DNA of 64,000 nt from Aggregatimonas sangjinii (lineage in GTDB: Bacteria; Bacteroidota; Bacteroidia; Flavobacteriales; Flavobacteriaceae), in the NCBI RefSeq assembly GCF_005943945.1, contig NZ_CP040710.1:445001-509000 (forward strand). Direction: 5' to 3'. Below, piece after piece: positions 1 to 64,000 of the stretch; position 1 is the first letter of the stretch; each line of letters opens with the position of its first letter. The notes beneath the pieces are model-generated. The model saw only the letters and a list, made by a program, of their open reading frames with translations, ran no database searches and was not told where the DNA came from. Made by a program: the position numbers and the translations under genes.

Positions 1-643
1 TAATACCACATTTGAATTCAATTCCTTCCTCCTCCAGAATGGCTAACCGCCTATCAATCACCTGCTTTTCCATTTTAAAATCGGGAATGCCATAGCGTAA
101 TAGTCCGCCTGGCTTTTCGTCTCTTTCAAAAACGGTTACGGTATGGCCAGCGCGATTTAATTGTTGTGCCGCGGCCAATCCGGCCGGACCTGAACCGATT
201 ACGGCTATTTTCCTGTCCGTTCTTTTTGAGGGCGGCTCCGCAACGATCCAACCTTTTTCGAATGCTTTTTCCGCAATGTTCTTTTCGATATTTTCGATGG
301 ACACCGGGTCTTCGTTAATGCCCAAGACACACGCTTCTTCGCATGGCGCTGGGCACAAACGTCCAGTGAATTCAGGAAAATTATTCGTAGAATGGAGGAT
401 ATTGGTCGCTTTCTCCCATTTTCCGCTATATACCGCGTCGTTAAAATCCGGGATGAGATTGCCCAAAGGGCAACCGCTATGGCAGAAGGGAATGCCACAG
501 TCCATACAACGTGCACCTTGTTCCTTTAGTTCTTTTTCCTTTAGCGGTAACGTGAATTCTTTATAATTTTTCACTCGTTCTTCCGCAGGGGTATACTGCT
601 CTACTTTTCTATCGAATTCCAAAAATCCTGTTATCTTTCCCAT
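1..643 (-). CDS. gltD: Glutamate synthase small subunit (partial, cut by left edge)
   Basis: Only about the first 214 codons are present; the gene runs off the window. The NADPH-dependent small subunit passes electrons to GltB for making glutamate from glutamine and 2-oxoglutarate. The start MGKITGFLEFDR is the usual one for this family. The N-terminal Fe-S region is visible as CMDCGIPFC-HSGCPLGN followed by RLCPAPCEEAC, and the first FAD-binding motif reads IGSGPAGLAAAQQL. It begins 9 bases after the gltB stop on the same strand, so the two form a gltBD operon led by gltB. The start codon is the complement of 641-643. Confidence 0.95.
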   Translation of the reverse strand, partial: MGKITGFLEFDRKVEQYTPAEERVKNYKEFTLPLKEKELKEQGARCMDCGIPFCHSGCPLGNLIPDFNDAVYSGKWEKATNILHSTNNFPEFTGRLCPAPCEEACVLGINEDPVSIENIEKNIAEKAFEKGWIVAEPPSKRTDRKIAVIGSGPAGLAAAQQLNRAGHTVTVFERDEKPGGLLRYGIPDFKMEKQVIDRRLAILEEEGIEFKCGI

Positions 644-652
644 ATCTCGATT

Positions 653-3600
653 TTATGTTGTTTGTAAAGCCTCTTTTTCCAAACGAATCAACGCTTGTCG
701 GTATTCTTCAGGGAAAACCTTGACAAAATCAGGAAGACACTTTTCCCAATTTTCAAGAATTCGCTGCGCTAACGGACTCATCGTATTATTGTAATGGCTG
801 GTTATCAATTCTTTCAATTGATCGATATCCTCCTGCTCTTCCACCTTTAAAAGGTTCAAGGCCTCTTTGTTACACTGTTTTTCGAATGTTCTGTTCTTGT
901 CATATACAAAAGCAATACCGCCGCTCATTCCGGCACCGAAATTTCTGCCGACTTCACCTAGAATCACAGCAATGCCTCCTGTCATATATTCACAGCCATG
1001 ATCACCGATACCCTCTACGACCGTTTTCGCTCCTGAATTTCGGACACAAAAACGTTCTCCGGCTTTACCGTTGATGTATGCCCTGCCAGCGGTTGCTCCG
1101 TAGAGCGTTACATTTCCAGTAATGACATTGTCCTCAGGTACGATAGTGGAACCGTCGGGAACTTTGATAACCAGTTTTGCCCCGGAAAGGCCCTTTCCAA
1201 GATAATCATTGGTGTTTCCGTTCACGGTAAGGGTGAGTCCGCGCGTGGCGAATGCTCCAAAACTCTGACCTGCGGAACCGGTGAAGTTTACCTTGAGCGT
1301 ATTTATCGGAAGTCCCGTGGCACCATATACTTTGGATATTTCATTACTGATGATGGCACCAACGGCTCGGTCGGTATTGTGTATGGGGAAATCCAGACTC
1401 AGTTTTTCCTTACGGAACAACGATGGATTCGCCTTTTCTATAATCTGAAACTCAATGGATTTATCTACATCATGCTGTTGTTTTTGGGTATTATAGAATT
1501 TAGTGCCCACGGGTACATCAACTTGATGTAAAATAGGCGTCAAATCTATCCCGTCAGCTTTGTAATGCGCGATGGCTTTGTTACGATCGAGCTTTTGAAC
1601 CTGACCGACCATTTCATTTACGGTACGGAAACCTAATTGCGCCATAATAGCCCGGAGCTCCTCGGCAACGAAGTACATATAGTTTACGACGTGCTCTGGT
1701 TTCCCTTCGAATTTCTTGCGCAGTTCGGGATTTTGGGTGGCAATACCGACTGGGCACGTATTCAAATGACAAACCCGCATCATGATACAACCAGAAGCCA
1801 CGAGGGGCGCCGTTGCAAAACCGAATTCCTCGGCACCAAGCAAACAGGCGACCGCTACATCACGGCCCGTTTTTAATTGACCATCACATTCCAATACGAT
1901 TCTATTACGAAGGTCGTTCATAACCAAAGTCTGTTGGGCTTCGGCAATACCCAATTCCCATGGAAGACCTGCATGTTTTAAGGAGGTCAACGGCGAAGCT
2001 CCTGTACCGCCATCGAAACCGGATATCAGCACTACGTCGGCTTTGGCCTTGGCAACACCTGCCGCTACTGTGCCTACGCCCACTTCGGATACCAGTTTAA
2101 CATTGATTCGTGCCTTTCGATTGGCCGATTTCAAATCGTATATGAGCTGCGATAAATCCTCAATGGAATAAATATCGTGGTGCGGTGGTGGTGAGATCAG
2201 GCCTACATACGGAGTGGAATTTCGCGTTTTGGCGATAGCGGGATTTACCTTTGGGCCAGGCAGCTGTCCGCCTTCCCCGGGTTTTGCTCCTTGGGCCATT
2301 TTGATTTGAATCTCCTTGGCATTGGTCAGGTAATTGGAGGTTACTCCAAACCGACCTGATGCTACCTGTTTAATGGCACTGTTTCGCCAGTCACCGGTTT
2401 CATTTTTATAAAAGCGTTCTGCATCCTCACCACCTTCCCCGGAGTTGCTCTTGCCCCCGATACGGTTCATGGCAATCGCTAGGTTTTCATGTGCCTCTTT
2501 ACTGATCGATCCGTAGGACATTGCCCCGGTCTTAAAGCGTTTTACGATTTCGGTCCAGGGTTCTACTTCCTCCAAGGGTATCGGGTCGAAGTTTGAGAAT
2601 TCAAAAAGCCCCCTGATGGTCATCAGGTTTTTAGACTGTTTGTTGACCATATCGGCAAACTCTGCATAGTCATTGGGTTCATTGCTCCGAACGGCCTTTT
2701 GTAATTTGGCGATGGAAAGCGGATTGAACATGTGCTTCTCACCATCCCTTCTCCAGCGGTATTCGCCGCCCATTTCCAAATCAAGATTGGCGGCGACCTC
2801 CTTTTCGGAAAATGCTTTGCGATGCCTTTTGGCGACCTCTTTTTCAATTTCGTATAAGCCGATTCCTTGAATACGGGTCGCGGTATTGGGAAAGTATTTT
2901 TCAACCACCTTGGTATTGATGCCAATACATTCGAACAACTGTGATCCACGGTAGGAATTCAAAGTTGAGATACCGATTTTGTTCATCACTTTCAGAATGC
3001 CTTTTCCGATAGCCTTGTTATAGTTCTCGACGGCTTCCTCAAAAGAAAATTCGGTAATGTCGTGTTCTTCGATTTGTTCCCTAATAATTTCGTTCACTAA
3101 ATAAGGATTGATAGCACTTGCTCCAAATCCGAACAACAGGGCAAAATGATGCACTTCCCTTGGCTCCGCAGATTCGACGATAATACTTACTTTTGAACGT
3201 TTCCCTAAACGCTGCAGGCCACTGTTGGCATAGGCACAGGCCAACAATGCGGGAATAGGCGCCAACTGTTCGCTAACGTTACGGTCGGATAATATAATGA
3301 TGTTTGTACCGTCGTCGATAGCCTTTGACGCCTCTTTTAAAATAGATTCCAAAGCATCTTCCAAGCCGTTATGGCCTCTTCCGATTTGGTAAAGAATAGG
3401 AATGGAAACTACCTTATAGTCTGGGCTGACATCGTAATTCTTTATTTTATCCAAATCTTCTTTGGAGATGACCGGGTTCCTAATTTTAAGTTTTCGACAA
3501 TGTAGTTCGCTGAAATCAAAGATATTTTGGTCGCTACCTAAGGTTAGACTGATATCGGTAATCATTTCTTCCCTGATACCATCCAAAGGTGGATTCGTCA

Positions 3601-5161
3601 CTTGTGCGAAAAGTTGCTTGAAATAGTTGTAAATCAATTGGGGTCTTTCCGAAAGCACTGCGATAGGTGTGTCGGAACCCATAGACCCTATGGGCTCTTT
3701 GGCCGTTTTGCCCATCGGTAGGATAATGGTATTAATGTCTTCCAAGGTATATCCGAAAACGGACTGTCGCTTCTCTAAAGACGCCTCGCCCAGGAATAGA
3801 GGGCAATCGTTATAGGGAATATCCTTTAGGTGCACCAGATTATCTTTAAGCCATTTCTGATAGGGTCGCTGCTTGGCTATCTTTTCCTTGATTTCCTCAT
3901 CGTTCACGATACGGCCTTCCTGCATGTCCACTAGGAACATCTTTCCAGGCTCTAAACGACCGTGAAACTCGACATTTTCAGGAGCGATATCTACGACCCC
4001 TGTCTCTGATGACATGATCACGTTGCCATTTTTGGTGACGGTATATCTTGATGGTCTCAGCCCGTTTCGATCTAGAACGGCACCAATATAATTACCGTCG
4101 GTAAACGGAACCGATGCAGGTCCATCCCAAGGTTCCATCATACAGGAATGGTATTCATAGAACGCTCTCTTGGCGTCGCTCATATCGGGATTTTTTTCCC
4201 AAGCTTCTGGCACTAAGATCATCATTACCTCCGGTAGCGACCTTCCCGTCATGAGAAGGAGTTCTACCACCATATCCATTGTAGCGGAATCCGATTTTCC
4301 GGGAAGTATAATGGGAAGTATATTTTTGATCTCCGGTCCGAACCAATCGCTTTTTAACAATTCTTCCCTAGACCGCATTCTGGAAACGTTCCCGCGTAAT
4401 GTATTTATTTCTCCATTGTGGCACATATAACGGAAGGGTTGTGCCAAATCCCAAGTAGGGAAGGTGTTGGTAGAGAATCGTTGGTGTACCAAAGAGAGTC
4501 TGGTTACCACACGCGGATCCATGAGGTCTTTGTAATAAAGGCTAATGTCTTTTGGCATTAACAAGCCTTTGAAAATGATGATTTTGGTAGAAAGGCTGGG
4601 CACGTAAAAAAACATGCTCTCCGATAGTTTTGAGTTGAGAATAGTATGCTCGGTTAGCTTTCTGGTGATGAACAACTGAAGATTAAAGTTGAAGTAATCT
4701 TGTTCTTCACTTGCTTTCGCCACGAAAAGTTGTTTCACAAATGGTTCGGTTTCCATAGCGATACGGCCTGGAATGGTTCTGTTTACCGGAACATCCCGCC
4801 ATCCCAACAATCGTAAACCTTGCTTTTTGATGTTCTCCTCAAAAACGGAGATGCAAAAATCACGTTGGTTACTTTTTTGTGGAAGAAATACATTACTAAC
4901 GGCATATTCACCAGGTTCTGGAAGTTCGAAGTCGCATTCTTCCTGAAAAAAATCATGGGGTATGTCGATTAAGATACCGGCCCCGTCACCGGTTTTTCCA
5001 TCAGCACTTACGGCACCTCGATGTTCCAATTTATCGAGTATCTCGAGTGCCTTGTGAATAATGTCGTTCGATTTCTTTCCCTTTAGGCTGCAAATAAATC
5101 CCGCGCCACAGTTATCATGCTCAAATTCCGGTAGGTACAACCCTTGCTTCTTCAATCCCAT
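653..5161 (-). CDS. gltB: Glutamate synthase large subunit
   Basis: 1502 residues, normal for a bacterial GltB. It releases ammonia from glutamine, tunnels it, and reductively aminates 2-oxoglutarate in the cytoplasm. Order of domains: N-terminal class II glutaminase with Cys18 in HDNCGAGFIC, which should become the N-terminal nucleophile after removal of a short propeptide; a central domain; the FMN-binding synthase domain (about 800-1190) with GEGGEDAERF and KPGEGGQLPG; the 3Fe-4S cysteines in CIMMRVCHLNTCPVG; and a C-terminal beta-helix GXGXG domain. It is the first gene of the gltBD operon and has a good -7 element 18 bases upstream of its start. The same window has a Glu/Leu-type dehydrogenase, so nitrogen can enter and leave glutamate here. 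Confidence 0.98.
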   Translation of the reverse strand: MGLKKQGLYLPEFEHDNCGAGFICSLKGKKSNDIIHKALEILDKLEHRGAVSADGKTGDGAGILIDIPHDFFQEECDFELPEPGEYAVSNVFLPQKSNQRDFCISVFEENIKKQGLRLLGWRDVPVNRTIPGRIAMETEPFVKQLFVAKASEEQDYFNFNLQLFITRKLTEHTILNSKLSESMFFYVPSLSTKIIIFKGLLMPKDISLYYKDLMDPRVVTRLSLVHQRFSTNTFPTWDLAQPFRYMCHNGEINTLRGNVSRMRSREELLKSDWFGPEIKNILPIILPGKSDSATMDMVVELLLMTGRSLPEVMMILVPEAWEKNPDMSDAKRAFYEYHSCMMEPWDGPASVPFTDGNYIGAVLDRNGLRPSRYTVTKNGNVIMSSETGVVDIAPENVEFHGRLEPGKMFLVDMQEGRIVNDEEIKEKIAKQRPYQKWLKDNLVHLKDIPYNDCPLFLGEASLEKRQSVFGYTLEDINTIILPMGKTAKEPIGSMGSDTPIAVLSERPQLIYNYFKQLFAQVTNPPLDGIREEMITDISLTLGSDQNIFDFSELHCRKLKIRNPVISKEDLDKIKNYDVSPDYKVVSIPILYQIGRGHNGLEDALESILKEASKAIDDGTNIIILSDRNVSEQLAPIPALLACAYANSGLQRLGKRSKVSIIVESAEPREVHHFALLFGFGASAINPYLVNEIIREQIEEHDITEFSFEEAVENYNKAIGKGILKVMNKIGISTLNSYRGSQLFECIGINTKVVEKYFPNTATRIQGIGLYEIEKEVAKRHRKAFSEKEVAANLDLEMGGEYRWRRDGEKHMFNPLSIAKLQKAVRSNEPNDYAEFADMVNKQSKNLMTIRGLFEFSNFDPIPLEEVEPWTEIVKRFKTGAMSYGSISKEAHENLAIAMNRIGGKSNSGEGGEDAERFYKNETGDWRNSAIKQVASGRFGVTSNYLTNAKEIQIKMAQGAKPGEGGQLPGPKVNPAIAKTRNSTPYVGLISPPPHHDIYSIEDLSQLIYDLKSANRKARINVKLVSEVGVGTVAAGVAKAKADVVLISGFDGGTGASPLTSLKHAGLPWELGIAEAQQTLVMNDLRNRIVLECDGQLKTGRDVAVACLLGAEEFGFATAPLVASGCIMMRVCHLNTCPVGIATQNPELRKKFEGKPEHVVNYMYFVAEELRAIMAQLGFRTVNEMVGQVQKLDRNKAIAHYKADGIDLTPILHQVDVPVGTKFYNTQKQQHDVDKSIEFQIIEKANPSLFRKEKLSLDFPIHNTDRAVGAIISNEISKVYGATGLPINTLKVNFTGSAGQSFGAFATRGLTLTVNGNTNDYLGKGLSGAKLVIKVPDGSTIVPEDNVITGNVTLYGATAGRAYINGKAGERFCVRNSGAKTVVEGIGDHGCEYMTGGIAVILGEVGRNFGAGMSGGIAFVYDKNRTFEKQCNKEALNLLKVEEQEDIDQLKELITSHYNNTMSPLAQRILENWEKCLPDFVKVFPEEYRQALIRLEKEALQTT

Positions 5162-5178
5162 AGATTATCGTATTTATT

Positions 5179-5186
5179 CAAAAATA
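5179..5186 (-). promoter_or_regulatory. Bacteroidota -7 element for gltBD
   Basis: On the minus strand the bases read TATTTTTG, a full match to TAnnTTTG, 18 bases before the gltB ATG. I see no clear TTG at the -33 position. A small palindrome ATTATT-GGTG-AATAAT lies just upstream at about 5190-5205 and could be an operator. Confidence 0.55.
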
Positions 5187-5380
5187 GCATTATTGGTGAA
5201 TAATATTTAATGAATTAGAACGAATGCAATAAAAAAAACAACGTTAGTTATTATATGCTAAAAAATATATAAATATGTAATTTGATGCCTGTTATTCTGA
5301 TAGAATGGCAATTGGGCAGAAGGTATGTGAAGATGTTCTCGTAAATCTAGGGTAACAACAGAAAATAACACTTTTTAAGC

Positions 5381-5410
5381 CAATAACCCCTATGAAATAA
5401 AGGGTTATTG
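5381..5410. terminator. Hairpin in the gltB/acyl-CoA dehydrogenase gap
   Basis: The 308-base gap 5162-5469 contains no convincing gene. It holds a perfect 9-bp stem (CAATAACCC with GGGTTATTG, 12-base loop) about 60 bases after the acyl-CoA dehydrogenase stop. No clear U-tract follows on either strand, so it may be a weak terminator or an mRNA 3' end stabiliser. Apart from this and the gltB promoter I see nothing in the gap. Confidence 0.4.
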
Positions 5411-5469
5411 TTGCATTATTTGGCCATATTAGGTAGGTGACCCTAATCTATTGAGGGATGAATCGTTTC

Positions 5470-6612
5470 TTAGTCTCTAAGAATGCTTCTTGAGATTACA
5501 ATTTTCTGAATTTCGGAGGTGCCTTCGTAAATTTGGGTGATTTTCGCATCCCGCATTAAACGTTCTACATGGTAGTCCTTAACGAAGCCGTTGCCACCAT
5601 GAATTTGTACCGCCTCCACGGTAGTCTCCATAGCCACTTGGGAGGCGTATAGCTTTGCCATTGCACCTGAAAGGTCGTAATTGATGCCATTGTCTTTTTC
5701 CCAAGCTGCCTTGTAGACCAAATGCCGGGCAGCCTCTATTTGAGTGTGCATATCGGCCAATTTGAAAGCGATTGCTTGATGGTTGGCAATTTCGGTACCG
5801 AACGCCTTTCGTTCTTTTGAATATTTCAACGCCAGTTCATAGGCGCCGGCGGCAATTCCCAAGGCTTGTGCCGCAATTCCAATTCTGCCCCCCGCTAGGG
5901 TTTTCATTGCAAATTTAAATCCGAAACCATCCTCGCCGATGCGATTGGTCTTCGGCACTTTTACATCATTGAATAGCAAAGAATGGGTGTCGCTTCCGCG
6001 GATACCTAATTTATTTTCTTTTGGTCCGATTTCAAAACCAGGGGTATCTTTTTCAACGATTAGGGCATTGATGCCTTTGTGGCCTTTATCCTTATCGGTT
6101 TGGGCTATGACCAAATAGACACTTGCCGAACTTCCATTGGTAATCCAGTTCTTGGTACCATTGATGATATAATGGTCACCCATATCGATGGCTGTAGTCT
6201 TTTGAGAGGTGGCGTCGCTGCCGGCCTCTGGTTCCGACAAACAGAATGCCCCGATTATTTCGCCGGTGGCTAATCGCTTTAAATACTTTTCTTTGTGTTC
6301 CTCACTTCCATAGGCTTCCAATCCGTAACATACCAACGAATTGTTTACAGAAACAACCACCGATGCCGACGAGTCGATTTTCGATAATTCCTCCATGGCG
6401 ATGACATAGGAAAGTGTATCCATGCCGCTCCCGTTATACTTTGGGTCTACCATCATGCCCATAAAACCAAGCTCGCCCAATTTTTTTATTTCTTCGACCG
6501 GAAACCGTTGTTCATCGTCCCTCTCAATTACACCGGGCAAAAGTTCATTTTGCGCGAAATCCCGCGCGGCTTGCTGTATCATCAGATGTTCTTCGGAAAG
6601 CGAGTAGTTCAT
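5470..6612 (-). CDS. Acyl-CoA dehydrogenase
   Basis: 380 residues from the chosen start MNYSLSEEHLMI. Flavoenzyme that introduces the trans-2 double bond in acyl-CoA during beta-oxidation or branched-chain amino-acid breakdown. Visible family marks: N-terminal helix domain, AFCLSEPEAGSD and the TKNWITNGSSAS flavin-binding region in the middle beta domain, and the C-terminal helical domain with the catalytic glutamate in IYEGTSEIQ. It resembles the short-chain/butyryl type. A longer reading to 6741 exists, but a promoter element at 6640-6647 lies inside that extension, and 380 residues is the normal length. Monocistronic. Confidence 0.95.
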   Translation of the reverse strand: MNYSLSEEHLMIQQAARDFAQNELLPGVIERDDEQRFPVEEIKKLGELGFMGMMVDPKYNGSGMDTLSYVIAMEELSKIDSSASVVVSVNNSLVCYGLEAYGSEEHKEKYLKRLATGEIIGAFCLSEPEAGSDATSQKTTAIDMGDHYIINGTKNWITNGSSASVYLVIAQTDKDKGHKGINALIVEKDTPGFEIGPKENKLGIRGSDTHSLLFNDVKVPKTNRIGEDGFGFKFAMKTLAGGRIGIAAQALGIAAGAYELALKYSKERKAFGTEIANHQAIAFKLADMHTQIEAARHLVYKAAWEKDNGINYDLSGAMAKLYASQVAMETTVEAVQIHGGNGFVKDYHVERLMRDAKITQIYEGTSEIQKIVISRSILRD

Positions 6613-6639
6613 AACTAAAAATCGTTTGTTTGAGTAGTG

Positions 6640-6647
6640 CAAAGATA
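6640..6647 (-). promoter_or_regulatory. -7 element for the acyl-CoA dehydrogenase
   Basis: The minus strand reads TATCTTTG, an exact TAnnTTTG match, 27 bases before the ATG at 6612. It places the transcription start downstream of any upstream alternative start and so decides the 380-residue form. No clear -33 TTG is seen. Confidence 0.55.
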
Positions 6648-6746
6648 AGCTTATGTTTAAAACCGAGTGGTCGATTTCGAATTGGTTTTGCGAATAAAAC
6701 CCATTTTTTAGATTCAGTTTAAATCGGGCAAGTCGATTCAATATTT

Positions 6747-6754
6747 TATATTTG
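6747..6754 (+). promoter_or_regulatory. -7 element upstream of the Glu/Leu-type dehydrogenase
   Basis: TATATTTG matches TAnnTTTG exactly. It would give a leader of about 120 bases before the ATG at 6885. I see no good -33 TTG and no clear riboswitch fold in the leader. Confidence 0.4.
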
Positions 6755-6884
6755 TCCGTATAGCTATTACACTTTAAAATTTAAATATAAAATTATGGAT
6801 CAGCAGTAACTTCTTCAGAAAAATATGAGGATGGTAAACGGTACGTACAGAACATAAGATCATAATTTTTTAAATTTTAAGGGA

Positions 6885-8117
6885 ATGAAAGAACTACTCA
6901 AAGTATACGAAAATAAACAGCCGGAAATCGTTTTTAACTGGAAGGATTCCGAGACCGAGGCGGAGGGTTGGACAGTAATCAACTCGCTACGCGGTGGAGC
7001 AGCTGGTGGAGGTACCCGAATGCGCGAGGGATTGGACATGAATGAAGTGCTCTCGTTGGCAAAGACGATGGAAGTAAAGTTCACGGTATCCGGACCCCCG
7101 ATAGGCGGAGCCAAATCGGGAATCAATTTCAATCCGAACGATCCGCGCAAACGAGGGGTCTTGGAGCGTTGGTACCATGCCGTCTCGCCCTTGTTAAAGA
7201 ACTACTACGGCACAGGAGGGGACCTTAATGTCGATGAGATTCATGAGGTGATCCCGATTACTGAGGATGCCGGGGTATGGCATCCCCAAGAGGGTGTGTT
7301 CAACGGTCATTTTAAACCCACTGAGGCCGATAAGATAAATCGTATCGGTCAATTGCGGTTGGGCGTAATCAAGGCATTGGAAAGCGATGCTTATGCTCCG
7401 ACTACAGGACGAAAATACACAGTTGCCGATATGATTACCGGTTATGGGGTAGCCGAGGCGGTTCGCCACTATTATGACATATTTGGCGGCAATGTTGTCG
7501 GCAAACGAGCCGTTGTTCAAGGTTTTGGTAACGTCGGTAGCGCGGCCGCATATTATCTGGCGAAAATGGGCGCAAAGGTTGTCGGTATTATCGATAGGGC
7601 CGGTGGGGTAATCAATGAAGAGGGTTTTAGTTTTGAAGAAATAGAGGCTTTTTTCCTGAGCAAAAAAGGAAATAGCCTAATGGCGGATGCCCATGACCTG
7701 ATTCCGTTTGAAGATATCAATCAGCGAATATGGAAGCTACAGACCGAGATTTTCGTACCCTGTGCCGCTTCTAGATTGGTCACTAAAGAACAAATAACCC
7801 AATTGATCGATACGGGATTGGAGGTGATATCATGCGGCGCCAACGTACCCTTTGCCGACAAAGAGATTTTCTTTGGCCCTATTATGGAGTATACGGATGG
7901 TCGGGTAAGTCTAATTCCTGATTTTGTCTCGAACTGTGGAATGGCACGTGTTTTTGCCTATTTTATGGAAAAAAGGGTGGCGATCGATGATGAAGAAATA
8001 TTTAATGATACCTCCGATACCATTCGAAAGGCAATTTTGAATATCTTTAAGCAGAATCCCACCAAAGTGAACTTATGCAGCACTGGATTCGAAATCGCAC
8101 TCAAACAGCTAGTCTAA
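6885..8117 (+). CDS. Glu/Leu/Phe/Val-type NAD(P)-dependent dehydrogenase
   Basis: 410 residues. Oxidatively deaminates an amino acid (glutamate, leucine, valine or phenylalanine) to the 2-oxo acid. The N-terminal domain has the glycine-rich substrate site SLRGGAAGGGTRM, the lysine motif PPIGGAKSG and the conserved GGDLNVDE. The Rossmann domain starts with VQGFGNVGSAAAYYLAKMG. The length and GGAAGGGTRMR are closer to the leucine dehydrogenase side than to hexameric glutamate dehydrogenase, but the substrate cannot be set by eye. nhaD follows 19 bases later, so the two are probably co-transcribed. Confidence 0.9.
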   Translation: MKELLKVYENKQPEIVFNWKDSETEAEGWTVINSLRGGAAGGGTRMREGLDMNEVLSLAKTMEVKFTVSGPPIGGAKSGINFNPNDPRKRGVLERWYHAVSPLLKNYYGTGGDLNVDEIHEVIPITEDAGVWHPQEGVFNGHFKPTEADKINRIGQLRLGVIKALESDAYAPTTGRKYTVADMITGYGVAEAVRHYYDIFGGNVVGKRAVVQGFGNVGSAAAYYLAKMGAKVVGIIDRAGGVINEEGFSFEEIEAFFLSKKGNSLMADAHDLIPFEDINQRIWKLQTEIFVPCAASRLVTKEQITQLIDTGLEVISCGANVPFADKEIFFGPIMEYTDGRVSLIPDFVSNCGMARVFAYFMEKRVAIDDEEIFNDTSDTIRKAILNIFKQNPTKVNLCSTGFEIALKQLV

Positions 8118-8136
8118 TCTAAAAAACCGACCACAT

Positions 8137-9504
8137 ATGGAGACTATTATTATTATCGTATTTATAGTTGGCTACTTGGCCATTACTTTAGAACATAACC
8201 TAAAAATCGATAAGCTTATCCCTGCCTTGGCCATGATGGCTATTCTTTGGGCGATAATCGCATTGGCCCATATGGATGTTTTCGAGGTGAATACGGTCTT
8301 AAAGGAACTCGAGCCTACACATATAGATGAGATTCTGCTACATCATTTGGGCAAGACCGCCGAAATTCTAGTCTTTCTATTGGGCGCCATGACCATTGTC
8401 GAAATCATTGATTATTTCGACGGTTTCGCGACTATAAAAGGATACATAAAAACGAAAAGTAAGCGCAAATTACTATGGTTGTTCGCAATTCTGGCATTCA
8501 TACTATCAGCGATAATCGATAACCTGACCGCAACAATTGTACTGGTTACCATTCTACAGAAGGTCATTAAGGTAAGGGAAACGCGCCTTTGGTTTGCGGG
8601 TTTGATTATAATAGCCGCTAACGCCGGTGGTGCTTGGTCTCCTATTGGTGATGTGACCACGACAATGCTCTGGATCGGGAATAAGGTGACCGCCCTGGTG
8701 CTGATAGAGCACGTTTTGATACCTTCTATAGTTTGTATGATTATTCCGGTATTTGTCGCTAGTCGGTATTCCGCTTTTCAGGGAACGATTGAGTCCGAAC
8801 CGGAGGAATTGACCGAGCCCAAATCCAAGTTTGGGTCAACTATGTTGTACCTAGGCCTGGGAATGATCGTTTTCGTACCGTTTTTTAAGACGATAACCCA
8901 TTTGCCTCCCTATGTGGGCATGATGTTGTCGTTGGCCGTCGTGGCGGCCTTTGCCGAGATTTACAGTAGTTCAAAATTCAATATTACCAATCTTGACGGT
9001 GAAGGGGACGACCATGCAGGGCACCATAGTCCTGTTCATGCCTCCTTATCTAAAATAGAACTGCCCAGTATTCTTTTTTTCTTGGGAATATTATTGGCCG
9101 TAGCTGCCTTGGAATCCCTCGGTATGCTCTTTGAATTTGCAGGTTCCTTAGAAAGCACGCTGCCTATGCTAGGAACGGAATCCCAAGGGGAATTGGTCTC
9201 CGATTTCGTTGTTTTGATTTTAGGGGTCGGTTCGGCAGTAATCGACAATGTACCTCTAGTTGCGGCAAGTATGGGGATGTTCTCCGTACCTATCGATGAT
9301 CCCGTATGGCATTTCATCGCCTATTCCGCTGGAACGGGAGGGAGCATGTTGATCATCGGATCGGCGGCCGGAGTTGTCGCCATGGGCATGGAAAAGATAG
9401 ATTTTTTCTGGTATTTTAAAAAAATCGCTTGGTTGGCCTTTCTTGGATTCATGGGAGGGGCCGTGGCTTTCGTGGTAATGCGAAATTTTGTACTCAACGT
9501 ATAA
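8137..9504 (+). CDS. nhaD: Sodium:proton antiporter NhaD
   Basis: 455 residues with about a dozen hydrophobic spans; inner-membrane Na+/H+ exchanger of the ion-transporter superfamily. Family marks seen: IDNLTATIVLVTI in the middle, NAGGAWSPIGDVTTTMLWI, and near the C-terminus SAVIDNVPLVAASMGM followed by SAGTGGSMLIIGSAAG. A histidine-rich cytosolic loop (GDDHAGHHSPVHA) lies about two thirds along. It exports sodium and helps set internal pH, fitting a marine lifestyle. It follows the dehydrogenase closely and precedes the ExbB gene by 60 bases. Confidence 0.93.
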   Translation: METIIIIVFIVGYLAITLEHNLKIDKLIPALAMMAILWAIIALAHMDVFEVNTVLKELEPTHIDEILLHHLGKTAEILVFLLGAMTIVEIIDYFDGFATIKGYIKTKSKRKLLWLFAILAFILSAIIDNLTATIVLVTILQKVIKVRETRLWFAGLIIIAANAGGAWSPIGDVTTTMLWIGNKVTALVLIEHVLIPSIVCMIIPVFVASRYSAFQGTIESEPEELTEPKSKFGSTMLYLGLGMIVFVPFFKTITHLPPYVGMMLSLAVVAAFAEIYSSSKFNITNLDGEGDDHAGHHSPVHASLSKIELPSILFFLGILLAVAALESLGMLFEFAGSLESTLPMLGTESQGELVSDFVVLILGVGSAVIDNVPLVAASMGMFSVPIDDPVWHFIAYSAGTGGSMLIIGSAAGVVAMGMEKIDFFWYFKKIAWLAFLGFMGGAVAFVVMRNFVLNV

Positions 9505-9564
9505 TTTAATAGCCAAACTACCGTTATAAGGGCAATAGTCAATTGTTAACATCAAAATTAATTT

Positions 9565-10245
9565 ATGTTATTGTTCCAAGACCCTGAAATGGGTGAAGTA
9601 GTATCCGAGGAAAAAACCTTGTCCGTAATCGATTTGATCTTCAGCGGTGGAACGGGCAGTATCGTAATTATCTCCGTGCTTTTTATTATGTTGGGAGTAG
9701 CGTTATATATTTATTTTGAGCGAATTTTAGCAATAAAAGCTGCCTCGAAAATAGATAAGAACTTCATGAACCAGATTAGGGACCATGTCACTTCCGGTAA
9801 ATTGGATGCGGCCAAAATGCTCTGCGCCCAAACCGATTCGCCTGTGGCGCGTTTGACCGAAAAAGGGGTATCCCGAATCGGAAAACCGCTTGATGACATC
9901 AACACTGCTATCGAGAATGCTGGTACTTTGGAGGTGTACAAACTGGAAAAAAATGTTAGTGTTTTAGCCACAGTTGCGGGAGCTGCACCGATGATCGGCT
10001 TCTTGGGAACTGTAATCGGTATGATTTTGGCATTCCATGAAATGGCAACAAGCGGCGGACAGGCCGAAATGGGCTCTTTGGCCTCGGGTATCTACACCGC
10101 AATGACGACAACGGTAGCGGGGCTTATCGTAGGTATTATCGCTTACATGGGTTACAACCACTTAGTGAACCGAACGGATAAAGTAGTGCATAAGATGGAA
10201 GCCAATGCAGTGGAGTTCCTTGATCTCTTGAACGAACCGCTGTAG
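9565..10245 (+). CDS. exbB: MotA/TolQ/ExbB proton channel protein
   Basis: 226 residues, three membrane spans: one near residues 32-52 and two in the C-terminal half (GAAPMIGFLGTVIGMI and TTTVAGLIVGIIAYMGYNHL). These are the signature ExbB/TolQ helices that form the inner-membrane pentamer using the proton gradient to power TonB at the outer membrane. ExbD and TonB genes follow. Start ATG at 9565 gives MLLFQDPEMGE with a short periplasmic N-terminus; normal length. Confidence 0.92.
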   Translation: MLLFQDPEMGEVVSEEKTLSVIDLIFSGGTGSIVIISVLFIMLGVALYIYFERILAIKAASKIDKNFMNQIRDHVTSGKLDAAKMLCAQTDSPVARLTEKGVSRIGKPLDDINTAIENAGTLEVYKLEKNVSVLATVAGAAPMIGFLGTVIGMILAFHEMATSGGQAEMGSLASGIYTAMTTTVAGLIVGIIAYMGYNHLVNRTDKVVHKMEANAVEFLDLLNEPL

Positions 10246-10246
10246 T

Positions 10247-10274
10247 AAGAACCAAGAAGCAAGAGCCAAGAACC
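10247..10274. repeat. Heptamer tandem repeat between exbB and exbD
   Basis: Four adjacent 7-base units: AAGAACC, AAGAAGC, AAGAGCC, AAGAACC. They begin right after the exbB stop. A simple-sequence tract of this kind can vary in copy number by slippage. It lies upstream of an internal promoter, so length change might alter the exbB to exbD transcript balance; that is inference. Confidence 0.7.
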
Positions 10275-10319
10275 GCGACCAAAAAGAATTTTACAAGTTT
10301 CAAGTGCTTTAATTAAGAC

Positions 10320-10353
10320 TTGATTCCATCAGCACAGCGGTCTTATATCTTTG
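10320..10353 (+). promoter_or_regulatory. Internal promoter for exbD-tonB-folC
   Basis: TTG at 10320-10322 and TATCTTTG at 10346-10353 match the Bacteroidota -33/-7 pattern with a 23-base spacer. The transcript would start about 30 bases before the GTG start of exbD. Confidence 0.45.
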
Positions 10354-10388
10354 CCCTATTAAGATTAATAAAAATTAAGCCTAGCGTA

Positions 10389-10775
10389 GTGAAACTGAAA
10401 GGAAGAAATAAGGTAAGCCCGGATTTTAGCATGTCGTCAATGACGGATATCGTATTCTTATTATTGATATTCTTTATGTTGACCGCAAATTCGCCCAATG
10501 CACTGGACTTGTTATTGCCAAAGGCCAAAGGCAAATCGACCAATACGCAAAATGTATCGGTAAGTATCGATAAGAACTTACAGTACTTTGTGAACAATGA
10601 GAAAATTAATGGAGAGTACATTGAAATTGAATTAAAAAAGGCACTAGAAGGACAAGATAAACCGACTATTATCCTTAGGGCAGAAGAGAACGTTGCCATC
10701 AAAGAAGCCGTCAACGTTATGGATATTGCCAATAGGAATAATTACAAAGTTATCTTGGCCGTGCGACCGAACTAA
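10389..10775 (+). CDS. exbD: ExbD/TolR-family biopolymer transport protein
   Basis: 128 residues from a GTG start giving (M)KLKGRNKVSPDFSMSSMTD. One membrane span (IVFLLLIFFMLTA) near residues 20-35 with the key aspartate of the ExbD family in SSMTDIVFLLL, then a small periplasmic domain. It partners ExbB in the proton-driven motor. A longer frame begins at 10320, but that would cover the promoter; ExbD proteins begin with a short basic cytosolic segment as here. The stop codon abuts the tonB ATG with no gap. Confidence 0.9.
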   Translation: MKLKGRNKVSPDFSMSSMTDIVFLLLIFFMLTANSPNALDLLLPKAKGKSTNTQNVSVSIDKNLQYFVNNEKINGEYIEIELKKALEGQDKPTIILRAEENVAIKEAVNVMDIANRNNYKVILAVRPN

Positions 10776-11720
10776 ATGTCGTTCCTAAACACGAGACACA
10801 AAAAACAGTCCTTTACACTCACTACACTGCTCTTAAGTGTACTGTTGCTTATATTATTCTATATAGGCCTTACCTACATGGACCCACCCGAAGAGAACGG
10901 AATCTCGGTCAACTTCGGCACTACCGACTTTGGTAGTGGTAGGGTACAGCCCAAAGAAAAAATACAATCCGAACCTTTGAATACGCCTCCGGTCGAACCT
11001 GTAAAGCAGGAAGAAGTGGAGGAGGAAGTCGTTGAAGAAGAGGTAGAGGACGTTCCTGAAGAAGCCGTGGTCAAAGAAGCCCCTGCCGAAGAATTGATGA
11101 CCAGGGAAGATGCCGAAGCCATAAGAATGGAAACGGCCAAAGCCGAGAAGAAAAAGGCCGAGGATGCTGCTAAAGCGGCCGAAAAACGAAAAGAAGAGGC
11201 CATTAAGAGGGAAAAAGCAAAAGCGGCCAAAATAGCACAGCAGAAAAAGGAGGCAGAGGAAAAGGCTCGACGGGAACAAGAGGCCAAAAAGAAAAAGCTG
11301 GATGAAATGATGGGTGGCCTCAATAAGTCGGATGGCACCGCATCGGGCTCTGAAGGTGATGACGACCGAGCAGGCGATAAAGGTCGTCCTGATGGAGATC
11401 CGTATGCCACCAGCTACTACGGAGCGCCCGGCAGTGGAAGCGGGACCGGAGGCTATGGTCTAAACGGACGCTCGCTCTCGAGTAAAGGTAAAGTACAGCA
11501 GGATTGTAATGAGGAAGGTCGTGTAGTGGTTAAAATCGTTGTAGATCGCAATGGTAAAGTGGTGAGTGCCACTCCGGGTGTAAAAGGCACTACGAATAAT
11601 GCCGCCTGTCTATTACAACCAGCCAAGGAGACAGCATTCAAACACAGTTGGAATTCCGACTCCAATGCGCCAAGCCAGCAAATAGGTTTTGTGGTGGTGA
11701 ACTTCAAACTAGGCGAGTAA
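10776..11720 (+). CDS. TonB-like energy transducer
   Basis: 314 residues. A membrane anchor near 14-34 (LTTLLLSVLLLILFYIGLTY) is followed by DPPEENGI, a long charged region rich in Glu, Lys and Ala (about 60-175) likely to be an extended or coiled periplasmic spacer, a Gly/Ser/Asp-rich linker (about 180-240), and a C-terminal TonB-type domain starting GRVVVKIVVDRNGKVV. It should carry force from ExbB/ExbD to outer-membrane receptors. The spacer replaces the proline-rich segment of enteric TonB. It abuts both exbD and folC, so translation is probably coupled. Confidence 0.85.
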   Translation: MSFLNTRHKKQSFTLTTLLLSVLLLILFYIGLTYMDPPEENGISVNFGTTDFGSGRVQPKEKIQSEPLNTPPVEPVKQEEVEEEVVEEEVEDVPEEAVVKEAPAEELMTREDAEAIRMETAKAEKKKAEDAAKAAEKRKEEAIKREKAKAAKIAQQKKEAEEKARREQEAKKKKLDEMMGGLNKSDGTASGSEGDDDRAGDKGRPDGDPYATSYYGAPGSGSGTGGYGLNGRSLSSKGKVQQDCNEEGRVVVKIVVDRNGKVVSATPGVKGTTNNAACLLQPAKETAFKHSWNSDSNAPSQQIGFVVVNFKLGE

Positions 11721-12932
11721 GTGACCTATTCCGAAACTTTGGATTGGATGTTCCGCCAGCTTCCAATGTATCAGCAAAAAGGCAAAACTGCCTTCAACGG
11801 CAAGTTGGATAATATCCTTCGATTTGCGACTCATCTCGACCATCCACATAAGAAATTCAAGAGCATTCATGTTGCCGGCACGAACGGCAAGGGGTCTAGC
11901 AGCCATATGTTGGCTTCCATACTTCAGGAAGCCGGTTACAAGGTAGGTCTTTATACTTCTCCCCATTTAAAGGATTTTCGCGAAAGAATATGCATTAATG
12001 GACAAACCGTTGGGAAAAGCTACGTCATAGATTTTATAGCCAACAATCTTGATTTTCTGAATGCGAATCGTCTGTCGTTCTTTGAAATGACGGTCGGAAT
12101 GGCTTTTGCATATTTCGCCGAGAGTAAGGTAGACATAGCGATTATCGAAGTCGGTTTGGGAGGGCGATTGGACTCTACGAATATCATCACGCCGGAAGTC
12201 GCGCTTATCACCAATATCGGCTATGACCATACGGACGTATTGGGTGATAGTCTTAAAAAAATAGCACTTGAAAAAGCCGGCATCATTAAGCCAGGTATAC
12301 CCGTGGTTATTTCCGAAACACAGCAGGAAATTCAAAATGTGTTCAAAAAGGTAGCTCTTGAGCGGGGTGCGGCACTTGAATTTGCCGATAAGATAGCCCG
12401 GAAGTCGTATCGGACCGATTTGCTGGGCGATTACCAAGTAAAGAATAGCAGGGGCGTGTTGGCTGCCATTGATAAATTGACCGATTTTAAAATAAGTGAA
12501 CGGGATATTAAGGCCGGGTTTGAAAATGTGACGAGAAATACGGGTTTAATGGGGAGGTGGCAGACCATTGGCAACCATCCAAAAATTATCTGTGATACCG
12601 CCCATAACAAAGAAGGTTTGACGTTGGTGCTGCAACAGTTGTTAGAGCAGGATTTTCAGACCTTGCATATGGTAATTGGTTTTGTAAAGGAAAAAGACTT
12701 AACAGGCGTTTTGCCACTCATGCCTACGACAGCGAATTACTATTTTTGCAGCCCGAAGGTAGAGCGAGGATTGGCACCGACCGCTTTAAGGGAACAAGCC
12801 AATGAATTCGATTTGAACGGAGAGGTATATCCATCGGTTATGGATGCTCTTGAAACTGCCAGAAACAAGGCGTCGGCAAACGATTTGATTTTTGTTGGAG
12901 GCAGTAATTTTACAGTGGCCGAAGTGCTTTGA
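11721..12932 (+). CDS. folC: Bifunctional dihydrofolate/folylpolyglutamate synthase
   Basis: 403 residues from a GTG directly after the tonB stop. ATP-dependent ligase that adds glutamate to dihydropteroate and to folates. The P-loop AGTNGKGSSSHMLASIL lies near 52, followed by GLYTSPHLKDFRERICING, the Mur-ligase-like central motif EVGLGGRLDSTN, and ITNIGYDHTDVLG. The C-terminal domain has CDTAHNKEG. Normal length. It is the last gene of the exbB-exbD-tonB-folC run. Folate enzymes folA and thyA occur elsewhere in the window. Confidence 0.95.
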   Translation: MTYSETLDWMFRQLPMYQQKGKTAFNGKLDNILRFATHLDHPHKKFKSIHVAGTNGKGSSSHMLASILQEAGYKVGLYTSPHLKDFRERICINGQTVGKSYVIDFIANNLDFLNANRLSFFEMTVGMAFAYFAESKVDIAIIEVGLGGRLDSTNIITPEVALITNIGYDHTDVLGDSLKKIALEKAGIIKPGIPVVISETQQEIQNVFKKVALERGAALEFADKIARKSYRTDLLGDYQVKNSRGVLAAIDKLTDFKISERDIKAGFENVTRNTGLMGRWQTIGNHPKIICDTAHNKEGLTLVLQQLLEQDFQTLHMVIGFVKEKDLTGVLPLMPTTANYYFCSPKVERGLAPTALREQANEFDLNGEVYPSVMDALETARNKASANDLIFVGGSNFTVAEVL

Positions 12933-12951
12933 TTTTTTGTACAGTTTTTCT

Positions 12952-12981
12952 TTTGGAGAATATAAAAGTATTCTATATTTG
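12952..12981 (+). promoter_or_regulatory. Promoter of the tRNA-Val(TAC) locus
   Basis: TTTG at 12952-12955 and TATATTTG at 12974-12981 with an 18-base spacer match the Bacteroidota sigma-A pattern. The transcript would run through the decayed tRNA copy before reaching the intact tRNA. Confidence 0.65.
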
Positions 12982-12993
12982 CACTCCTTATAT

Positions 12994-13037
12994 GGGCGAT
13001 TACCTGCCTCCGGCAGGCAGGGCTCAGTTGGTTCAGA
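12994..13037 (+). pseudogene. Partial tRNA-Val 5' copy split by a palindrome
   Basis: GGGCGATTA (12994-13002) and GCTCAGTTGGTTCAGA (13022-13037) equal the first 25 bases of the intact tRNA-Val(TAC) about 95 bases downstream. Between them sit 19 extra bases with the hairpin CCTGCC-TCC-GGCAGG. After 13037 similarity fades. A 9-bp inverted repeat, CTCCTTATA (12984-12992) with TATAAGGAG (13051-13059), encloses the copy. It cannot fold as a tRNA. It lies inside the leader of the real tRNA transcript. Confidence 0.8.
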
Positions 13038-13088
13038 ACATCCCGATTTTTATAAGGAGGGTAGGTATGAACGTAAGTAAAAATAATA

Positions 13089-13163
13089 GGGCGATTAGCT
13101 CAGTTGGTTCAGAGCACCTCGTTTACACCGAGGGGGTCGGGGGTTCGAGCCCCTCATCGCCCA
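13089..13163 (+). tRNA. tRNA-Val (anticodon TAC)
   Basis: Full cloverleaf by eye: acceptor GGGCGAT/ATCGCCC, D-arm GCTC/GAGC, anticodon stem CCTCG/CGAGG with loop TTTACAC (anticodon TAC), variable GGGTC, T-arm GGGGG-TTCGAGC-CCCTC, discriminator A at 13163. CCA is not encoded, which is common in Bacteroidota. Confidence 0.97.
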
Positions 13164-13166
13164 CAG

Positions 13167-13199
13167 AAAGTCATCGATCTCACGGTCGGTGACTTTTTT
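13167..13199 (+). terminator. Rho-independent terminator of tRNA-Val(TAC)
   Basis: A 13-bp stem (outer part AAAGTCA with TGACTTT, inner pairs continuing to a TCAC loop, two G-U pairs) followed by a run of six T. It starts four bases after the tRNA. Confidence 0.9.
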
Positions 13200-13297
13200 A
13201 ATTTTATAGGTATTTCCAACCCTTTTCCTTGAATGGCGCCAATATATTTCTCTTCGAGTCGATCCTATGGCGATCAAGGCGCAAGTGGCCCCGTCTC

Positions 13298-13375
13298 GAT
13301 ATTCTTTTGGATATCCATAAGAATATCAGGATTCATCGTCCACAGAAAGTCATCGCCCTCATGGTCGGTGACTTT
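13298..13375 (+). repeat. Second copy of tRNA-Val 3' tip plus terminator, with a palindrome
   Basis: 13333-13375 repeats the tRNA 3' tip and terminator (TCATCGTCCACAGAAAGTCA, then the same stem ending TGACTTTTTT) with a few changes. The tRNA body is gone. Where the T-arm would be, there is a 30-base near-perfect palindrome at 13298-13327: GATATTCTT, then TGGATATCCA, then AAGAATATC. The remaining 13200-13297 and 13376-13572 show nothing else I can name. Confidence 0.75.
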
Positions 13376-13572
13376 TTTGTAGGTTTTCGACCCATAAGTG
13401 GTAATGCTGCAGATGTGTTTTCATATTTCATTAGCAAGTATTTGTCCCGTGCTTTTTGGATAATATTGACCTAGTTAAACATATGTTATTTTGTTTAATA
13501 AAATTAGATATTCATTAAACAATATGTATGTTTGTGTAATAATGGCCGTTAAAAGCATTTAAAACTTTTATT

Positions 13573-13740
13573 ATGTTCGGACTCTTCAAGAAAAAATCCC
13601 AAAAAGATATACTTCATGAAAAGTATCAAAAACTCTTGAAGGAAGCACACCAACTTTCAACCTCCAATAGAAAAAAGAGTGATGAAAAGGTATTCGAGGC
13701 AGAGGAAATTATGAAACAAATTGTAAAACTTGATAATTAG
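13573..13740 (+). CDS. Small Lacal_2735-family protein
   Basis: 55 residues: begins MFGLFKKKSQKDILHEKYQK and contains LLKEAHQLSTSNRKKSDEK. I recognise this pattern as the small Lacal_2735 family, widespread in Flavobacteriaceae and of unknown function. It is basic with a helical, probably coiled-coil middle, no signal peptide. It starts the light-related cluster that continues to 18.8 kb, about 60 bases before the next small gene. Confidence 0.85.
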   Translation: MFGLFKKKSQKDILHEKYQKLLKEAHQLSTSNRKKSDEKVFEAEEIMKQIVKLDN

Positions 13741-13801
13741 TCATATACTTGACGAAGTTAGAATTACATAAAAATTATTCAGTAAGTAATACGTATATAG
13801 G

Positions 13802-14023
13802 ATGGATTTAATGGAAAGGGTTCAAGAATTTGAATCGAGAAAAAAATCTGGAATGAGCACTAGTGACAGAGTTTCTGCGGCGCGCGAGGTAAAGGCGCTT
13901 ATACTTGAGCTCAACGAGGTCTATAAAAAGGATAAAGATTCCAGTATCATGGATATTATGAAACGGCTCACGGTTCAAAAACAGAAGCTGGATAAACGTT
14001 TGAAGGGAAATCTTAACGTTTAG
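13802..14023 (+). CDS. Hypothetical 73-residue charged helical protein
   Basis: I do not recognise this family. 73 residues, strongly charged (many K, R, E, D), no membrane span, predicted mostly helical from its heptad-like spacing of Leu/Val/Met (RVSAAREVKALILELNEVY). It is six bases upstream of the DUF2805 gene and same strand, so it is likely translated as part of the cluster. A soluble cytosolic protein is the only safe inference. Confidence 0.7.
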   Translation: MDLMERVQEFESRKKSGMSTSDRVSAAREVKALILELNEVYKKDKDSSIMDIMKRLTVQKQKLDKRLKGNLNV

Positions 14024-14028
14024 GTCAT

Positions 14029-14355
14029 ATGGGTGCAGCGTCGTTCAAACAAGATAAAGTACTTTTCGTAGACGAGAAAGCCGAATTGAACGAACGTCAA
14101 TTAGATCGCATAATCGAAATGGCTTGGGAGGACCGTACTCCGTTTGCGGCAATTACCTATCAATTTGGATTGCCGGAAAAAGAAGTGATAAAACTTATGC
14201 GGGCCAATCTAAAATCAAGTAGTTTTAAAAGATGGCGAAAGAGAGTGAATAGTGGGGTAAGTCAAAAGCATCTCAAAAAGCGAAACCCAGAAATCGACCG
14301 TTTTAAATGTACGCGACAACGGGCTATTTCGAACAATAAAATCAGTAAGCGCTAA
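14029..14355 (+). CDS. DUF2805 / TIGR03643 family protein
   Basis: 108 residues. The core ELNERQLDRIIEMAWEDRTP, FAAITYQFGLPEKEVIKLMR and FKRWRKRVNSG matches the TIGR03643 (DUF2805) pattern as I remember it. The fold looks helix-turn-helix-like (a short helix, turn and recognition-type helix), followed by a very basic tail, so nucleic-acid binding is plausible but unproven. Genes of this family often lie beside cryptochrome/photolyase genes in marine bacteria, as here. Its stop overlaps the next ATG by one base. Confidence 0.85.
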   Translation: MGAASFKQDKVLFVDEKAELNERQLDRIIEMAWEDRTPFAAITYQFGLPEKEVIKLMRANLKSSSFKRWRKRVNSGVSQKHLKKRNPEIDRFKCTRQRAISNNKISKR

Positions 14356-15473
14356 TGGCGTCAAACTACGATGTAACGAAAGTACACTTCCCTTCAGCAT
14401 ACTCCGAAATTCTGCAACGTGTTGAAAGTATCGACCCTTCTACATACGCAAGAACTCGAAATTACATTAGCGGTGCGGTAAGCTATCTTTCCCCTTATAT
14501 TTCTAGAGGGGTTATTTCCACAAAATTCGTTTTGCAACAACTACTTCAGAATGGGCATTCGGTAAAAAAGTCGGAAAAATTCATTCAGGAACTTGCTTGG
14601 CGCGACTACTGGCAGCAGGTCTGGATGGCCAAAGGTAATGCCATCGATAATGACCTGAGACACCTGCAGACAGACGTTCAAAATCACGAAATTTCTACTA
14701 ACCTCGTCAAAGGCGAAACTGGGATAAAAGCGATAGATAGGGCAGTCGCTCAATTTTACGACACGGGCTATCTTCACAATCATGTGCGCATGTACATAGC
14801 GGCTATATCTTGTAATATGGGAAAGAGCCACTGGAAAATTCCCGCGCAATGGATGTATTACCACCTCTTGGATGGCGATTGGGCTAGCAATGCGCTGAGT
14901 TGGCAGTGGGTAGCAGGATGCAATAGAAACAAAAAGTACGTAGCTAATCAAGAAAACATCAATAAATATTGTCATACGACCCAGCAGGGGACCTTCTTGG
15001 ATATCCCCTATGACGCGTTCAGTACTATGGGAATTCCGGAAGTGCTTGACGACACCCATCTTCCTGAATTAATCACGCCCCTTCCGGAGCAAAAAGAAAT
15101 CAAATTTGATAAGGCGCTTCCGACTCAGATTTACAATTATTACAATCTAGACCCGAATTGGAAGGGCGATTTGAGCGCAAACCGTATTCTTTTACTAGAA
15201 CCGTCACATTTTGCAAAATATCCCATAGGTCAAAAGAGTATGGATTTTATGCTCGCCTTGGGTGAAAATATCGAAAACCTTCAGGTGTTCGTGGGAGAGT
15301 TCGATGAACTTTTGGCGCAATATCCTATAAGCGAAGTCTATTTTAACGAACATCCCACCAATAAAAATTATAGGGGAAAAGAGGAAGCGAGGGATTGGAT
15401 GTTCAGCGTTACGGGTTACTTTCCTTCATTTTTTGCATTTTGGAAGAAATGCAAAAAAGAACTGAACTATTGA
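14355..15473 (+). CDS. FAD-binding photolyase/cryptochrome-like protein, unusual domain order
   Basis: 372 residues. Residues about 30-240 match the C-terminal FAD-binding domain of photolyases: NYISGAVSYLSPYISRGVIS, ELAWRDYWQQVW, YDTGYLHNHVRMYIA, and DGDWASNALSWQWVAG. The usual N-terminal antenna domain is absent. Instead, residues about 265-365 form a separate stretch with strand-helix alternation (RILLLEPSHF, LQVFVGEFDELL, SEVYFNEHPTNKNYRG), which might be a small alpha/beta domain placed after the FAD domain. DNA repair or light sensing are both possible. It overlaps the DUF2805 gene by one base and is followed by a flavin reductase. Confidence 0.85.
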   Translation: MASNYDVTKVHFPSAYSEILQRVESIDPSTYARTRNYISGAVSYLSPYISRGVISTKFVLQQLLQNGHSVKKSEKFIQELAWRDYWQQVWMAKGNAIDNDLRHLQTDVQNHEISTNLVKGETGIKAIDRAVAQFYDTGYLHNHVRMYIAAISCNMGKSHWKIPAQWMYYHLLDGDWASNALSWQWVAGCNRNKKYVANQENINKYCHTTQQGTFLDIPYDAFSTMGIPEVLDDTHLPELITPLPEQKEIKFDKALPTQIYNYYNLDPNWKGDLSANRILLLEPSHFAKYPIGQKSMDFMLALGENIENLQVFVGEFDELLAQYPISEVYFNEHPTNKNYRGKEEARDWMFSVTGYFPSFFAFWKKCKKELNY

Positions 15474-15482
15474 TAGCATGCC

Positions 15483-16115
15483 ATGCAGTATACGAAGGAA
15501 GACATACAACAAATGGACCGGGTAAAGCGGTTAAAGCTCATCAACTCGGTCTCAGGTATAAAGCCTGCCAATCTAATCGGGACCATAGATGACAAGGGCA
15601 AGACCAATTTGGCCATATTCAGTTCGGTGTTGCATCTGGGGAGCGAGCCGGCGGTTCTTGGTTTCATCGTTCGCCCGATAGGTGAAGTACCACGACATAC
15701 CTATGAGAATATTATGTCGAACGGCCTATACACCATAAATCATGTGCACAGTTCTTTCATTAAAGAGGCCCATTATACCTCCGCGAAGTTCGACAGGGAG
15801 GAATCTGAATTCAGCGCATGTAATTTGCATGAAGAGTTTGTGACCGATTTTAAGGCCCCATTCGTTAAGGAAAGTCTTCTTAAAATGGGGATGAAGTTTT
15901 TAGAGGCTATTCCACTGGCTGTTAATGGAACGATTCTCGTAATTGGCGAAATACAACACCTGCTCGTTGCCCAAGAGGCTTTTACGGAAGATGACGACAT
16001 TAACTTAGAAACCATTGGCGGTGTTGGTATTTCTGGCCTGAATACGTATTACGATTTAGAAAAGAAAAACCGGTATCCCTTCGCGCGCCTGAACGAGGTG
16101 CCCGATTTTAATTAA
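15483..16115 (+). CDS. Flavin reductase family protein
   Basis: 210 residues. FMN-binding split-barrel protein of the flavin reductase/DIM6-NTAB group: VSGIKPANLIGTIDDKGKTNLAIFSSVLHLGSEPAVLGFIVRP carries the flavin-binding pattern, followed by HTYENIMSNGLYTINHV. It may supply reduced flavin, or store FMN. Its place between two FAD proteins of the photolyase family makes a role in their flavin supply a fair guess. Start ATG at 15483 gives MQYTKEDIQQMDRVK. Confidence 0.85.
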   Translation: MQYTKEDIQQMDRVKRLKLINSVSGIKPANLIGTIDDKGKTNLAIFSSVLHLGSEPAVLGFIVRPIGEVPRHTYENIMSNGLYTINHVHSSFIKEAHYTSAKFDREESEFSACNLHEEFVTDFKAPFVKESLLKMGMKFLEAIPLAVNGTILVIGEIQHLLVAQEAFTEDDDINLETIGGVGISGLNTYYDLEKKNRYPFARLNEVPDFN

Positions 16116-16121
16116 ATCCAG

Positions 16122-16256
16122 ATGCGAAAGCAAGATTTGCCCGAGAAAATATGTCCGGTTTGTGAAAGGCCTTTCGCCTGGCGTAAAAAATGGGAACGGG
16201 ATTGGGAAGACGTAAGATATTGTAGTGAAAAATGCCGTAGAAACAAATTGAAATGA
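16122..16256 (+). CDS. DUF2256 zinc-ribbon-like mini-protein
   Basis: 44 residues. Contains [20 protein letters not shown] and then YCSEKCRR, the CxxC...CxxxC pattern of DUF2256, likely a small zinc-binding knuckle. DUF2256 genes are commonly adjacent to cryptochrome/photolyase genes; here the stop overlaps the start of the photolyase gene by four bases (ATGA), a strong sign of coupled translation. Confidence 0.93.
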
Positions 16257-17740
16257 GTGCAGTAAATCTAATATTTCCACATCAACTTTTTAGGGAACAT
16301 CCGCTTTTGCAGAATGAATTGCCCGTATATCTAGTTGAAGAATTTTTATTTTTCAAACAGTATCCTTTCCATAAACAAAAAATAGCGTTTCATCGGGCCA
16401 CGATGAAGCGTTTTGATGCTTTTTTAAAGGATAAAGGGAGAGAAGTTAGGTATATAGAAGCAATCGATAAGGAATCGGATATTCGCGAACTAATACCTTT
16501 TTTGAAGAAGGAAGGATGTACACAAATTCATTTTGCATGTCCTGTTGACGATTGGTTGCAAAGACGATTATCAAAACAGTGCGAACAAAACGGTATTGAG
16601 ATCAAAGAATATGATTCTCCCATGTTCTTGAATACAATGGAAGAGCTGTCCGGATTCTTCAAACCGGACAAAAAGAAATATTTTCAGACTAGTTTTTATA
16701 ATGAACAACGTAAAAAGCGAAATATTTTAGTCGATGAAGAGGGAAATCCCGAAGGAGGAAAATGGTCCTTTGACACCGAGAACAGAAAAAAATATCCGGC
16801 TAAAAAAACACCCCCATCGATTTCGTACCCCGATGTAGACACTTACTACGAAGAAGCAAAGAAATATGTGAAGTCTCATTTCCCTGATAATTACGGAAGC
16901 CTTACGGACCTGTCAATGTACCCCACATCCTATGAGGCCACAGCAGCCTGGTTTGACCAATTTCTGGAAACACGCTTTATGGAGTTTGGTGCCTACGAAG
17001 ATGCAATCGTAGCTGAGCATACGATTCTCAATCATAGTGTATTGACTCCCATGTTGAACGTGGGCTTGATCACCCCGACGGAAATCGTAGACAAGAGTCT
17101 CGCCTACGCAAAAAAGCACGATGTTCCGATCAATTCTACCGAAGGTTTTATTCGTCAGATCATTGGTTGGCGTGAGTTCATAAGAGGCGTGTATGAAACC
17201 CGCGGTCGCGATGAACGCTTAAACCATTTTTGGGATTTCACGAAAAAGATACCGGCATCGTTCTATGACGGTACTACGGGTATTTATCCTATAGATCAGA
17301 CGATTAAAAAGGTTTTGAAAACGGGCTATTGCCATCATATCGAACGCTTGATGGTTCTCGGTAATTTTATGGTACTGTGTGAATTTGACCCTGATGAGGT
17401 CTACCAGTGGTTTATGGAGCTTTTTATAGATGCCTATGACTGGGTCATGGTGCCCAATGTGTATGGAATGAGCCAGTTCGCCGATGGGGGGCTCATGTCG
17501 ACCAAACCGTATATTAGCGGGAGCAATTACCTGATGAAAATGAGCGATTACCCTAAAGGGGAATGGCAAGAGGCTTGGGACGGACTATTCTGGAGGTTTA
17601 TGCATGTGCACCGTGATTTTTTCGAACGCAACCCGAGGCTGGGAATGTTGGTTAAAATGTTCGATAAGATGCCCAAAGAAAAACAGCAACTACACCTTGA
17701 TAACGCAAATGGTTTTCTAGAAAATTTGGATAAGAAATAG
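16253..17740 (+). CDS. Cryptochrome/photolyase-related protein (PhrB/CryB-like) without Fe-S cysteines
   Basis: 495 residues. N-terminal antenna domain from [13 protein letters not shown], then the helical FAD domain with [32 protein letters not shown], and [33 protein letters not shown]. This order is that of the FeS-BCP/CryPro group, prokaryotic (6-4) photolyases. In that group the sequence after MSDY contains CxxC and a further Cys that hold a 4Fe-4S cluster; here it reads [20 protein letters not shown], so three ligands are absent, and the fourth appears replaced as well ([10 protein letters not shown] region). FAD contacts look intact. Overlaps the DUF2256 gene by four bases. Confidence 0.9.
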
Positions 17741-17742
17741 GC

Positions 17743-18171
17743 ATGGAACTTCCATTTTACAAGTTACTGTTCGATTTCGGTCTTTTAGTGCTCATCTGGA
17801 TGGTACAACTTGTGGTCTATCCCAGTTTTATTTTTATGGATCGGCAACATCTCATTGTATGGCATACGAAGTATACGATGGGAATTTCCATAATTGTAAT
17901 CCCGCTGATGTTGGCGCAATTAATTCTTTCCTTACTGTTGTTTTCAAGGGGCATATCGTTTTTTAAGGGAATCGACGTGTTTTTGGTACTTTTGGTTTGG
18001 GTGTTAACGTTCACCATCTTCGTGCCAGCGCATCGAGCAATAGCAAACGGTCAAAGCAATGAATTGCTTTTGGGTAGAATAGTTACCAAAAACTGGTACC
18101 GAACGATTATCTGGACGGTTATTTTCTTGTTTAATTTAATCAACTCCGTAGGGGGAAGCGATGTATATTAA
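17743..18171 (+). CDS. Four-span membrane protein, unknown function
   Basis: 142 residues with four hydrophobic spans: LLFDFGLLVLIWMVQLVVYP, ISIIVIPLMLAQLILSLLLF, FLVLLVWVLTFTIFVPAHRA, and TIIWTVIFLFNLIN. It begins two bases after the photolyase stop, so it belongs to the same transcript. The pattern with VPAHRAI resembles small DUF4149/integral membrane proteins, but I cannot assign a family with certainty. An inner-membrane partner of the light cluster is inference from position. Confidence 0.8.
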   Translation: MELPFYKLLFDFGLLVLIWMVQLVVYPSFIFMDRQHLIVWHTKYTMGISIIVIPLMLAQLILSLLLFSRGISFFKGIDVFLVLLVWVLTFTIFVPAHRAIANGQSNELLLGRIVTKNWYRTIIWTVIFLFNLINSVGGSDVY

Positions 18172-18224
18172 GTTTATGGGAGATGCCAACCAATGTCTTT
18201 ATCCTATTTTTAAATAATAGTCCA

Positions 18225-18758
18225 ATGATAAAAAACAGCTGCCTGCTACTTCTTTTTATAACGCTTTGCACATTTTCTCAAAATCCGAAGTCCCCGAAAA
18301 CCGATTTCACCAAAATGTATTTACCGGTATGGCTAGAAGCTACAGAGCATTGTTTGGCCGTGGCACAAGCAATGCCCGACAGCTTGTATGCCTATCGCCC
18401 TACGGAAGTAAACAAAACTTTCGCTGAACAAATGGTGCATATCGCCGCGGCTTCCGAATTATTGACAAAACGCTATGTTGAGGGCCTTGAGGTTAAGCCC
18501 GATACCCCAGATGCCTCTCAATTTTCAAAAGCAGGGATTATCGAAATGCTTCGGAAAAGTTTTGCCTATACCGAAGACGTAATTTCGACCATCGGGCAGG
18601 AAAAACTGGATGAAACCTGTACCATGTACCATAGCGGAAATACCGTAAGCAGGGCCTTCGCACTGTTTTACGTTCAGGACCATATGGCCAATCACAGAGC
18701 GAAAGCAAATCTGTACCTTCGTATGAACGCTATTGATCCACCCGAATATACGTGGTAG
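18225..18758 (+). CDS. Secreted DinB-family protein
   Basis: 177 residues from MIKNSCLLLLFITLCTFSQNP, an N-terminal signal peptide. The mature part has the DinB four-helix pattern: TEVNKTFAEQMVHIAAASE, the second histidine region and DHMANHRAKANLYLRM near the C-terminus, which supply the usual three metal-binding histidines. DinB proteins are metal-binding and many are thiol transferases; a periplasmic one is less usual. A longer frame from 18183 exists but the signal peptide supports 18225. Last gene of the cluster. Confidence 0.85.
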   Translation: MIKNSCLLLLFITLCTFSQNPKSPKTDFTKMYLPVWLEATEHCLAVAQAMPDSLYAYRPTEVNKTFAEQMVHIAAASELLTKRYVEGLEVKPDTPDASQFSKAGIIEMLRKSFAYTEDVISTIGQEKLDETCTMYHSGNTVSRAFALFYVQDHMANHRAKANLYLRMNAIDPPEYTW

Positions 18759-18802
18759 TGATTTTTTATAGTCAGGTTAGGTGCAAAATCCGATCTTTTG
18801 GT

Positions 18803-18835
18803 TATTTTTGCCTCCCTGTTATAGTTCCACAGGGA
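18803..18835 (+). promoter_or_regulatory. -7 element and leader hairpin of the tRNA-Val(GAC) locus
   Basis: TATTTTTG at 18803-18810 matches TAnnTTTG; -33 is not clear. A 7-bp hairpin TCCCTGT/ACAGGGA (18813-18835) follows within the putative leader, before the tRNA at 18870. Confidence 0.45.
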
Positions 18836-18869
18836 TACTGATTATACAAAGTTTTTTGTTAGAAGTAAT

Positions 18870-18944
18870 GGAGTGTTAGCTCAGTTGGTTTAGAGCACCG
18901 TCTTGACAGGGCGGGGGTCGTTGGTTCGAATCCAATACACTCCA
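18870..18944 (+). tRNA. tRNA-Val (anticodon GAC)
   Basis: Cloverleaf by eye: acceptor GGAGTGT/ACACTCC, D-arm GCTC/GAGC, anticodon stem CCGTC/GGCGG (one G-U) with loop TTGACAG (anticodon GAC), variable GGGTC, T-arm GTTGG-TTCGAAT-CCAAT, discriminator A at 18944. No encoded CCA and no clear terminator directly behind it; an array of derived repeats starts at the next base. Confidence 0.96.
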
Positions 18945-19601
18945 CAAGAAAGTTGATTTACGTTGTCCGCCCCCTGACGGAGCGGGGGTCGTTGGTTCCC
19001 CCGACGCTTCGGGGCAATACACTCCACAAGAAAGTTGATTTACGTTGTCCGCCCCCTGACGGAGCGGGGGTCGTTGGTTCCCCCGACGCTTCGGGGCAAT
19101 ACACTCCACAAGAAAGTTGATTTACGTTGTCCGCCCCCTGACGGAGCGGGGGTCGTTGGTTCCCCCGACGCTTCGGGGCAATACACTCCACAAGAAAGTT
19201 GATTTACGTTGTCCGCCCCCTGACGGAGCGGGGGTCGTTGGTTCCCCCGACGCTTCGGGGCAATACACTCCACAAGAAAGTTGATTTACGTTGTCCGCCC
19301 CCTGACGGAGCGGGGGTCGTTGGTTCCCCCGACGCTTCGGGGCAATACACTCCACAAGAAAGTTGATTTACGTTGCCCGCCCCCTGACGGAGCGGGGGTC
19401 GTTGGTTCCCCCGACGCTTCGGGGCAATACACTCCACAAGAAAGTTGATTTACGTTGTCCGCCCCCTGACGGAGCGGGGGTCGTTGGTTCCCCCGACGCT
19501 TCGGAGCAATACACTCCACTAAAAGGCCCATTACAGTAATGTCCGCTTCTGGCGGAGCAGAGGTCGATAGTTCCCCCTACACTTCGGGGCAATATGCCCC
19601 A
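18945..19601 (+). repeat. Tandem array of 82-bp units derived from the tRNA-Val(GAC) 3' end
   Basis: Seven nearly identical 82-bp units (starting 18945, 19027, 19109, 19191, 19273, 19355, 19437) and one diverged 83-bp unit (19519-19601). Each unit is a 21-base spacer (starting CAAGAAAGTTGATTTACG), a G/C-rich hairpin where the anticodon arm would be (TCCG...CGGA, then GCGGGGGTC), GTTGGTTC of the T-arm, an inserted hairpin CCCCGA-CGCT-TCGGGG, then the tRNA 3' tip CAATACACTCCA. Only two single-base differences were seen among the seven (19371 T to C region; 19505 G to A). In unit 8 the first palindrome is TCCGC-TTCTG-GCGGA. No unit contains the tRNA 5' half. Confidence 0.95.
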
Positions 19602-19642
19602 TTTTCTTCTTAAATTCCTAATTCCATTTCCCTCGTAAATAG

Positions 19643-19675
19643 TTGGGGCGCCTTCACAATCATTTGTTACATTTG
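19643..19675 (+). promoter_or_regulatory. Promoter upstream of the cusA-like gene
   Basis: TTG at 19643-19645 and TACATTTG at 19668-19675 with a 22-base spacer fit the Bacteroidota pattern. About 60 bases of leader precede the ATG at 19735. I see no obvious metal-regulator operator. Confidence 0.5.
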
Positions 19676-19734
19676 AACGTTACCATTTACAGGGGTTTAT
19701 CGATGAACGGTAATACCCTGTTGAATATGATTTT

Positions 19735-22700
19735 ATGCTCAACAAAAGCATCAAATTTTTAATCGAGAACAAGCTGGTGGCGGTAGTGCTCTTTCTACTG
19801 TTTTTGGTGTGGGGCACCATCAATGCCCCTTTCGATTTGAGTATGGGTCTACTGCCAAGAAACCCCGTTGCCGTTGATGCCATTCCCGATATCGGCGAAA
19901 ACCAACAAATCGTATATACCGAATGGGAAGGCCAATCGCCTCAGGATATTGAAGATCAGATTACCTATCCCCTAACTTCCAATCTTTTGGGTGTTCCCGG
20001 AGTCAAGAGTGTTCGTAGCACTTCGATGTTCGGTTTTTCCAGTATCTATGTTATTTTCGATGAAGATGCCGATTTCTATTGGACTCGAAGTCGACTCCTA
20101 GAACGACTTAGCGCGCTGCCGGTAAATTTACTGCCACAGGGGGTGCGACCGGCACTCGGACCGGATGCTACGGCATTGGGACAGCTATTTTGGTATACCC
20201 TCGAAGGAAGAGACCAAGAGGGCAATGTAACAGGGGGCTGGGACCTCCACGAAATACGGAGCATTCAGGATTTTTATGTAAAAAATGCCCTATCCGCTGC
20301 AAACGGGGTGTCGGAAGTGGCGTCTATTGGCGGTTACGTTCAAGAGTATCAGGTCGATGTCAATCCCGAACTGATGCGGCAGTATAACGTCTCCCTTTCC
20401 GGGGTTGTCGATGCGGTGAAGCAGAGCAATAAGGATATTGGTGCTAAGACCTTGGAAATCAACCAAGCGGAATACTTTGTGCGCGGTCTAGGCTATATCG
20501 AAAGTATAGAGGACCTGGAAAATGCTCCGGTGCGAGTGACCGATTTCACACCTATCCGCATTAAGGATATTGCCAATGTTACCTTGGGGCCTGAATCCCG
20601 TCGTGGCATTCTGGATAAAGAGGGGGCCGAGGTGGTCGGGGGAGTGGTAACCGCTCGTTATGGTGCCAACCCCATGGAGACTATCACAAATCTGAAGGAG
20701 AAGATAAAAGAGCTTGCCATTGCCATGCCGTCAAAGACTTTAAAGGACGGGCGTATTTCAAAGCTGACGGTGGTTCCCTTTTATGACCGTTCCGAATTGA
20801 TTCAAGAAACGATTGGTACCTTGGGCAACGCGCTTGCTTTTGAGGTGTTGATTACCATTTTGGTGGTGCTGGTACTACTCTTTAACATGCGCCTATCCAT
20901 ATTGATTTCGAGCTTGATGCCCCTCGCGGTTCTGTTGGTTTTCATTGCCATGAAACTCTTTAAAGTAGATGCCAATATCGTAGCGCTTTCGGGAATAGCC
21001 ATTGCCATAGGCACCATGGTCGATATGGGAATTATTCTTTCCGAAAACATTATTCGCCATCTCGATTCGAACCCAAACGATTCGCAAACGGATACAATAG
21101 TGTACAGGGCGACCATTGAGGTGTCGGGAGCGATCGTTACAGCCGGACTTACTACGATTATAAGTTTTGTTCCCGTATTCCTGCTCACAGGGGCCGAGGG
21201 AAAGCTCTTTACGCCCTTGGCTTTTACCAAAACGGTTGCCTTATTGGCCTCGATGGGTATTGCATTGTTTTTGATTCCACCGTTGGCCGCTAGATTGTTC
21301 CGAAAAAAAGACTTCGCCAAGAGTATAAAACTTGTAGCGAACGGCTTATTGATTGTATTGGGAGCTGTGGTCGTTTTCTTTGGGAATTTATTCGGTCTGT
21401 TGCTTGCTGGCTTCGGAGTCATAGGTATTTTGGGTGCAGTACGGAAAATTTCCCAACCTAAAAAGAATGTATTTCAATTGTATTGGGGTGTCTTTTCGAT
21501 GGTGTCGCTTTTGGGCTATTACTGGCGTCCCTTAGGCTTTGGAAATCACGTGGTGGTCAATATGTTGTTTGTAGGGTTGCTTTGTTTTATCATTTTGGGC
21601 GGCATCCTTTTGTTCAAAAGGCGTTACGAGCGGATACTTCTTTGGGCATTGGACAACAAAGCCCTGTTTTTGAGTATTCCGTTGGTATTGGTACTGCTAG
21701 GAACGTTTATCATGTTCCGATCCGGAAAAGAATTTATGCCGTCTTTGGACGAAGGATCCTACCTTTTGATGCCAACTGCCATGCCCCATGCGGGAGTAAG
21801 TGAAAATAAAAGGGTGTTGGCGCAGTTGGATATGGCCGTGGCCAATATTCCTGAAATCGAAACAGTTGTCGGAAAGGCGGGAAGGGTAGGGTCGTCTTTG
21901 GATCCTGCACCCATGTCTATGTTCGAAAATATGATTTTTTATAAATCGGAATACCTATTGGATGCAAGCGGAAGACCTGAGCGCTTCAAGACAAACGAAG
22001 AGGGTCTTTTCGAGACGAAGAATGGAAAGTATGTCACTTCTGGAACTGGGATGGCCCACAACGATTTAATCTTGGATTCCGGAGGGGAATTCTATCGCAA
22101 TTGGCGGCCGGAAATCCGAAACAAACAAGATATTTGGGAGGCGATATCAAAAGCCACGCAATTACCGGGTATTACCGCTGCCCCCAAACTACAACCTATT
22201 GAAACCCGATTAGTCATGTTGCAAACAGGAATGCGTTCTCCGATGGGCATCAAAATAAAAGGGCGGGATTTAAAGCAAATCGAACGTTTTGGATTGGAAT
22301 TGGAAAGCATCCTGAAGCAGGTCGAAGGTATAAAGCAGGAAACCGTATTTGCCGATCGCATTGTAGGAAAACCATACTTGCTCATCGATATAGATCGGAA
22401 TAAGATTGCCCGATATGGTATTTCGATTACCGAGGTACAAGAACTGATTGAGGTAGCCGTTGGGGGCAAGGTACTCGCGCAAACGGTGGAAGGTCGTGAG
22501 CGTTATGGTGTTCGGGTACGCTATCCCCGGGAGCTGCGGGGCACTCCTGAAGATTTAGAACAAATATATATGCAATCCAAGGAGGGTATTTCAATTCCCT
22601 TAAATGAAGTTGTGAACATCCGCTATGAACAAGGCCCACAACAAATCAAAAGCGAGGATAGCTTTTTGCTCGGCCATGTGTTGTTCGATAAGGCCGAAGG

Positions 22701-23412
22701 CTATGCCGAGGTTAATGTGGTGGATGATGCACGTAGTGCAATCGAGGAGCGATTGAAAAATGGTGTGTTGCAAATTCCCGAAGGCATTTCCTATTCGTTT
22801 GCAGGAACTTACGAAAACCAGTTGCATGCCGAAAAAACGCTCACATTCGTAATGCCATTGCTATTATTGGCCATATTTTTGATACTCTTTTTCCAGTTCA
22901 GGTCGGTATCGATATCATTGATGGTGTTTTCAGGAGTCGCAGTAGCCTTTGCTGGAGGTTTTATCCTTATTTGGCTATACGGACAACCTTGGTTTATGAA
23001 TTTTGGTTTGGGAGGAGTCAATTTCCGGGAGCTGTTTCATATGAAAACCGTAAATTTAAGTATTGCGGTGTGGGTCGGATTCATCGCACTTTTCGGCATC
23101 GCAACCGATGATGGGGTGGTGATGGCGACCTACCTCAAACAACAGATCGACAAAAACACGCCGAAGGATGTACAATCGGTACGCCAGGCGGTCTTGGAAG
23201 CAGGAAAAAAACGAATCAGGCCTTGTCTTATGACCACGGCAACGACTATGCTGGCGTTACTACCCGTTTTGACCGCTACCGGTCGGGGCAGTGATGTAAT
23301 GATTCCCATGGCCATACCTAGTTTCGGTGGCATGTTGGTGGCACTCATTTCGCTCTTCGTTGTGCCGGTATTGTTTAGTTGGAGAAAGGAAATTGCTTTG
23401 AAGAACGTTTAA
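19735..23412 (+). CDS. cusA: Heavy-metal efflux RND permease (CusA/CzcA type)
   Basis: 1225 residues, longer than the roughly 1050 of enteric CusA, mainly through extra hydrophobic segments at about 540-620; I recall this as usual for Bacteroidota members. Inner-membrane, proton-driven pump of the HME-RND family. Seen: N-terminal span, porter region EGQSPQDIEDQITYPL, GIAIAIGTMVDMGIILSEN in the central helices, second half from SIPLVLVLLGTFIMF, and FGIATDDGVVMATYL near the end, the aspartate-bearing relay helix. Substrate could be Cu/Ag or divalent metals. The adaptor follows 10 bases later. No outer-membrane channel gene is in the window. Confidence 0.92.
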   Translation: MLNKSIKFLIENKLVAVVLFLLFLVWGTINAPFDLSMGLLPRNPVAVDAIPDIGENQQIVYTEWEGQSPQDIEDQITYPLTSNLLGVPGVKSVRSTSMFGFSSIYVIFDEDADFYWTRSRLLERLSALPVNLLPQGVRPALGPDATALGQLFWYTLEGRDQEGNVTGGWDLHEIRSIQDFYVKNALSAANGVSEVASIGGYVQEYQVDVNPELMRQYNVSLSGVVDAVKQSNKDIGAKTLEINQAEYFVRGLGYIESIEDLENAPVRVTDFTPIRIKDIANVTLGPESRRGILDKEGAEVVGGVVTARYGANPMETITNLKEKIKELAIAMPSKTLKDGRISKLTVVPFYDRSELIQETIGTLGNALAFEVLITILVVLVLLFNMRLSILISSLMPLAVLLVFIAMKLFKVDANIVALSGIAIAIGTMVDMGIILSENIIRHLDSNPNDSQTDTIVYRATIEVSGAIVTAGLTTIISFVPVFLLTGAEGKLFTPLAFTKTVALLASMGIALFLIPPLAARLFRKKDFAKSIKLVANGLLIVLGAVVVFFGNLFGLLLAGFGVIGILGAVRKISQPKKNVFQLYWGVFSMVSLLGYYWRPLGFGNHVVVNMLFVGLLCFIILGGILLFKRRYERILLWALDNKALFLSIPLVLVLLGTFIMFRSGKEFMPSLDEGSYLLMPTAMPHAGVSENKRVLAQLDMAVANIPEIETVVGKAGRVGSSLDPAPMSMFENMIFYKSEYLLDASGRPERFKTNEEGLFETKNGKYVTSGTGMAHNDLILDSGGEFYRNWRPEIRNKQDIWEAISKATQLPGITAAPKLQPIETRLVMLQTGMRSPMGIKIKGRDLKQIERFGLELESILKQVEGIKQETVFADRIVGKPYLLIDIDRNKIARYGISITEVQELIEVAVGGKVLAQTVEGRERYGVRVRYPRELRGTPEDLEQIYMQSKEGISIPLNEVVNIRYEQGPQQIKSEDSFLLGHVLFDKAEGYAEVNVVDDARSAIEERLKNGVLQIPEGISYSFAGTYENQLHAEKTLTFVMPLLLLAIFLILFFQFRSVSISLMVFSGVAVAFAGGFILIWLYGQPWFMNFGLGGVNFRELFHMKTVNLSIAVWVGFIALFGIATDDGVVMATYLKQQIDKNTPKDVQSVRQAVLEAGKKRIRPCLMTTATTMLALLPVLTATGRGSDVMIPMAIPSFGGMLVALISLFVVPVLFSWRKEIALKNV

Positions 23413-23422
23413 AAGTGAGCTG

Positions 23423-25123
23423 ATGAATGAAATAAAGAAATATGGGGGATATGCGGCAGTATTGATTGTAGGACTGCTTTTGGGCTATGTTTTTTTTAGT
23501 GGTGGTAGTGCGGATGAAATGCATGCCCATTCCAATGCGACTGAACAGGTCTATTCTTGCTCCATGCATCCAAAAGTGCAACAGAACGAGACGGGCTCCT
23601 GTCCTATTTGTGGTATGGATTTGGTTGTCTCGAATTCAGGGGGAATCACTCTTGATGAAAATCAATTTCAAATGACCGAGAATGCCTTGGCACTGGCAAA
23701 TATTGAAACAACTACCGTTGGTGTCGGTAACATGAATGGGAATACGTTGAAGCTGTCGGGAAAAATCACGGCGAACGAGAAGACCAATGCCGTTCAGACC
23801 AGTATTTTCGATGGTCGTATCGAAAAGTTGAATGTAAATTATGTGGGTCAATATATTAAGAAAGGGAAGCAGCTGGGCACCATGTACTCCCCAGAGCTGT
23901 ATTCGGCCCAGGATAAATTATTGACGTCGGCATCCTATAAGGATTCCCATGAAAAATTATTTGCTGCGGCTCGGAATACCTTGGGCGTGTGGAAGCTTAC
24001 CGACGCCCAGATTAATGAAATCCTTAGTACTAAGAAACCGATAATGAATTTTCCGATAACGGCAACCGTAAACGGTACGGTAACCGAGGTCATCGGTGCG
24101 GAAGGGAATTGGTACAAACAAGGCGACCCCCTGTTCAAGGTGTCGAATCTGTACACCGTTTGGGCAGTATTCGATGCCTATGAAAACCAACTGCCATTGC
24201 TCAAAGTAGGGCAGGAGATTGCCATCTCTTCCAATACCTTCAGTGGTAAAAGCCATAAGGCCAAAATAGACTTTATCGACCCGATTTTAGATAATGATAA
24301 AAGAACAGTCTCACTTCGGGCCACCTTGATCAATAAGGAAGGAGTTTTAAAACCGGGAATGTTTATTGAGGGAAGTGTACAAGCAGAAAAGGCCAATCAA
24401 GTGATGACCGTGCCAAAATCTGCGGTGCTTTGGACCGGAAAACGGTCTTTGGTTTACCTAAAGCCAGATCCGAGCGAACCTATTTTTGAAATGACAGAAG
24501 TAACGTTGGGCAATGCCATGGGGGATTCCTACGTCATAGTAGAGGGGTTGGCCCCCGGTGACGAAGTGGTCACCAATGGCACCTTTACAGTTGATGCCGC
24601 CGCACAATTGCAAGGTAAAAAATCGATGATGGGTTTTAATGGGATGGAAGGAATGCTCATAGGCGACAGTAAAATGAATATGGAAGGTGATCCGGATTTA
24701 AAGGAAAAATTCATGTACATCTTAATGATATACGATGAAATGAAGAATGCCTTGGTCGGTTCTAATGCGACGAAAGCGAATTCGGACGGAAGACAACTGG
24801 TTTCCGAGTTGGCCCAACTCGAAGGTTTGATGTTGGATGGTATGCTAACTTCCCGTATAAATGCGCTGGAGAAATTCTCAAAAAAGATTGCAGCAACCGA
24901 TGATTTGAAAAAGCAGCGCGAAGCTTTTAAACCACTATCCGAAGCGGTTATTGCAATCGCCTCTAGTTTTAATGACTTAGATCAGCCGATTTATGTACAG
25001 CACTGCCCAATGGCCGATAATAACAAAGGGGCCGATTGGCTCAGTTTTCAGGACAAGGTTCAAAACCCTTATTATGGGGATGCAATGCTGACCTGCGGTA
25101 GCGTCACTAAGACCTTACAATAG
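23423..25123 (+). CDS. cusB: RND efflux periplasmic adaptor with metal-binding domains (CusB type)
   Basis: 566 residues. N-terminal membrane anchor (YAAVLIVGLLLGYVFF), then a heavy-metal-binding domain YSCSMHPKVQQNETGSCPIC-GMDL (about 43-67), then the membrane-fusion barrel-sandwich/hairpin region, and a C-terminal DUF3347-like helical domain (about 430-566) ending with metal-type residues YVQHCPMADNNKGADWL. The two extra domains suggest it both senses and hands over metal ions, probably copper or silver, to the pump. Co-transcribed with the permease. Confidence 0.92.
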   Translation: MNEIKKYGGYAAVLIVGLLLGYVFFSGGSADEMHAHSNATEQVYSCSMHPKVQQNETGSCPICGMDLVVSNSGGITLDENQFQMTENALALANIETTTVGVGNMNGNTLKLSGKITANEKTNAVQTSIFDGRIEKLNVNYVGQYIKKGKQLGTMYSPELYSAQDKLLTSASYKDSHEKLFAAARNTLGVWKLTDAQINEILSTKKPIMNFPITATVNGTVTEVIGAEGNWYKQGDPLFKVSNLYTVWAVFDAYENQLPLLKVGQEIAISSNTFSGKSHKAKIDFIDPILDNDKRTVSLRATLINKEGVLKPGMFIEGSVQAEKANQVMTVPKSAVLWTGKRSLVYLKPDPSEPIFEMTEVTLGNAMGDSYVIVEGLAPGDEVVTNGTFTVDAAAQLQGKKSMMGFNGMEGMLIGDSKMNMEGDPDLKEKFMYILMIYDEMKNALVGSNATKANSDGRQLVSELAQLEGLMLDGMLTSRINALEKFSKKIAATDDLKKQREAFKPLSEAVIAIASSFNDLDQPIYVQHCPMADNNKGADWLSFQDKVQNPYYGDAMLTCGSVTKTLQ

Positions 25124-25182
25124 CACTGTTATGATATCTAACGATAAATCCGTTGGGCCTTACTGTTAGATTGGCCTTTCTA

Positions 25183-26457
25183 CTACATAATATCCAACAA
25201 GCGTTCCAGTGCCATTCCACGACTTCCTTTAATTAGAATAGTACTTTTTTCAATAGGATGTTCCCCTAAATGTAGGGACAACAATTCAAAGGAATCAAAA
25301 GTCGGCAAGGAGGTGTTAGTCCCATCAAAATTTTTTCCGACCAGAAAAACGTGTTCAAACTTCATATCGGCGGCTAGATCGGCTATTTTTTGATGTTCTT
25401 CCGGGGCGGTCGTTCCCAGTTCGAACATGTCTCCAAGAAAGGCGGTTTTACGTTTAGCTTCCATAGTGGCAAAATTTTCCAAAGCGGCCTTCATACTCGT
25501 CGGGTTGGCATTGTAGGCGTCCAAGATAATATGGTGTCCGTTCTTTTCCAGAAGTTGCGATCGGTTATTATCGGGCACGTAGTTTTCCAATGCCTGTTTG
25601 ATATCTGTTAGGGGTACATTAAAATATTTCCCTATGAGAAGGGCCGCACAACAATTGGTGAAATTATAGCTGCCGATAAGTTTTGTTTGGATTGCCACAT
25701 CTTCCGCTTTCAGATGTACAAAAGGGTCTGCCCCCAAAAGCTTGATTTTGAAATAGTCCTGCTTTTCCGTGCTGAATCCGTATTTGCGGATGTAGCTTCC
25801 CAGCTTCTCCAATTGAATGGAATCATCCGCATTCATAAAAACGGATTTCCCGTTCGCGATAAGATAATCATATAGTTCGCTCTTACCTTTGATAACGCCC
25901 TCAACACCGCCAAAACCTTCTAAATGCGCTTTTCCGAAATTCGTGACATAACCAAAATCGGGTTGGGCTATTTCACATAAAAATGCAATTTCTTTCTGGT
26001 GATTGGCACCCATTTCAACAATTGCGATTTCCGTATCGGGCATTATGGAAAGCAGTGTAAGCGGCACACCAATATGGTTGTTCAGATTGCCTTTGGTGGC
26101 TACCGTTCTATATTTTTTGGCGAGTACCGTATTGATTAACTCCTTGGTGGTCGTCTTGCCATTGCTCCCAGTTAGGCCTATAATTTTTGCTTCGCAGTGG
26201 TTTCGATGAAAACAGGCCAGTTCCTGAAGAGCTGTGAGCACCTCCCCTACAAGTATGGTCCGGTCTGAGGTATGATACTTTTCTTCGTCCACAACGGCGT
26301 AAGCAGCACCTTTTTCCAAAGCCTGGGCCGCATATTCGTTTCCATTGAAATTATCCCCTTTCAAGGCAAAAAAGATACAGTGTTCTTCGATTTTTCGGGT
26401 GTCGGTAGATACTATGGGGTGGGCTAAAAAAAGATGGTGTAGCTGCGTAATCGTCAT
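25183..26457 (-). CDS. murF: UDP-N-acetylmuramoyl-tripeptide--D-alanyl-D-alanine ligase
   Basis: 424 residues from MTITQLHHLFLAHPIVSTDTR. Last cytoplasmic ligase of peptidoglycan precursor synthesis. Mur-ligase marks: DTRKIEEHCIFFALKGDNFNG, P-loop GLTGSNGKTTTKELI, EMGANHQKEIAFL, TNFGKAHLEGFGG and the C-terminal DAYNANPTSMKAALENF. A longer reading to 26514 overlaps the gldJ terminator and is rejected. It is convergent with the cusAB pair; the short gap 25124-25182 has a 7-bp inverted repeat (ATCTAAC/GTTAGAT) that may end one of the transcripts. Confidence 0.96.
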   Translation of the reverse strand: MTITQLHHLFLAHPIVSTDTRKIEEHCIFFALKGDNFNGNEYAAQALEKGAAYAVVDEEKYHTSDRTILVGEVLTALQELACFHRNHCEAKIIGLTGSNGKTTTKELINTVLAKKYRTVATKGNLNNHIGVPLTLLSIMPDTEIAIVEMGANHQKEIAFLCEIAQPDFGYVTNFGKAHLEGFGGVEGVIKGKSELYDYLIANGKSVFMNADDSIQLEKLGSYIRKYGFSTEKQDYFKIKLLGADPFVHLKAEDVAIQTKLIGSYNFTNCCAALLIGKYFNVPLTDIKQALENYVPDNNRSQLLEKNGHHIILDAYNANPTSMKAALENFATMEAKRKTAFLGDMFELGTTAPEEHQKIADLAADMKFEHVFLVGKNFDGTNTSLPTFDSFELLSLHLGEHPIEKSTILIKGSRGMALERLLDIM

Positions 26458-26470
26458 AAGGTAAAAATAT

Positions 26471-26503
26471 AAAAAAAGCCCTGACGATGGAGTCAGGGCT
26501 TTT
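26471..26503 (-). terminator. Terminator of gldJ
   Basis: Perfect 12-bp stem (AAAAGCCCTGAC with GTCAGGGCTTTT, loop of 6) followed on the minus strand by a run of seven T, 20 bases after the gldJ stop and before the murF start. Strong intrinsic terminator. Confidence 0.92.
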
Positions 26504-26522
26504 ATCTTTCTCAAGCAATTTC

Positions 26523-28190
26523 TTATTTTGCTTTCTTTCCTCTAGGAGTTTTGTTCTTTGTCTTTGATTTTGAACCTACTCTTGACATGGCACATCTAAA
26601 ACCGATATAATCCGTAGCCATATATTGTGGCAGGTATCTACGTTGTGCAGGGTCTAACCAATAGGCTCTATCTCTCCAGGAACCACCTTTGAACACACGT
26701 ACTTCATCATTGATCAAAGTTGACCTGTTGTTCGATTTGTCGTACTGGCGAACAATATTACCAGTTGAATCGCGCTCTACGCTATGTTTCGGAGAATCGT
26801 ACATTTTTCGGGCATCCTCTCCTTCTTCCTCATCGCTAAAACGATCAAAGAATCTTGAAGAACTTGGGTCTCCATCGCGATAGCCTCGGTTATCACTGGT
26901 GTCGAAATTGGTCCTCAAATACGTTTCATTCTCATCTACGGGAACCATTTTAAGTTCTCCTGGAAGGTTTACGGCAACAACTTTCCCGTTGGGTAGGGTA
27001 TCGAACATGACCGAGTCACGTAGTACGTTTACCTTGCCGTCTTCACCAATGGCCGTTTTCATATAAATGTTTCCACGGTAGTAGTTGAAGTCACTGATTT
27101 CGTCGTCAACGATCGGGCGATACACATCGGCCACCCATTCGGCAACATTTCCTGCCATATCATATAATCCTAAATCGTTCGGCTTGTACGACATAACCTC
27201 TGCAGTAATATCAGCACCATCATCAGACCATCCTGCGATTCCGCCGTAATCACCCTTACCCTGCTTAAAGTTGGCCAACTGATCACCGCGACCTACGCGT
27301 TGTCCGTTTCTGGTATAGTCACCATCCCATGGATATTTTTTTCTACCACGGTAATTATTGTATTCTCTTGTACCTTGATTCGCTTGTGCTGCATATTCCC
27401 ACTCCGTTTCGGTAGGTAGGCGATATTCAGGAGCTATGACGCCACTACTTCGCTTGGCAAAAACATTTACGCTATCCTTTTTGTTATTTCCTTGTAGCGA
27501 ATCGATTTGACCGTTGTACACAGACTCGGGCCTGTTTAGATACGCCTCGGTGCTGAATGTTCCGGCAACCTCTCCAGAAGCGGCCTTGTATTTGGCGTCT
27601 TTCGCCAAATAACCTTCTTTTTCCAACAATACTTCATTTACGCGATCGGTTCTCCATTCCGCAAATTGGGTAGCCTGAATCCAGTTCACACCTACTACGG
27701 GATATTCTGCATATGCAGGATGTCTGAGATAATTGTTCGTCATGGTCTCATTAAAGCCCAATCGGTTTCTCCAAACTAGGGTATCAGGCAGTGCTCCTTT
27801 GTAAATATTGGTATACAATGGATTTTCCGGTGGATACACGGTTTTTAGATAATCGAGGTATTCCAAATACATCACGTTGGTTACCTCTGTCTCGTCCATA
27901 TAAAAAGACTGTACGTGCTGTGAGGTAGGCGTGTTATCCCAGTCATGCATTACATCATCCTGTACTTTTCCTTTGGTGAACGTACCACCTTCTACGAATA
28001 CCAAGCCAGGAGAGGTCTCCTGTTCTTTAAAATCCGTGTTGTATTGGAATCCTCCTTCCTTGGCATTGATTTTCCACCCTGTGGCTCTGGATACATCTTT
28101 GGAAGAGCCAGACTTTTTACAGCTGGTTACTGTAAAGCCACCTGCGACGACCGCACAAGAAAGTACAACTTTGATAAACTGTTTTTTCAT
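26523..28190 (-). CDS. gldJ: Gliding motility lipoprotein GldJ
   Basis: 555 residues. Lipoprotein signal MKKQFIKVVLSCAVVAGGFT followed by lipobox VTSC. The rest is an FGE-sulfatase (SUMF1-like) fold: PGLVFVEGGTFTKG, MDETEVTNVMYLEYL, YRLPTETEWEYAAQ, GLYDMAGNVAEWVADV, and VFKGGSWRDRAY. GldJ is needed for gliding and for stability of GldK-type T9SS parts at the cell envelope. The C-terminus is strongly basic. Own terminator downstream; divergent from porV. Confidence 0.96.
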   Translation of the reverse strand: MKKQFIKVVLSCAVVAGGFTVTSCKKSGSSKDVSRATGWKINAKEGGFQYNTDFKEQETSPGLVFVEGGTFTKGKVQDDVMHDWDNTPTSQHVQSFYMDETEVTNVMYLEYLDYLKTVYPPENPLYTNIYKGALPDTLVWRNRLGFNETMTNNYLRHPAYAEYPVVGVNWIQATQFAEWRTDRVNEVLLEKEGYLAKDAKYKAASGEVAGTFSTEAYLNRPESVYNGQIDSLQGNNKKDSVNVFAKRSSGVIAPEYRLPTETEWEYAAQANQGTREYNNYRGRKKYPWDGDYTRNGQRVGRGDQLANFKQGKGDYGGIAGWSDDGADITAEVMSYKPNDLGLYDMAGNVAEWVADVYRPIVDDEISDFNYYRGNIYMKTAIGEDGKVNVLRDSVMFDTLPNGKVVAVNLPGELKMVPVDENETYLRTNFDTSDNRGYRDGDPSSSRFFDRFSDEEEGEDARKMYDSPKHSVERDSTGNIVRQYDKSNNRSTLINDEVRVFKGGSWRDRAYWLDPAQRRYLPQYMATDYIGFRCAMSRVGSKSKTKNKTPRGKKAK

Positions 28191-28212
28191 AATTAGGACT
28201 TGAGTTCAAATA

Positions 28213-28246
28213 CCCGAAACATCACACTCTTCGGGTTGGTTTCGGG
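28213..28246 (-). other. Hairpin in the gldJ leader
   Basis: CCCGAAAC (28213-28220) pairs perfectly with GTTTCGGG (28239-28246) around an 18-base loop, 23 bases upstream of the gldJ start. No U-run follows, so it is not a plain terminator. It could stabilise or regulate the gldJ mRNA or be an operator. Confidence 0.45.
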
Positions 28247-28644
28247 ATTGTATTTTAATTGATTAAATGTCACTTTCGGCATATAAAACGATGATTTGGG
28301 GATAATATTACATGGTGTAAAAAAATATTTTCCAAATCCCTTTCGCCTCAAATATAAAGATGGCGACAATGTGGTTTACATTCATAACGATACAAATGAC
28401 ATAATATTATCGTTTCGGAATTTTTATTCGGTAACGGCAAAAAAACGTATTTTGCAGCCGTTAACCTTTAAGGTAGAAAATATATAAAACGGTAGCGTAG
28501 CTGAAAATTTAGCGTTTGGACTAAAAAATCGGATACACATTATAAGATATCATTAAAATCGCCGTTTATCTTGATAATATAGGTAGCATTACACGTTAAT
28601 CGAGCGTGTTTTTGATAACTGACTAAATCTTTTAACGTAAACCA
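28247..28644. other. AT-rich divergent gldJ/porV gap
   Basis: About 400 bases of low-G+C sequence between the two divergent genes. No convincing gene is present; one 63-codon frame with a TTG start has no recognisable features. In many Flavobacteriaceae the T9SS sortase gene porU lies at exactly this place; I see no remnant of it. Confidence 0.6.
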
Positions 28645-29796
28645 ATGAGAAAATTCGCACTACTGATGCTTTTGGCCGTTGCCTCGCAATTAACTGCCCA
28701 AGAGCAGAACAGAGTAATTACCACAGCGGTACCCTTTTTGACCATTGCGGCCGATGCACGTGCGGCTGGTATGGGTGATATGGGGGTGGCCACCTCCACA
28801 GATGCCTATTCGCAACAGTGGAATCCGGCCAAATTCGCCTTTGCGGAGCGAAAGATGGGAATCGGCCTGGGCTATACCCCGTATTTAGAAAGTGTTATCA
28901 AGGATATCGGATTATTACAAGGTAGCTATTTCAATAAAATAGACGACAATAGTGCCTTCGCGGTTAGTTTACGCTATTTTACCTTGGGTGAAATAGAACT
29001 TAGACAGACCATCAATGAACCCGGTACAAGGGTCAAACCCAATGAATTGGCTTTCGACGGGTCTTATTCCTTAAAATTGAGCCCGACTTTTTCAATGTCG
29101 GTAGCTGGGCGGTACATTCGCTCAAACCTAAAATTACCACAACAAACATCTGGAATCGATTCACAGGCAGCCAGTGGTTTTGCCGTTGATGTCTCGGGTT
29201 ATTATCGATCACGTGAAAAGGCGTACAGTAGTTTCGATGGCCGGTGGAGAGCTGGTTTTAACCTGGCCAACCTTGGTGGAAAGATTCAGTATGACGAAGG
29301 CGGACAGGAAAACTTCTTGCCTACCAACTTAAAGTTCGGTTTAGGATTCGATATGATTTTAGATCAGGACAATACAATTGCCTTTACTTCTGAATTCAGT
29401 AAATTGTTGGTGCCCACGCCAAAAGATTTCGATAATGATGGTGATATTGATGGTGCCGATAACGACGAATACCAGAGTATTAGTTTCTTTGAAGGGATGT
29501 TCAAATCTTTTGGTGATGCACCGGATGGTTTCAGCGAAGAGTTAAAGGAATTTACATGGGCATTGGGTGCGGAATATGTATATCAGGATTCGTTTATGAT
29601 CCGCACAGGATATTTTAACGAGAGCTTGGATAAAGGTGCCCGCAAGTTTTTCACTTTGGGTGCGGGCTTTAAATTTAACGTGGTACAAATAGACCTTTCT
29701 TACCTGTTCTCGACATCTCAAATTAAAAATCCTTTAGAAAATTCATTACGTTTCTCACTTGCTTTTAATCTAGGTGAGGAGATGTTCAACGACTAA
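28645..29796 (+). CDS. porV: Type IX secretion outer-membrane protein PorV
   Basis: 383 residues. Signal peptide MRKFALLMLLAVASQLTAQ, then the PorV/LptO start VITTAVPFLTIAADARAAGM-GDMGVAT, followed by a FadL-like beta-barrel with alternating strands and a C-terminal strand ending LRFSLAFNL. PorV is the outer-membrane shuttle that collects T9SS cargo from the translocon and delivers it to the sortase PorU. The start is supported by a standard signal peptide. Divergent from gldJ; followed by a terminator. Confidence 0.95.
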   Translation: MRKFALLMLLAVASQLTAQEQNRVITTAVPFLTIAADARAAGMGDMGVATSTDAYSQQWNPAKFAFAERKMGIGLGYTPYLESVIKDIGLLQGSYFNKIDDNSAFAVSLRYFTLGEIELRQTINEPGTRVKPNELAFDGSYSLKLSPTFSMSVAGRYIRSNLKLPQQTSGIDSQAASGFAVDVSGYYRSREKAYSSFDGRWRAGFNLANLGGKIQYDEGGQENFLPTNLKFGLGFDMILDQDNTIAFTSEFSKLLVPTPKDFDNDGDIDGADNDEYQSISFFEGMFKSFGDAPDGFSEELKEFTWALGAEYVYQDSFMIRTGYFNESLDKGARKFFTLGAGFKFNVVQIDLSYLFSTSQIKNPLENSLRFSLAFNLGEEMFND

Positions 29797-29816
29797 ATCA
29801 AAGTATTTAAAAATTA

Positions 29817-29850
29817 GACAAAACCTGCCTTTGTGCAGGTTTTGTCTTTT
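29817..29850 (+). terminator. Terminator of porV
   Basis: Perfect 12-bp stem GACAAAACCTGC/GCAGGTTTTGTC with a 6-base loop and TTTT, 20 bases after the porV stop. Confidence 0.88.
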
Positions 29851-29923
29851 AGAAGAGGATTTATATTCCGAATAATGTAAAAATAGCCTACCTTTTGGTT
29901 CTTGAATTTCTCGATTCGACCAT

Positions 29924-30409
29924 ATGAAAAAAACCAAGATATCGTTTCAACTCTCCACCTTCGAAACTATCGAAGCCTTGTCCGTTCCTGATATAAACCT
30001 CATGAAATCGGCCGTTGCGGCCAGGCAGAAAGCCTACGCACCATATTCCAATTTCCAAGTAGGTGCTGCGGTACTATTAGGCAATGGTAAAATTGTTATC
30101 GGCAACAATCAGGAAAACGCATGTTACCCTTCGGGACTTTGTGCGGAACGTGTCGCTATTTTTCAGGCAGGGGCATTGTATCCCGATGAAACGATCAAGG
30201 CAATTGCGATATCGGCAACTTCACGGAAGTATACGGTCGATTCACCGGCAGCACCCTGTGGTAATTGTAGGCAGTCGATATCGGAATATGAGGTGCGTCA
30301 AAAAACGCCTATTGCCATCCTGATGATGGGAGAAACCGGACCGGTTTTCAAATGCGATGCCATTGCCGATCTGCTTCCCTTGACCTTTACAAATTCTTTT
30401 TTGAAATAG
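29924..30409 (+). CDS. cdd: Cytidine deaminase
   Basis: 161 residues. Pyrimidine salvage enzyme converting cytidine and deoxycytidine to uridines. Zinc site: CAERVAIFQAGA (Cys plus catalytic Glu) and PCGNCRQSISE (two Cys), the all-cysteine tetrameric type. N-terminal YAPYSNFQVGAAVL is the substrate loop. cdd next to porV and pdhA is the common order in Flavobacteriaceae, which supports the idea that this segment is otherwise conserved. Confidence 0.95.
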   Translation: MKKTKISFQLSTFETIEALSVPDINLMKSAVAARQKAYAPYSNFQVGAAVLLGNGKIVIGNNQENACYPSGLCAERVAIFQAGALYPDETIKAIAISATSRKYTVDSPAAPCGNCRQSISEYEVRQKTPIAILMMGETGPVFKCDAIADLLPLTFTNSFLK

Positions 30410-30511
30410 CTGTTCATTGCTTGGCAGGACTACCCTTAATGTGCACTATTCAACAGCATTTTTTTATTCAAACCTTTTTCTACAATTTTTTTTCACTAAT
30501 GATTTAATACG

Positions 30512-30519
30512 TATTTTTG
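30512..30519 (+). promoter_or_regulatory. -7 element for pdhA-pdhC
   Basis: TATTTTTG matches TAnnTTTG about 65 bases before the chosen pdhA ATG at 30584. It also argues against an upstream start at 30533, which would leave almost no leader. Confidence 0.5.
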
Positions 30520-30583
30520 TTTTTCGATTTTTTTGGTTTCGTCCAAGTCGAGATTGATAAGAATTCTTCAAATAAAGGAATCA

Positions 30584-31582
30584 ATGGAAAAAATCACCAA
30601 GGAAGTTTATCTCAAATGGTACGAAGACATGTTATTCTGGCGTAAGTTCGAGGATAAGCTTGCCGCAGTTTACATACAACAAAAAGTAAGAGGATTTCTT
30701 CATCTATACAACGGACAAGAAGCGGTCTTGGCAGGGGCTTTGCATGCCATGGATTTGACCAAGGACAGAATGATCACAGCCTACAGAAATCACGTGCAGC
30801 CTATTGGTATGGGGGTAGACCCCAAAAAGGTAATGGCTGAACTTTACGGTAAAGTCACGGGAACTTCAAAAGGTATGGGTGGTTCTATGCATATTTTTTC
30901 CAAAGAGCATCGTTTTCACGGCGGGCATGGTATCGTAGGGGGGCAGATTCCGTTAGGTGCGGGAATGGCCTTTGGGGATAAATATGCAGGTAGGGATAAT
31001 GTGACAATTTGTTACATGGGCGATGGGGCCGTACGGCAAGGATCGTTGCATGAAACCTTTAACTTGGCAATGCTATGGCAACTTCCGGTGGTCTTTGTTT
31101 GTGAGAACAATGGGTACGCCATGGGAACATCCGTAGCGCGAACGTCGTATTCCACTGAGATTTGGAAACTGGGTCTTGGCTACGAAATGCCATGCGGTCC
31201 TGTTGATGGCATGGATCCGGTAGTCGTTGCGGAGGAAATGCACAAGGCCATCGAACGTGCGCGTAGTGGTGGTGGGCCAACTTTCCTTGAGATGAAGACC
31301 TACCGATACCGAGGTCACTCAATGTCAGATGCGCAACACTATAGAACCAAAGACGAAGTCGAGGAGTACAAGAAGATAGACCCGATCACTAAAGTATTGG
31401 ATGTTATTAAGGACGAGGATTATGCGACGGATGCTGAAATCGAAGCAATAAATAAAAGGGTGAAAAAAATGGTTTCCGAATGTGAGAAGTTTGCAGAGGA
31501 GTCCGATTATCCACCGGTACAACAATTATACGACATGGTTTATGAACAAGAAGATTTTCCGTTCGTACCACATAAATTATAA
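30584..31582 (+). CDS. pdhA: Pyruvate dehydrogenase E1 component subunit alpha
   Basis: 332 residues from MEKITKEVYLKWYEDMLFWR. Thiamine-diphosphate enzyme decarboxylating pyruvate. TPP motif GDGAVRQGSLHETFNLAMLW-(x)-LPVVFVCENN is clear, with the phosphorylation-loop-like YRGHSMSDAQHYR near the end. The E2 gene follows after 4 bases. The partner E1 beta gene is not between them and not in this window, which I recall is normal for Flavobacteriia. A longer frame from 30533 is rejected on family length. Confidence 0.95.
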   Translation: MEKITKEVYLKWYEDMLFWRKFEDKLAAVYIQQKVRGFLHLYNGQEAVLAGALHAMDLTKDRMITAYRNHVQPIGMGVDPKKVMAELYGKVTGTSKGMGGSMHIFSKEHRFHGGHGIVGGQIPLGAGMAFGDKYAGRDNVTICYMGDGAVRQGSLHETFNLAMLWQLPVVFVCENNGYAMGTSVARTSYSTEIWKLGLGYEMPCGPVDGMDPVVVAEEMHKAIERARSGGGPTFLEMKTYRYRGHSMSDAQHYRTKDEVEEYKKIDPITKVLDVIKDEDYATDAEIEAINKRVKKMVSECEKFAEESDYPPVQQLYDMVYEQEDFPFVPHKL

Positions 31583-31586
31583 GTAA

Positions 31587-33251
31587 ATGGCAGAAGTAAT
31601 AAATATGCCCCGTTTGAGCGATACCATGGAAGAAGGTACCGTTGCCAAATGGCTAAAACAAGTCGGGGATACCATAGAAGAAGGGGATATTTTGGCAGAG
31701 ATCGAAACCGACAAGGCGACGATGGAGTTTGAATCCTTCCATGAGGGTACCCTATTGCATATCGGTATTGCGGAAGGTGATGGAGCTCCCGTAGATACAC
31801 TTTTGGCCATTATCGGGGAAGAAGGAGAGGACATTTCCGGCTTATTGAACGGTACCAACGTTCCTGCAGAGGAGAACGAGGCCAACGAAAAAGCGGAAGA
31901 TACCAAGAAGGAAGAAACGACGTCGGAAGAAAGTAAATCCTCTGATGCACCGGCTAGTATTCCAGAAGGTGTCGAGGTAATAAAAATGCCAAGGTTGAGT
32001 GATACCATGGAAGAAGGTACCGTTGCGTCCTGGTTGAAGAAGGTAGGTGATACCGTAGAAGAAGGTGATATTCTTGCGGAAATCGAAACCGATAAAGCTA
32101 CGATGGAATTTGAATCCTTTTATTCTGGAACCTTATTGTTCATCGGAATTCAAGAGGGAGAATCTTCGCCTGTTGACGCCGTATTGGCCGTCATAGGTCC
32201 GGAAGGCACCGATGTAGATGCGGTACTCAATGCCGATTCTTCTGAAGGCAAGCCGGAAGCCTCAAAAGCTGATGGGAAGACCGAAGCTACCGAAGAGAAA
32301 GAAACGGAATCAAAGACAGCGACCGACACTTCCAATAAATCGGTTGCGGACGGGCAACGGATATTCGCATCGCCCTTGGCCAAAAAAATAGCGTCCGATA
32401 AGGGTATCGATTTAGCTCAGGTTACCGGATCTGGTGATAATGGCCGTATCGTAAAGAAGGATATTGAAAATTACAAGCCATCGCAGGCAACAACAACTAC
32501 CGCGGCCACCGAGCAGACTGCTAGTTCGTCCGCTGTTGCCGCGCCTCCGGTCAACCTTCCTGTGGGGCAAGAAGGTAGTGAAGAAGTCAAAAATTCCCAA
32601 ATGCGCAAGACGATCGCCAAGCGATTGGCAGAGTCTAAATTTACGGCGCCACACTACTACCTCACCATAGAGGTTGATATGGATAATGCCAAGGCTTCAA
32701 GGGTGCAGATCAACAGTTTGCCGGATACCAAGGTGTCGTTTAACGATATGGTGGTCAAAGCATGTGCCATGGCACTCAAAAAACACCCTCAGGTAAACAC
32801 CACTTGGAAAGGGGATACCACCAAATTCAATCATCACGTGCACGTCGGCGTTGCTGTTGCCGTTGAAGACGGACTTGTGGTACCCGTGCTTAAATTTACC
32901 GATCAAATGACACTGACCCAGATAGGAGCTTCCGTTAAAGATTTGGCAGGACGAGCACGAAACAAAAAGCTAACACCCGCTGAGATGGACGGTAGTACCT
33001 TCACGGTTTCCAACTTGGGTATGTTCGGCATTTTGGAATTTACCTCCATCATCAATCAGCCCAATTCGGCAATTCTTTCCGTAGGGGCGATCGTTGAAAA
33101 ACCAGTGGTAAAAGAGGGCCAGATTGTAGTTGGGAATACCATGAAAATTTCCTTGGCCTGTGACCATAGAACGGTCGATGGAGCCACCGGGGCACAATTT
33201 TTACAAACGTTAAGGGCGTATTTAGAGAATCCGGTAACTATGCTTGCATAA
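31587..33251 (+). CDS. pdhC: Pyruvate dehydrogenase E2 (dihydrolipoyl acetyltransferase)
   Basis: 554 residues. Two N-terminal lipoyl domains (about 1-78 and 130-208), each with the lipoyl-lysine motif ETDKATMEFES; acidic and Ser/Thr-rich linkers; the peripheral subunit-binding domain RIFASPLAKKIASDKGIDLA (about 255-290); an Ala/Thr linker; and the catalytic domain with NSQMRKTIAKRLAESK and the active-site CDHRTVDGATGAQFLQ. It transfers acetyl to CoA and forms the complex core. Followed by a good terminator. Confidence 0.96.
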   Translation: MAEVINMPRLSDTMEEGTVAKWLKQVGDTIEEGDILAEIETDKATMEFESFHEGTLLHIGIAEGDGAPVDTLLAIIGEEGEDISGLLNGTNVPAEENEANEKAEDTKKEETTSEESKSSDAPASIPEGVEVIKMPRLSDTMEEGTVASWLKKVGDTVEEGDILAEIETDKATMEFESFYSGTLLFIGIQEGESSPVDAVLAVIGPEGTDVDAVLNADSSEGKPEASKADGKTEATEEKETESKTATDTSNKSVADGQRIFASPLAKKIASDKGIDLAQVTGSGDNGRIVKKDIENYKPSQATTTTAATEQTASSSAVAAPPVNLPVGQEGSEEVKNSQMRKTIAKRLAESKFTAPHYYLTIEVDMDNAKASRVQINSLPDTKVSFNDMVVKACAMALKKHPQVNTTWKGDTTKFNHHVHVGVAVAVEDGLVVPVLKFTDQMTLTQIGASVKDLAGRARNKKLTPAEMDGSTFTVSNLGMFGILEFTSIINQPNSAILSVGAIVEKPVVKEGQIVVGNTMKISLACDHRTVDGATGAQFLQTLRAYLENPVTMLA

Positions 33252-33286
33252 GGTGTAGTTCGTCGAAAAGCGTCAAACAATACGTT

Positions 33287-33318
33287 AAAGCATCCTTTGC
33301 CTATGGGATGCTTTTTTT
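33287..33318 (+). terminator. Terminator of pdhA-pdhC
   Basis: 9-bp stem AAAGCATCC/GGATGCTTT with a 10-base loop and seven T, 35 bases after the pdhC stop. Confidence 0.88.
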
Positions 33319-33341
33319 ATCTTTAAAAAATTTATGAAACT

Positions 33342-34565
33342 ATGAGAAAAGCAATCGGATTTTTATTGATACTGTTTCTAATGGCCTGTGGGGCTTCCAA
33401 AGTGGACCAAGATGTGACCTTGGTACAACGGCCGGTATACAAAAAGGCTCAAAATATGGAGCGACCCATCGAGGTTATGGATACTCCAAAGGAAGAAGCC
33501 GAGATGATGGAGGAGATGGAAACGGAGGAAGAAGAAATAGGCGAGGAAGAAGCTGAGGTAGCGGAGGAGCAGGTAGTCGAAGAATCTGAAGTGTCCTCTG
33601 AAACTGCACCATCCGGAGAGGAGATGGAAATGTCTTCTGAGGATACAATGGAAAAAGCTCCTATGGCAGAAGCTGCCGTACCAAGTGCGATTACCGGTAA
33701 AGGTCTTTCAACGGCAAGTAACGTCGAGGAAATCATGACTTTTTTGACCGCTGACGAACTACAGGGCCGGGATTCCGGTAGTGAAGGGATCGAGATGGCT
33801 GCCGAATACATCGAAACGGTTTTCAAGAACAACAACATCAAACCTTATTTTGACGACTATCGTGACGAGCTTTCCAATTTTGACAATGCCTTTAATGTTG
33901 TTGGTTATTTAGAAGGCACCGATGACAAATTGAAAAAGGAGTTTATTATCATTGGGGCGCACTACGACCATATCGGTATCATAGAACCTAAGAATGGCGA
34001 TGCCATAGCGAATGGTGCAAATGATAATGCTTCGGGAACTACGACGGTATTAGAGCTTGCCCGATATTTTGGAAATACGGGAAACAATAAGCGAAGTATC
34101 ATTTTCGCTTTGTTCAGCGCAGAGGAAAAAGGACTGTTGGGTTCCAAACACCTGGCCAAGAGGCTAAAGGCTGCCAACCTCAATCTGTACACCATGTTGA
34201 ATTTTGAGATGACCGGTGTGCCTTTGGTGGGTAAGGATTATCTAATGTACGTAACCGGTTTTGAGGAGTCGAATCTGGCCGGAGTTTGCAATATGTACGT
34301 TGGCCGGAATATGATCGGGTATTTGCCCAAGGCCAAGGAATTTAATTTATTTCAACGATCCGACAACTATCCCTTCTATAACGAATTCAAGGTACCGTGT
34401 CAAACCTTCAGCACCTTTGATTTTACCAATTTCGATCATTACCATCAAGTAGGTGATGAAGTGGGTCTGATGAATTTTGACCATATGGCCAAGGTTGTCA
34501 ATCGTTCTATTCCAATGATCGAGAGTATCGCCAATTCGCTTACTAAAATGATAGCGCTCAACTAA
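33342..34565 (+). CDS. M28-family metallopeptidase lipoprotein with acidic linker
   Basis: 407 residues. Lipoprotein signal with lipobox LMACGAS, then a highly acidic stretch (about 45-110, more than half Glu/Asp/Met), then an M28 aminopeptidase-type domain. Zinc ligands are visible in order: GAHYDHIG, NGANDNASGTTT, FSAEEKGLLGSKHL, and the last His in FDHYHQ. Likely an envelope-anchored zinc exopeptidase processing peptides from outside; in Flavobacteriaceae this gene often follows the pdh genes. The SDR gene overlaps its stop by one base. Confidence 0.92.
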   Translation: MRKAIGFLLILFLMACGASKVDQDVTLVQRPVYKKAQNMERPIEVMDTPKEEAEMMEEMETEEEEIGEEEAEVAEEQVVEESEVSSETAPSGEEMEMSSEDTMEKAPMAEAAVPSAITGKGLSTASNVEEIMTFLTADELQGRDSGSEGIEMAAEYIETVFKNNNIKPYFDDYRDELSNFDNAFNVVGYLEGTDDKLKKEFIIIGAHYDHIGIIEPKNGDAIANGANDNASGTTTVLELARYFGNTGNNKRSIIFALFSAEEKGLLGSKHLAKRLKAANLNLYTMLNFEMTGVPLVGKDYLMYVTGFEESNLAGVCNMYVGRNMIGYLPKAKEFNLFQRSDNYPFYNEFKVPCQTFSTFDFTNFDHYHQVGDEVGLMNFDHMAKVVNRSIPMIESIANSLTKMIALN

Positions 34566-35245
34566 TGGCCAACGTACTTATAACCGGGTCGAGTAGGGGT
34601 ATCGGTTTTGAACTTGCCCGACTTTTTGCTGATAATGGACATCGGGTTTTGGCTCTATCGAGAAATAACGGCCCTATTGATGAACTTCAGCACGAAAACA
34701 TTACCAGCTTTCCCTTCGACTTGGTCGCGAAGGCCGATATCGCTCAACTAAATGATGTTTTAGTTGACGATTGGAGCACTGTAGATATCCTCATCAACAA
34801 TGCCGGGAAATTACTGAACAAACCATTCTTGGAGACCACGACCGAGGAATTTGAGGCGGTCTACAAAGTAAATGTATTGGGTTTGGCGGAGGTCACTAAA
34901 ACCGTATTGCCTAAAATGCCAAAAACAGGTCATGTGGTTACGATAAGCTCTATGGGTGGCGTGCAGGGCAGTATGAAGTTTCCGGGACTTTCGGCCTACA
35001 GTTCCAGCAAAGCAGCGGTAATAACGCTTACAGAATTATGGGCGGAGGAATTCAAAGAAACAGGTCCGTCGTTCAATGTATTGGCCCTAGGAGCGGTGCA
35101 GACCGAAATGCTGGAAGAGGCCTTTCCAGGTTACGAAGCCCCCATCAGCGCAGCTGAAATGGCGAACTATATCATGGATTTTGCCTTGACAGGAAATAAG
35201 ATGTACAATGGGAAATTACTACAGGTAAGTAGTAGTACGCCATGA
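34565..35245 (+). CDS. SDR-family NAD(P)-dependent oxidoreductase
   Basis: 226 residues. Rossmann-fold short-chain dehydrogenase: cofactor motif TGSSRGIGFELARLF, ILINNAGKLL, catalytic serine in TISSMGG and YSSSKAAV with the catalytic Tyr and Lys. Cofactor choice and substrate cannot be told from sequence by eye. Overlaps the M28 gene by one base and the following HAD pseudogene by four (ATGA), so the three formed one operon. Confidence 0.93.
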   Translation: MANVLITGSSRGIGFELARLFADNGHRVLALSRNNGPIDELQHENITSFPFDLVAKADIAQLNDVLVDDWSTVDILINNAGKLLNKPFLETTTEEFEAVYKVNVLGLAEVTKTVLPKMPKTGHVVTISSMGGVQGSMKFPGLSAYSSSKAAVITLTELWAEEFKETGPSFNVLALGAVQTEMLEEAFPGYEAPISAAEMANYIMDFALTGNKMYNGKLLQVSSSTP

Positions 35246-35887
35246 AAAATTACAAGGGCATCATTTTTGATTGCGATGGCATCTTGGTCGATAGTGAAGT
35301 TTTAAGTAATCAGGTCATAGTAGCTATGGCGAACGAATTGGGAGCGAATATGACCTTGCCTTTGCGCTTAAAAGTTTTGAAGGTGGATTCTTAACGGATT
35401 GTATGCACCAAATAGAAGTGCTATTGGGAAAATCACCGCGAAACAATTTTGAAAACGCATATCGCCAAAGATTCTTCTAAGTCTTTAAGCAAGGTCTCAA
35501 ACCGATAAAGGCAATCAAAAAGATGATGAAAGAATTACAAATTTCTTTTTGTACGGCATCTAGCGGTCCGCAGGAAAAAACAGATTGAACCTGCAAACCA
35601 CCGGGCTATCACATAATTTTCAGGAAAATATACTTAGCTACTACGATATCGGAAAATGGAAACTCGACCAGGCTATTTTTCTACATGCTGCACTCGTCAT
35701 GGGTTATGAAGTGGAAGACTGTTTGGTAATCGAAGATACGATTATTGGAGTAGAGGCAGCCAAAGCAGGCGGTTTCGATGTTTTGGGTTTTGCCAACAAT
35801 TATCATGAAGTATATTTTCATAACAAGAGTACCAGGGTATTCCATAGTATGGATGACTTGCTACATTTGGTTTCGTCAAGTACCTAA
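35242..35887 (+). pseudogene. Broken HAD-family (beta-phosphoglucomutase-like) hydrolase
   Basis: The start MKNYKGIIFDCDGILVDSE is the HAD nucleophile motif, and the end has WKLDQAIFLHAALVMGYE and CLVIEDTIIGVEAAKAGGFD, the late HAD motifs. Between them are three lesions: a frameshift near 35353 (after GANMTL), an in-frame TAA at 35478-35480, and a frameshift at an A6 run (35575-35580). The lesions split the protein so that no functional product is expected. The upstream overlap with the SDR gene is still intact, so decay is recent. Confidence 0.88.
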
Positions 35888-35910
35888 AGTTGTCCTACTT
35901 TTGTATTGAA

Positions 35911-36513
35911 ATGGATGATATTTTAAAGAAATACCTCCCTGAGCGTTCGGTTCAATCTTGCTTGGCATTGGTACAGCGAACGGGAGTGCATTTGAAAATC
36001 GTGAACGAGCGTGTCACCCGTCACGGCGACTATCGGAGATTGCCCGATGGGAGGCATCAGATAACGGTCAATGCAACACTGAACAAATACAGGTTCTTGA
36101 TAACTCTGGTACATGAGATAGCCCATCTCGTCGCCTTTGAAAAGTACGGTAAGCGAATTAAACCACACGGAAGCGAATGGAAGCACACGTTTCAAGACCT
36201 GATGTTGCCGTTTATACGACCGGAGATATTTCCCGGTAGACTATTGCCGCTTCTGGCAAGACATTTTAAAAATCCGAAAGCAAGTAGCAGTACGGATGCT
36301 CAATTATCCATAGCCTTAAAGGAATACGACGAGCGGCATAGCGATAAATCATATGTTTTTGAATTACCTTTGGGTAGCGTGTTTCGATTGTATAACGGCA
36401 AGTTGTACAAGAAGGGTAACAAGCGGGTAAAGCGTTACGAGTGTATTGAAATGAAGACGGGTAGGATGTTCCTCTTTCAGCCAAATGCAGAAGTGGAACC
36501 TGTAACGGAGTAA
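35911..36513 (+). CDS. SprT-like zinc protease
   Basis: 200 residues from MDDILKKYLPERSVQSC. The metalloprotease helix TLVHEIAHLVAFEKYG holds HExxH, and HGSEWKHTF gives a further His. SprT-like domains relate to SPRTN proteases that cut DNA-protein crosslinks, though bacterial members are mostly uncharacterised. No signal peptide; cytosolic. The C-terminal part (KKGNKRVKRYECIE) is basic and lacks the paired cysteines of a zinc ribbon. Confidence 0.9.
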   Translation: MDDILKKYLPERSVQSCLALVQRTGVHLKIVNERVTRHGDYRRLPDGRHQITVNATLNKYRFLITLVHEIAHLVAFEKYGKRIKPHGSEWKHTFQDLMLPFIRPEIFPGRLLPLLARHFKNPKASSSTDAQLSIALKEYDERHSDKSYVFELPLGSVFRLYNGKLYKKGNKRVKRYECIEMKTGRMFLFQPNAEVEPVTE

Positions 36514-36613
36514 GCGCCCAACTTTTAACTTGCTGAAATCACCACTCTATAAACGCTCGATGCTGTGAAATCGCAGCGGATGGTTACGCACTAGAATAAA
36601 CTAAAAACCAACT

Positions 36614-37693
36614 ATGAACAAAAATTATTATGCAGTTTTAATGGCCGGAGGTGTTGGATCCCGGTTTTGGCCGATCAGTACGTCGCATTATCCGAAACAA
36701 TTTCATGACATGTTGGGTACTGGCGACACCTTGATTCAACGAACGTTCATGCGATTGAACAAATTCGTGCCAACGGAAAACATCTTAATACTGACCAACG
36801 AACGCTACAATGATTTGGTCCTGAAGCAATTACCCTTGGTGAAACAAGAGCAGGTCGTTTTGGAACCTGCCATGCGAAATACGGCGCCTTGTATTTTATA
36901 CGCTGCCTTGAAAATCCAAAAAATGAACCCGGATGGCGTGATGATCGTTGCGCCCAGCGACCATTGGATTGAGGATGAGGACGCCTTTGCGAAAGATGTA
37001 ATTACCTGTTTCGATAAATGTGAGAAGCAAGCGGTACTATGCACCTTGGGAATAAAACCCTCTTTCCCAAATACCGGTTTTGGTTACATTGAATTCGAAA
37101 AAGAAAATTCGGAAGGACTCAAAAAAGTACACCAATTTCGAGAAAAGCCCAATTACGAAACGGCACAGCGTTTCTTGGCCCAAGGCAACTTCCTATGGAA
37201 CGCGGGTATTTTTATGTGGAGCGTAAAGACCATCGTGAACGCGTTCCAATCTTATCAGCCTGAGCAGTATTCGCTGTTCGAACAAGGCGTTTCCTGTTAC
37301 AATACCGACGAAGAAAGCGATTTCATAAAAGAGAATTATTCAAAAGCCGAGAACATATCCATAGATTATGCGATTTTGGAGAATTCGAAGTCCATTTTCG
37401 TGCTTCCGGCCACCTTTGATTGGAACGATTTGGGCACGTGGGGCTCTTTATACGACAAATTGGATAAGGATGAGAATAGCAATGCCATTGTCAATAGCAA
37501 GGTCGTAGCACAGGATGCTTCGGGGAACATGATTCGTTCCCCAAAAGGAAAAATCGTGGTGGTAGATGGCTTAAAAGATTATATTATCGTTGACAAGGAG
37601 GAGGTACTTTTGATCTATCCGAAATCAAAGGAGCAGGATATAAAGCAGGTGCTGAACAAGGTAAAGGATAGTTTTGGCGAACAATATTCGTAA
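36614..37693 (+). CDS. manC: Mannose-1-phosphate guanylyltransferase
   Basis: 359 residues. Makes GDP-mannose for surface polysaccharide and glycolipid. Nucleotidyltransferase motif MAGGVGSRFWPISTSHYPKQF, then ILEPAMRNTAPC-type sequence, VAPSDHWIED, and FREKPNYETA with FLWNAGIFMW. Length fits the single-domain form without an isomerase domain. Gap of 100 bases from the SprT gene; DUF389 follows 2 bases after its stop. Confidence 0.95.
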   Translation: MNKNYYAVLMAGGVGSRFWPISTSHYPKQFHDMLGTGDTLIQRTFMRLNKFVPTENILILTNERYNDLVLKQLPLVKQEQVVLEPAMRNTAPCILYAALKIQKMNPDGVMIVAPSDHWIEDEDAFAKDVITCFDKCEKQAVLCTLGIKPSFPNTGFGYIEFEKENSEGLKKVHQFREKPNYETAQRFLAQGNFLWNAGIFMWSVKTIVNAFQSYQPEQYSLFEQGVSCYNTDEESDFIKENYSKAENISIDYAILENSKSIFVLPATFDWNDLGTWGSLYDKLDKDENSNAIVNSKVVAQDASGNMIRSPKGKIVVVDGLKDYIIVDKEEVLLIYPKSKEQDIKQVLNKVKDSFGEQYS

Positions 37694-37695
37694 TC

Positions 37696-39237
37696 ATGAG
37701 TGAGCAGCAGAAAAAGCAGGAGGAAACCGAAGCACAACATACGCAGGATACCACTCAAAATAGAGCTGAGGTAAAAAAGGACTTTAAGGGCCTTATCGAA
37801 AGTACCAAGATTTTTCTGCACGAACTGCTCGATGTACGCCCGAATACCGATCAGGAAGCGACCAAAAAAGCCATCATAGACGATATTCCTTTCAAAGGAC
37901 ATACTTCGTGGATTTTGATTTGCTCCATTTTTATCGCTTCGGTAGGTTTAAATGCCAATTCAACCGCTGTGGTCATAGGAGCCATGTTGATTTCGCCCTT
38001 GATGGGTCCGATTTTGGGTATCGGCATGTCATTGGCTATCAACGATATCGATACCCTACGACGTTCCTTGAAGAATTTTGCGGTAATGGTGGTTTTGAGC
38101 GTACTGACTGCCTATCTGTTCTTTTTACTCTTTCCATTAAAAGTAGAATCTTCGGAGCTTTTAATGCGAACGGCTTTCGACCTAAGGGATGTGCTCATTG
38201 CATTCTTTGGAGGCTTGGCCTTGGTCATTGCACGGGCCAAAAAAGGTACCATGGCTTCGGTCATTTATGGTGTGGCCATCGGTACGGCGCTCATGCCGCC
38301 GCTTTGTACTGTCGGTTTCGGGATTGCTTGGGGCAATTGGGACTATGCCCTTGGTGCTTTGTACCTGTTTACCATTAACAGTATTTTTATCGGCTTGGCG
38401 ACCTTCTTGGTCATCAAGTACCTTCGATTCCCGATGGTACGTTATGCCAATTCGGCACGCCGTAGGGCCATTGCGCGATTCGCCTCTCTGCTGGGAGTGC
38501 TGGTCATGATTCCGGCCGGGTTTACGTTTTGGGATGCCCTACAAGAATCTTTTTATAGAAGACAGGCACAGCAGTTCGTAAATGAGGAAATCGCTACCTA
38601 TCAGTTTGCCGAAGGCGGTCGTTTTGTGGAGAATTTGACCGATATCGAATATCAGCGAACTTCTATTTTTAAGACGATATCAAATACGCTTTTCGGCAAA
38701 GAGGAATCTAAAAAACCAGAAGCACCCTCTATTGAATTGGTCTTTATGGGAAATGAACGTATTCCTGAGAGCGTTATCGCCACTTGGAATGCCCAGAAAA
38801 ATGAAAACAAGGATTTCGACAGACTTAGGGAGACCAAACTGCAAATCATTCAAGGTGCGCAGAACGAGCGACTAGATCAATCGAAATATATTGAAGAACT
38901 GTACGAATCGCAGAAAGCGAATTTATTGGGCAAGGATGAACGAATAAGACTCCTGCAATCGGAAGTAGCTCGATTGAAAAAGTCAGTGGCTAGGGATATT
39001 CCCTTTGCCGATATCAGCAAAGAGGCGAAGGCCAATTACAATGATCTGATTTCATTGGAATACGATAATGCCGTTCGCACCGATTTTTCAAAAATCGATA
39101 CTATGGCGATTTTCGAAATCAAATGGAAAAAGGGTGTCGGTAAAAACCAGATTTTGAGAGACAATAAAAAAATTCACGACTGGCTCAAGGTAAGGTTGAA
39201 AGATGAGTCTATTTTGCTGCGGGAAATGGTACAATAG
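37696..39237 (+). CDS. DUF389 membrane protein with long C-terminal tail
   Basis: 513 residues. Residues about 65-280 hold the DUF389 domain with six or so membrane spans: ICSIFIASVGLNANSTAVVI-GAMLISPLMGPILG is its signature, and YGVAIGTALMPPLCTVGFGI another. The tail (about 290-513) is charged, with heptad-like helices (LLQSEVARLKKSV) probably cytosolic or periplasmic coiled coil. Function of DUF389 is unknown. Close spacing to manC suggests co-transcription. Confidence 0.88.
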   Translation: MSEQQKKQEETEAQHTQDTTQNRAEVKKDFKGLIESTKIFLHELLDVRPNTDQEATKKAIIDDIPFKGHTSWILICSIFIASVGLNANSTAVVIGAMLISPLMGPILGIGMSLAINDIDTLRRSLKNFAVMVVLSVLTAYLFFLLFPLKVESSELLMRTAFDLRDVLIAFFGGLALVIARAKKGTMASVIYGVAIGTALMPPLCTVGFGIAWGNWDYALGALYLFTINSIFIGLATFLVIKYLRFPMVRYANSARRRAIARFASLLGVLVMIPAGFTFWDALQESFYRRQAQQFVNEEIATYQFAEGGRFVENLTDIEYQRTSIFKTISNTLFGKEESKKPEAPSIELVFMGNERIPESVIATWNAQKNENKDFDRLRETKLQIIQGAQNERLDQSKYIEELYESQKANLLGKDERIRLLQSEVARLKKSVARDIPFADISKEAKANYNDLISLEYDNAVRTDFSKIDTMAIFEIKWKKGVGKNQILRDNKKIHDWLKVRLKDESILLREMVQ

Positions 39238-39254
39238 CAAATGCGCATTACGCA

Positions 39255-40022
39255 TTAATTCCGTTCTTCAATGTACATCTGGCGCACCTTCTTGAACAGC
39301 TCCGAAGAGTATACAAAATTTGTTACGGCTTCATTCTCGGTTTTGAAAATCTCATTTTTGGTGCCTTCCCACTCTTTTAAACCATCTTTAAGAAAGATAA
39401 TCTTTTCCCCGATTTGCATTACCGAATTCATGTCGTGGGTGTTGATGACCGTGGTAATGTTGTACTCCTCGGTAATTTCCTTGATGAGATTGTCGATAAG
39501 GATAGCGGTTTTGGGATCTAACCCCGAATTGGGCTCATCACAAAAGAGATACTTCGGATTCATTACGATGGCTCTGGCGATCGCAACTCTTTTTTGCATC
39601 CCTCCCGAAATTTCCGAGGGGTACTTATGATGCGCGTCGATGAGGTTTACCCGCTTCAATACGGCATCGACCCTTTCTTTCATTTCAGACTTAGACTGCT
39701 TGGTAAACATTTCCAACGGAAACCGAACATTTCCCTCAACGGTCATACTGTCGAATAATGCACTACCCTGAAACACCATCCCCATCTCCTGTCGAAGGTC
39801 GCGTTGTTCATCCCCGGAAAGGGAAGAATACTTCTTTCCATCGTATTCGATATCCCCTTCTTCCGGACTGAAAAGCCCCAAGAGACATTTGAGAAAAACC
39901 GTTTTTCCCGATCCACTTTGCCCGATGATCAAATTGGTTTTGCCTTTCTCTAAAACAGTGGTAATCCCCTTGAGTACGTGGGCATCGCCAAAAGATTTAT
40001 GAATGTCGTTGATCGCTATCAT
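39255..40022 (-). CDS. ABC transporter ATPase (MlaF type)
   Basis: 255 residues. Walker A GQSGSGKTVFLKCLLGLF, signature ISGGMQKRVAIARAI and Walker B YLFCDEPNSGLD. The signature and neighbours identify the MlaF/Ttg2A-like group that powers lipid transport between membranes. It shares one base with the permease gene upstream. The other parts (MlaD-like) are not next to it. The 17-base gap to the DUF389 gene holds two CGCATTA copies. Confidence 0.92.
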   Translation of the reverse strand: MIAINDIHKSFGDAHVLKGITTVLEKGKTNLIIGQSGSGKTVFLKCLLGLFSPEEGDIEYDGKKYSSLSGDEQRDLRQEMGMVFQGSALFDSMTVEGNVRFPLEMFTKQSKSEMKERVDAVLKRVNLIDAHHKYPSEISGGMQKRVAIARAIVMNPKYLFCDEPNSGLDPKTAILIDNLIKEITEEYNITTVINTHDMNSVMQIGEKIIFLKDGLKEWEGTKNEIFKTENEAVTNFVYSSELFKKVRQMYIEERN

Positions 40023-40759
40023 TAGCCTAGTAACATTTGGGTTAATACATAGTTCAGGATAATGATGACCACACTAGTCCATACAAAAGAAGTGGTACTC
40101 GCTTTTCCTACCTCGAGGGCGCCGCCCTTCATATAGTATCCATGAAAGGAGGGTACAGTGGCGATGACAAGAGCAAAAAGCAAGGTTTTGATGAAGGCAT
40201 AGGCGATATGAAAAGGAATGAATTCCGACTGTAGTCCGCTTACAAAATCGGCGCTGGTGAGAAAACCCCCGAATACCCCTGCGATCCATCCCCCGAAAAT
40301 ACCGACATACATTGAAATGGCTATGGCGAACGGATAAAAGAGCATGGCTACGATTTTCGGAAACACAAGATAATTCAACGAGTTGACTCCCATTACCTCA
40401 AGGGCATCTATCTGCTCGGTGACCCGCATAGTACCTATACTCGACGTTATGTAAGACCCTACCTTACCTGCCATGATTATGGAGACGAAGGTCGGCGCAA
40501 ACTCGAGTATGACCGATTGTCGTGTAGCGAAACCAATCAGGTTTCTGGGTATGATCGGGTTGGTAAGGTTCAGAGCCGTTTGGATGGCCACAACCGCTCC
40601 GATAAAGAAGGAGATGAAAATTATGATACCCAACGAACCGTAGATCAGTTCATCTATTTCCTTAAGGATAAGGGTCTTCATGATTCGCCACTTGGTCGGT
40701 TTCTTGAAAACCTCACGTATCATTATAAAGTAACTGCCAATCTGGGCTAGGTGGTTCAT
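40022..40759 (-). CDS. ABC transporter permease (MlaE type)
   Basis: 245 residues from MNHLAQIGSYFIMIREVFKK. MlaE/DUF140 permease: spans include SLGIIIFISFFIGAVVAIQT, LEFAPTFVSIIMAGKVGSYI, GTMRVTEQIDALEVMGVN and the final VVIIILNYVLTQML. It forms the membrane part of a phospholipid transporter with the ATPase whose gene overlaps its end. A longer reading to 40810 is rejected; it begins in the divergent promoter region. Confidence 0.92.
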   Translation of the reverse strand: MNHLAQIGSYFIMIREVFKKPTKWRIMKTLILKEIDELIYGSLGIIIFISFFIGAVVAIQTALNLTNPIIPRNLIGFATRQSVILEFAPTFVSIIMAGKVGSYITSSIGTMRVTEQIDALEVMGVNSLNYLVFPKIVAMLFYPFAIAISMYVGIFGGWIAGVFGGFLTSADFVSGLQSEFIPFHIAYAFIKTLLFALVIATVPSFHGYYMKGGALEVGKASTTSFVWTSVVIIILNYVLTQMLLG

Positions 40760-40841
40760 GAACGATGAATGGGAATTATAGCGTAAAAATAACAATAAAG
40801 GATAACTCAAGAGCCCTTCGCTGTCATTTAACCTACATTTA

Positions 40842-40879
40842 AAATCATAAAGGTTGGAATTTATTTACTTTTATGATTT
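40842..40879. promoter_or_regulatory. 10-bp inverted repeat between mlaE-like gene and pafA
   Basis: AAATCATAAA (40842-40851) and TTTATGATTT (40870-40879) are perfect inverted repeats separated by 18 bases, directly in front of pafA (ATG 40893) and within the divergent promoter region. Size and place fit a dimeric regulator site, or a stem in the pafA leader. No U-tract follows. Confidence 0.5.
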
Positions 40880-40892
40880 CAAAAACGAAAGA

Positions 40893-42566
40893 ATGGTGAA
40901 GAAAATAATGTTCCCCGTGGTATCCCTTCTGATGCTGTTGTGCTGCCACTTTGATGTGAACGGGCAAAGAAGATCTAAAGCCGATACGGATACACAGCTG
41001 AAAACAACTCCTAAGCTGGTAGTTGGTATCGTTGTCGATCAAATGCGTTATGATTACCTGACCCGTTTTTGGGATGATTATGGCGATGGGGGATTCAGGC
41101 GGTTGGTAAATGAAGGGTTCAATTGCAAGAACAACCATTTTAATTATGCACCCACCAGTACGGGTCCCGGGCATGCATCGGTGTATACGGGTACGACGCC
41201 GGCCACACATGGTATAATCGGCAATAATTGGTACGACAAGGTGTTGGATAGTACAGTATACTGTGCATCGGACGCTAAATACAATTCGGTAGGTACCGCC
41301 TCCGAAGCGGGTAAAATGTCGCCCCATAGAATGAACGTCGGCACCATTACCGACGAGTTGCGATTGCATACCCAAATGAGAGGCAAGACCATCGCTATAG
41401 CCTTGAAAGACAGAGGAGCGGTGCTGCCGGGAGGTCATACGGCCAATGCCGCCTATTGGTTTCATGGCGAAAATGAGGGTAAATGGGTAACGAGTACTTT
41501 TTATATGCAGCAATTGCCCAAGTGGGTTTCGAATTTCAACGATGGTAGTGCGGCACAATCCTATAAAAAGCCGTGGACCGCTTTTAAGAATATGGCAACG
41601 TATACGGAAAGTGGGCCGGACAATACGATTTACGAGGGGCTTTTTGAAACTGAAACGACTCCGACGTTTCCACATAGTACTCCTAATTTACTGAGCAAAA
41701 CAGAGGATTTCGAAATTATCAAATACACGCCCTATGGCAATAGCCTAACGACCGATTTCGCCTTGGCCGCCTTGGAAGGCGAGGGATTGGGCGCAGATGA
41801 AACCACCGATTTTCTGGCGGTAAGCTTCTCCAGCACTGACTATGTAGGCCACAAGTACGGGGTAAACTCCAAGGAAATTCAAGATACCTATTTACGTTTG
41901 GATGCCGATTTGGAAAGACTCCTCAAGGCCTTGGATAAAAAAGTAGGCGAGGGGGAGTATACCCTTTTCCTGACCGCGGATCACGGGGCGGTCGACGTAC
42001 CGGCTTATTTGAACGCACAGCGAATTCCAGGGGGTTATATGAATTGGGAGGTCATGAATACGGCTTTTGATGAATTTTTGCGATATACGTACGGCACCAC
42101 TGATATCGTCAGGAATTTCTCGAACTACCAATATTTTCTAGATCATAAAATCATCAAGAACCTGGATTTGAATTTGGCCGATGTACAGGAAAAAATCGCC
42201 AACGAGCTATTAAAATACAAGGGTATAGACCGGGTGTATACCGGAAACCAAATGCTGCAGAACAGCTATGACCGAGGTATCCCCTATATTTTGCAGAATG
42301 GTTATAATCAAAAGCGTTCAGGCGATATTTTGGTCGTATTACAACCCGGAACCGTTTCGTACGGCATAACGGGCTCAACGCATGGGTCGCCCCAAATCTA
42401 TGACACCCACGTACCTTTGTTATTCTTTGGCAAGGGCATTCTCAAGGGCAGTACCACGAACCGCACTGAAATACCCGATATTGCCCCGACAATATCGAGT
42501 TTATTAGGTGTCGCTTTCCCAAGTGGGGCCACCGGGAGTCCTGTAGGGGAAGCGCTGCGATACTAG
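40893..42566 (+). CDS. pafA: Alkaline phosphatase PafA-like
   Basis: 557 residues from MVKKIMFPVVSLLMLLCCHF, a signal peptide. Alkaline phosphatase superfamily: PKLVVGIVVDQMRYDYLTRF supplies the first metal aspartate, APTSTGPGHASVYTGTTPATHG the threonine nucleophile of the PafA type, LAVSFSSTDYVGHKYG and TADHGAVDVP further metal ligands, and STHGSPQIYDTHVPLLFFG the last His. PafA is a calcium-activated periplasmic phosphatase with broad monoester range and is constitutive in some Bacteroidota. Eight bases before murI. Confidence 0.93.
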   Translation: MVKKIMFPVVSLLMLLCCHFDVNGQRRSKADTDTQLKTTPKLVVGIVVDQMRYDYLTRFWDDYGDGGFRRLVNEGFNCKNNHFNYAPTSTGPGHASVYTGTTPATHGIIGNNWYDKVLDSTVYCASDAKYNSVGTASEAGKMSPHRMNVGTITDELRLHTQMRGKTIAIALKDRGAVLPGGHTANAAYWFHGENEGKWVTSTFYMQQLPKWVSNFNDGSAAQSYKKPWTAFKNMATYTESGPDNTIYEGLFETETTPTFPHSTPNLLSKTEDFEIIKYTPYGNSLTTDFALAALEGEGLGADETTDFLAVSFSSTDYVGHKYGVNSKEIQDTYLRLDADLERLLKALDKKVGEGEYTLFLTADHGAVDVPAYLNAQRIPGGYMNWEVMNTAFDEFLRYTYGTTDIVRNFSNYQYFLDHKIIKNLDLNLADVQEKIANELLKYKGIDRVYTGNQMLQNSYDRGIPYILQNGYNQKRSGDILVVLQPGTVSYGITGSTHGSPQIYDTHVPLLFFGKGILKGSTTNRTEIPDIAPTISSLLGVAFPSGATGSPVGEALRY

Positions 42567-42573
42567 AAGTCTT

Positions 42574-43356
42574 ATGAAGGAACCCATCGGCATTTTCGAT
42601 TCTGGAGTAGGGGGCACTTCCATATGGAAGGAAATAAGAACCTTGTTACCTTTTGAGCGTACTATCTATCTCGCCGACAGCAAAAATGCCCCATATGGTG
42701 CAAAGTCGAAGCAGCAAATTTTAGAATTAAGTGTCAAGAATACGGAGCTGTTGCTCGAAAAAGGGTGCAAGTTGATCGTGGTGGCTTGCAACACAGCGAC
42801 AACCAATGCGATAGATTATTTACGCGCACATTACGAGGTGCCTTTCATCGGAATTGAACCGGCCATAAAACCTGCAGCTTTGCTATCAAAGTCAAAAACG
42901 GTGGGTGTTTTGGCCACAAAAGGAACTTTGTCAAGTAGCTTGTTTCATAGTACTTCCGAAATACATGCGCACGGCATCACAATAGTAGAACAAGAAGGCA
43001 AGGGCTTGGTACCGCTTATCGAAGCGGGAAAGGCCGGGTCTGAGGAGACCAAAGCCCTTTTGAGGTCGTATCTCGAACCCATGTTAGCCTCTGGTATCGA
43101 CCATTTGGTTTTGGGGTGTACCCATTATCCTTATCTGATTCCTATATTAAAGGAGTTGTTGCCGGAACGGGTACAAGTAATTGATTCCGGAGAGGCCGTA
43201 GCCCGGCAGACAAAGGCCGTCCTTCTAAAAAATACTTTAGAGAATACCTCCCAAACAAAAGAGCGTTCCGAATTCTATACCAATGCTGACCTTACTATTT
43301 TAAGCTCTTTTCTCGAAAATAGTACCGATATTCATTGTTCTTATTTGGATTTTTGA
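42574..43356 (+). CDS. murI: Glutamate racemase
   Basis: 260 residues. Converts L- to D-glutamate for peptidoglycan. IGIFDSGVGGTSIWKEI at the N-terminus, first catalytic cysteine in VVACNTATTNAIDYLR, second in LVLGCTHYPYLIP. Full length. Co-directional and close to pafA. Convergent to folA, with a 145-base gap that shows no clear terminator. Confidence 0.96.
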   Translation: MKEPIGIFDSGVGGTSIWKEIRTLLPFERTIYLADSKNAPYGAKSKQQILELSVKNTELLLEKGCKLIVVACNTATTNAIDYLRAHYEVPFIGIEPAIKPAALLSKSKTVGVLATKGTLSSSLFHSTSEIHAHGITIVEQEGKGLVPLIEAGKAGSEETKALLRSYLEPMLASGIDHLVLGCTHYPYLIPILKELLPERVQVIDSGEAVARQTKAVLLKNTLENTSQTKERSEFYTNADLTILSSFLENSTDIHCSYLDF

Positions 43357-43501
43357 ATAGTGCCGTTGGTATTTGGGTCAAAATATTGTTGTTCGGTAAT
43401 CACAATTAAATCCTATCCTTTGCAATGACTGGTAGCTAAAAAGTTTTTGATAATCAATATGCAAAGAAGTTGTCCAATCGTTCGTGGCTACGAAATCAGC
43501 A

Positions 43502-44008
43502 TCATTTTTCCGACTTCCGGACAAAGGTCAAATAGGTAAAACCAAATTTGTGACGTTCATCGATGGCGTGATATTCCCCTTCCGACAACATCCAAATTTC
43601 GGTATCGATTTCCGGAAAAAAGGTGTCGGCATTTTCGAAAGAAGCATGAACACGGGTCAACTCGATGGCATCCGCATGTGGTTCCCCTTGTTTATAAATT
43701 TCGCCTCCTCCAATGATAAAGGCAAGGTCGTCTTCCTGTACCAGTTTGAGTGCTGCTTCCAGTGAATGTACAATAAGACAATCTTCGTGATCTACCCTGT
43801 AATTTTTATCCCTTGTAATAATAATATGTATTCGATTGGGTAACGGTTTCGGAAAGCTCTCGAACGTCTTTCGACCCATGATGATCTTGTGCCCGGTCGT
43901 CAACTTTTTAAATCGTTTAAAATCATCGGGAAGATGCCAAAGTAGGTTATTATCTTTGCCAAGCGCATTATTCTCTGCCGCAGCGGCAATCATGGTGATT
44001 TTGGTCAT
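43502..44008 (-). CDS. folA: Dihydrofolate reductase
   Basis: 168 residues. Reduces dihydrofolate to tetrahydrofolate with NADPH; needed because ThyA (also in this window) produces dihydrofolate. MTKITMIAAAAENNALGKDN-NLLWHLPDDF is the usual start, GRKTFESFPKPLPNR the NADP region, and FIIGGGEIYKQ the second glycine motif. The start overlaps the stop of the 2TM gene by four bases. Confidence 0.96.
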   Translation of the reverse strand: MTKITMIAAAAENNALGKDNNLLWHLPDDFKRFKKLTTGHKIIMGRKTFESFPKPLPNRIHIIITRDKNYRVDHEDCLIVHSLEAALKLVQEDDLAFIIGGGEIYKQGEPHADAIELTRVHASFENADTFFPEIDTEIWMLSEGEYHAIDERHKFGFTYLTFVRKSEK

Positions 44009-44394
44009 GGGTCTTTAGGTTTGTTGATTTGCGACAAGGGGAAATCGGTCTCGATTTCTTTCTGTATTTCAGCGATACGCTTTTTCTGTTTGGCGACCAA
44101 TTTTTCCCTTTGGCTTCGTTCCCAATCCCTTCCCATGAATTTTTGGGTTACGAATACGTTAAAGGCATGTATGACGAACAAAAAAGCCCAAGCCGTAATG
44201 GCCCAGATAAACCAATCATAGGTGTCGCCATATTTTAAAATTTTATTGATCAACACCAAAAAAACACTGCCTATCAGAAAAATTACGAAATGAGCGAACA
44301 AGCGCTTTTTTTGTTTGATGCGCCTCTGGGCGGCCTCTAGCAGTTCGTGCTGTTCCAAATCCAATTCCGTTCTTTTTTTATTTTTCGAGAACAT
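44005..44394 (-). CDS. 2TM domain protein
   Basis: 129 residues from MFSKNKKRTELDLEQHELLE. Two membrane spans (AHFVIFLIGSVFLVLINKIL and WFIWAITAWAFLFVIHAFNVF) with a preceding amphipathic charged helix and a charged C-terminal helix. This is the 2TM domain pattern of Bacteroidota, sometimes linked to LytTR-type sensors, but here standalone. Function unknown. Translationally coupled to folA by an ATGA overlap. A longer frame to 44487 is rejected because it overlaps the divergent gene. Confidence 0.88.
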   Translation of the reverse strand: MFSKNKKRTELDLEQHELLEAAQRRIKQKKRLFAHFVIFLIGSVFLVLINKILKYGDTYDWFIWAITAWAFLFVIHAFNVFVTQKFMGRDWERSQREKLVAKQKKRIAEIQKEIETDFPLSQINKPKDP

Positions 44395-44466
44395 CGTAAT
44401 CGTTAACTTTACTTCAAAGATACAGAACTCGTCTTGAGTTTGTAAACTATCGTTTATCCACGGTTT

Positions 44467-45552
44467 ATGGAAAAAGTACGCAAGCAATTTCCCATATTAC
44501 GACAATACATTTATGCCAATACTCCCGTTTTAGGACCGCTCTACGATGACTTGCTCGATTGGCGACAAGAACACGATTTGGATTTTATTATGAAGGCCAG
44601 TGGTATGCGGGATACCACTTTACAGATCATTTCGGAGTGTCGCACGGCTGTAGGCACTTATTTCGGCTGTAAAGGGGAAAATATAGCACTGGTAAACAAC
44701 TTTTCCACGGGCATGAACATGCTTTTGGGAGCTCTTGATCCAAACCAAAAGGTGTTGCTTCTGGAGGAGGATTACCCTTCAGTAGTTTGGCCTTTTGAAA
44801 CTAGAGGTTTTCCGATCTCCTATGTAGAAATTGACGAACATCTAGAAGATAATATCCGAATCGCTGTTCAAAAAGGGGATGTCGACATTTTGGCCCTCAG
44901 TATCGTGCAATGGCAGAACGGCATCAAAATAGATTTGGATTTTTTAAAGGAGTTGAAGAAAGCACATCCGAACCTTTTGATTTTGGCCGACGGCACTCAA
45001 TTTTGCGGCACGACCTCTTTTGATTTTGAATCATCCGGTATCGACGTGCTGGGGACAAGTGCGTACAAGTGGCTTTTATCGGGCTACGGTAGTGGTTTTA
45101 TGCTGTTTAAGGATAACGTTAAAGAGCGCTGTCAATTGCATACCATGGGATTCAATGCGGCTAACGGCGACCCTCAAAAGAAAGATTCCGTGCGCTTCGC
45201 AAGGCGTTTTGAACCTGGACATTTGGCGTGTTTGAATTTTGGGAGTTTAAAATTTTCTTTGTATTTTATGGATAAGGTTGGGAAGGATGTCATCGACACT
45301 CAAAACAGGAAATTGTCCCTAAAGGCAAAAAAGGAATTTACCGAACTTGGTATTTTACAGGAAGCTGTAGTTAAACGAAAAGAGCACAGTACCATTTTCA
45401 ATATAAAGGGTGACGATCAACTTTTCCAATATTTAACCGATAGTGATGTCATTTGTGCACAGCGCGGTGAAGGTATTCGGCTCGGATTTCACTTTTATAA
45501 TACTGAAAAAGAGATAGATGCTATTGTTGAAATGCTAAAAAAGCGGCCTTGA
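44467..45552 (+). CDS. Class V aminotransferase-fold PLP enzyme
   Basis: 361 residues. Cysteine desulfurase/isopenicillin epimerase-like fold: VNNFSTGMNMLLGAL cofactor phosphate region, SIVQWQNGIKIDL, ILADGTQFCGTTSFDF with the PLP aspartate, and GTSAYKWLLSGYGSGFMLF with the Schiff-base lysine. Substrate unknown; no conserved desulfurase cysteine loop is clear, so it is better called a class V aminotransferase-like enzyme than IscS. Divergent from the 2TM/folA pair. Confidence 0.88.
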   Translation: MEKVRKQFPILRQYIYANTPVLGPLYDDLLDWRQEHDLDFIMKASGMRDTTLQIISECRTAVGTYFGCKGENIALVNNFSTGMNMLLGALDPNQKVLLLEEDYPSVVWPFETRGFPISYVEIDEHLEDNIRIAVQKGDVDILALSIVQWQNGIKIDLDFLKELKKAHPNLLILADGTQFCGTTSFDFESSGIDVLGTSAYKWLLSGYGSGFMLFKDNVKERCQLHTMGFNAANGDPQKKDSVRFARRFEPGHLACLNFGSLKFSLYFMDKVGKDVIDTQNRKLSLKAKKEFTELGILQEAVVKRKEHSTIFNIKGDDQLFQYLTDSDVICAQRGEGIRLGFHFYNTEKEIDAIVEMLKKRP

Positions 45553-45714
45553 CATTTGTCATCTTCAGAAATTCACAGCTGTTTTTTTATTTTCCTCGCT
45601 TAATTGTTGCCACAAGTTTATCAAAATGATAAAAATGATGTTAGCTCTTGGTTATGAGTACTTTAATACCATAATTTCGCGCTTTATTAATTTTAATTTT
45701 AAATTGGATTTATC

Positions 45715-46014
45715 ATGGCAATAGCAAAACAGTATCTAAAAACAAAACCTGTATGTAAGGTAACTTTTACCGTACCTGCGGAAGACGCAAAAAAAGTAGC
45801 CGTAGTAGGTGATTTCAATAACTGGAAAGCAAACAAGTCCAGCGCATTGAAAAAGTTGAAGAACGGAAACTTTAAGGGAACCCTAGAACTTCCTAAAGAA
45901 AGTACCTTCGAGTTCAAATACATCATCGATGGTAACTATGTAAACGAGGCGGAAGCCGATCGTTACCAATGGAACGATTTCGCCGGTGGCGAAAATGCAG
46001 TTTTAGAATTGTAG
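45715..46014 (+). CDS. Small glycogen-binding-like (CBM48/AMPK early-set) protein
   Basis: 99 residues. KVTFTVPAEDAKKVAVVGDFNNW then GTLELPKESTFEFKYIIDG-NYVNEAEADRYQWNDFAGGE is the early-set beta-sandwich of isoamylase and AMPK beta subunits, with the aromatic residues that line a glucan-binding site. No enzyme domain follows and no signal peptide is seen. Probably a free-standing glycogen-binding or scaffolding protein. Preceded by a 160-base gap without a clear promoter; strong terminator after it. Confidence 0.9.
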   Translation: MAIAKQYLKTKPVCKVTFTVPAEDAKKVAVVGDFNNWKANKSSALKKLKNGNFKGTLELPKESTFEFKYIIDGNYVNEAEADRYQWNDFAGGENAVLEL

Positions 46015-46037
46015 TCTCGATCTTAAAAAATTTAAAG

Positions 46038-46070
46038 GCCGAAATGTTTAGAACATTTCGGCTTTTTTTT
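46038..46070 (+). terminator. Terminator of the glycogen-binding-like gene
   Basis: Perfect 11-bp stem GCCGAAATGTT/AACATTTCGGC with a 3-base loop and eight T, 23 bases after the stop codon. Confidence 0.94.
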
Positions 46071-46551
46071 GCGTAGTAATTTTGAAAGCAAACCACATGA
46101 TACAAAAATTAACAGATTTTCGTATCAACTTTATTTTAGATGTTCCAATGCAATCTCCAACCTAATAAATGCATGCAAATTAAAAGGTTGATGTATCGCT
46201 TACCTTCAGTTGTTGATATTATTTGCTTATTTTTAGAACATCCCTCAGAATAAGGCTATTAGCGATTAAGAAGAAGTTTCCGAATGACCCGACATTCGTA
46301 TTGCCACTGCGTTTATGGAGACCACAACAGACGCAGTGGAGATTTATAGCCCCATTTTAGTAAAGCGTACGTAAAACCTTTTTGTTCTACCTATGTTTGG
46401 ATTCGTCCAGGTTATTCATGGTTAATAGTCGAGACATCCGAATATCTGGTCAAATTAACATCTAAGTCAATATGGTTTTCTGCTCCAAAGCATGCTTAAA
46501 CTTTAGGTGCATACAAGCTTTTTCAATTATGAAGATTAGACCAAAACACGC
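46071..46551. other. 480-base gap before the hybrid sensor gene, with an inverted repeat
   Basis: I see no gene here. It holds a perfect 9-bp inverted repeat CCACTGCGT (46304-46312) and ACGCAGTGG (46331-46339), 18-base spacing, about 210 bases upstream of the sensor gene. No exact TAnnTTTG promoter was found close to the start codon. The gap is the likely regulatory region of the following cluster. Confidence 0.55.
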
Positions 46552-49500
46552 ATGAACAAATTGTTCCAGTATAAGAACTTTGTATGGATATTATTTTTGG
46601 TATATGCAACCGGCTTTGCACAGACCCATAAACCGAATATAAAATCATATTCTTTAGAAGATGGTCTTTCAAAAACCAATATTTTCGATTTATTAAGGGA
46701 TAGTTCAGGGTTTGTTTGGATTGGCACCTCCGACGGATTGAATAGGTTCGATGGCTATTCATTCCGGCATTTTAAACCAAATGCAAGCGATACTACAGCT
46801 ATTTCCGGGAATTATATCAACAAACTTTTAGAGGATAAAAATGGAAATATCTGGGTCGGCACCTTGGATGGTCTCGATGTATATCATCCTGATACCGAAA
46901 CGTTCAAAAAGATAGTTTTAAATGCTGCGAAAAATAGAAGTGTCACAAGTCTAGAAATTCAAGACAATGGCACTCTTTGGGTGGGCACAAGAAATACAGG
47001 GGTCTATCGGTTACTTCCCATTGGGCAAAAAAAGTTCGAAAAAGACAATTTTTTGAATGCTACTACAATTACCTCGCTATTTATAGATTCACAAGAACAA
47101 TTATGGATCGGAGGTTTAGAAGGGGACATTTTTACAATAGACTTGAAACAAAATACTACGAAACCAAAATTACTGCAACTAAATATTGAGGGTAGGGTAC
47201 AAGCTTTTTATCGATTCGATAAAAAGCTATTTATCGGAACGGAAGTAGGTTTTTACATCTATGATATACTGACCAAATTTGTTAAAAAAGTCAATCTAAG
47301 CGAACTGCATCAGGGTACTGCCAAACAAATTACCGAGTTTCTAGACGCGGGCAGTTTAGGAGTTTGGATAGGTACCGGCTCGGGATTGTTCTTATTCGAT
47401 CGGGAAACTGAAAAAGTGTTGCAAAAAATCGAATACGATGATAATGATGTCAATGGGTTGAGTAATAACCAAGTATTTTCGTTATTGCAGCTTACCCAAA
47501 ATCAATTATTCGTCGGCACAAATAGTAATCTTGACCTTTTGGACTTCAACGGGTCATACTTTAAAAATTTTTCGAAAAACAAAGAAGGAGAACATCTGCT
47601 GAACGCCAACAGTACGCCCACGATCTTTAAGGACGACGAAAATATATGGGTCGGTACGGATGGGGGATTAAATCTAATTACGAATGATAGTACCTATTAT
47701 TTCAGGGAAGACCAATCAAATCCGAATAGTATTTCGGGAAATGTAATTCGGGAAATACAAAAAGACACGCAGAATCATAGATTGTGGATAGCCACCCTGC
47801 AAGGGCTTAATATGATTGACTTAAAGACCTTTAATCCTCATTCGCCATTTTTTAAAACATATACTTACGATTCAAACAATCGCAATAGCATTAGCAACGA
47901 TCTATTGAAAAGTATCACCCTTGATCAGGAAAACAATGTGTGGGGGGCAACGTTTGGGCAGGGTATTTTTCGGCTTCACCTTAACGGCAAAGGTGAGGTA
48001 GACGTAGTGCGATTTAAAAATGACACCGAGAATGCAAATTCCTTGATCAACAATTTCGTGGAGAAGATCATGGCCGATACGGAGAATGTTGTTTGGGCAG
48101 GTACACAAGGCGGATTAAGTAGATTGAGTTTTGCCGATAATTCTTTGAAGAATCCGATTTTCACGAATAAAGTGGTGCTCGAAAAGTCCCGAAATTCTCC
48201 TGAAGCAAGACCTAGTGTTATCCTCGACATGACCGTTGATTCCAAAGGTAACCGATGGTTCGCATCTACGTATGGTCTCAATCTGTATTTAGGCAACAAT
48301 GAATTCAAAACATGGACAGATCAACAAATGAGTCTTGATGGACTTATTTTTAGCGTGCAACATGATGACGACGATAAATTATGGATGGGGACAACTGCGG
48401 GAATCATAGGCTTTAATCCCGAAACCGAAGACTTCAAAATCTACGGTATTGCAGATGGTATCCAGAAAAGCGATTTTATCCTGCACGCCAAATTCAAAGA
48501 TCAGGCTGGTACTATTTATTTAGGAGGAAAAGGAGGTCTTACTTATTTTCATCCCAAAGATTTAGAAAAGATAGACCATTCGGAGCCTCTTTATTTTTCT
48601 CAATTACGTGTAAAAGATGAAATAGCCAAAACTACAAATGCATCAAAGCCATGGTTGACTTCTGCGATAAACAAAACGGAGATGCTACAATTTGAACATG
48701 ACGAATTCCCTTTTTACCTGGACTTTTCAAGTATCGATTACAGGTTGAACAAAGACGTATCATTTGCTTACAAATTACTTCCCACCGATACAGGATGGAA
48801 CATACTAAGAGATCGCGAGATCCAATTTTTAAACCTTCCGACCGGCAATTATACATTGCAAGTGAACGGATTTTCAAGAGGTCAAGAATGGAGTGACTCT
48901 CCATTGGAGATGAATTTAGTAATTCTGCCACCCTGGTGGGCCACATGGTGGGCCTATCTGATCTATTTAGGATTAGCGACGGCCTTGGTCTATGGTTTCT
49001 ACCGATTTCAGCTTTCCAAAAGATTGGCGATTTCAGAAAGCCTTCGTCTGAAGGAGGTCAGCCAATTAAAGAGTAGCCTGTACGACAATATCACACATGA
49101 ATTTAGAACACCATTAACCGTCATTCTTGGTATGACCGATTCATTGGAGAGCGAACTACGGTCTAAAACGAATCCACCTATCAAAAATGCGGTTGAAATG
49201 ATTCGTAGAAACGGAAAAAATCTGTTATCGCTAGTTAATGAGATGCTAGATCTGTCCAAACTCGAAAGCGGTCAGATGGATACACATTTAGGGCAGATGA
49301 ACGTGATTCCCTTTATCAAATATTTAGGGGAGAGTTTTCATTCTTTTGCCCAAGAAGATGATATACATTTTACGGTATATTGCGAAATCGATGAATTAAT
49401 GATGGACACTGATTCCCAAAAATTGTCGACCATCATCTCTAACCTCCTTTCAAATGCCATAAAGTTTACGCCGCCATTAGGAAAAATTGTTTTACACATA

Positions 49501-50598
49501 CGTAATGAAAAGGATACGATGTTGGTGATGAAAGTTACGGACACGGGAACCGGTATAACCCAAGAGGAGTTACCCCATATTTTCAATCGTTTTTACCAAG
49601 CGGATGCGTCCGTTACCAGAAAAAGGGATGGTACGGGTATCGGTCTTGCCTTGACCAAGGAATTGGTACAACTGCTCGGAGGTGAAATCGAAGTTCAAAG
49701 TACGCCAAATGAAGGTAGTATTTTTAAAGTGGCATTACCCATAACCCGAAATGCACCAAAGACCAGTGTTGACCTATTGCAACGTGGTGAACGATCGGTT
49801 TCACAACTAGCTGCCGTAGAATTTAAAAAAATTACCGATTTAAATGAAGATTTGCCATTGGTGCTAATTATAGAGGACAACAAAGATGTAGCCTATTATC
49901 TCAACCAGTGCCTAAACGGCTACTATAAAACCATACATGCCATTAATGGCATAGTAGGCTTGGAAATGGCATTCGAACACACGCCTGATATTGTCATTTC
50001 CGACGTGATGATGCCGGGAAAAGATGGTTATGAAGTTTGCAGGATGTTAAAGGAAGATCAACGTACGGATCATATACCCATTGTACTGCTTACAGCCAAA
50101 GTCACGGCAAAAGACCGTGTTTTGGGGCTTACTCAAGGTGCCGATGCCTATTTAGCAAAACCCTTCTTGAAAGAAGAGTTGTTTGCGCGATTGGAACAAT
50201 TACTTTTTCTAAGGAAAAAATTAATTGCCAAATTCCAACAGGGCCAAATATCCAAGATATTGGCAAAACAACCCAAGAATACCGAAACTATATTTATCGC
50301 CAAGGTTATTGAGTTGATTCATGAGGAGTTGGACAATGCTAGCTTTGGTGTCTCCAAACTTAGTTCTAAATTAGGCCTAAGCGAGTCGCAGGTATATCGA
50401 AAACTAAAAGCGATTACAGGGAAATCTACTGCTATTTTTATAAGAACCATTCGCCTCGAATCGGCGAAAGAACAACTACGAACTACCGACAAAACCGTTT
50501 CGGAAATTGCCTATGCCGTAGGTTTTAATGATCCTTCATGGTTTAGTAGGGCTTTTAAGGAAGAATATGGGGTTGCGCCCGGCAGTATTTTCAAATAG
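46552..50598 (+). CDS. Hybrid two-component system sensor/regulator (HTCS)
   Basis: 1348 residues in one chain. Signal peptide 1-23; periplasmic two-component regulator propeller repeats (about 30-690; many copies like GLSKTNIFDLLRDSSGFVWI and NIWVGTLDGL); Y_Y_Y domain about 715-790; membrane span about 795-815 (WAYLIYLGLATALVYGFY); HisKA with His849 in ITHEFRTPLTVIL; HATPase about 945-1065 (DTGTGITQEELPHIFNRFY); receiver about 1103-1215 with Asp1151 in DIVISDVMMPG and Lys in LAKPF; AraC-type HTH at the end (FNDPSWFSRAFKEEYG). Senses a ligand in the periplasm and controls transcription directly. Usually regulates glycan-use genes, but no susCD lies here. Confidence 0.96.
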   Translation: MNKLFQYKNFVWILFLVYATGFAQTHKPNIKSYSLEDGLSKTNIFDLLRDSSGFVWIGTSDGLNRFDGYSFRHFKPNASDTTAISGNYINKLLEDKNGNIWVGTLDGLDVYHPDTETFKKIVLNAAKNRSVTSLEIQDNGTLWVGTRNTGVYRLLPIGQKKFEKDNFLNATTITSLFIDSQEQLWIGGLEGDIFTIDLKQNTTKPKLLQLNIEGRVQAFYRFDKKLFIGTEVGFYIYDILTKFVKKVNLSELHQGTAKQITEFLDAGSLGVWIGTGSGLFLFDRETEKVLQKIEYDDNDVNGLSNNQVFSLLQLTQNQLFVGTNSNLDLLDFNGSYFKNFSKNKEGEHLLNANSTPTIFKDDENIWVGTDGGLNLITNDSTYYFREDQSNPNSISGNVIREIQKDTQNHRLWIATLQGLNMIDLKTFNPHSPFFKTYTYDSNNRNSISNDLLKSITLDQENNVWGATFGQGIFRLHLNGKGEVDVVRFKNDTENANSLINNFVEKIMADTENVVWAGTQGGLSRLSFADNSLKNPIFTNKVVLEKSRNSPEARPSVILDMTVDSKGNRWFASTYGLNLYLGNNEFKTWTDQQMSLDGLIFSVQHDDDDKLWMGTTAGIIGFNPETEDFKIYGIADGIQKSDFILHAKFKDQAGTIYLGGKGGLTYFHPKDLEKIDHSEPLYFSQLRVKDEIAKTTNASKPWLTSAINKTEMLQFEHDEFPFYLDFSSIDYRLNKDVSFAYKLLPTDTGWNILRDREIQFLNLPTGNYTLQVNGFSRGQEWSDSPLEMNLVILPPWWATWWAYLIYLGLATALVYGFYRFQLSKRLAISESLRLKEVSQLKSSLYDNITHEFRTPLTVILGMTDSLESELRSKTNPPIKNAVEMIRRNGKNLLSLVNEMLDLSKLESGQMDTHLGQMNVIPFIKYLGESFHSFAQEDDIHFTVYCEIDELMMDTDSQKLSTIISNLLSNAIKFTPPLGKIVLHIRNEKDTMLVMKVTDTGTGITQEELPHIFNRFYQADASVTRKRDGTGIGLALTKELVQLLGGEIEVQSTPNEGSIFKVALPITRNAPKTSVDLLQRGERSVSQLAAVEFKKITDLNEDLPLVLIIEDNKDVAYYLNQCLNGYYKTIHAINGIVGLEMAFEHTPDIVISDVMMPGKDGYEVCRMLKEDQRTDHIPIVLLTAKVTAKDRVLGLTQGADAYLAKPFLKEELFARLEQLLFLRKKLIAKFQQGQISKILAKQPKNTETIFIAKVIELIHEELDNASFGVSKLSSKLGLSESQVYRKLKAITGKSTAIFIRTIRLESAKEQLRTTDKTVSEIAYAVGFNDPSWFSRAFKEEYGVAPGSIFK

Positions 50599-50759
50599 CT
50601 GATTATCAATTTTTTAAAATTGAACATTGCGTCACTTTGCAATAATAGCACACGTTTTTTCTTTCCGATTCATTATAACTCCAAGGCTTTGCAAAAATAT
50701 TGAACGCCCTTTTTTCCAAAGCTCGATATCATTGCATCATAATACTAAAAACAACTATT

Positions 50760-51398
50760 ATGAAAACGATGATGAAAATTTTTACTTACGTACTTATGGT
50801 CTTCGCCTTAACCTGTATTTCCTGTACCATAGAGGGCGAAGAGGGGCCGATTGGTCCTATGGGTGCTCAAGGTGAGGCGGGAATCGACGGTGTCGATGGG
50901 ATTGACGGTGCCGATGGTATAAACGGTGTTAACGGCGCCGGCATAAATGAGATCACTATTAGGGATCATAACGATAATGTGCTTCTAGGAGCTTCATCGA
51001 CCCTATATCGTGATAAGGACGGAATTACTGCACATTTCAAAACAACAAATCTAATCCCAAATAACGCCTATACCTTGTGGTTTGTCATTTTCGGCGATGA
51101 ACCGGGCCCTCCAATGTCTATATATGCCGCCGGTCATATAGCGGGAGAAAGTGGAACGGAAATCTTTTCGGCATATAAAAGCGTCGATGTAAATTTCAAT
51201 AATCCACAAACGGCCGAAGTGCATATGGCATTACGTACGCACGGACCAGTTCAACCGGGAATGTTACCAAGTCAGATTCAGACCATGGATGGTGGCTGTA
51301 CATCCGGGGAACCATCGGGCCCATCGCTATACTCAGACTCTGATGTAGTGGGGTATTGTGCCAATATACAAGTTGGAATACACCCTCCTGTAAACTAA
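50760..51398 (+). CDS. Collagen-like lipoprotein
   Basis: 212 residues from MKTMMKIFTYVLMVFALTCI. Lipobox ALTCISC, then about ten Gly-x-y triplets (EGPIGPMGAQGEAGIDGVDG and onward), i.e. a short triple-helix stalk, then a globular domain with LGASSTLYRDKDGITAHF, NAYTLWFVIFGDEPG, YAAGHIAGESG and EVHMALRTHGP, ending with two cysteines. The globular domain looks like a family also seen in other environmental bacteria (I recall the motif TLWFVIF...AAGH...RTHGP) of unknown function. Exposed at the cell surface or periplasm as a trimer is plausible. Confidence 0.85.
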   Translation: MKTMMKIFTYVLMVFALTCISCTIEGEEGPIGPMGAQGEAGIDGVDGIDGADGINGVNGAGINEITIRDHNDNVLLGASSTLYRDKDGITAHFKTTNLIPNNAYTLWFVIFGDEPGPPMSIYAAGHIAGESGTEIFSAYKSVDVNFNNPQTAEVHMALRTHGPVQPGMLPSQIQTMDGGCTSGEPSGPSLYSDSDVVGYCANIQVGIHPPVN

Positions 51399-51473
51399 CC
51401 TACCAGCGTACGGATTAATCCAATAATCCGTGCGCCTTTCCTTTTGCTTACAGAAAATTTTAAAACATATATC

Positions 51474-52283
51474 ATGAAAACAAAATGCAAAATTTTGACA
51501 GTAAATATAAAGCATAGGCTTATTATTCTTTTTGTAATGGCTTTCGGCTTCACAAGTTGTACTAAAGATGATGATTCCTTACCTCAGAAAATTATGAAGA
51601 GCAGTGAGAAGCAAATTACAAGTTTTATGTTCTTGCTTGGGAATAATCCCGTCGATATAGATGTGGTAGCCACTATTGACGAGGAAAAGAAAACAATTCT
51701 AGCTACGATGCCCATAGGTTGCGATATTACGGCCTTGATACCAGAAATAGGACTATCTGCTCAAGCTAGGGTGGACCATACTTCGGTTCAAGATTTTACC
51801 AAGCCAGTGGCGTATACTGTTACCGCTGAAGATGGCAGCAAAGTTATTTACATGGTAACTATAAGAAATCATATTGGAGTTTATACGCTGACTTCCATTT
51901 TATCGGGGCAACCACTCGACCCGGACGTTACGGGAACTTTCAATGATGTGCAACTTATCGATAATGTTACTTGTACATCAACACTATCCTTACATCAGGA
52001 CAATACTTTCTCTTTTGGTTTTCTAAAAATAAATCAAAATTCTAACAGCTCAATTGGTGTTATTACATCGTACGAGCCTATAACATGTATGGCATTGTCG
52101 CAGATATCAGGTCAATTTAAACTAATCAATGGAGCACTATCATTAGATGCGCCTCCCATTAGTTCAGATCTTTTAATTAGAGAAAATTTAATTCAAATTA
52201 TTATTAGACAAGAATTGATCATTGACCAAAATGGTTTTAAAAAGAAGGAATTGGTCGACCTCACTTTTAGTTATGAAAAATAA
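51474..52283 (+). CDS. DUF5018-like lipoprotein
   Basis: 269 residues. Lipobox GFTSCTKDDD after a signal peptide. Residues about 45-130 (ITSFMFLLGNNPVDIDVVAT, ALIPEIGLSAQARVDHTSVQ, PVAYTVTAEDGSKVIYMVTI) match the DUF5018/Ig-like domains found in Bacteroidota surface lipoproteins. The C-terminal half, from about 145, is a lipocalin-like/beta domain starting DVQLIDNVTCTSTLSLHQ. Lower G+C than its neighbours in the second half. Function unknown. A surface adhesion or ligand-binding role is inference. Confidence 0.82.
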   Translation: MKTKCKILTVNIKHRLIILFVMAFGFTSCTKDDDSLPQKIMKSSEKQITSFMFLLGNNPVDIDVVATIDEEKKTILATMPIGCDITALIPEIGLSAQARVDHTSVQDFTKPVAYTVTAEDGSKVIYMVTIRNHIGVYTLTSILSGQPLDPDVTGTFNDVQLIDNVTCTSTLSLHQDNTFSFGFLKINQNSNSSIGVITSYEPITCMALSQISGQFKLINGALSLDAPPISSDLLIRENLIQIIIRQELIIDQNGFKKKELVDLTFSYEK

Positions 52284-52610
52284 TTAATACCAGCTTTTGA
52301 ACCAGCGGTATAGGTTTCTGTCATTGGCTTAGGATGCAGCAGTAATTCGAATAAATATAAATACTTCAAAGTGTATTGCATGAAATAGCGATAATGTATG
52401 TATCACAGAAAAGGCCAAATGACCGCGAGTGTAATGGACATGAGGGATAATTTTTGTAACAAAGTATTTCTATCTAGATTATCATAAAAGTCAGTTTAAC
52501 TCAAAAGCATTTTTTTTGAAGGGTACTATTGCATACCTTGCTTACATTGTGCTACCTTTTGGTAATAGTTCCCCTAGCAGTGTACGAACTGAATTTGATA
52601 CCACGGAACT
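52284..52610. other. 327-base gap without a recognisable gene
   Basis: No supported coding frame. A near match TACCTTTTG near 52553 resembles a -7 element (one base longer than TAnnTTTG) and could serve the TPR gene at 52611. No terminator was seen for the preceding lipoprotein gene. Confidence 0.5.
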
Positions 52611-54287
52611 ATGAAACCAAAAAATCTAGTAGTATTTCTATCCTCCCTCTTAATTTTATTTACCTGCAAGGATGATTCGCAAAAAATCGATTTAGCTTCT
52701 TTGAATCTATTGAGAGGTGATCTTCAACTTTGTGGGAGTGGCCAATTCGGCGAATTAAAATTCTCGTTATCCTGCAATTACGAAACTAGGGACGATTTTG
52801 ATCTGGCCGTTGCTTTATTGCATTCATTTCAATATGCCGATGCCGAGAAAGCCTTCGTAAAGGTAATAGATGCCGACCCAGATTGCCCAATGGCTTATTG
52901 GGGTGTTGCCATGAGCATTTATCATGCTGCTTGGTTTCCGCCTTCCGAAAAAGACTTGATAAAAGGTGCTAAAGTATTGGCCGTGGCCAAAAACTTAGCT
53001 ATGGACGAAAAGCAGCGGGCTTATATCAATGCCATCGATGCCTTTTATGCCGATTGGCAAAATGTAGATCACAACACTAGGGCCTTGCGTTTTGAAAAAG
53101 CAATGGAAAAAATTCACCACGATTATCCCGAGGATGTGGAAGCGGCAATTTTTTATACTTTGGCCCTATATTCAACTCGGGATAGAGTTGGAAAGGACTA
53201 TAAAAATGAACGGAAAGCAGGAAAAATTCTGGAGTCACTCTTTGCGGACAATCCTAACCATCCCGGGATTGCGCATTACATTATACACAACTACGACAAC
53301 CCCGTTTTAGCCGATAAAGGACTGGAAACGGCGCGTAGGTACGCAAAAATCGCCCCATCCTCCTCACATGCCCAGCACATGCCTTCCCATATTTTCACAC
53401 GACTTGGTATTTGGGAAGAATCCATACAATCGAACATTCAATCCGCCGAAAGTGCACGTTGCTACAAGCAAGCAATGCATATAAATGATGGTTTTTTCGA
53501 AGAGATACATGCCATAGATTACCTTGTTTATGCCTATTTACAGCAGGGTGATAATACTCGGGCTGAAAGAGAGTATAATGCAATTAGCGCGTCCACAACT
53601 GTCCATCCCTTAAATGTTACCGCTGTCATGTATCCGCTTGCAGCGATACCTGCTCGAATGGCTCTCGAAAACAAGAATTGGAACAAGGCGGCAAGTTTAC
53701 AATTACAGGAAACAGGTTTGGATTGGGAAAAATTTCCATGGCAAAAGGCCATTCATCATTTTGCAAGAGCTTTAGGTGCGGCGCATACCAAAGATTTTGC
53801 CCAAGCCGAAGCGGAACTTCTGACGCTAAAAGTATTACACCAAAAAATGCTTGCTGAAAACGACCGTTCAATAGCTATTCAGGTAAAACAAGTTGAAATT
53901 CAGATGAAAACCGCGGAAGCTTGGCGGCATTTCAGTGAAAACGCTACCAAAAAAGCAATAGCGCTTATGCAAGAAGCAGCGGCCTTGGAGCGCAATACAA
54001 GCCTGCATCCGCTTACACCGGGAGACGTATTACCGGCCATTGAATTACTAGGTGATATGTATTTGGCGATGAACAAACCAGAGGAAGCATTAATGGCTTA
54101 CGAGGAAAACCTAAACAAGACCCCCAAAAGATTCAACGGACTCTATGGTGCTGCCCTGGCTGCCGAGCGGTCCGGTAATAAAGAGAAGGCGATACACTAT
54201 TTCCAAGAACTTATCGAATTGACCAAAAATTCGAGCAGTTTGCGACCTGAAATTGTTGAAGCCAAGGAATTCATACTACAATCTTAA
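52611..54287 (+). CDS. Histidine-rich TPR-like lipoprotein
   Basis: 558 residues. Signal and lipobox ILFTCKDDSQ. It then shows helix-turn-helix TPR repeats (GALYGAALAAERSGNKEKAI at the end). The middle carries a striking histidine cluster: NHPGIAHYIIHNYDNP and, about 20 residues on, SSHAQHMPSHIFTRLG, also present in the next gene. N-terminal AMAYWGVAMSIYHAAW is the family pattern. Such spaced histidines suggest metal or heme binding rather than a plain scaffold. 11 bases before its paralogue and part of the SCO gene operon. Confidence 0.85.
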   Translation: MKPKNLVVFLSSLLILFTCKDDSQKIDLASLNLLRGDLQLCGSGQFGELKFSLSCNYETRDDFDLAVALLHSFQYADAEKAFVKVIDADPDCPMAYWGVAMSIYHAAWFPPSEKDLIKGAKVLAVAKNLAMDEKQRAYINAIDAFYADWQNVDHNTRALRFEKAMEKIHHDYPEDVEAAIFYTLALYSTRDRVGKDYKNERKAGKILESLFADNPNHPGIAHYIIHNYDNPVLADKGLETARRYAKIAPSSSHAQHMPSHIFTRLGIWEESIQSNIQSAESARCYKQAMHINDGFFEEIHAIDYLVYAYLQQGDNTRAEREYNAISASTTVHPLNVTAVMYPLAAIPARMALENKNWNKAASLQLQETGLDWEKFPWQKAIHHFARALGAAHTKDFAQAEAELLTLKVLHQKMLAENDRSIAIQVKQVEIQMKTAEAWRHFSENATKKAIALMQEAAALERNTSLHPLTPGDVLPAIELLGDMYLAMNKPEEALMAYEENLNKTPKRFNGLYGAALAAERSGNKEKAIHYFQELIELTKNSSSLRPEIVEAKEFILQS

Positions 54288-54298
54288 AATGGAATACA

Positions 54299-56029
54299 AT
54301 GAAAACAAAAATCAGTCTCATAGCCTTGGGAGCCTCGCTATTAATGTCCATCTATTTTATGAATAGCGATGCCAACGGAATTCAAACCACCAAGTATCAA
54401 AATGCATCCTTTAATTTTATCAAATGTACACCCGCCAAATTTATGTTGAATGTGGTTGACACTAGCCAACAGATTTCACCGCTGTTCAATAATCTAGGTA
54501 ATCTTCATTTTCCTATTTCTACCAAGAATGAAAGGGCACAGACATTTTTTGACCAAGGCATAAAATTATCCTATGCTTTTAACCATGCAGAAGGACATCG
54601 TTCGTTTATGGAAGCGACCAGATTAGACCCGAAATCAGCAATGGCATATTGGGGTCAGGCTTTTGCATTAGGTCCGAATATCAATGACCCTATGCCTGTC
54701 GATGCACGTAAGGTCAAAATTAAAGAGGCTATGACAAAAGCCAGAAAATTATCGTCAAAAGCGAGTATAAAGGAACAGGCGCTTATAGAAGCATTATCGG
54801 CTAGATATAGCGAAGATCTGACCGCAGATGTGGCGGAACTTAATATGGCATACATGCATGCTATGGCTAAAGTGGTCGAACAATTTCCCGAAGACGCGAA
54901 CATTCAGATTTTATATGCCGCTTCGGTGATGAATACAGTTCCATGGAATTATTGGGATAAAGACGGAAATCCATCACCAAATATTAAAGAAGCGAAAGCT
55001 GCCCTTGAAACTGCGATGGAACTTGAACCAGAAAACCCAGGAGCGCATCACTATTATATTCATATGGTAGAATTACCATATCCGGATATGGGCGTAGCTA
55101 GCGCTGATAAATTAGTGACCCTTATGCCGGGTGCTGGTCATATTGTTCACATGCCGTCACATATTTATATTCGCGTGGGTCGATATTTAGATGCTGTTAA
55201 AGTAAACCAGGTGGCCATTCAAGCAGATGAGGATTATATTGCCCAATGCTTTGCTCAGGGCCTTTATCCGCTAGCCTATTACCCGCATAATATTCATTTC
55301 CTGTGGTCTTCGGCAAGTTTATTAGGGGCTAGCGAAATCGCTATTGACGCCGCGAAAAAAACAGCCGAAAAGGTACCTATAGGCGAACTTGTAGCGCTAC
55401 CTTTTTTACAGGACTTTTCCGCTACCCCTTTATTGGCTTACACACGTTTTGGTAAGTGGAATGAAATTCTGACTATCCCAGCGCCTAGTCCCGATATCAA
55501 ACATCTAAACCTAATTCGACACTACGCCCGCGGAATCGCGTTTATAAGAAAAGGAAATCTTAAGGACGCAAAAGAAGAACTCCAGGCCATCGAGACTTTA
55601 AAAAAGGACCCGGAATTGCAAACAATAGTCGCCACTGCGAACAACGCTTCGATTTATTCGGCCAATATAGCTTACGAAATTGTAGCTGGTGAATTGGCAG
55701 CAGCTGAGGGCGAGATTTTAAAGGCATTAGGTCATTTAGAAAAAGCCGTCGAATTTGAAGATGCGCTAACCTATTCGGAGCCGTCTGCATGGCACATTCC
55801 AACACGTCAGAATTTAGGAGCTGTTTTAATGAACGCTAAAAAGTTTGAAGAAGCTGAAAGTATATTTAAGGAAGATTTAGCAATTCTTCGTCAAAACGGA
55901 TGGTCTTTAATGGGACTGCATAACAGCTTAAAAGCGCAGGGCAAATTTAAAGAAGCTCAAGAAATCAAAGCAGAATTCGATAAAGCTTGGGAACATGCTG
56001 ATATTGAAATTGATTCCTCTGTGTTATAG
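54299..56029 (+). CDS. Histidine-rich TPR-like protein, paralogue of the preceding gene
   Basis: 576 residues with an N-terminal hydrophobic segment (SLIALGASLLMSIYFM) for export or anchoring. Contains AMAYWGQAFALGPNINDPMP, ENPGAHHYYIHMVELPYPDM, GAGHIVHMPSHIYIRVGRY, so the same histidine order as the upstream gene with C-terminal TPR repeats. It has no lipobox, so location may differ (periplasm). The pair lies directly before a SCO protein; joint function in metal handling is a reasonable guess only. Confidence 0.85.
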   Translation: MKTKISLIALGASLLMSIYFMNSDANGIQTTKYQNASFNFIKCTPAKFMLNVVDTSQQISPLFNNLGNLHFPISTKNERAQTFFDQGIKLSYAFNHAEGHRSFMEATRLDPKSAMAYWGQAFALGPNINDPMPVDARKVKIKEAMTKARKLSSKASIKEQALIEALSARYSEDLTADVAELNMAYMHAMAKVVEQFPEDANIQILYAASVMNTVPWNYWDKDGNPSPNIKEAKAALETAMELEPENPGAHHYYIHMVELPYPDMGVASADKLVTLMPGAGHIVHMPSHIYIRVGRYLDAVKVNQVAIQADEDYIAQCFAQGLYPLAYYPHNIHFLWSSASLLGASEIAIDAAKKTAEKVPIGELVALPFLQDFSATPLLAYTRFGKWNEILTIPAPSPDIKHLNLIRHYARGIAFIRKGNLKDAKEELQAIETLKKDPELQTIVATANNASIYSANIAYEIVAGELAAAEGEILKALGHLEKAVEFEDALTYSEPSAWHIPTRQNLGAVLMNAKKFEEAESIFKEDLAILRQNGWSLMGLHNSLKAQGKFKEAQEIKAEFDKAWEHADIEIDSSVL

Positions 56030-56041
56030 ACACCAGAACTC

Positions 56042-56704
56042 ATGAACGTAATTAAAAAATCAAGAATCTCATTTTCTGCATTGGCTTTTTTGGTAGTTGG
56101 CCTTGGTGTTTTTATGTATACCGTTTACTTTCAGGAAGAACAGCTTCCCGTATTCAATCCAACGGATTTCAATCCGGAACTGGTCGATGGTTCGCTGCAG
56201 GCTGTAAGTGAAAACCACACCGTTTCCGATTTTGAGCTCATTAATCAGAATGGGGCAACCATTACCCAGGCGGATTATGAAAATAAGGTCTATGTGGCTG
56301 ACTTCTTTTTTACCCGCTGCCCGAGTATCTGCCCGATTATGACTAATAATATGGAAAAATTACAGCAAAAATTTTCAGAAGATGAGGTCGTCATGTTGCT
56401 CTCCATGTCGGTAACCCCGGAACTGGACAGCATTCCAGTATTAAAGGAATACGCGGATAAATATGGAGCGATAGCTTCCAAATGGAATATTACTACAGGA
56501 GACAAAAAACACATCTATAACTTAGCGCGCCAGAGCTATTTTGCTGTTGTAGATGAAGGGGATGGGGGTTTACAGGATTTTATTCATACCCCCAATTTTA
56601 TACTGGTCGATAGGAAAAAGCAAATACGAGGGGTTTATGATGGCACAAAGGACCAAGAAATCGACCGTCTGATTGGTGACATCGAGGTTTTAAAGAGGAA
56701 GTGA
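56042..56704 (+). CDS. SCO1/SenC family protein
   Basis: 220 residues. N-terminal anchor (FSALAFLVVGLGVFMYTVYF), thioredoxin fold with the CxxxC motif RCPSICPIMTNN and the histidine in FIHTPNFILVDR, the three ligands for copper. In the family this carries copper to cytochrome oxidase Cu-A or acts as a thiol reductant. No oxidase genes are nearby, so a link with the histidine-rich TPR proteins is suggested by position. Its stop overlaps the next ATG by one base. Confidence 0.93.
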   Translation: MNVIKKSRISFSALAFLVVGLGVFMYTVYFQEEQLPVFNPTDFNPELVDGSLQAVSENHTVSDFELINQNGATITQADYENKVYVADFFFTRCPSICPIMTNNMEKLQQKFSEDEVVMLLSMSVTPELDSIPVLKEYADKYGAIASKWNITTGDKKHIYNLARQSYFAVVDEGDGGLQDFIHTPNFILVDRKKQIRGVYDGTKDQEIDRLIGDIEVLKRK

Positions 56705-57234
56705 TGAATAAGGTAGTTTATTATGTGGCAAGTTCGCTCGATGGATTTATTTCTGGAGTGAATGGTGATATCAGCAAATTTGAATATCACGATAAAGCAG
56801 TGGAAAAATATCAAGCCGATTTGCTGAATTTCAGTACGGTTATCATGGGGCGAAAAACCTATGAATTCGGATATCAATTCGGGCTTGAACCGGGACAGCC
56901 GGCTTATCCGCACATGGAACACTATATTTTTTCAGAGACCTTACAAATCAAGGCGCTTGACAAGATGGTACATGTTGAAAAAATATCGCTGGAGCGCATC
57001 AAAGAAATAGTAGCTACCGCCAAAACCGATATTTATCTTTGTGGCGGTGGGGAATTTGCGGGCTGGCTTCTTGATAATGGTCTTATCGACCGATTGAAAT
57101 TAAAATTAAACCCTATGGTGCTTGGAGATGGGATTCGGCTGTTTGGCAATTCCAAGACTTCCTTCACAGGTAAACTGATTGAAAAGGAGTCTTTTGATGG
57201 CGGAATTCAATTCTTAACCTACGATTTGAAATAG
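56704..57234 (+). CDS. RibD/dihydrofolate reductase-like protein
   Basis: 176 residues from the ATG that shares a base with the SCO stop; a GTG three bases earlier is possible. MNKVVYYVASSLDGFISGVN and VIMGRKTYEFG, with IYLCGGGEFAGWLLDNGLID, form the RibD C-terminal reductase/DHFR-like fold. This family is present in many bacteria with unclear substrates. It is the last gene of the operon, followed by a hairpin. Confidence 0.9.
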   Translation: MNKVVYYVASSLDGFISGVNGDISKFEYHDKAVEKYQADLLNFSTVIMGRKTYEFGYQFGLEPGQPAYPHMEHYIFSETLQIKALDKMVHVEKISLERIKEIVATAKTDIYLCGGGEFAGWLLDNGLIDRLKLKLNPMVLGDGIRLFGNSKTSFTGKLIEKESFDGGIQFLTYDLK

Positions 57235-57255
57235 AAGCGAACAAATCATTGAAAC

Positions 57256-57295
57256 AAAAACGGGTTAGACTTTGATGAAGGTCTATCCCGTTTTT
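57256..57295 (+). terminator. Terminator of the TPR-SCO-reductase operon
   Basis: AAAAACGGG-T-TAGAC pairs with GTCTA-T-CCCGTTTTT (one T-T mismatch), loop of 10, ending in T5. Twenty-one bases after the stop codon. Confidence 0.85.
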
Positions 57296-57424
57296 GTACT
57301 CCTCGTTACAAAGGATTGGTGCTAAAGGTACTAGTACTTTCTAGATGCTGTCCAACAGATTTTCTTACTATTTTAAAGATACGTAAGGAAGATGGACCTT
57401 TTAGAATCTGTTGGAGATTGACCT

Positions 57425-57443
57425 ACCTGCCGTTTAGGCAGGT
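57425..57443. repeat. Short palindrome ACCTGCC/GGCAGGT
   Basis: A 7-bp stem with loop GTTTA. Its core CCTGCC...GGCAGG equals the hairpin inserted in the tRNA-Val(TAC) copy at 13003-13021, so it may be a member of the same dispersed palindrome family. It lies just past the end of the third small reading frame (minus strand). Confidence 0.6.
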
Positions 57444-57519
57444 TGATGAACCTTTTCATGATGTTGTTTTAATCCTGAGTTCATTTCAGGCCCTGATTGA
57501 TGTATTGTTCAAATCGTGA

Positions 57520-57633
57520 TTAGCGATTAAAATTCCTGTATTGTGCCCATTGCACTCTTTTGCTATGGCTAAAGGATGAAAAGTACTGTCCTGTTCTGGA
57601 CTCCGTTGCTGTTCTGTTGCTAGATGCTTTCAT
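57520..57633 (-). CDS. Small repeated protein A (37 residues, family of three)
   Basis: 37 codons plus TAA. Begins MKASSNRTATESRTGQYF and ends SKRVQWAQYRNFNR. It shares 28 of 37 positions with both other copies (57821-57934 and 58070-58183), all of identical length with common ATG, MKA start, FNR end and TAA. Start is preceded by A-rich sequence (AAAACTAAAAATT) as usual in Bacteroidota translation. The peptide is basic (about +5 net), Ser/Thr/Gln-rich, with aromatic YF, W, Y and F; no signal or membrane span. I do not recognise the family. Confidence 0.6.
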   Translation of the reverse strand: MKASSNRTATESRTGQYFSSFSHSKRVQWAQYRNFNR

Positions 57634-57820
57634 AATTTTTAGTTTTAAAGTGATTTTCTGTTGTTTACTTTTTGGTCGTATAATCTATCGGTCTTCCAAC
57701 CGAAGCCTATGCTAAAATAGATTCTGGGACGCTGTAGATGTAAGGGTAAATGTTCCATGATGTAGTTTTTTTATCCTGAACTTGTTTCAGGATCTGATTG
57801 ATGAATTGTTTAAATCGTGA

Positions 57821-57934
57821 TTAGCGATTGAAGTTCCTGTACTGTGCCCATTGTGCTCTTTTACTATTGCTAAGAGATGAAAAGTACTGTCCTGTTCTTG
57901 ATTCTGTTGCCGTTTTTCTGAATGATGCTTTCAT
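57821..57934 (-). CDS. Small repeated protein B (37 residues, family of three)
   Basis: Begins MKASFRKTATESRTGQYF and ends SKRAQWAQYRNFNR. Same length as copy A and C. Relative to copy A, the invariant residues differ by several synonymous codons (for example ACA/ACG, TCC/TCA, GAG/GAA, AAT/AAC, TTT/TTC), a pattern that fits selection on the protein. Sequence downstream of copies A and B is also repeated (about 75 bases, ATCACGATTT and on, with a hairpin TCCTGAA/TTCAGGA after copy B), so gene plus tail were duplicated. About 190 bases separate it from copy A. Confidence 0.6.
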   Translation of the reverse strand: MKASFRKTATESRTGQYFSSLSNSKRAQWAQYRNFNR

Positions 57935-58069
57935 GATTGTTGTTTTTTTAAATTGTTGTTTTTTATTGATGGTTCAAATATGCTTTGATTTGCTTTGTGG
58001 TCGAAATTTTCATTTCTGAATTGTTGTTTACGAGGTGCAAATTGTAATTATTCGCTTCCAGAACAATTC

Positions 58070-58183
58070 TTATCGATTAAAATTTCTGTATTGTGCCCAT
58101 TGTGCTCTTTTACTACTCTTTAAAGATGAAAAGTATTGTCCGGTCTTAGATTCGGTTGCTGTTCTGTTGTTCGTTGCTTTCAT
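58070..58183 (-). CDS. Small repeated protein C (37 residues, family of three)
   Basis: Begins MKATNNRTATESKTGQYF and ends SKRAQWAQYRNFNR. Most diverged at nucleotide level, yet 28 invariant residues remain across all three copies. It is first in the direction of transcription. The upstream region (58184-58300) contains a hairpin CCCTGAA/TTCAGGG but no exact TAnnTTTG promoter on the minus strand, so transcription is unproven. The opposite strand is also open here but lacks a conserved start and stop. Confidence 0.6.
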   Translation of the reverse strand: MKATNNRTATESKTGQYFSSLKSSKRAQWAQYRNFNR

Positions 58184-58689
58184 GATTTCTAGGTTTTCTC
58201 GCCCTGAACTTTTTTCAGGGACTTTTGATTGTTGTTTCTCAACTGAGGTACAACTAATAGACGAGAGGGTATTAATTTTGTTACAGTACTATGTATAAAA
58301 AGGTACTATATTCTTAAACTTTAACATTTTAAGACACCTAATAGTCTATTATGTAACTGATAATGAGTTTTTTACGTAAATAGTGTATTTTGGGGATTTT
58401 TTTCATTTCCTAGTCTTATACCCATAGGCTGGTTATCCCCCAACCTCTGCGTCCGAGACCTAAAAGCTATATTAAACCGATATGAATTGGCTAGATTAAA
58501 GCATGCTCTAAGTTCGAGAAAGAGTAGGAGATGAGCGGATGTCGCATTCAGACTGATGGGAGAAAATGTGGTTTTCTCAATGGCAAACGACAGCGTCTGA
58601 CCTTTTGAAATCACGACGGAAACTTAAAGATGGGAATATAAAGAAGGACTTCTGGAAAGATAGCCATGCCAGAGGTAAAGGTTAAAACA
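58184..58689. other. 500-base segment with an unidentified, possibly decayed sequence at about 58400-58620
   Basis: 58184-58390 is AT-rich with nothing clear beyond a short hairpin. About 58400-58620 is richer in G+C and reads on the plus strand as a plausible protein fragment (SPNLCVRDLKAILNRYELAR, LKHALSSRKSRR, a TGA stop, then ADVAFRLMGENVVFSMANDS, then another stop). I cannot identify it. It could be a dead gene fragment, the edge of a former insertion, or a structured RNA. Confidence 0.4.
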
Positions 58690-58740
58690 AAACCACCTAT
58701 AAAATGAACACCTTTGAAATGCTCATTTTATAGGTGGTTT
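58690..58740. terminator. Bidirectional terminator after the DUF427 gene
   Basis: An 18-bp perfect stem, AAACCACCTATAAAATGA with TCATTTTATAGGTGGTTT, loop of 15. On the minus strand it is followed by TTTTGTTTTAAC and lies 43 bases after the DUF427 stop; on the plus strand a weaker T-rich tail follows. Confidence 0.85.
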
Positions 58741-58782
58741 GTTATTTCATTTAATAAAAAGGAAGAACTTTTTGCACATAAA

Positions 58783-59064
58783 TTACTTTTCAACGGTGAC
58801 CCCTTTCCAAAAGGCGACCCTGCCTTTGATACCTTTGGCCAGTTCGCTCACCTCAGGATAGTACCACGCTGCATCGGGATTCTGTTTTCCATCTACATTT
58901 AAGGTGTAATAAGACGCAACACCCTTCCAAGGGCAAGTGCTATGGGTTTCACTTTCAGTAAAATATTCTTTCTTAATACTCTCCGCAGGAAAATAATGGT
59001 TGTTTTCGACGACCACCGTGTCGTCGCTCTCTGCGATAACCGCATTGTTCCAAATAGCTTTCAT
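58783..59064 (-). CDS. DUF427 domain protein
   Basis: 93 residues. MKAIWNNAVIAESDDTVVVE, NNHYFPAESI and STCPWKGVASYYTLNVDGK then AAWYYPEVSELAKGIKGRVA match the DUF427 beta-tent domain, including the conserved CPWKG and WYYP. The biochemical role is unknown. It is 126 bases downstream of egtD on the same strand, perhaps part of that transcript. Confidence 0.93.
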   Translation of the reverse strand: MKAIWNNAVIAESDDTVVVENNHYFPAESIKKEYFTESETHSTCPWKGVASYYTLNVDGKQNPDAAWYYPEVSELAKGIKGRVAFWKGVTVEK

Positions 59065-59190
59065 AAATCAGTTTTTTAGTTGTTATGTACTTACCTTGTA
59101 GTTGAGACCCGGTATCGGCATCGTTTTGTTATAACATAATAGTCGCTTCTTTCTGGGGAAAATCTAGAATGCTGCCCTCAGTATGGCTGC

Positions 59191-60165
59191 TCAATACGCC
59201 TTACGAAGAACATAGTTTTTATACAATTTTTTCGAGTCGGTAAACTCCGTTTCTACCTGAAGCCCGGATTTTTCGGCGAGCCACATTATGATTCTATCGT
59301 CATATTTCTGCGATATTTCGGTATGTATGGTCTCCCATGGTCCGAATTCGGCCTGGAAATCAAGCTTCCCAATCGTAACCGTCTGTTCTTTTTTGGAAAC
59401 CAAGTAGCTTTTAGCGGTGCCCGATTCTGGGTCATATACTTCCCAATGCAAAAATTGGTCTACATCAAAATCGCCACCCAATTCAGCATTGATGCGAGAC
59501 AAAATATTCTTATTGAATGCCGCGGTAATACCGGTCTTATCGTTATAGGCATCCAAGATGGTTTGTGGATTTTTCTTTTGGTCAACGCCCAAAAAGAGCA
59601 AATCTTCCTCCTGCATTAGTGCGCGCACTTGTTTTAAAAATTCAATGGCTTGATCGTGCAACAGGTTGCCGATGTTGGAACCGAGGAATAAGATGACCTT
59701 TCGAGAGGTATTGGAACCGTTAAGCTCGTTCAAGGCCTCGAAATAGGTGCCTTGTTTCGTTTGAATGGGAACATCGGGAAGTTCTTTGGCAAGCGATGCC
59801 TTTAAGCCGTTCAGTACATTCTGGCTGATATCGATAGGCTGGTACGTAAAATCAGCTCCGTTTTGCGAAAGATGGTTTAATAATATTTTGGTCTTCTTGC
59901 CGTCGCCGGCACCCAATTCAATCAAATTAAAATGTCCGCCCTGTTTTCTGAAAAGCGTCGTAATTTCTTCTGTATGGTTCTCAAAAATAGAAAACTCGGC
60001 ATCCGTCAGATAATATTCAGGCATCGCCATGATATCCTGAAAAAGCTTATCGCCCTTTTCATCATAAAAATATTTGGAGGAAAGATGCTTCGGAAAATCG
60101 GTCAAACCCTTATAGACCTCTTCTTCGAAAAGTGTTTCAAATCTAATTGCTGTATGTCTATGCAT
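59191..60165 (-). CDS. egtD: L-histidine N-alpha-methyltransferase EgtD
   Basis: 324 residues. SAM-dependent trimethylation of histidine to hercynine, the first step of ergothioneine synthesis. LIELGAGDGKKTKILLNHL is the SAM motif and PEYYLTDAEFSIFENH is the substrate-side signature of the family. FLGSNIGNL follows. Full length. egtB lies 50 bases upstream on the same strand. The two-gene arrangement without egtA or egtC suggests the short bacterial route. Confidence 0.95.
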   Translation of the reverse strand: MHRHTAIRFETLFEEEVYKGLTDFPKHLSSKYFYDEKGDKLFQDIMAMPEYYLTDAEFSIFENHTEEITTLFRKQGGHFNLIELGAGDGKKTKILLNHLSQNGADFTYQPIDISQNVLNGLKASLAKELPDVPIQTKQGTYFEALNELNGSNTSRKVILFLGSNIGNLLHDQAIEFLKQVRALMQEEDLLFLGVDQKKNPQTILDAYNDKTGITAAFNKNILSRINAELGGDFDVDQFLHWEVYDPESGTAKSYLVSKKEQTVTIGKLDFQAEFGPWETIHTEISQKYDDRIIMWLAEKSGLQVETEFTDSKKLYKNYVLRKAY

Positions 60166-60215
60166 AAAATATAAGTCGTACGTTTTTTATAAAACTATCC
60201 GTTCGCGAATCGCGA

Positions 60216-61376
60216 TTATTTTACCAATCGCAAGCCTGTATATTGCCATCGAAGATCGGTCTGAAAAAAATTGCGGTAAGTGGGCCGCGTATGGTTGATA
60301 GGTGTTGCTACGGAACCGCCCCGAAGCACTTTTTGATTGACCATGAACTTACCGTTGTACTCTCCCAAGGCCCCATCGGCTTTGGTGTAATTGGGGTAAG
60401 GCAGGTAGGCGCTTTCCGTCCACTCCCATCGGCTGCCCCAGGGAAAATACTGCTGTGCTGCTTCCCACTCGAATTCCGTTGGTAGGCGGCATCCTTTCCA
60501 TTGTGCGAAAGCGAAGGCCTCAAAATAGGAAATATGCGTTACTGGAGATTCAGGATGAATAGGTTGCAATCCCTTTAAGGTGTAATGCTGCCAATTTCCA
60601 TCGATACGATGCCAATACAGGGGAGATTCGATTCCATTTTGCTGCACCCAGTCCCAGCCTTCCGCATGCCATAGGTCAAATTTTTGGTATCCGCCGGCGG
60701 TTATAAATTCAATATATTCTTTATTGGTGACCAGTTTGTTGGCGATACTGTACGCATGAAGGTATACCTTATGCCTTCCCAATTCGTTGTCGTAACTGAA
60801 TGTTTCCGAATTATGGCCTATATCATAAACACCTTCTTCCAATGAAACCCAATCTTGGACATGTTTTTCAACTGGATGTTCTTTGAAGGTGTCGGAATAA
60901 ATCGGAAGTAAAGGATTATTCCCAAGAATATATTTGATATCCGTTAACAATAACTCTTGATGCTGTTTTTCATGATGGATACCGATTTCCAGTAAATTCA
61001 ACAATTCTGGGTCATTTTTCTCTTGAAAGAGCGATTTGATGGCCTTGGTTACATAGTCCCGATATTCATACACTTTCTGAACCGATGGCCGGGAAAGATT
61101 ACCTCGGTCAGACCGAACTACACGTTTGCCTACGGTTTCATAGTAACTATTGAAGACAAAGGAAAAATCGGTATCGAAAACACGATAGCTCGTCGCGTGG
61201 GGTTCCAAAATAAATTGCTCGAAAAACCAAGTGGAATGGCCCAAATGCCATTTCGGCGGGGAAACATCTATAATGGGCTGTACTACATAATCCTCGATTT
61301 CCAAAGGTTCGCAGAGGGTCTCGGTATGTTTTCGGGTTTCCAAAAAGAAATCCAATAGGGAATCGGTAAGAATCAT
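60216..61376 (-). CDS. egtB: Ergothioneine sulfoxide synthase EgtB
   Basis: 386 residues. Iron enzyme joining hercynine with a thiol donor and oxygen. N-terminal DinB_2 domain: HLGHSTWFFEQFIL and HHEKQHQELLLTDI provide the three iron-binding histidines; C-terminal FGE-sulfatase domain: THISYFEAFAFAQWKGCRLP, TEFEWEAAQQYFPWG and VLRGGSVATPINHTR. Ends YTGLRLVK as is usual. Lacking egtA/egtC here, cysteine itself may be the thiol donor, but that is inference. An OvoA (ovothiol) identity is less likely because egtD is adjacent. Confidence 0.93.
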   Translation of the reverse strand: MILTDSLLDFFLETRKHTETLCEPLEIEDYVVQPIIDVSPPKWHLGHSTWFFEQFILEPHATSYRVFDTDFSFVFNSYYETVGKRVVRSDRGNLSRPSVQKVYEYRDYVTKAIKSLFQEKNDPELLNLLEIGIHHEKQHQELLLTDIKYILGNNPLLPIYSDTFKEHPVEKHVQDWVSLEEGVYDIGHNSETFSYDNELGRHKVYLHAYSIANKLVTNKEYIEFITAGGYQKFDLWHAEGWDWVQQNGIESPLYWHRIDGNWQHYTLKGLQPIHPESPVTHISYFEAFAFAQWKGCRLPTEFEWEAAQQYFPWGSRWEWTESAYLPYPNYTKADGALGEYNGKFMVNQKVLRGGSVATPINHTRPTYRNFFQTDLRWQYTGLRLVK

Positions 61377-61506
61377 AGCAAATGATTTATGCTATAAAGA
61401 TACGGATAATGGAAAGGAGGTGGGTAACGCTTTTGGGGATTTGGTTGCCGTTATTAGCGCCGGGAACGCAGGAAGTATTATCGATGCGCCTTCGCAATAA
61501 GCTTTA

Positions 61507-62358
61507 TCAAACAGCCACAACCCCCTTAATATGCGGATGCGGATTATAATCCACCAATGTGAAATCCTCGAATTTAAAATCAAAGATATCGGTCACTTCC
61601 GGATTGATAATCATTTTAGGGAGTGGCCTGGGCTCACGGCTTAATTGTAGCGCCACCTGCTCCATATGATTATCATAGATGTGGGCATCACCGAAAGAAT
61701 GGATAAAATCCCCAGCCTCGTAACCGCAGACCTGCGCCATCATCATCGTAAACAACGCATAGGACGCGATATTGAAAGGTACCCCTAAAAAGATATCCGC
61801 ACTGCGTTGATAAAGCTGTAAAGACAATTTTGCTTTCCCCCCTGCTTGGGAGGGGTCCGGGGGGCTCACATAAAACTGAAAAAAGGCGTGACACGGCGGC
61901 AAGGCCGCTTTGCCGTTTGCCACATTCTCGGAGAATGATTTTGAGGTATCAGGCAACACACTAGGGTTCCATGCCGATACGAGCATACGACGGCTATTAG
62001 GGTTGTTTTTTAAGGAATGGATAACTTCCTTGATCTGATCGATCTCATCATTGTTCCAATTGCGCCATTGGTGACCGTATACGGGACCTAAATCACCGTT
62101 TTCATCGGCCCATTCGTTCCAGATGCGTACTCCGTTTTCCTGAAGGTAACTTACATTGGTATCTCCCTTTAAAAACCAGAGTAATTCATAAACAATGGAT
62201 TTTAAGTGCAGTTTCTTGGTCGTCACCATAGGGAAGCCTTCACTTAGATCAAACCGCATTTGATAGCCGAAAACACTTTTGGTACCCGTACCGGTACGGT
62301 CGCCTTTTTGATTGCCGTTTTCGAGTACATGTCTGAGTAAGTCGTGGTATTGTTTCAT
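61507..62358 (-). CDS. thyA: Thymidylate synthase with an inserted palindromic segment
   Basis: 283 residues from [15 protein letters not shown]. Converts dUMP to dTMP with methylene-tetrahydrofolate. [30 protein letters not shown], catalytic cysteine in [32 protein letters not shown] and [10 protein letters not shown] are all normal. Between FQFYV and [10 protein letters not shown], where other ThyA proteins have about three residues (ADG), this one has [12 protein letters not shown], an extra segment of roughly ten residues, encoded by a G/C-rich palindromic element. The start codon abuts another copy of that element at 62359, so the ribosome-binding region lies in a G-rich hairpin. Reading to 62376 is only repeat sequence. 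Confidence 0.95.
61831..61866. repeat. Palindromic element in frame inside thyA
   Basis: The plus strand reads TGCTTTCCCCCCTGCTTGGG and continues AGGGGTCCGGGGGGCT. It is of the same family as the 29-base ends at 62359-62387 and 62631-62659 (pattern TTCCCCC, short loop, GGGGG, spacer, GGGGGCT). It adds 12 codons, of which about 10 are extra, without breaking the frame. Confidence 0.85.
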
Positions 62359-62659
62359 AAGCCCCCTAGCCCCCAAAGGGGGAACTCTTATGGGTGTGTT
62401 TTAATTTGTTTTGCTTCAAAAATAAACAAACAAGATTTGAGGAAAAACAAAAAGTTTTTCCATTTATCAATAATTATCAACCGTACTGGAAGTGCCGCGG
62501 GAATACCAGTTCCTCCTTTGGGAATGTTTTGATTTAGCTTCGATAATTAACAAACAAGATTCGAGGAAAAACTTTTAGTTTTTCCAGTTATCATTGATTA
62601 TCGACCGCCCCAGAAGTGCCGCAAGAATGCGAGTTCCCCCTTTGGGGGCTAGGGGGCTT
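62359..62659. mobile_element. 301-bp MITE-like element with 29-base perfect inverted ends
   Basis: The ends 62359-62387 (AAGCCCCCTAGCCCCCAAAG then GGGGAACTC) and 62631-62659 are perfect inverted copies of 29 bases. Inside are two diverged direct repeats of about 124 bases (from about 62425 and 62549, each starting AACAAACAAGATT and holding a hairpin GGAAAAAC/GTTTTTCC), with a decayed copy of the end sequence between them (about 62509-62524). No transposase frame. The element fills the whole gap from the thyA start to two bases before the nupC stop. Confidence 0.75.
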
Positions 62660-62661
62660 TT

Positions 62662-64000
62662 TTACCCTAAAATCATTCCTGCAAAAGTAGCGGAAAGTAA
62701 GGATGCCAAAGAACCGCCGAGAACGGCCTTTAGACCAAATTCCGAAAGCGTCCTTCGTTGACCTGGGGCTAGAGAACCGATACCGCCGATCTGTATGCCG
62801 ATAGAGGCGAAATTGGCGAACCCGCACAGCATATAGGTGGCCATGATTACCGACTTGTTGTAGGTGAGGTGTGGGGTGTTGGCCATATCTTTCAACTCGG
62901 CCAATTGGCCGTATCCTATAAACTCACTAGCGGCTAATTTGATGCCCAATAGTTGCCCCATGAGCATGATATCCTCTTTGGCAATACCGATAAGCCACAT
63001 CAGGGGTGCAAAGATGGTACCTAAAATCGCTTCCAGGGAGAACGAATCGTAAACGGAATTCGAGGCGATCCAATCATTTATACCCGTAAAATTTCCAAAC
63101 CCGCCGAGGATACCATTGATCATGGCGATAACGGCTACAAAAACCAAGAGCATCGCACCTACGTTCACCGCCAGTTTTAGGCCTTCAGTGGTTCCGTTCG
63201 CGATGGCATCAAGAAGGTTAGCCCCGATTTTTTCGGAAGAAACATGTACATCGGTATTGACCGCCTCGGTCTGTGGGTAGAGCATTTTAGAGATGACAAT
63301 GGCCCCAGGGGCCGCCATGACCGACGCTGCCAAAAGGTGTTTGGCGAACACCAACTGCAATACTTTGTCCTCGCCTCCTAAAAATTGGATGTAGGCTGCC
63401 AGTACGGCACCGGCAACGGTTGCCATACCACCGATCATTACCAAAAGAATCTCCGACTTGGTCATCTTCTCGAGATAAGCCTTAATCAATAATGGTGCTT
63501 CGGTCTGCCCCAGGAAAATATTTCCTGCGACCGATAGGCTTTCAGCACCGGAGATACCCAAACTTTTTGAAAGCAACCACGCCAAAGCTTTGACTACTTT
63601 TTGAATGATGCCCAAATAGAATAATAACGAGGTAAGTGCCGAGAAGAAAATAATTGTTGGAAGTACCTGAAAGGCAAAAATATAGCCGAAGGTATTCATG
63701 TCTACGACCAGCCCTTCAAAAAGGAACTTGCTTCCCGCCCGTGTATAGCCTAAGATATTGATAAAAACCTCTCCAATGGCTTCAAATATACGTTGAATAA
63801 AGGTGACTTTCAATACCCCGATCGCAATGAGCAATTGTATCGCCAAACCGATGAGAACCGTTCTCCAATTGATGGCCCTCCGATTTGAACTGAACAGAAA
63901 AGCGATCAGGAGCAGGACGGTCATACCGAGCACACCCCTTGCCAAACCCGATACGGTAAATCCCGCATTGGGAATAGCTTCCAGCTCATCGTTTAAAGTA
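62662..64000 (-). CDS. NupC-type concentrative nucleoside transporter (partial, cut by right edge)
   Basis: About 446 codons are seen; the frame stays open to the window edge, so the N-terminus, probably a signal-like extension, is missing. Membrane protein of the CNT family importing nucleosides with sodium or protons. Many spans, with family motifs GQTEAPLLIKAYLEKMTKSE, MIGGMATVAGAVLAAYI, and MWLIGIAKEDIMLMGQLLG, FIGYGQLAEL, YMLCGFANFASIGIQIGGIG and ending AGMILG. Neighbour thyA and the cytidine deaminase in this window fit a pyrimidine salvage theme. Confidence 0.92.
   Translation of the reverse strand, partial: TLNDELEAIPNAGFTVSGLARGVLGMTVLLLIAFLFSSNRRAINWRTVLIGLAIQLLIAIGVLKVTFIQRIFEAIGEVFINILGYTRAGSKFLFEGLVVDMNTFGYIFAFQVLPTIIFFSALTSLLFYLGIIQKVVKALAWLLSKSLGISGAESLSVAGNIFLGQTEAPLLIKAYLEKMTKSEILLVMIGGMATVAGAVLAAYIQFLGGEDKVLQLVFAKHLLAASVMAAPGAIVISKMLYPQTEAVNTDVHVSSEKIGANLLDAIANGTTEGLKLAVNVGAMLLVFVAVIAMINGILGGFGNFTGINDWIASNSVYDSFSLEAILGTIFAPLMWLIGIAKEDIMLMGQLLGIKLAASEFIGYGQLAELKDMANTPHLTYNKSVIMATYMLCGFANFASIGIQIGGIGSLAPGQRRTLSEFGLKAVLGGSLASLLSATFAGMILG

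Follow-up and report, generated by a model that had tools for sequence, protein, structure and literature searches.

Tandem operons of tiny basic proteins with a shared ECF-like promoter motif in Flavobacteriaceae

Short ORFs arrayed in tandem in Aggregatimonas sangjinii belong to a conserved family of tiny basic proteins found in Flavobacteriaceae. Comparison between genomes shows that these arrays have a recurring layout and that their promoter motif was found in the host genome only ahead of its two arrays. We give about an even chance to the explanation that these are operons of tiny basic proteins switched on under stress by an ECF-type sigma factor together with an AGTAC-binding regulator, amplified in dosage by their tandem copies and acting by binding a partner.

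In the 64,000-nucleotide stretch of DNA that was analysed (positions 445,001 to 509,000 of contig NZ_CP040710.1; hereafter the window), the array is placed between a RibD_C-domain gene, which ends at 57234, and a DUF427 gene, which starts at 58783. It contains three minus-strand ORFs encoding the core small protein, at 58070-58183 (first in the operon), 57821-57934 (second copy) and 57520-57633 (third copy). Each starts with ATG, reads 37 codons and ends with TAA; all three products have MKA as N terminus and QWAQYRNFNR as C terminus, and the ORFs are 79-83% identical at the nucleotide level. These positions and translations match those given in the initial annotation, and recomputing its counts gave the same values, with 28 of the 37 residues identical across the three copies and synonymous differences in 13 of those 28 codons. 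Its view that the ORFs are too regular for chance also holds, since the host genome (4.72 Mb) contains six copies in two arrays, three in the window and three at 4,389,101-4,389,638, and matches were found in 9/9 other genomes of the genus searched, with 2-9 matches (E ≤ 1) in each, mostly in tandem. Our analysis adds to that description a promoter, a terminator-like hairpin, an ORF of a second family (family B), a truncated tail, the second array and a spread across the Flavobacteriaceae.

The strand had been left as a question, which we addressed by computing pN/pS on each strand. The window's three copies alone are undecided, with a pN/pS of 0.192 in the minus-strand frame vs 0.159 in the antisense phase that shares its wobble positions. 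Extending the comparison to 47 distinct core copies, drawn from ten genomes of the genus, gave a pN/pS of 0.178 (pS 0.63) in the minus-strand frame and of 0.270 in the antisense phase, which is interrupted by in-frame stops in 15 of the 47 copies. On both counts the answer is the minus strand, and coding on the opposite strand was ruled out. Because the 47 copies were gathered as open frames, the absence of stops from their sense frame is by construction; in an independent count, from a search reading through stops in the host and its congeners, 1 of 48 matches at E ≤ 1e-10 has an in-frame stop. Similarly, 197 distinct copies were gathered as open ATG frames and have a start and a stop by construction, which does not apply to their length, and 165 of them are exactly 37 aa. 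Homologues without conserved start and stop codons, which the initial annotation had named as the sign of a non-coding repeat, are thus not what these counts reveal. Adenine is common in the start context of the 197 copies: 88-95% have it at -11 to -13, 81% at -3 and 64% at -6. Adenine at those upstream positions boosts translation in F. johnsoniae, according to PMC6847099. Judged by their base composition, the start contexts are of the kind that favours translation, as in well-translated flavobacterial mRNAs. The substitution pattern shows the array ORFs to be protein-coding genes under purifying selection, and the 47 distinct homologous copies support the original reading of a conserved minus-strand small-protein family.

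Among the loci collected there are 74 distinct arrays, 59 with at least two copies and 15 with a lone copy, some of them interrupted by contig ends. The usual array has one to four core copies, with the consensus MKASxxKTATESKTGQYFSSFxxSKRxQWAQYRNFNR, and in many cases ends with one divergent tail ORF of the pattern MKTFINQSPTESRRF...SKRIRW, while some arrays have no recognisable tail; spacers are mostly ~40 nt or ~135 nt. Tails are less constrained than core copies (pN/pS 0.529 over 13 copies). Core copies are more alike within arrays (median pS 0.27, 108 pairs) than between arrays (0.60), consistent with recent duplication or conversion. In the window, sequence comparison identifies a truncated tail copy of 28 codons on the minus strand (57373-57459), a decayed relative of the array-ending tail ORF, and a profile match at 502331-502420 of the host genome (57331-57420 of the window) has two stops (E = 1.2e-4). 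Between copies 2 and 3 lies a 37-aa ORF of the unrelated family B, MEHLPLHLQRPRIYFSIGFGWKTDRLYDQKVNNRKSL (57645-57758, minus strand), of which the collected loci hold 18 distinct copies with a pN/pS of 0.338 over an ungapped core of their alignment. Members of family B (HLQRPKIYFRIGFGWNTDR, 37-42 aa) occur in some arrays within the leader or a spacer; the family is unrelated in sequence to the core small protein and is coding by pN/pS.

The spacers carry signals of their own. The 135-nt spacer between copies 1 and 2 (57935-58069, minus strand) has ACAATT at 58040-58045 and again at 58019-58024, a repeat distance of 21 bp, together with GCATATTTG, a candidate second promoter. Inspection by eye places a block of such ACAATT repeats followed by GCATnTTTG in 15 of the 19 spacers that are 110-190 nt long, one genome contributing three of these, and the block is possibly a second promoter inside the arrays; the window's copy is degenerate, and a search with the block consensus has no match in the host genome at ≤3 mismatches. 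The direct repeat is suggestive of LytTR sites; with this host-genome search empty, a LytTR-type repeat remains a lead. A CCTGAA-N5-TTCAGG hairpin occurs in another spacer (57775-57791, minus strand), with a one-mismatch relative at 58203-58219. At ≤2 mismatches the genome has 10 matches to it (reversed control 3), three of which are inside the two arrays, including 4389228-4389244. After the last ORF, on the minus strand at 57254-57297, comes an intrinsic-terminator-like hairpin, GGGATAGACCTTCATCAAAGTCTAACCC followed by a T run, with 20-nt arms that are 90% complementary; the stretch around it (57245-57305) folds with z = -4.6 vs shuffles. This hairpin was not listed by a scan with a simple terminator consensus, and similar hairpins come after many arrays.

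Upstream of the first copy, on the minus strand at 58279-58308, is the promoter element TAGTACCTTTTTATACATAGTACTGTAACA, in which two AGTAC half-sites 17 bp apart lead into a -35-like TGTAAC (58280-58285). A -10-like CGTCTA of ECF-sigma type (58258-58263, minus strand) follows 16 nt past TGTAAC. ECF-sigma promoters combine an AAC-type -35 box with a CGTC-type -10 box, with about 16 nt between them, and the 16-nt gap from TGTAAC to CGTC is found in 92 of 98 distinct sites, so that the array sites have this form; conservation covers both AGTAC half-sites as well. By its likeness to such promoters, TGTAAC-N16-CGTC would be an ECF-sigma-type promoter. Allowing ≤3 mismatches, the motif has two sites in the 4.72 Mb of the host genome, one ahead of each array, and the reversed control has none. 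The looser pattern TGTAACA-N12-17-CGTCTA has three sites, with one control match; two of these belong to the arrays; the third, L190, has no ORF >60 aa that begins within 1 kb downstream and was dismissed. In some genomes (L054, L078 and L134) the place of the AGTAC promoter is taken by another leader that they have in common, about CCTTTGTACCAACAAAA...TTATAACGAACA.

At ≤1 mismatch the promoter motif was detected in 123 of 397 sampled Flavobacteriaceae genomes, and the reversed control gave one match. Among 30 loci found by motif DNA alone (L139-L168), tiny ORFs lie downstream in 30/30, mostly in tandem. On the same strand downstream, 29 of the 30 have a member of either the 37-aa profile or the profile of a 28-aa class, the best match being to the 37-aa class in 8 and to the 28-aa class in 21. 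The 21 are partly by construction, because those loci supplied most of the 28-aa profile; the 37-aa profile predates the motif loci, and one (G034) of its 8 matched genomes contributed to it. At the 30th locus (L165, the same site as L181) there are three 29-aa ORFs in tandem as well as one of 44 aa. Another 20 loci were picked by hand (L169-L188), of which 18 match, L178 (281 bases) and L186 weakly; L180 and L181 have no profile match, yet carry tiny basic ORFs.

In other genera, operons behind the same promoter encode one to three 28-aa proteins (e.g., MRTLNNNQLTGTLNGTKSNQWNTKRRYR) with the pattern MRTLNNNQ...WNTKRRYR, in many cases followed by a 43-48-aa ORF. Constraint on the 28-aa class is weaker than on the 37-aa core (pN/pS 0.479). 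The 37-aa profile (E ≤ 0.001) matches 57 and the 28-aa profile (E ≤ 0.01) 140 of the 397 sampled genomes; either class is present in 187 and both in 10. Either class was found in 112 of 123 motif-positive vs 75 of 274 motif-negative genomes, and when the 37 genomes that supplied profile loci or were inspected during profile building are excluded, the counts are 75/86 vs 75/274 (Fisher p about 1.5e-23). The motif at ≤1 mismatch is absent from 12 of the 57 genomes with the 37-aa class and 64 of the 140 with the 28-aa class. Comparing the two classes by hhalign gave a probability of 27%, and comparing the tail with the 28-aa class 3.8%. A gene starting like MRHSKLVPEVNAGSMADIAFLLLIFFLVTATI, presumably ExbD-like, comes after the 28-aa operons at L141-L143, L147-L149, L153, L160, L163, L171, L174, L183, L185 and L187. 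The exact QWAQYRNFN-coding pattern was found in 40 stretches, from Maribacter, Arenibacter, Pricia, Pelagihabitans, Kriegella, Pseudozobellia, Ulvibacterium, Croceitalea and uncultured organisms. Beyond Flavobacteriaceae no convincing member turned up. In a phylum sample of 296 genomes, the 37-aa profile gave three matches, all in Flavobacteriaceae; in the search described above that reads through stops, two of 23 genomes from other families matched, with E values of 0.09 and 0.2 that we take as chance. The 28-aa profile had 0/295 matches in a class sample that includes some Flavobacteriaceae and holds no positive control.

The 37-aa proteins have a charge of +5.6 to +6.5, a pI of 11.1-11.5 and a GRAVY of -1.30 to -1.45, which makes them strongly hydrophilic. 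An alignment of 42 members shows no variation at M1 and R26 and almost none at T10, E11, S12, K25 and W29. AlphaFold predicts one helix over residues 9-35, with a pLDDT of about 80 over residues 21-37, in a model that is weak overall (pLDDT 70, pTM 0.32). An argument from an amphipathic helix was abandoned, helix amphipathicity being no higher than for shuffled sequence. In Pfam, no family was returned for any of the three window proteins (E ≤ 10), and a scan of 39 proteins of the 28-aa class (E ≤ 1) gave a single match, to MobC (E 0.11), attributed to chance; 42 members searched against PHROGs touched four families with one member each (best E 0.042), again chance, and neither NCBIfam nor PDB gave a match beyond chance. 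From these properties we favour a non-enzymatic binder made in bulk under a specific stress. In the mechanism that we propose, an alternative (ECF-type) sigma factor and an AGTAC-binding regulator would turn the operon on under some stress, and tandem copies would increase the dose. The product, predicted to be a short, positively charged helix in which one arginine is invariant and one tryptophan nearly so, would act by binding a larger partner and not as an enzyme. RNA, a sensor protein, polymerase and the ribosome are candidate partners. In other genera, the 28-aa WNTKRRYR operons may be the functional equivalent.

A different explanation, which we regard as unlikely, is that the transcript acts mainly as RNA, either as a tandem small regulatory RNA or as a dual-function RNA, and that the ORFs are secondary. 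The array is intergenic and tandem, with its own promoter and a terminator-like end, like many bacterial sRNAs, and both the leader (z -3.1) and the stretch 57300-57519 (z -2.7) fold somewhat better than shuffles. The three window ORFs, however, show no excess of structure (z -0.1 to +1.8), and residues are kept while synonymous sites vary widely, as the pS given above indicates. Rfam has no match at gathering score in the array, its matches at E ≤ 1 lying outside it at 58645-58775 and far below gathering; with no Rfam family and ORFs that fold no better than shuffles, a structured RNA was rejected.

There is a rather small probability that the products are exported multi-copy peptides, either leaderless bacteriocin-like or signalling. 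Leaderless bacteriocins are encoded by multi-copy, tandem short ORFs whose products are cationic and contain Trp, and the array ORFs are likewise tandem, short, cationic and Trp-containing. Among 30 neighbours scanned, several of which have no family, none was recognisable as an ABC exporter or an immunity gene, which would set most arrays apart from leaderless bacteriocins; an EamA-family transporter gene does recur at one common position (7/25 loci). The strong hydrophilicity of the products and a helix amphipathicity not beyond chance also argue against export, as does the QWAQYRNFN end, which is conserved across several genera. Most rivalry peptides are not known to have such cross-genus conservation.

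Concerning the neighbourhood of the arrays, the positions of neighbouring genes are common within the genus and no common function was seen. Two array positions are common to most congeners, and one of them, which adjoins VTC, DUF4956 and DUF2490 genes, is also found in another genus (flanks of L035-L055). An element that maintains itself by copying, whether selfish or toxin-antitoxin-like, is quite improbable. It would be multi-copy, as the family is, and the host genome's two arrays are located elsewhere, amid genes that do not cluster with the genes flanking the congeners' arrays. Such an element is, on the other hand, hard to reconcile with array positions held in common by most congeners and in one case by another genus (L055), and with a strongly hydrophilic product, type I toxins not being known for strong hydrophilicity. 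A mobile origin was rejected, as tblastn of one copy at E ≤ 1 found no match in phages or plasmids and the exact QWAQYRNFN-coding pattern is absent from viral contigs. Leader peptides controlling a downstream gene by attenuation would account for short ORFs between a promoter and a hairpin, but are very improbable because the hairpin stands after the last ORF and the downstream gene differs between the common congener positions and the host genome.

The preferred explanation, a stress-switched operon whose products bind a partner, can be set against known systems. One is DUF1127 (PF06568). Proteins of this type (YjiS and CcaF1) are often <50 aa, basic and arginine-rich, often with several per genome, and mainly alpha- and gammaproteobacterial; they are reported to bind proteins and, for CcaF1, also RNA, as described in PMC12501420. 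The window family is similarly small, basic, arginine-rich and multi-copy (37 aa, charge +5.6 to +6.5), but neither the three window proteins nor the 39 members of the 28-aa class match the Pfam model, and the carriers are Flavobacteriaceae. The F. psychrophilum motif SM6 (PMC9723704) has a conserved CGT box in its -10 region, which its authors read as ECF-type, and serves a number of genes, type IX secretion components among them. The array promoter shares the CGT box at -10 with SM6 as described there, and differs by adding AGTAC half-sites and TGTAAC and in that its motif was found in the host genome only ahead of the two arrays.

In the open-access literature (PMC) no description of the family was found. 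The core family, its companion ORFs and the dedicated promoter are thus absent from the libraries and open-access papers searched; this newness concerns the family and its proposed regulon, not a demonstrated mechanism. Genes for small basic proteins are as such already known. A broader proposal, a little short of even in our estimation, is that this is a hitherto undescribed stress regulon of Flavobacteriaceae with a promoter mainly or solely for tandem operons of 28-37-aa proteins with an aromatic/arginine end, and that these small proteins act in a new way on a core machine of the cell. The genes are below the usual annotation size, yet either class occurs in almost half of the sampled genomes (187/397) of a family that is important in marine and freshwater life. 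The restriction of the host-genome motif to array promoters offers a route, via the sigma factor and the regulator, to the inducing condition. Should a core machine prove to be their partner, the proteins would be a compact regulator with many natural variants for comparison. Elsewhere in the window, at 59191-61376, a histidine-specific methyltransferase gene lies beside a gene with an FGE-sulfatase domain (Pfam), presumably an ergothioneine-type pair.
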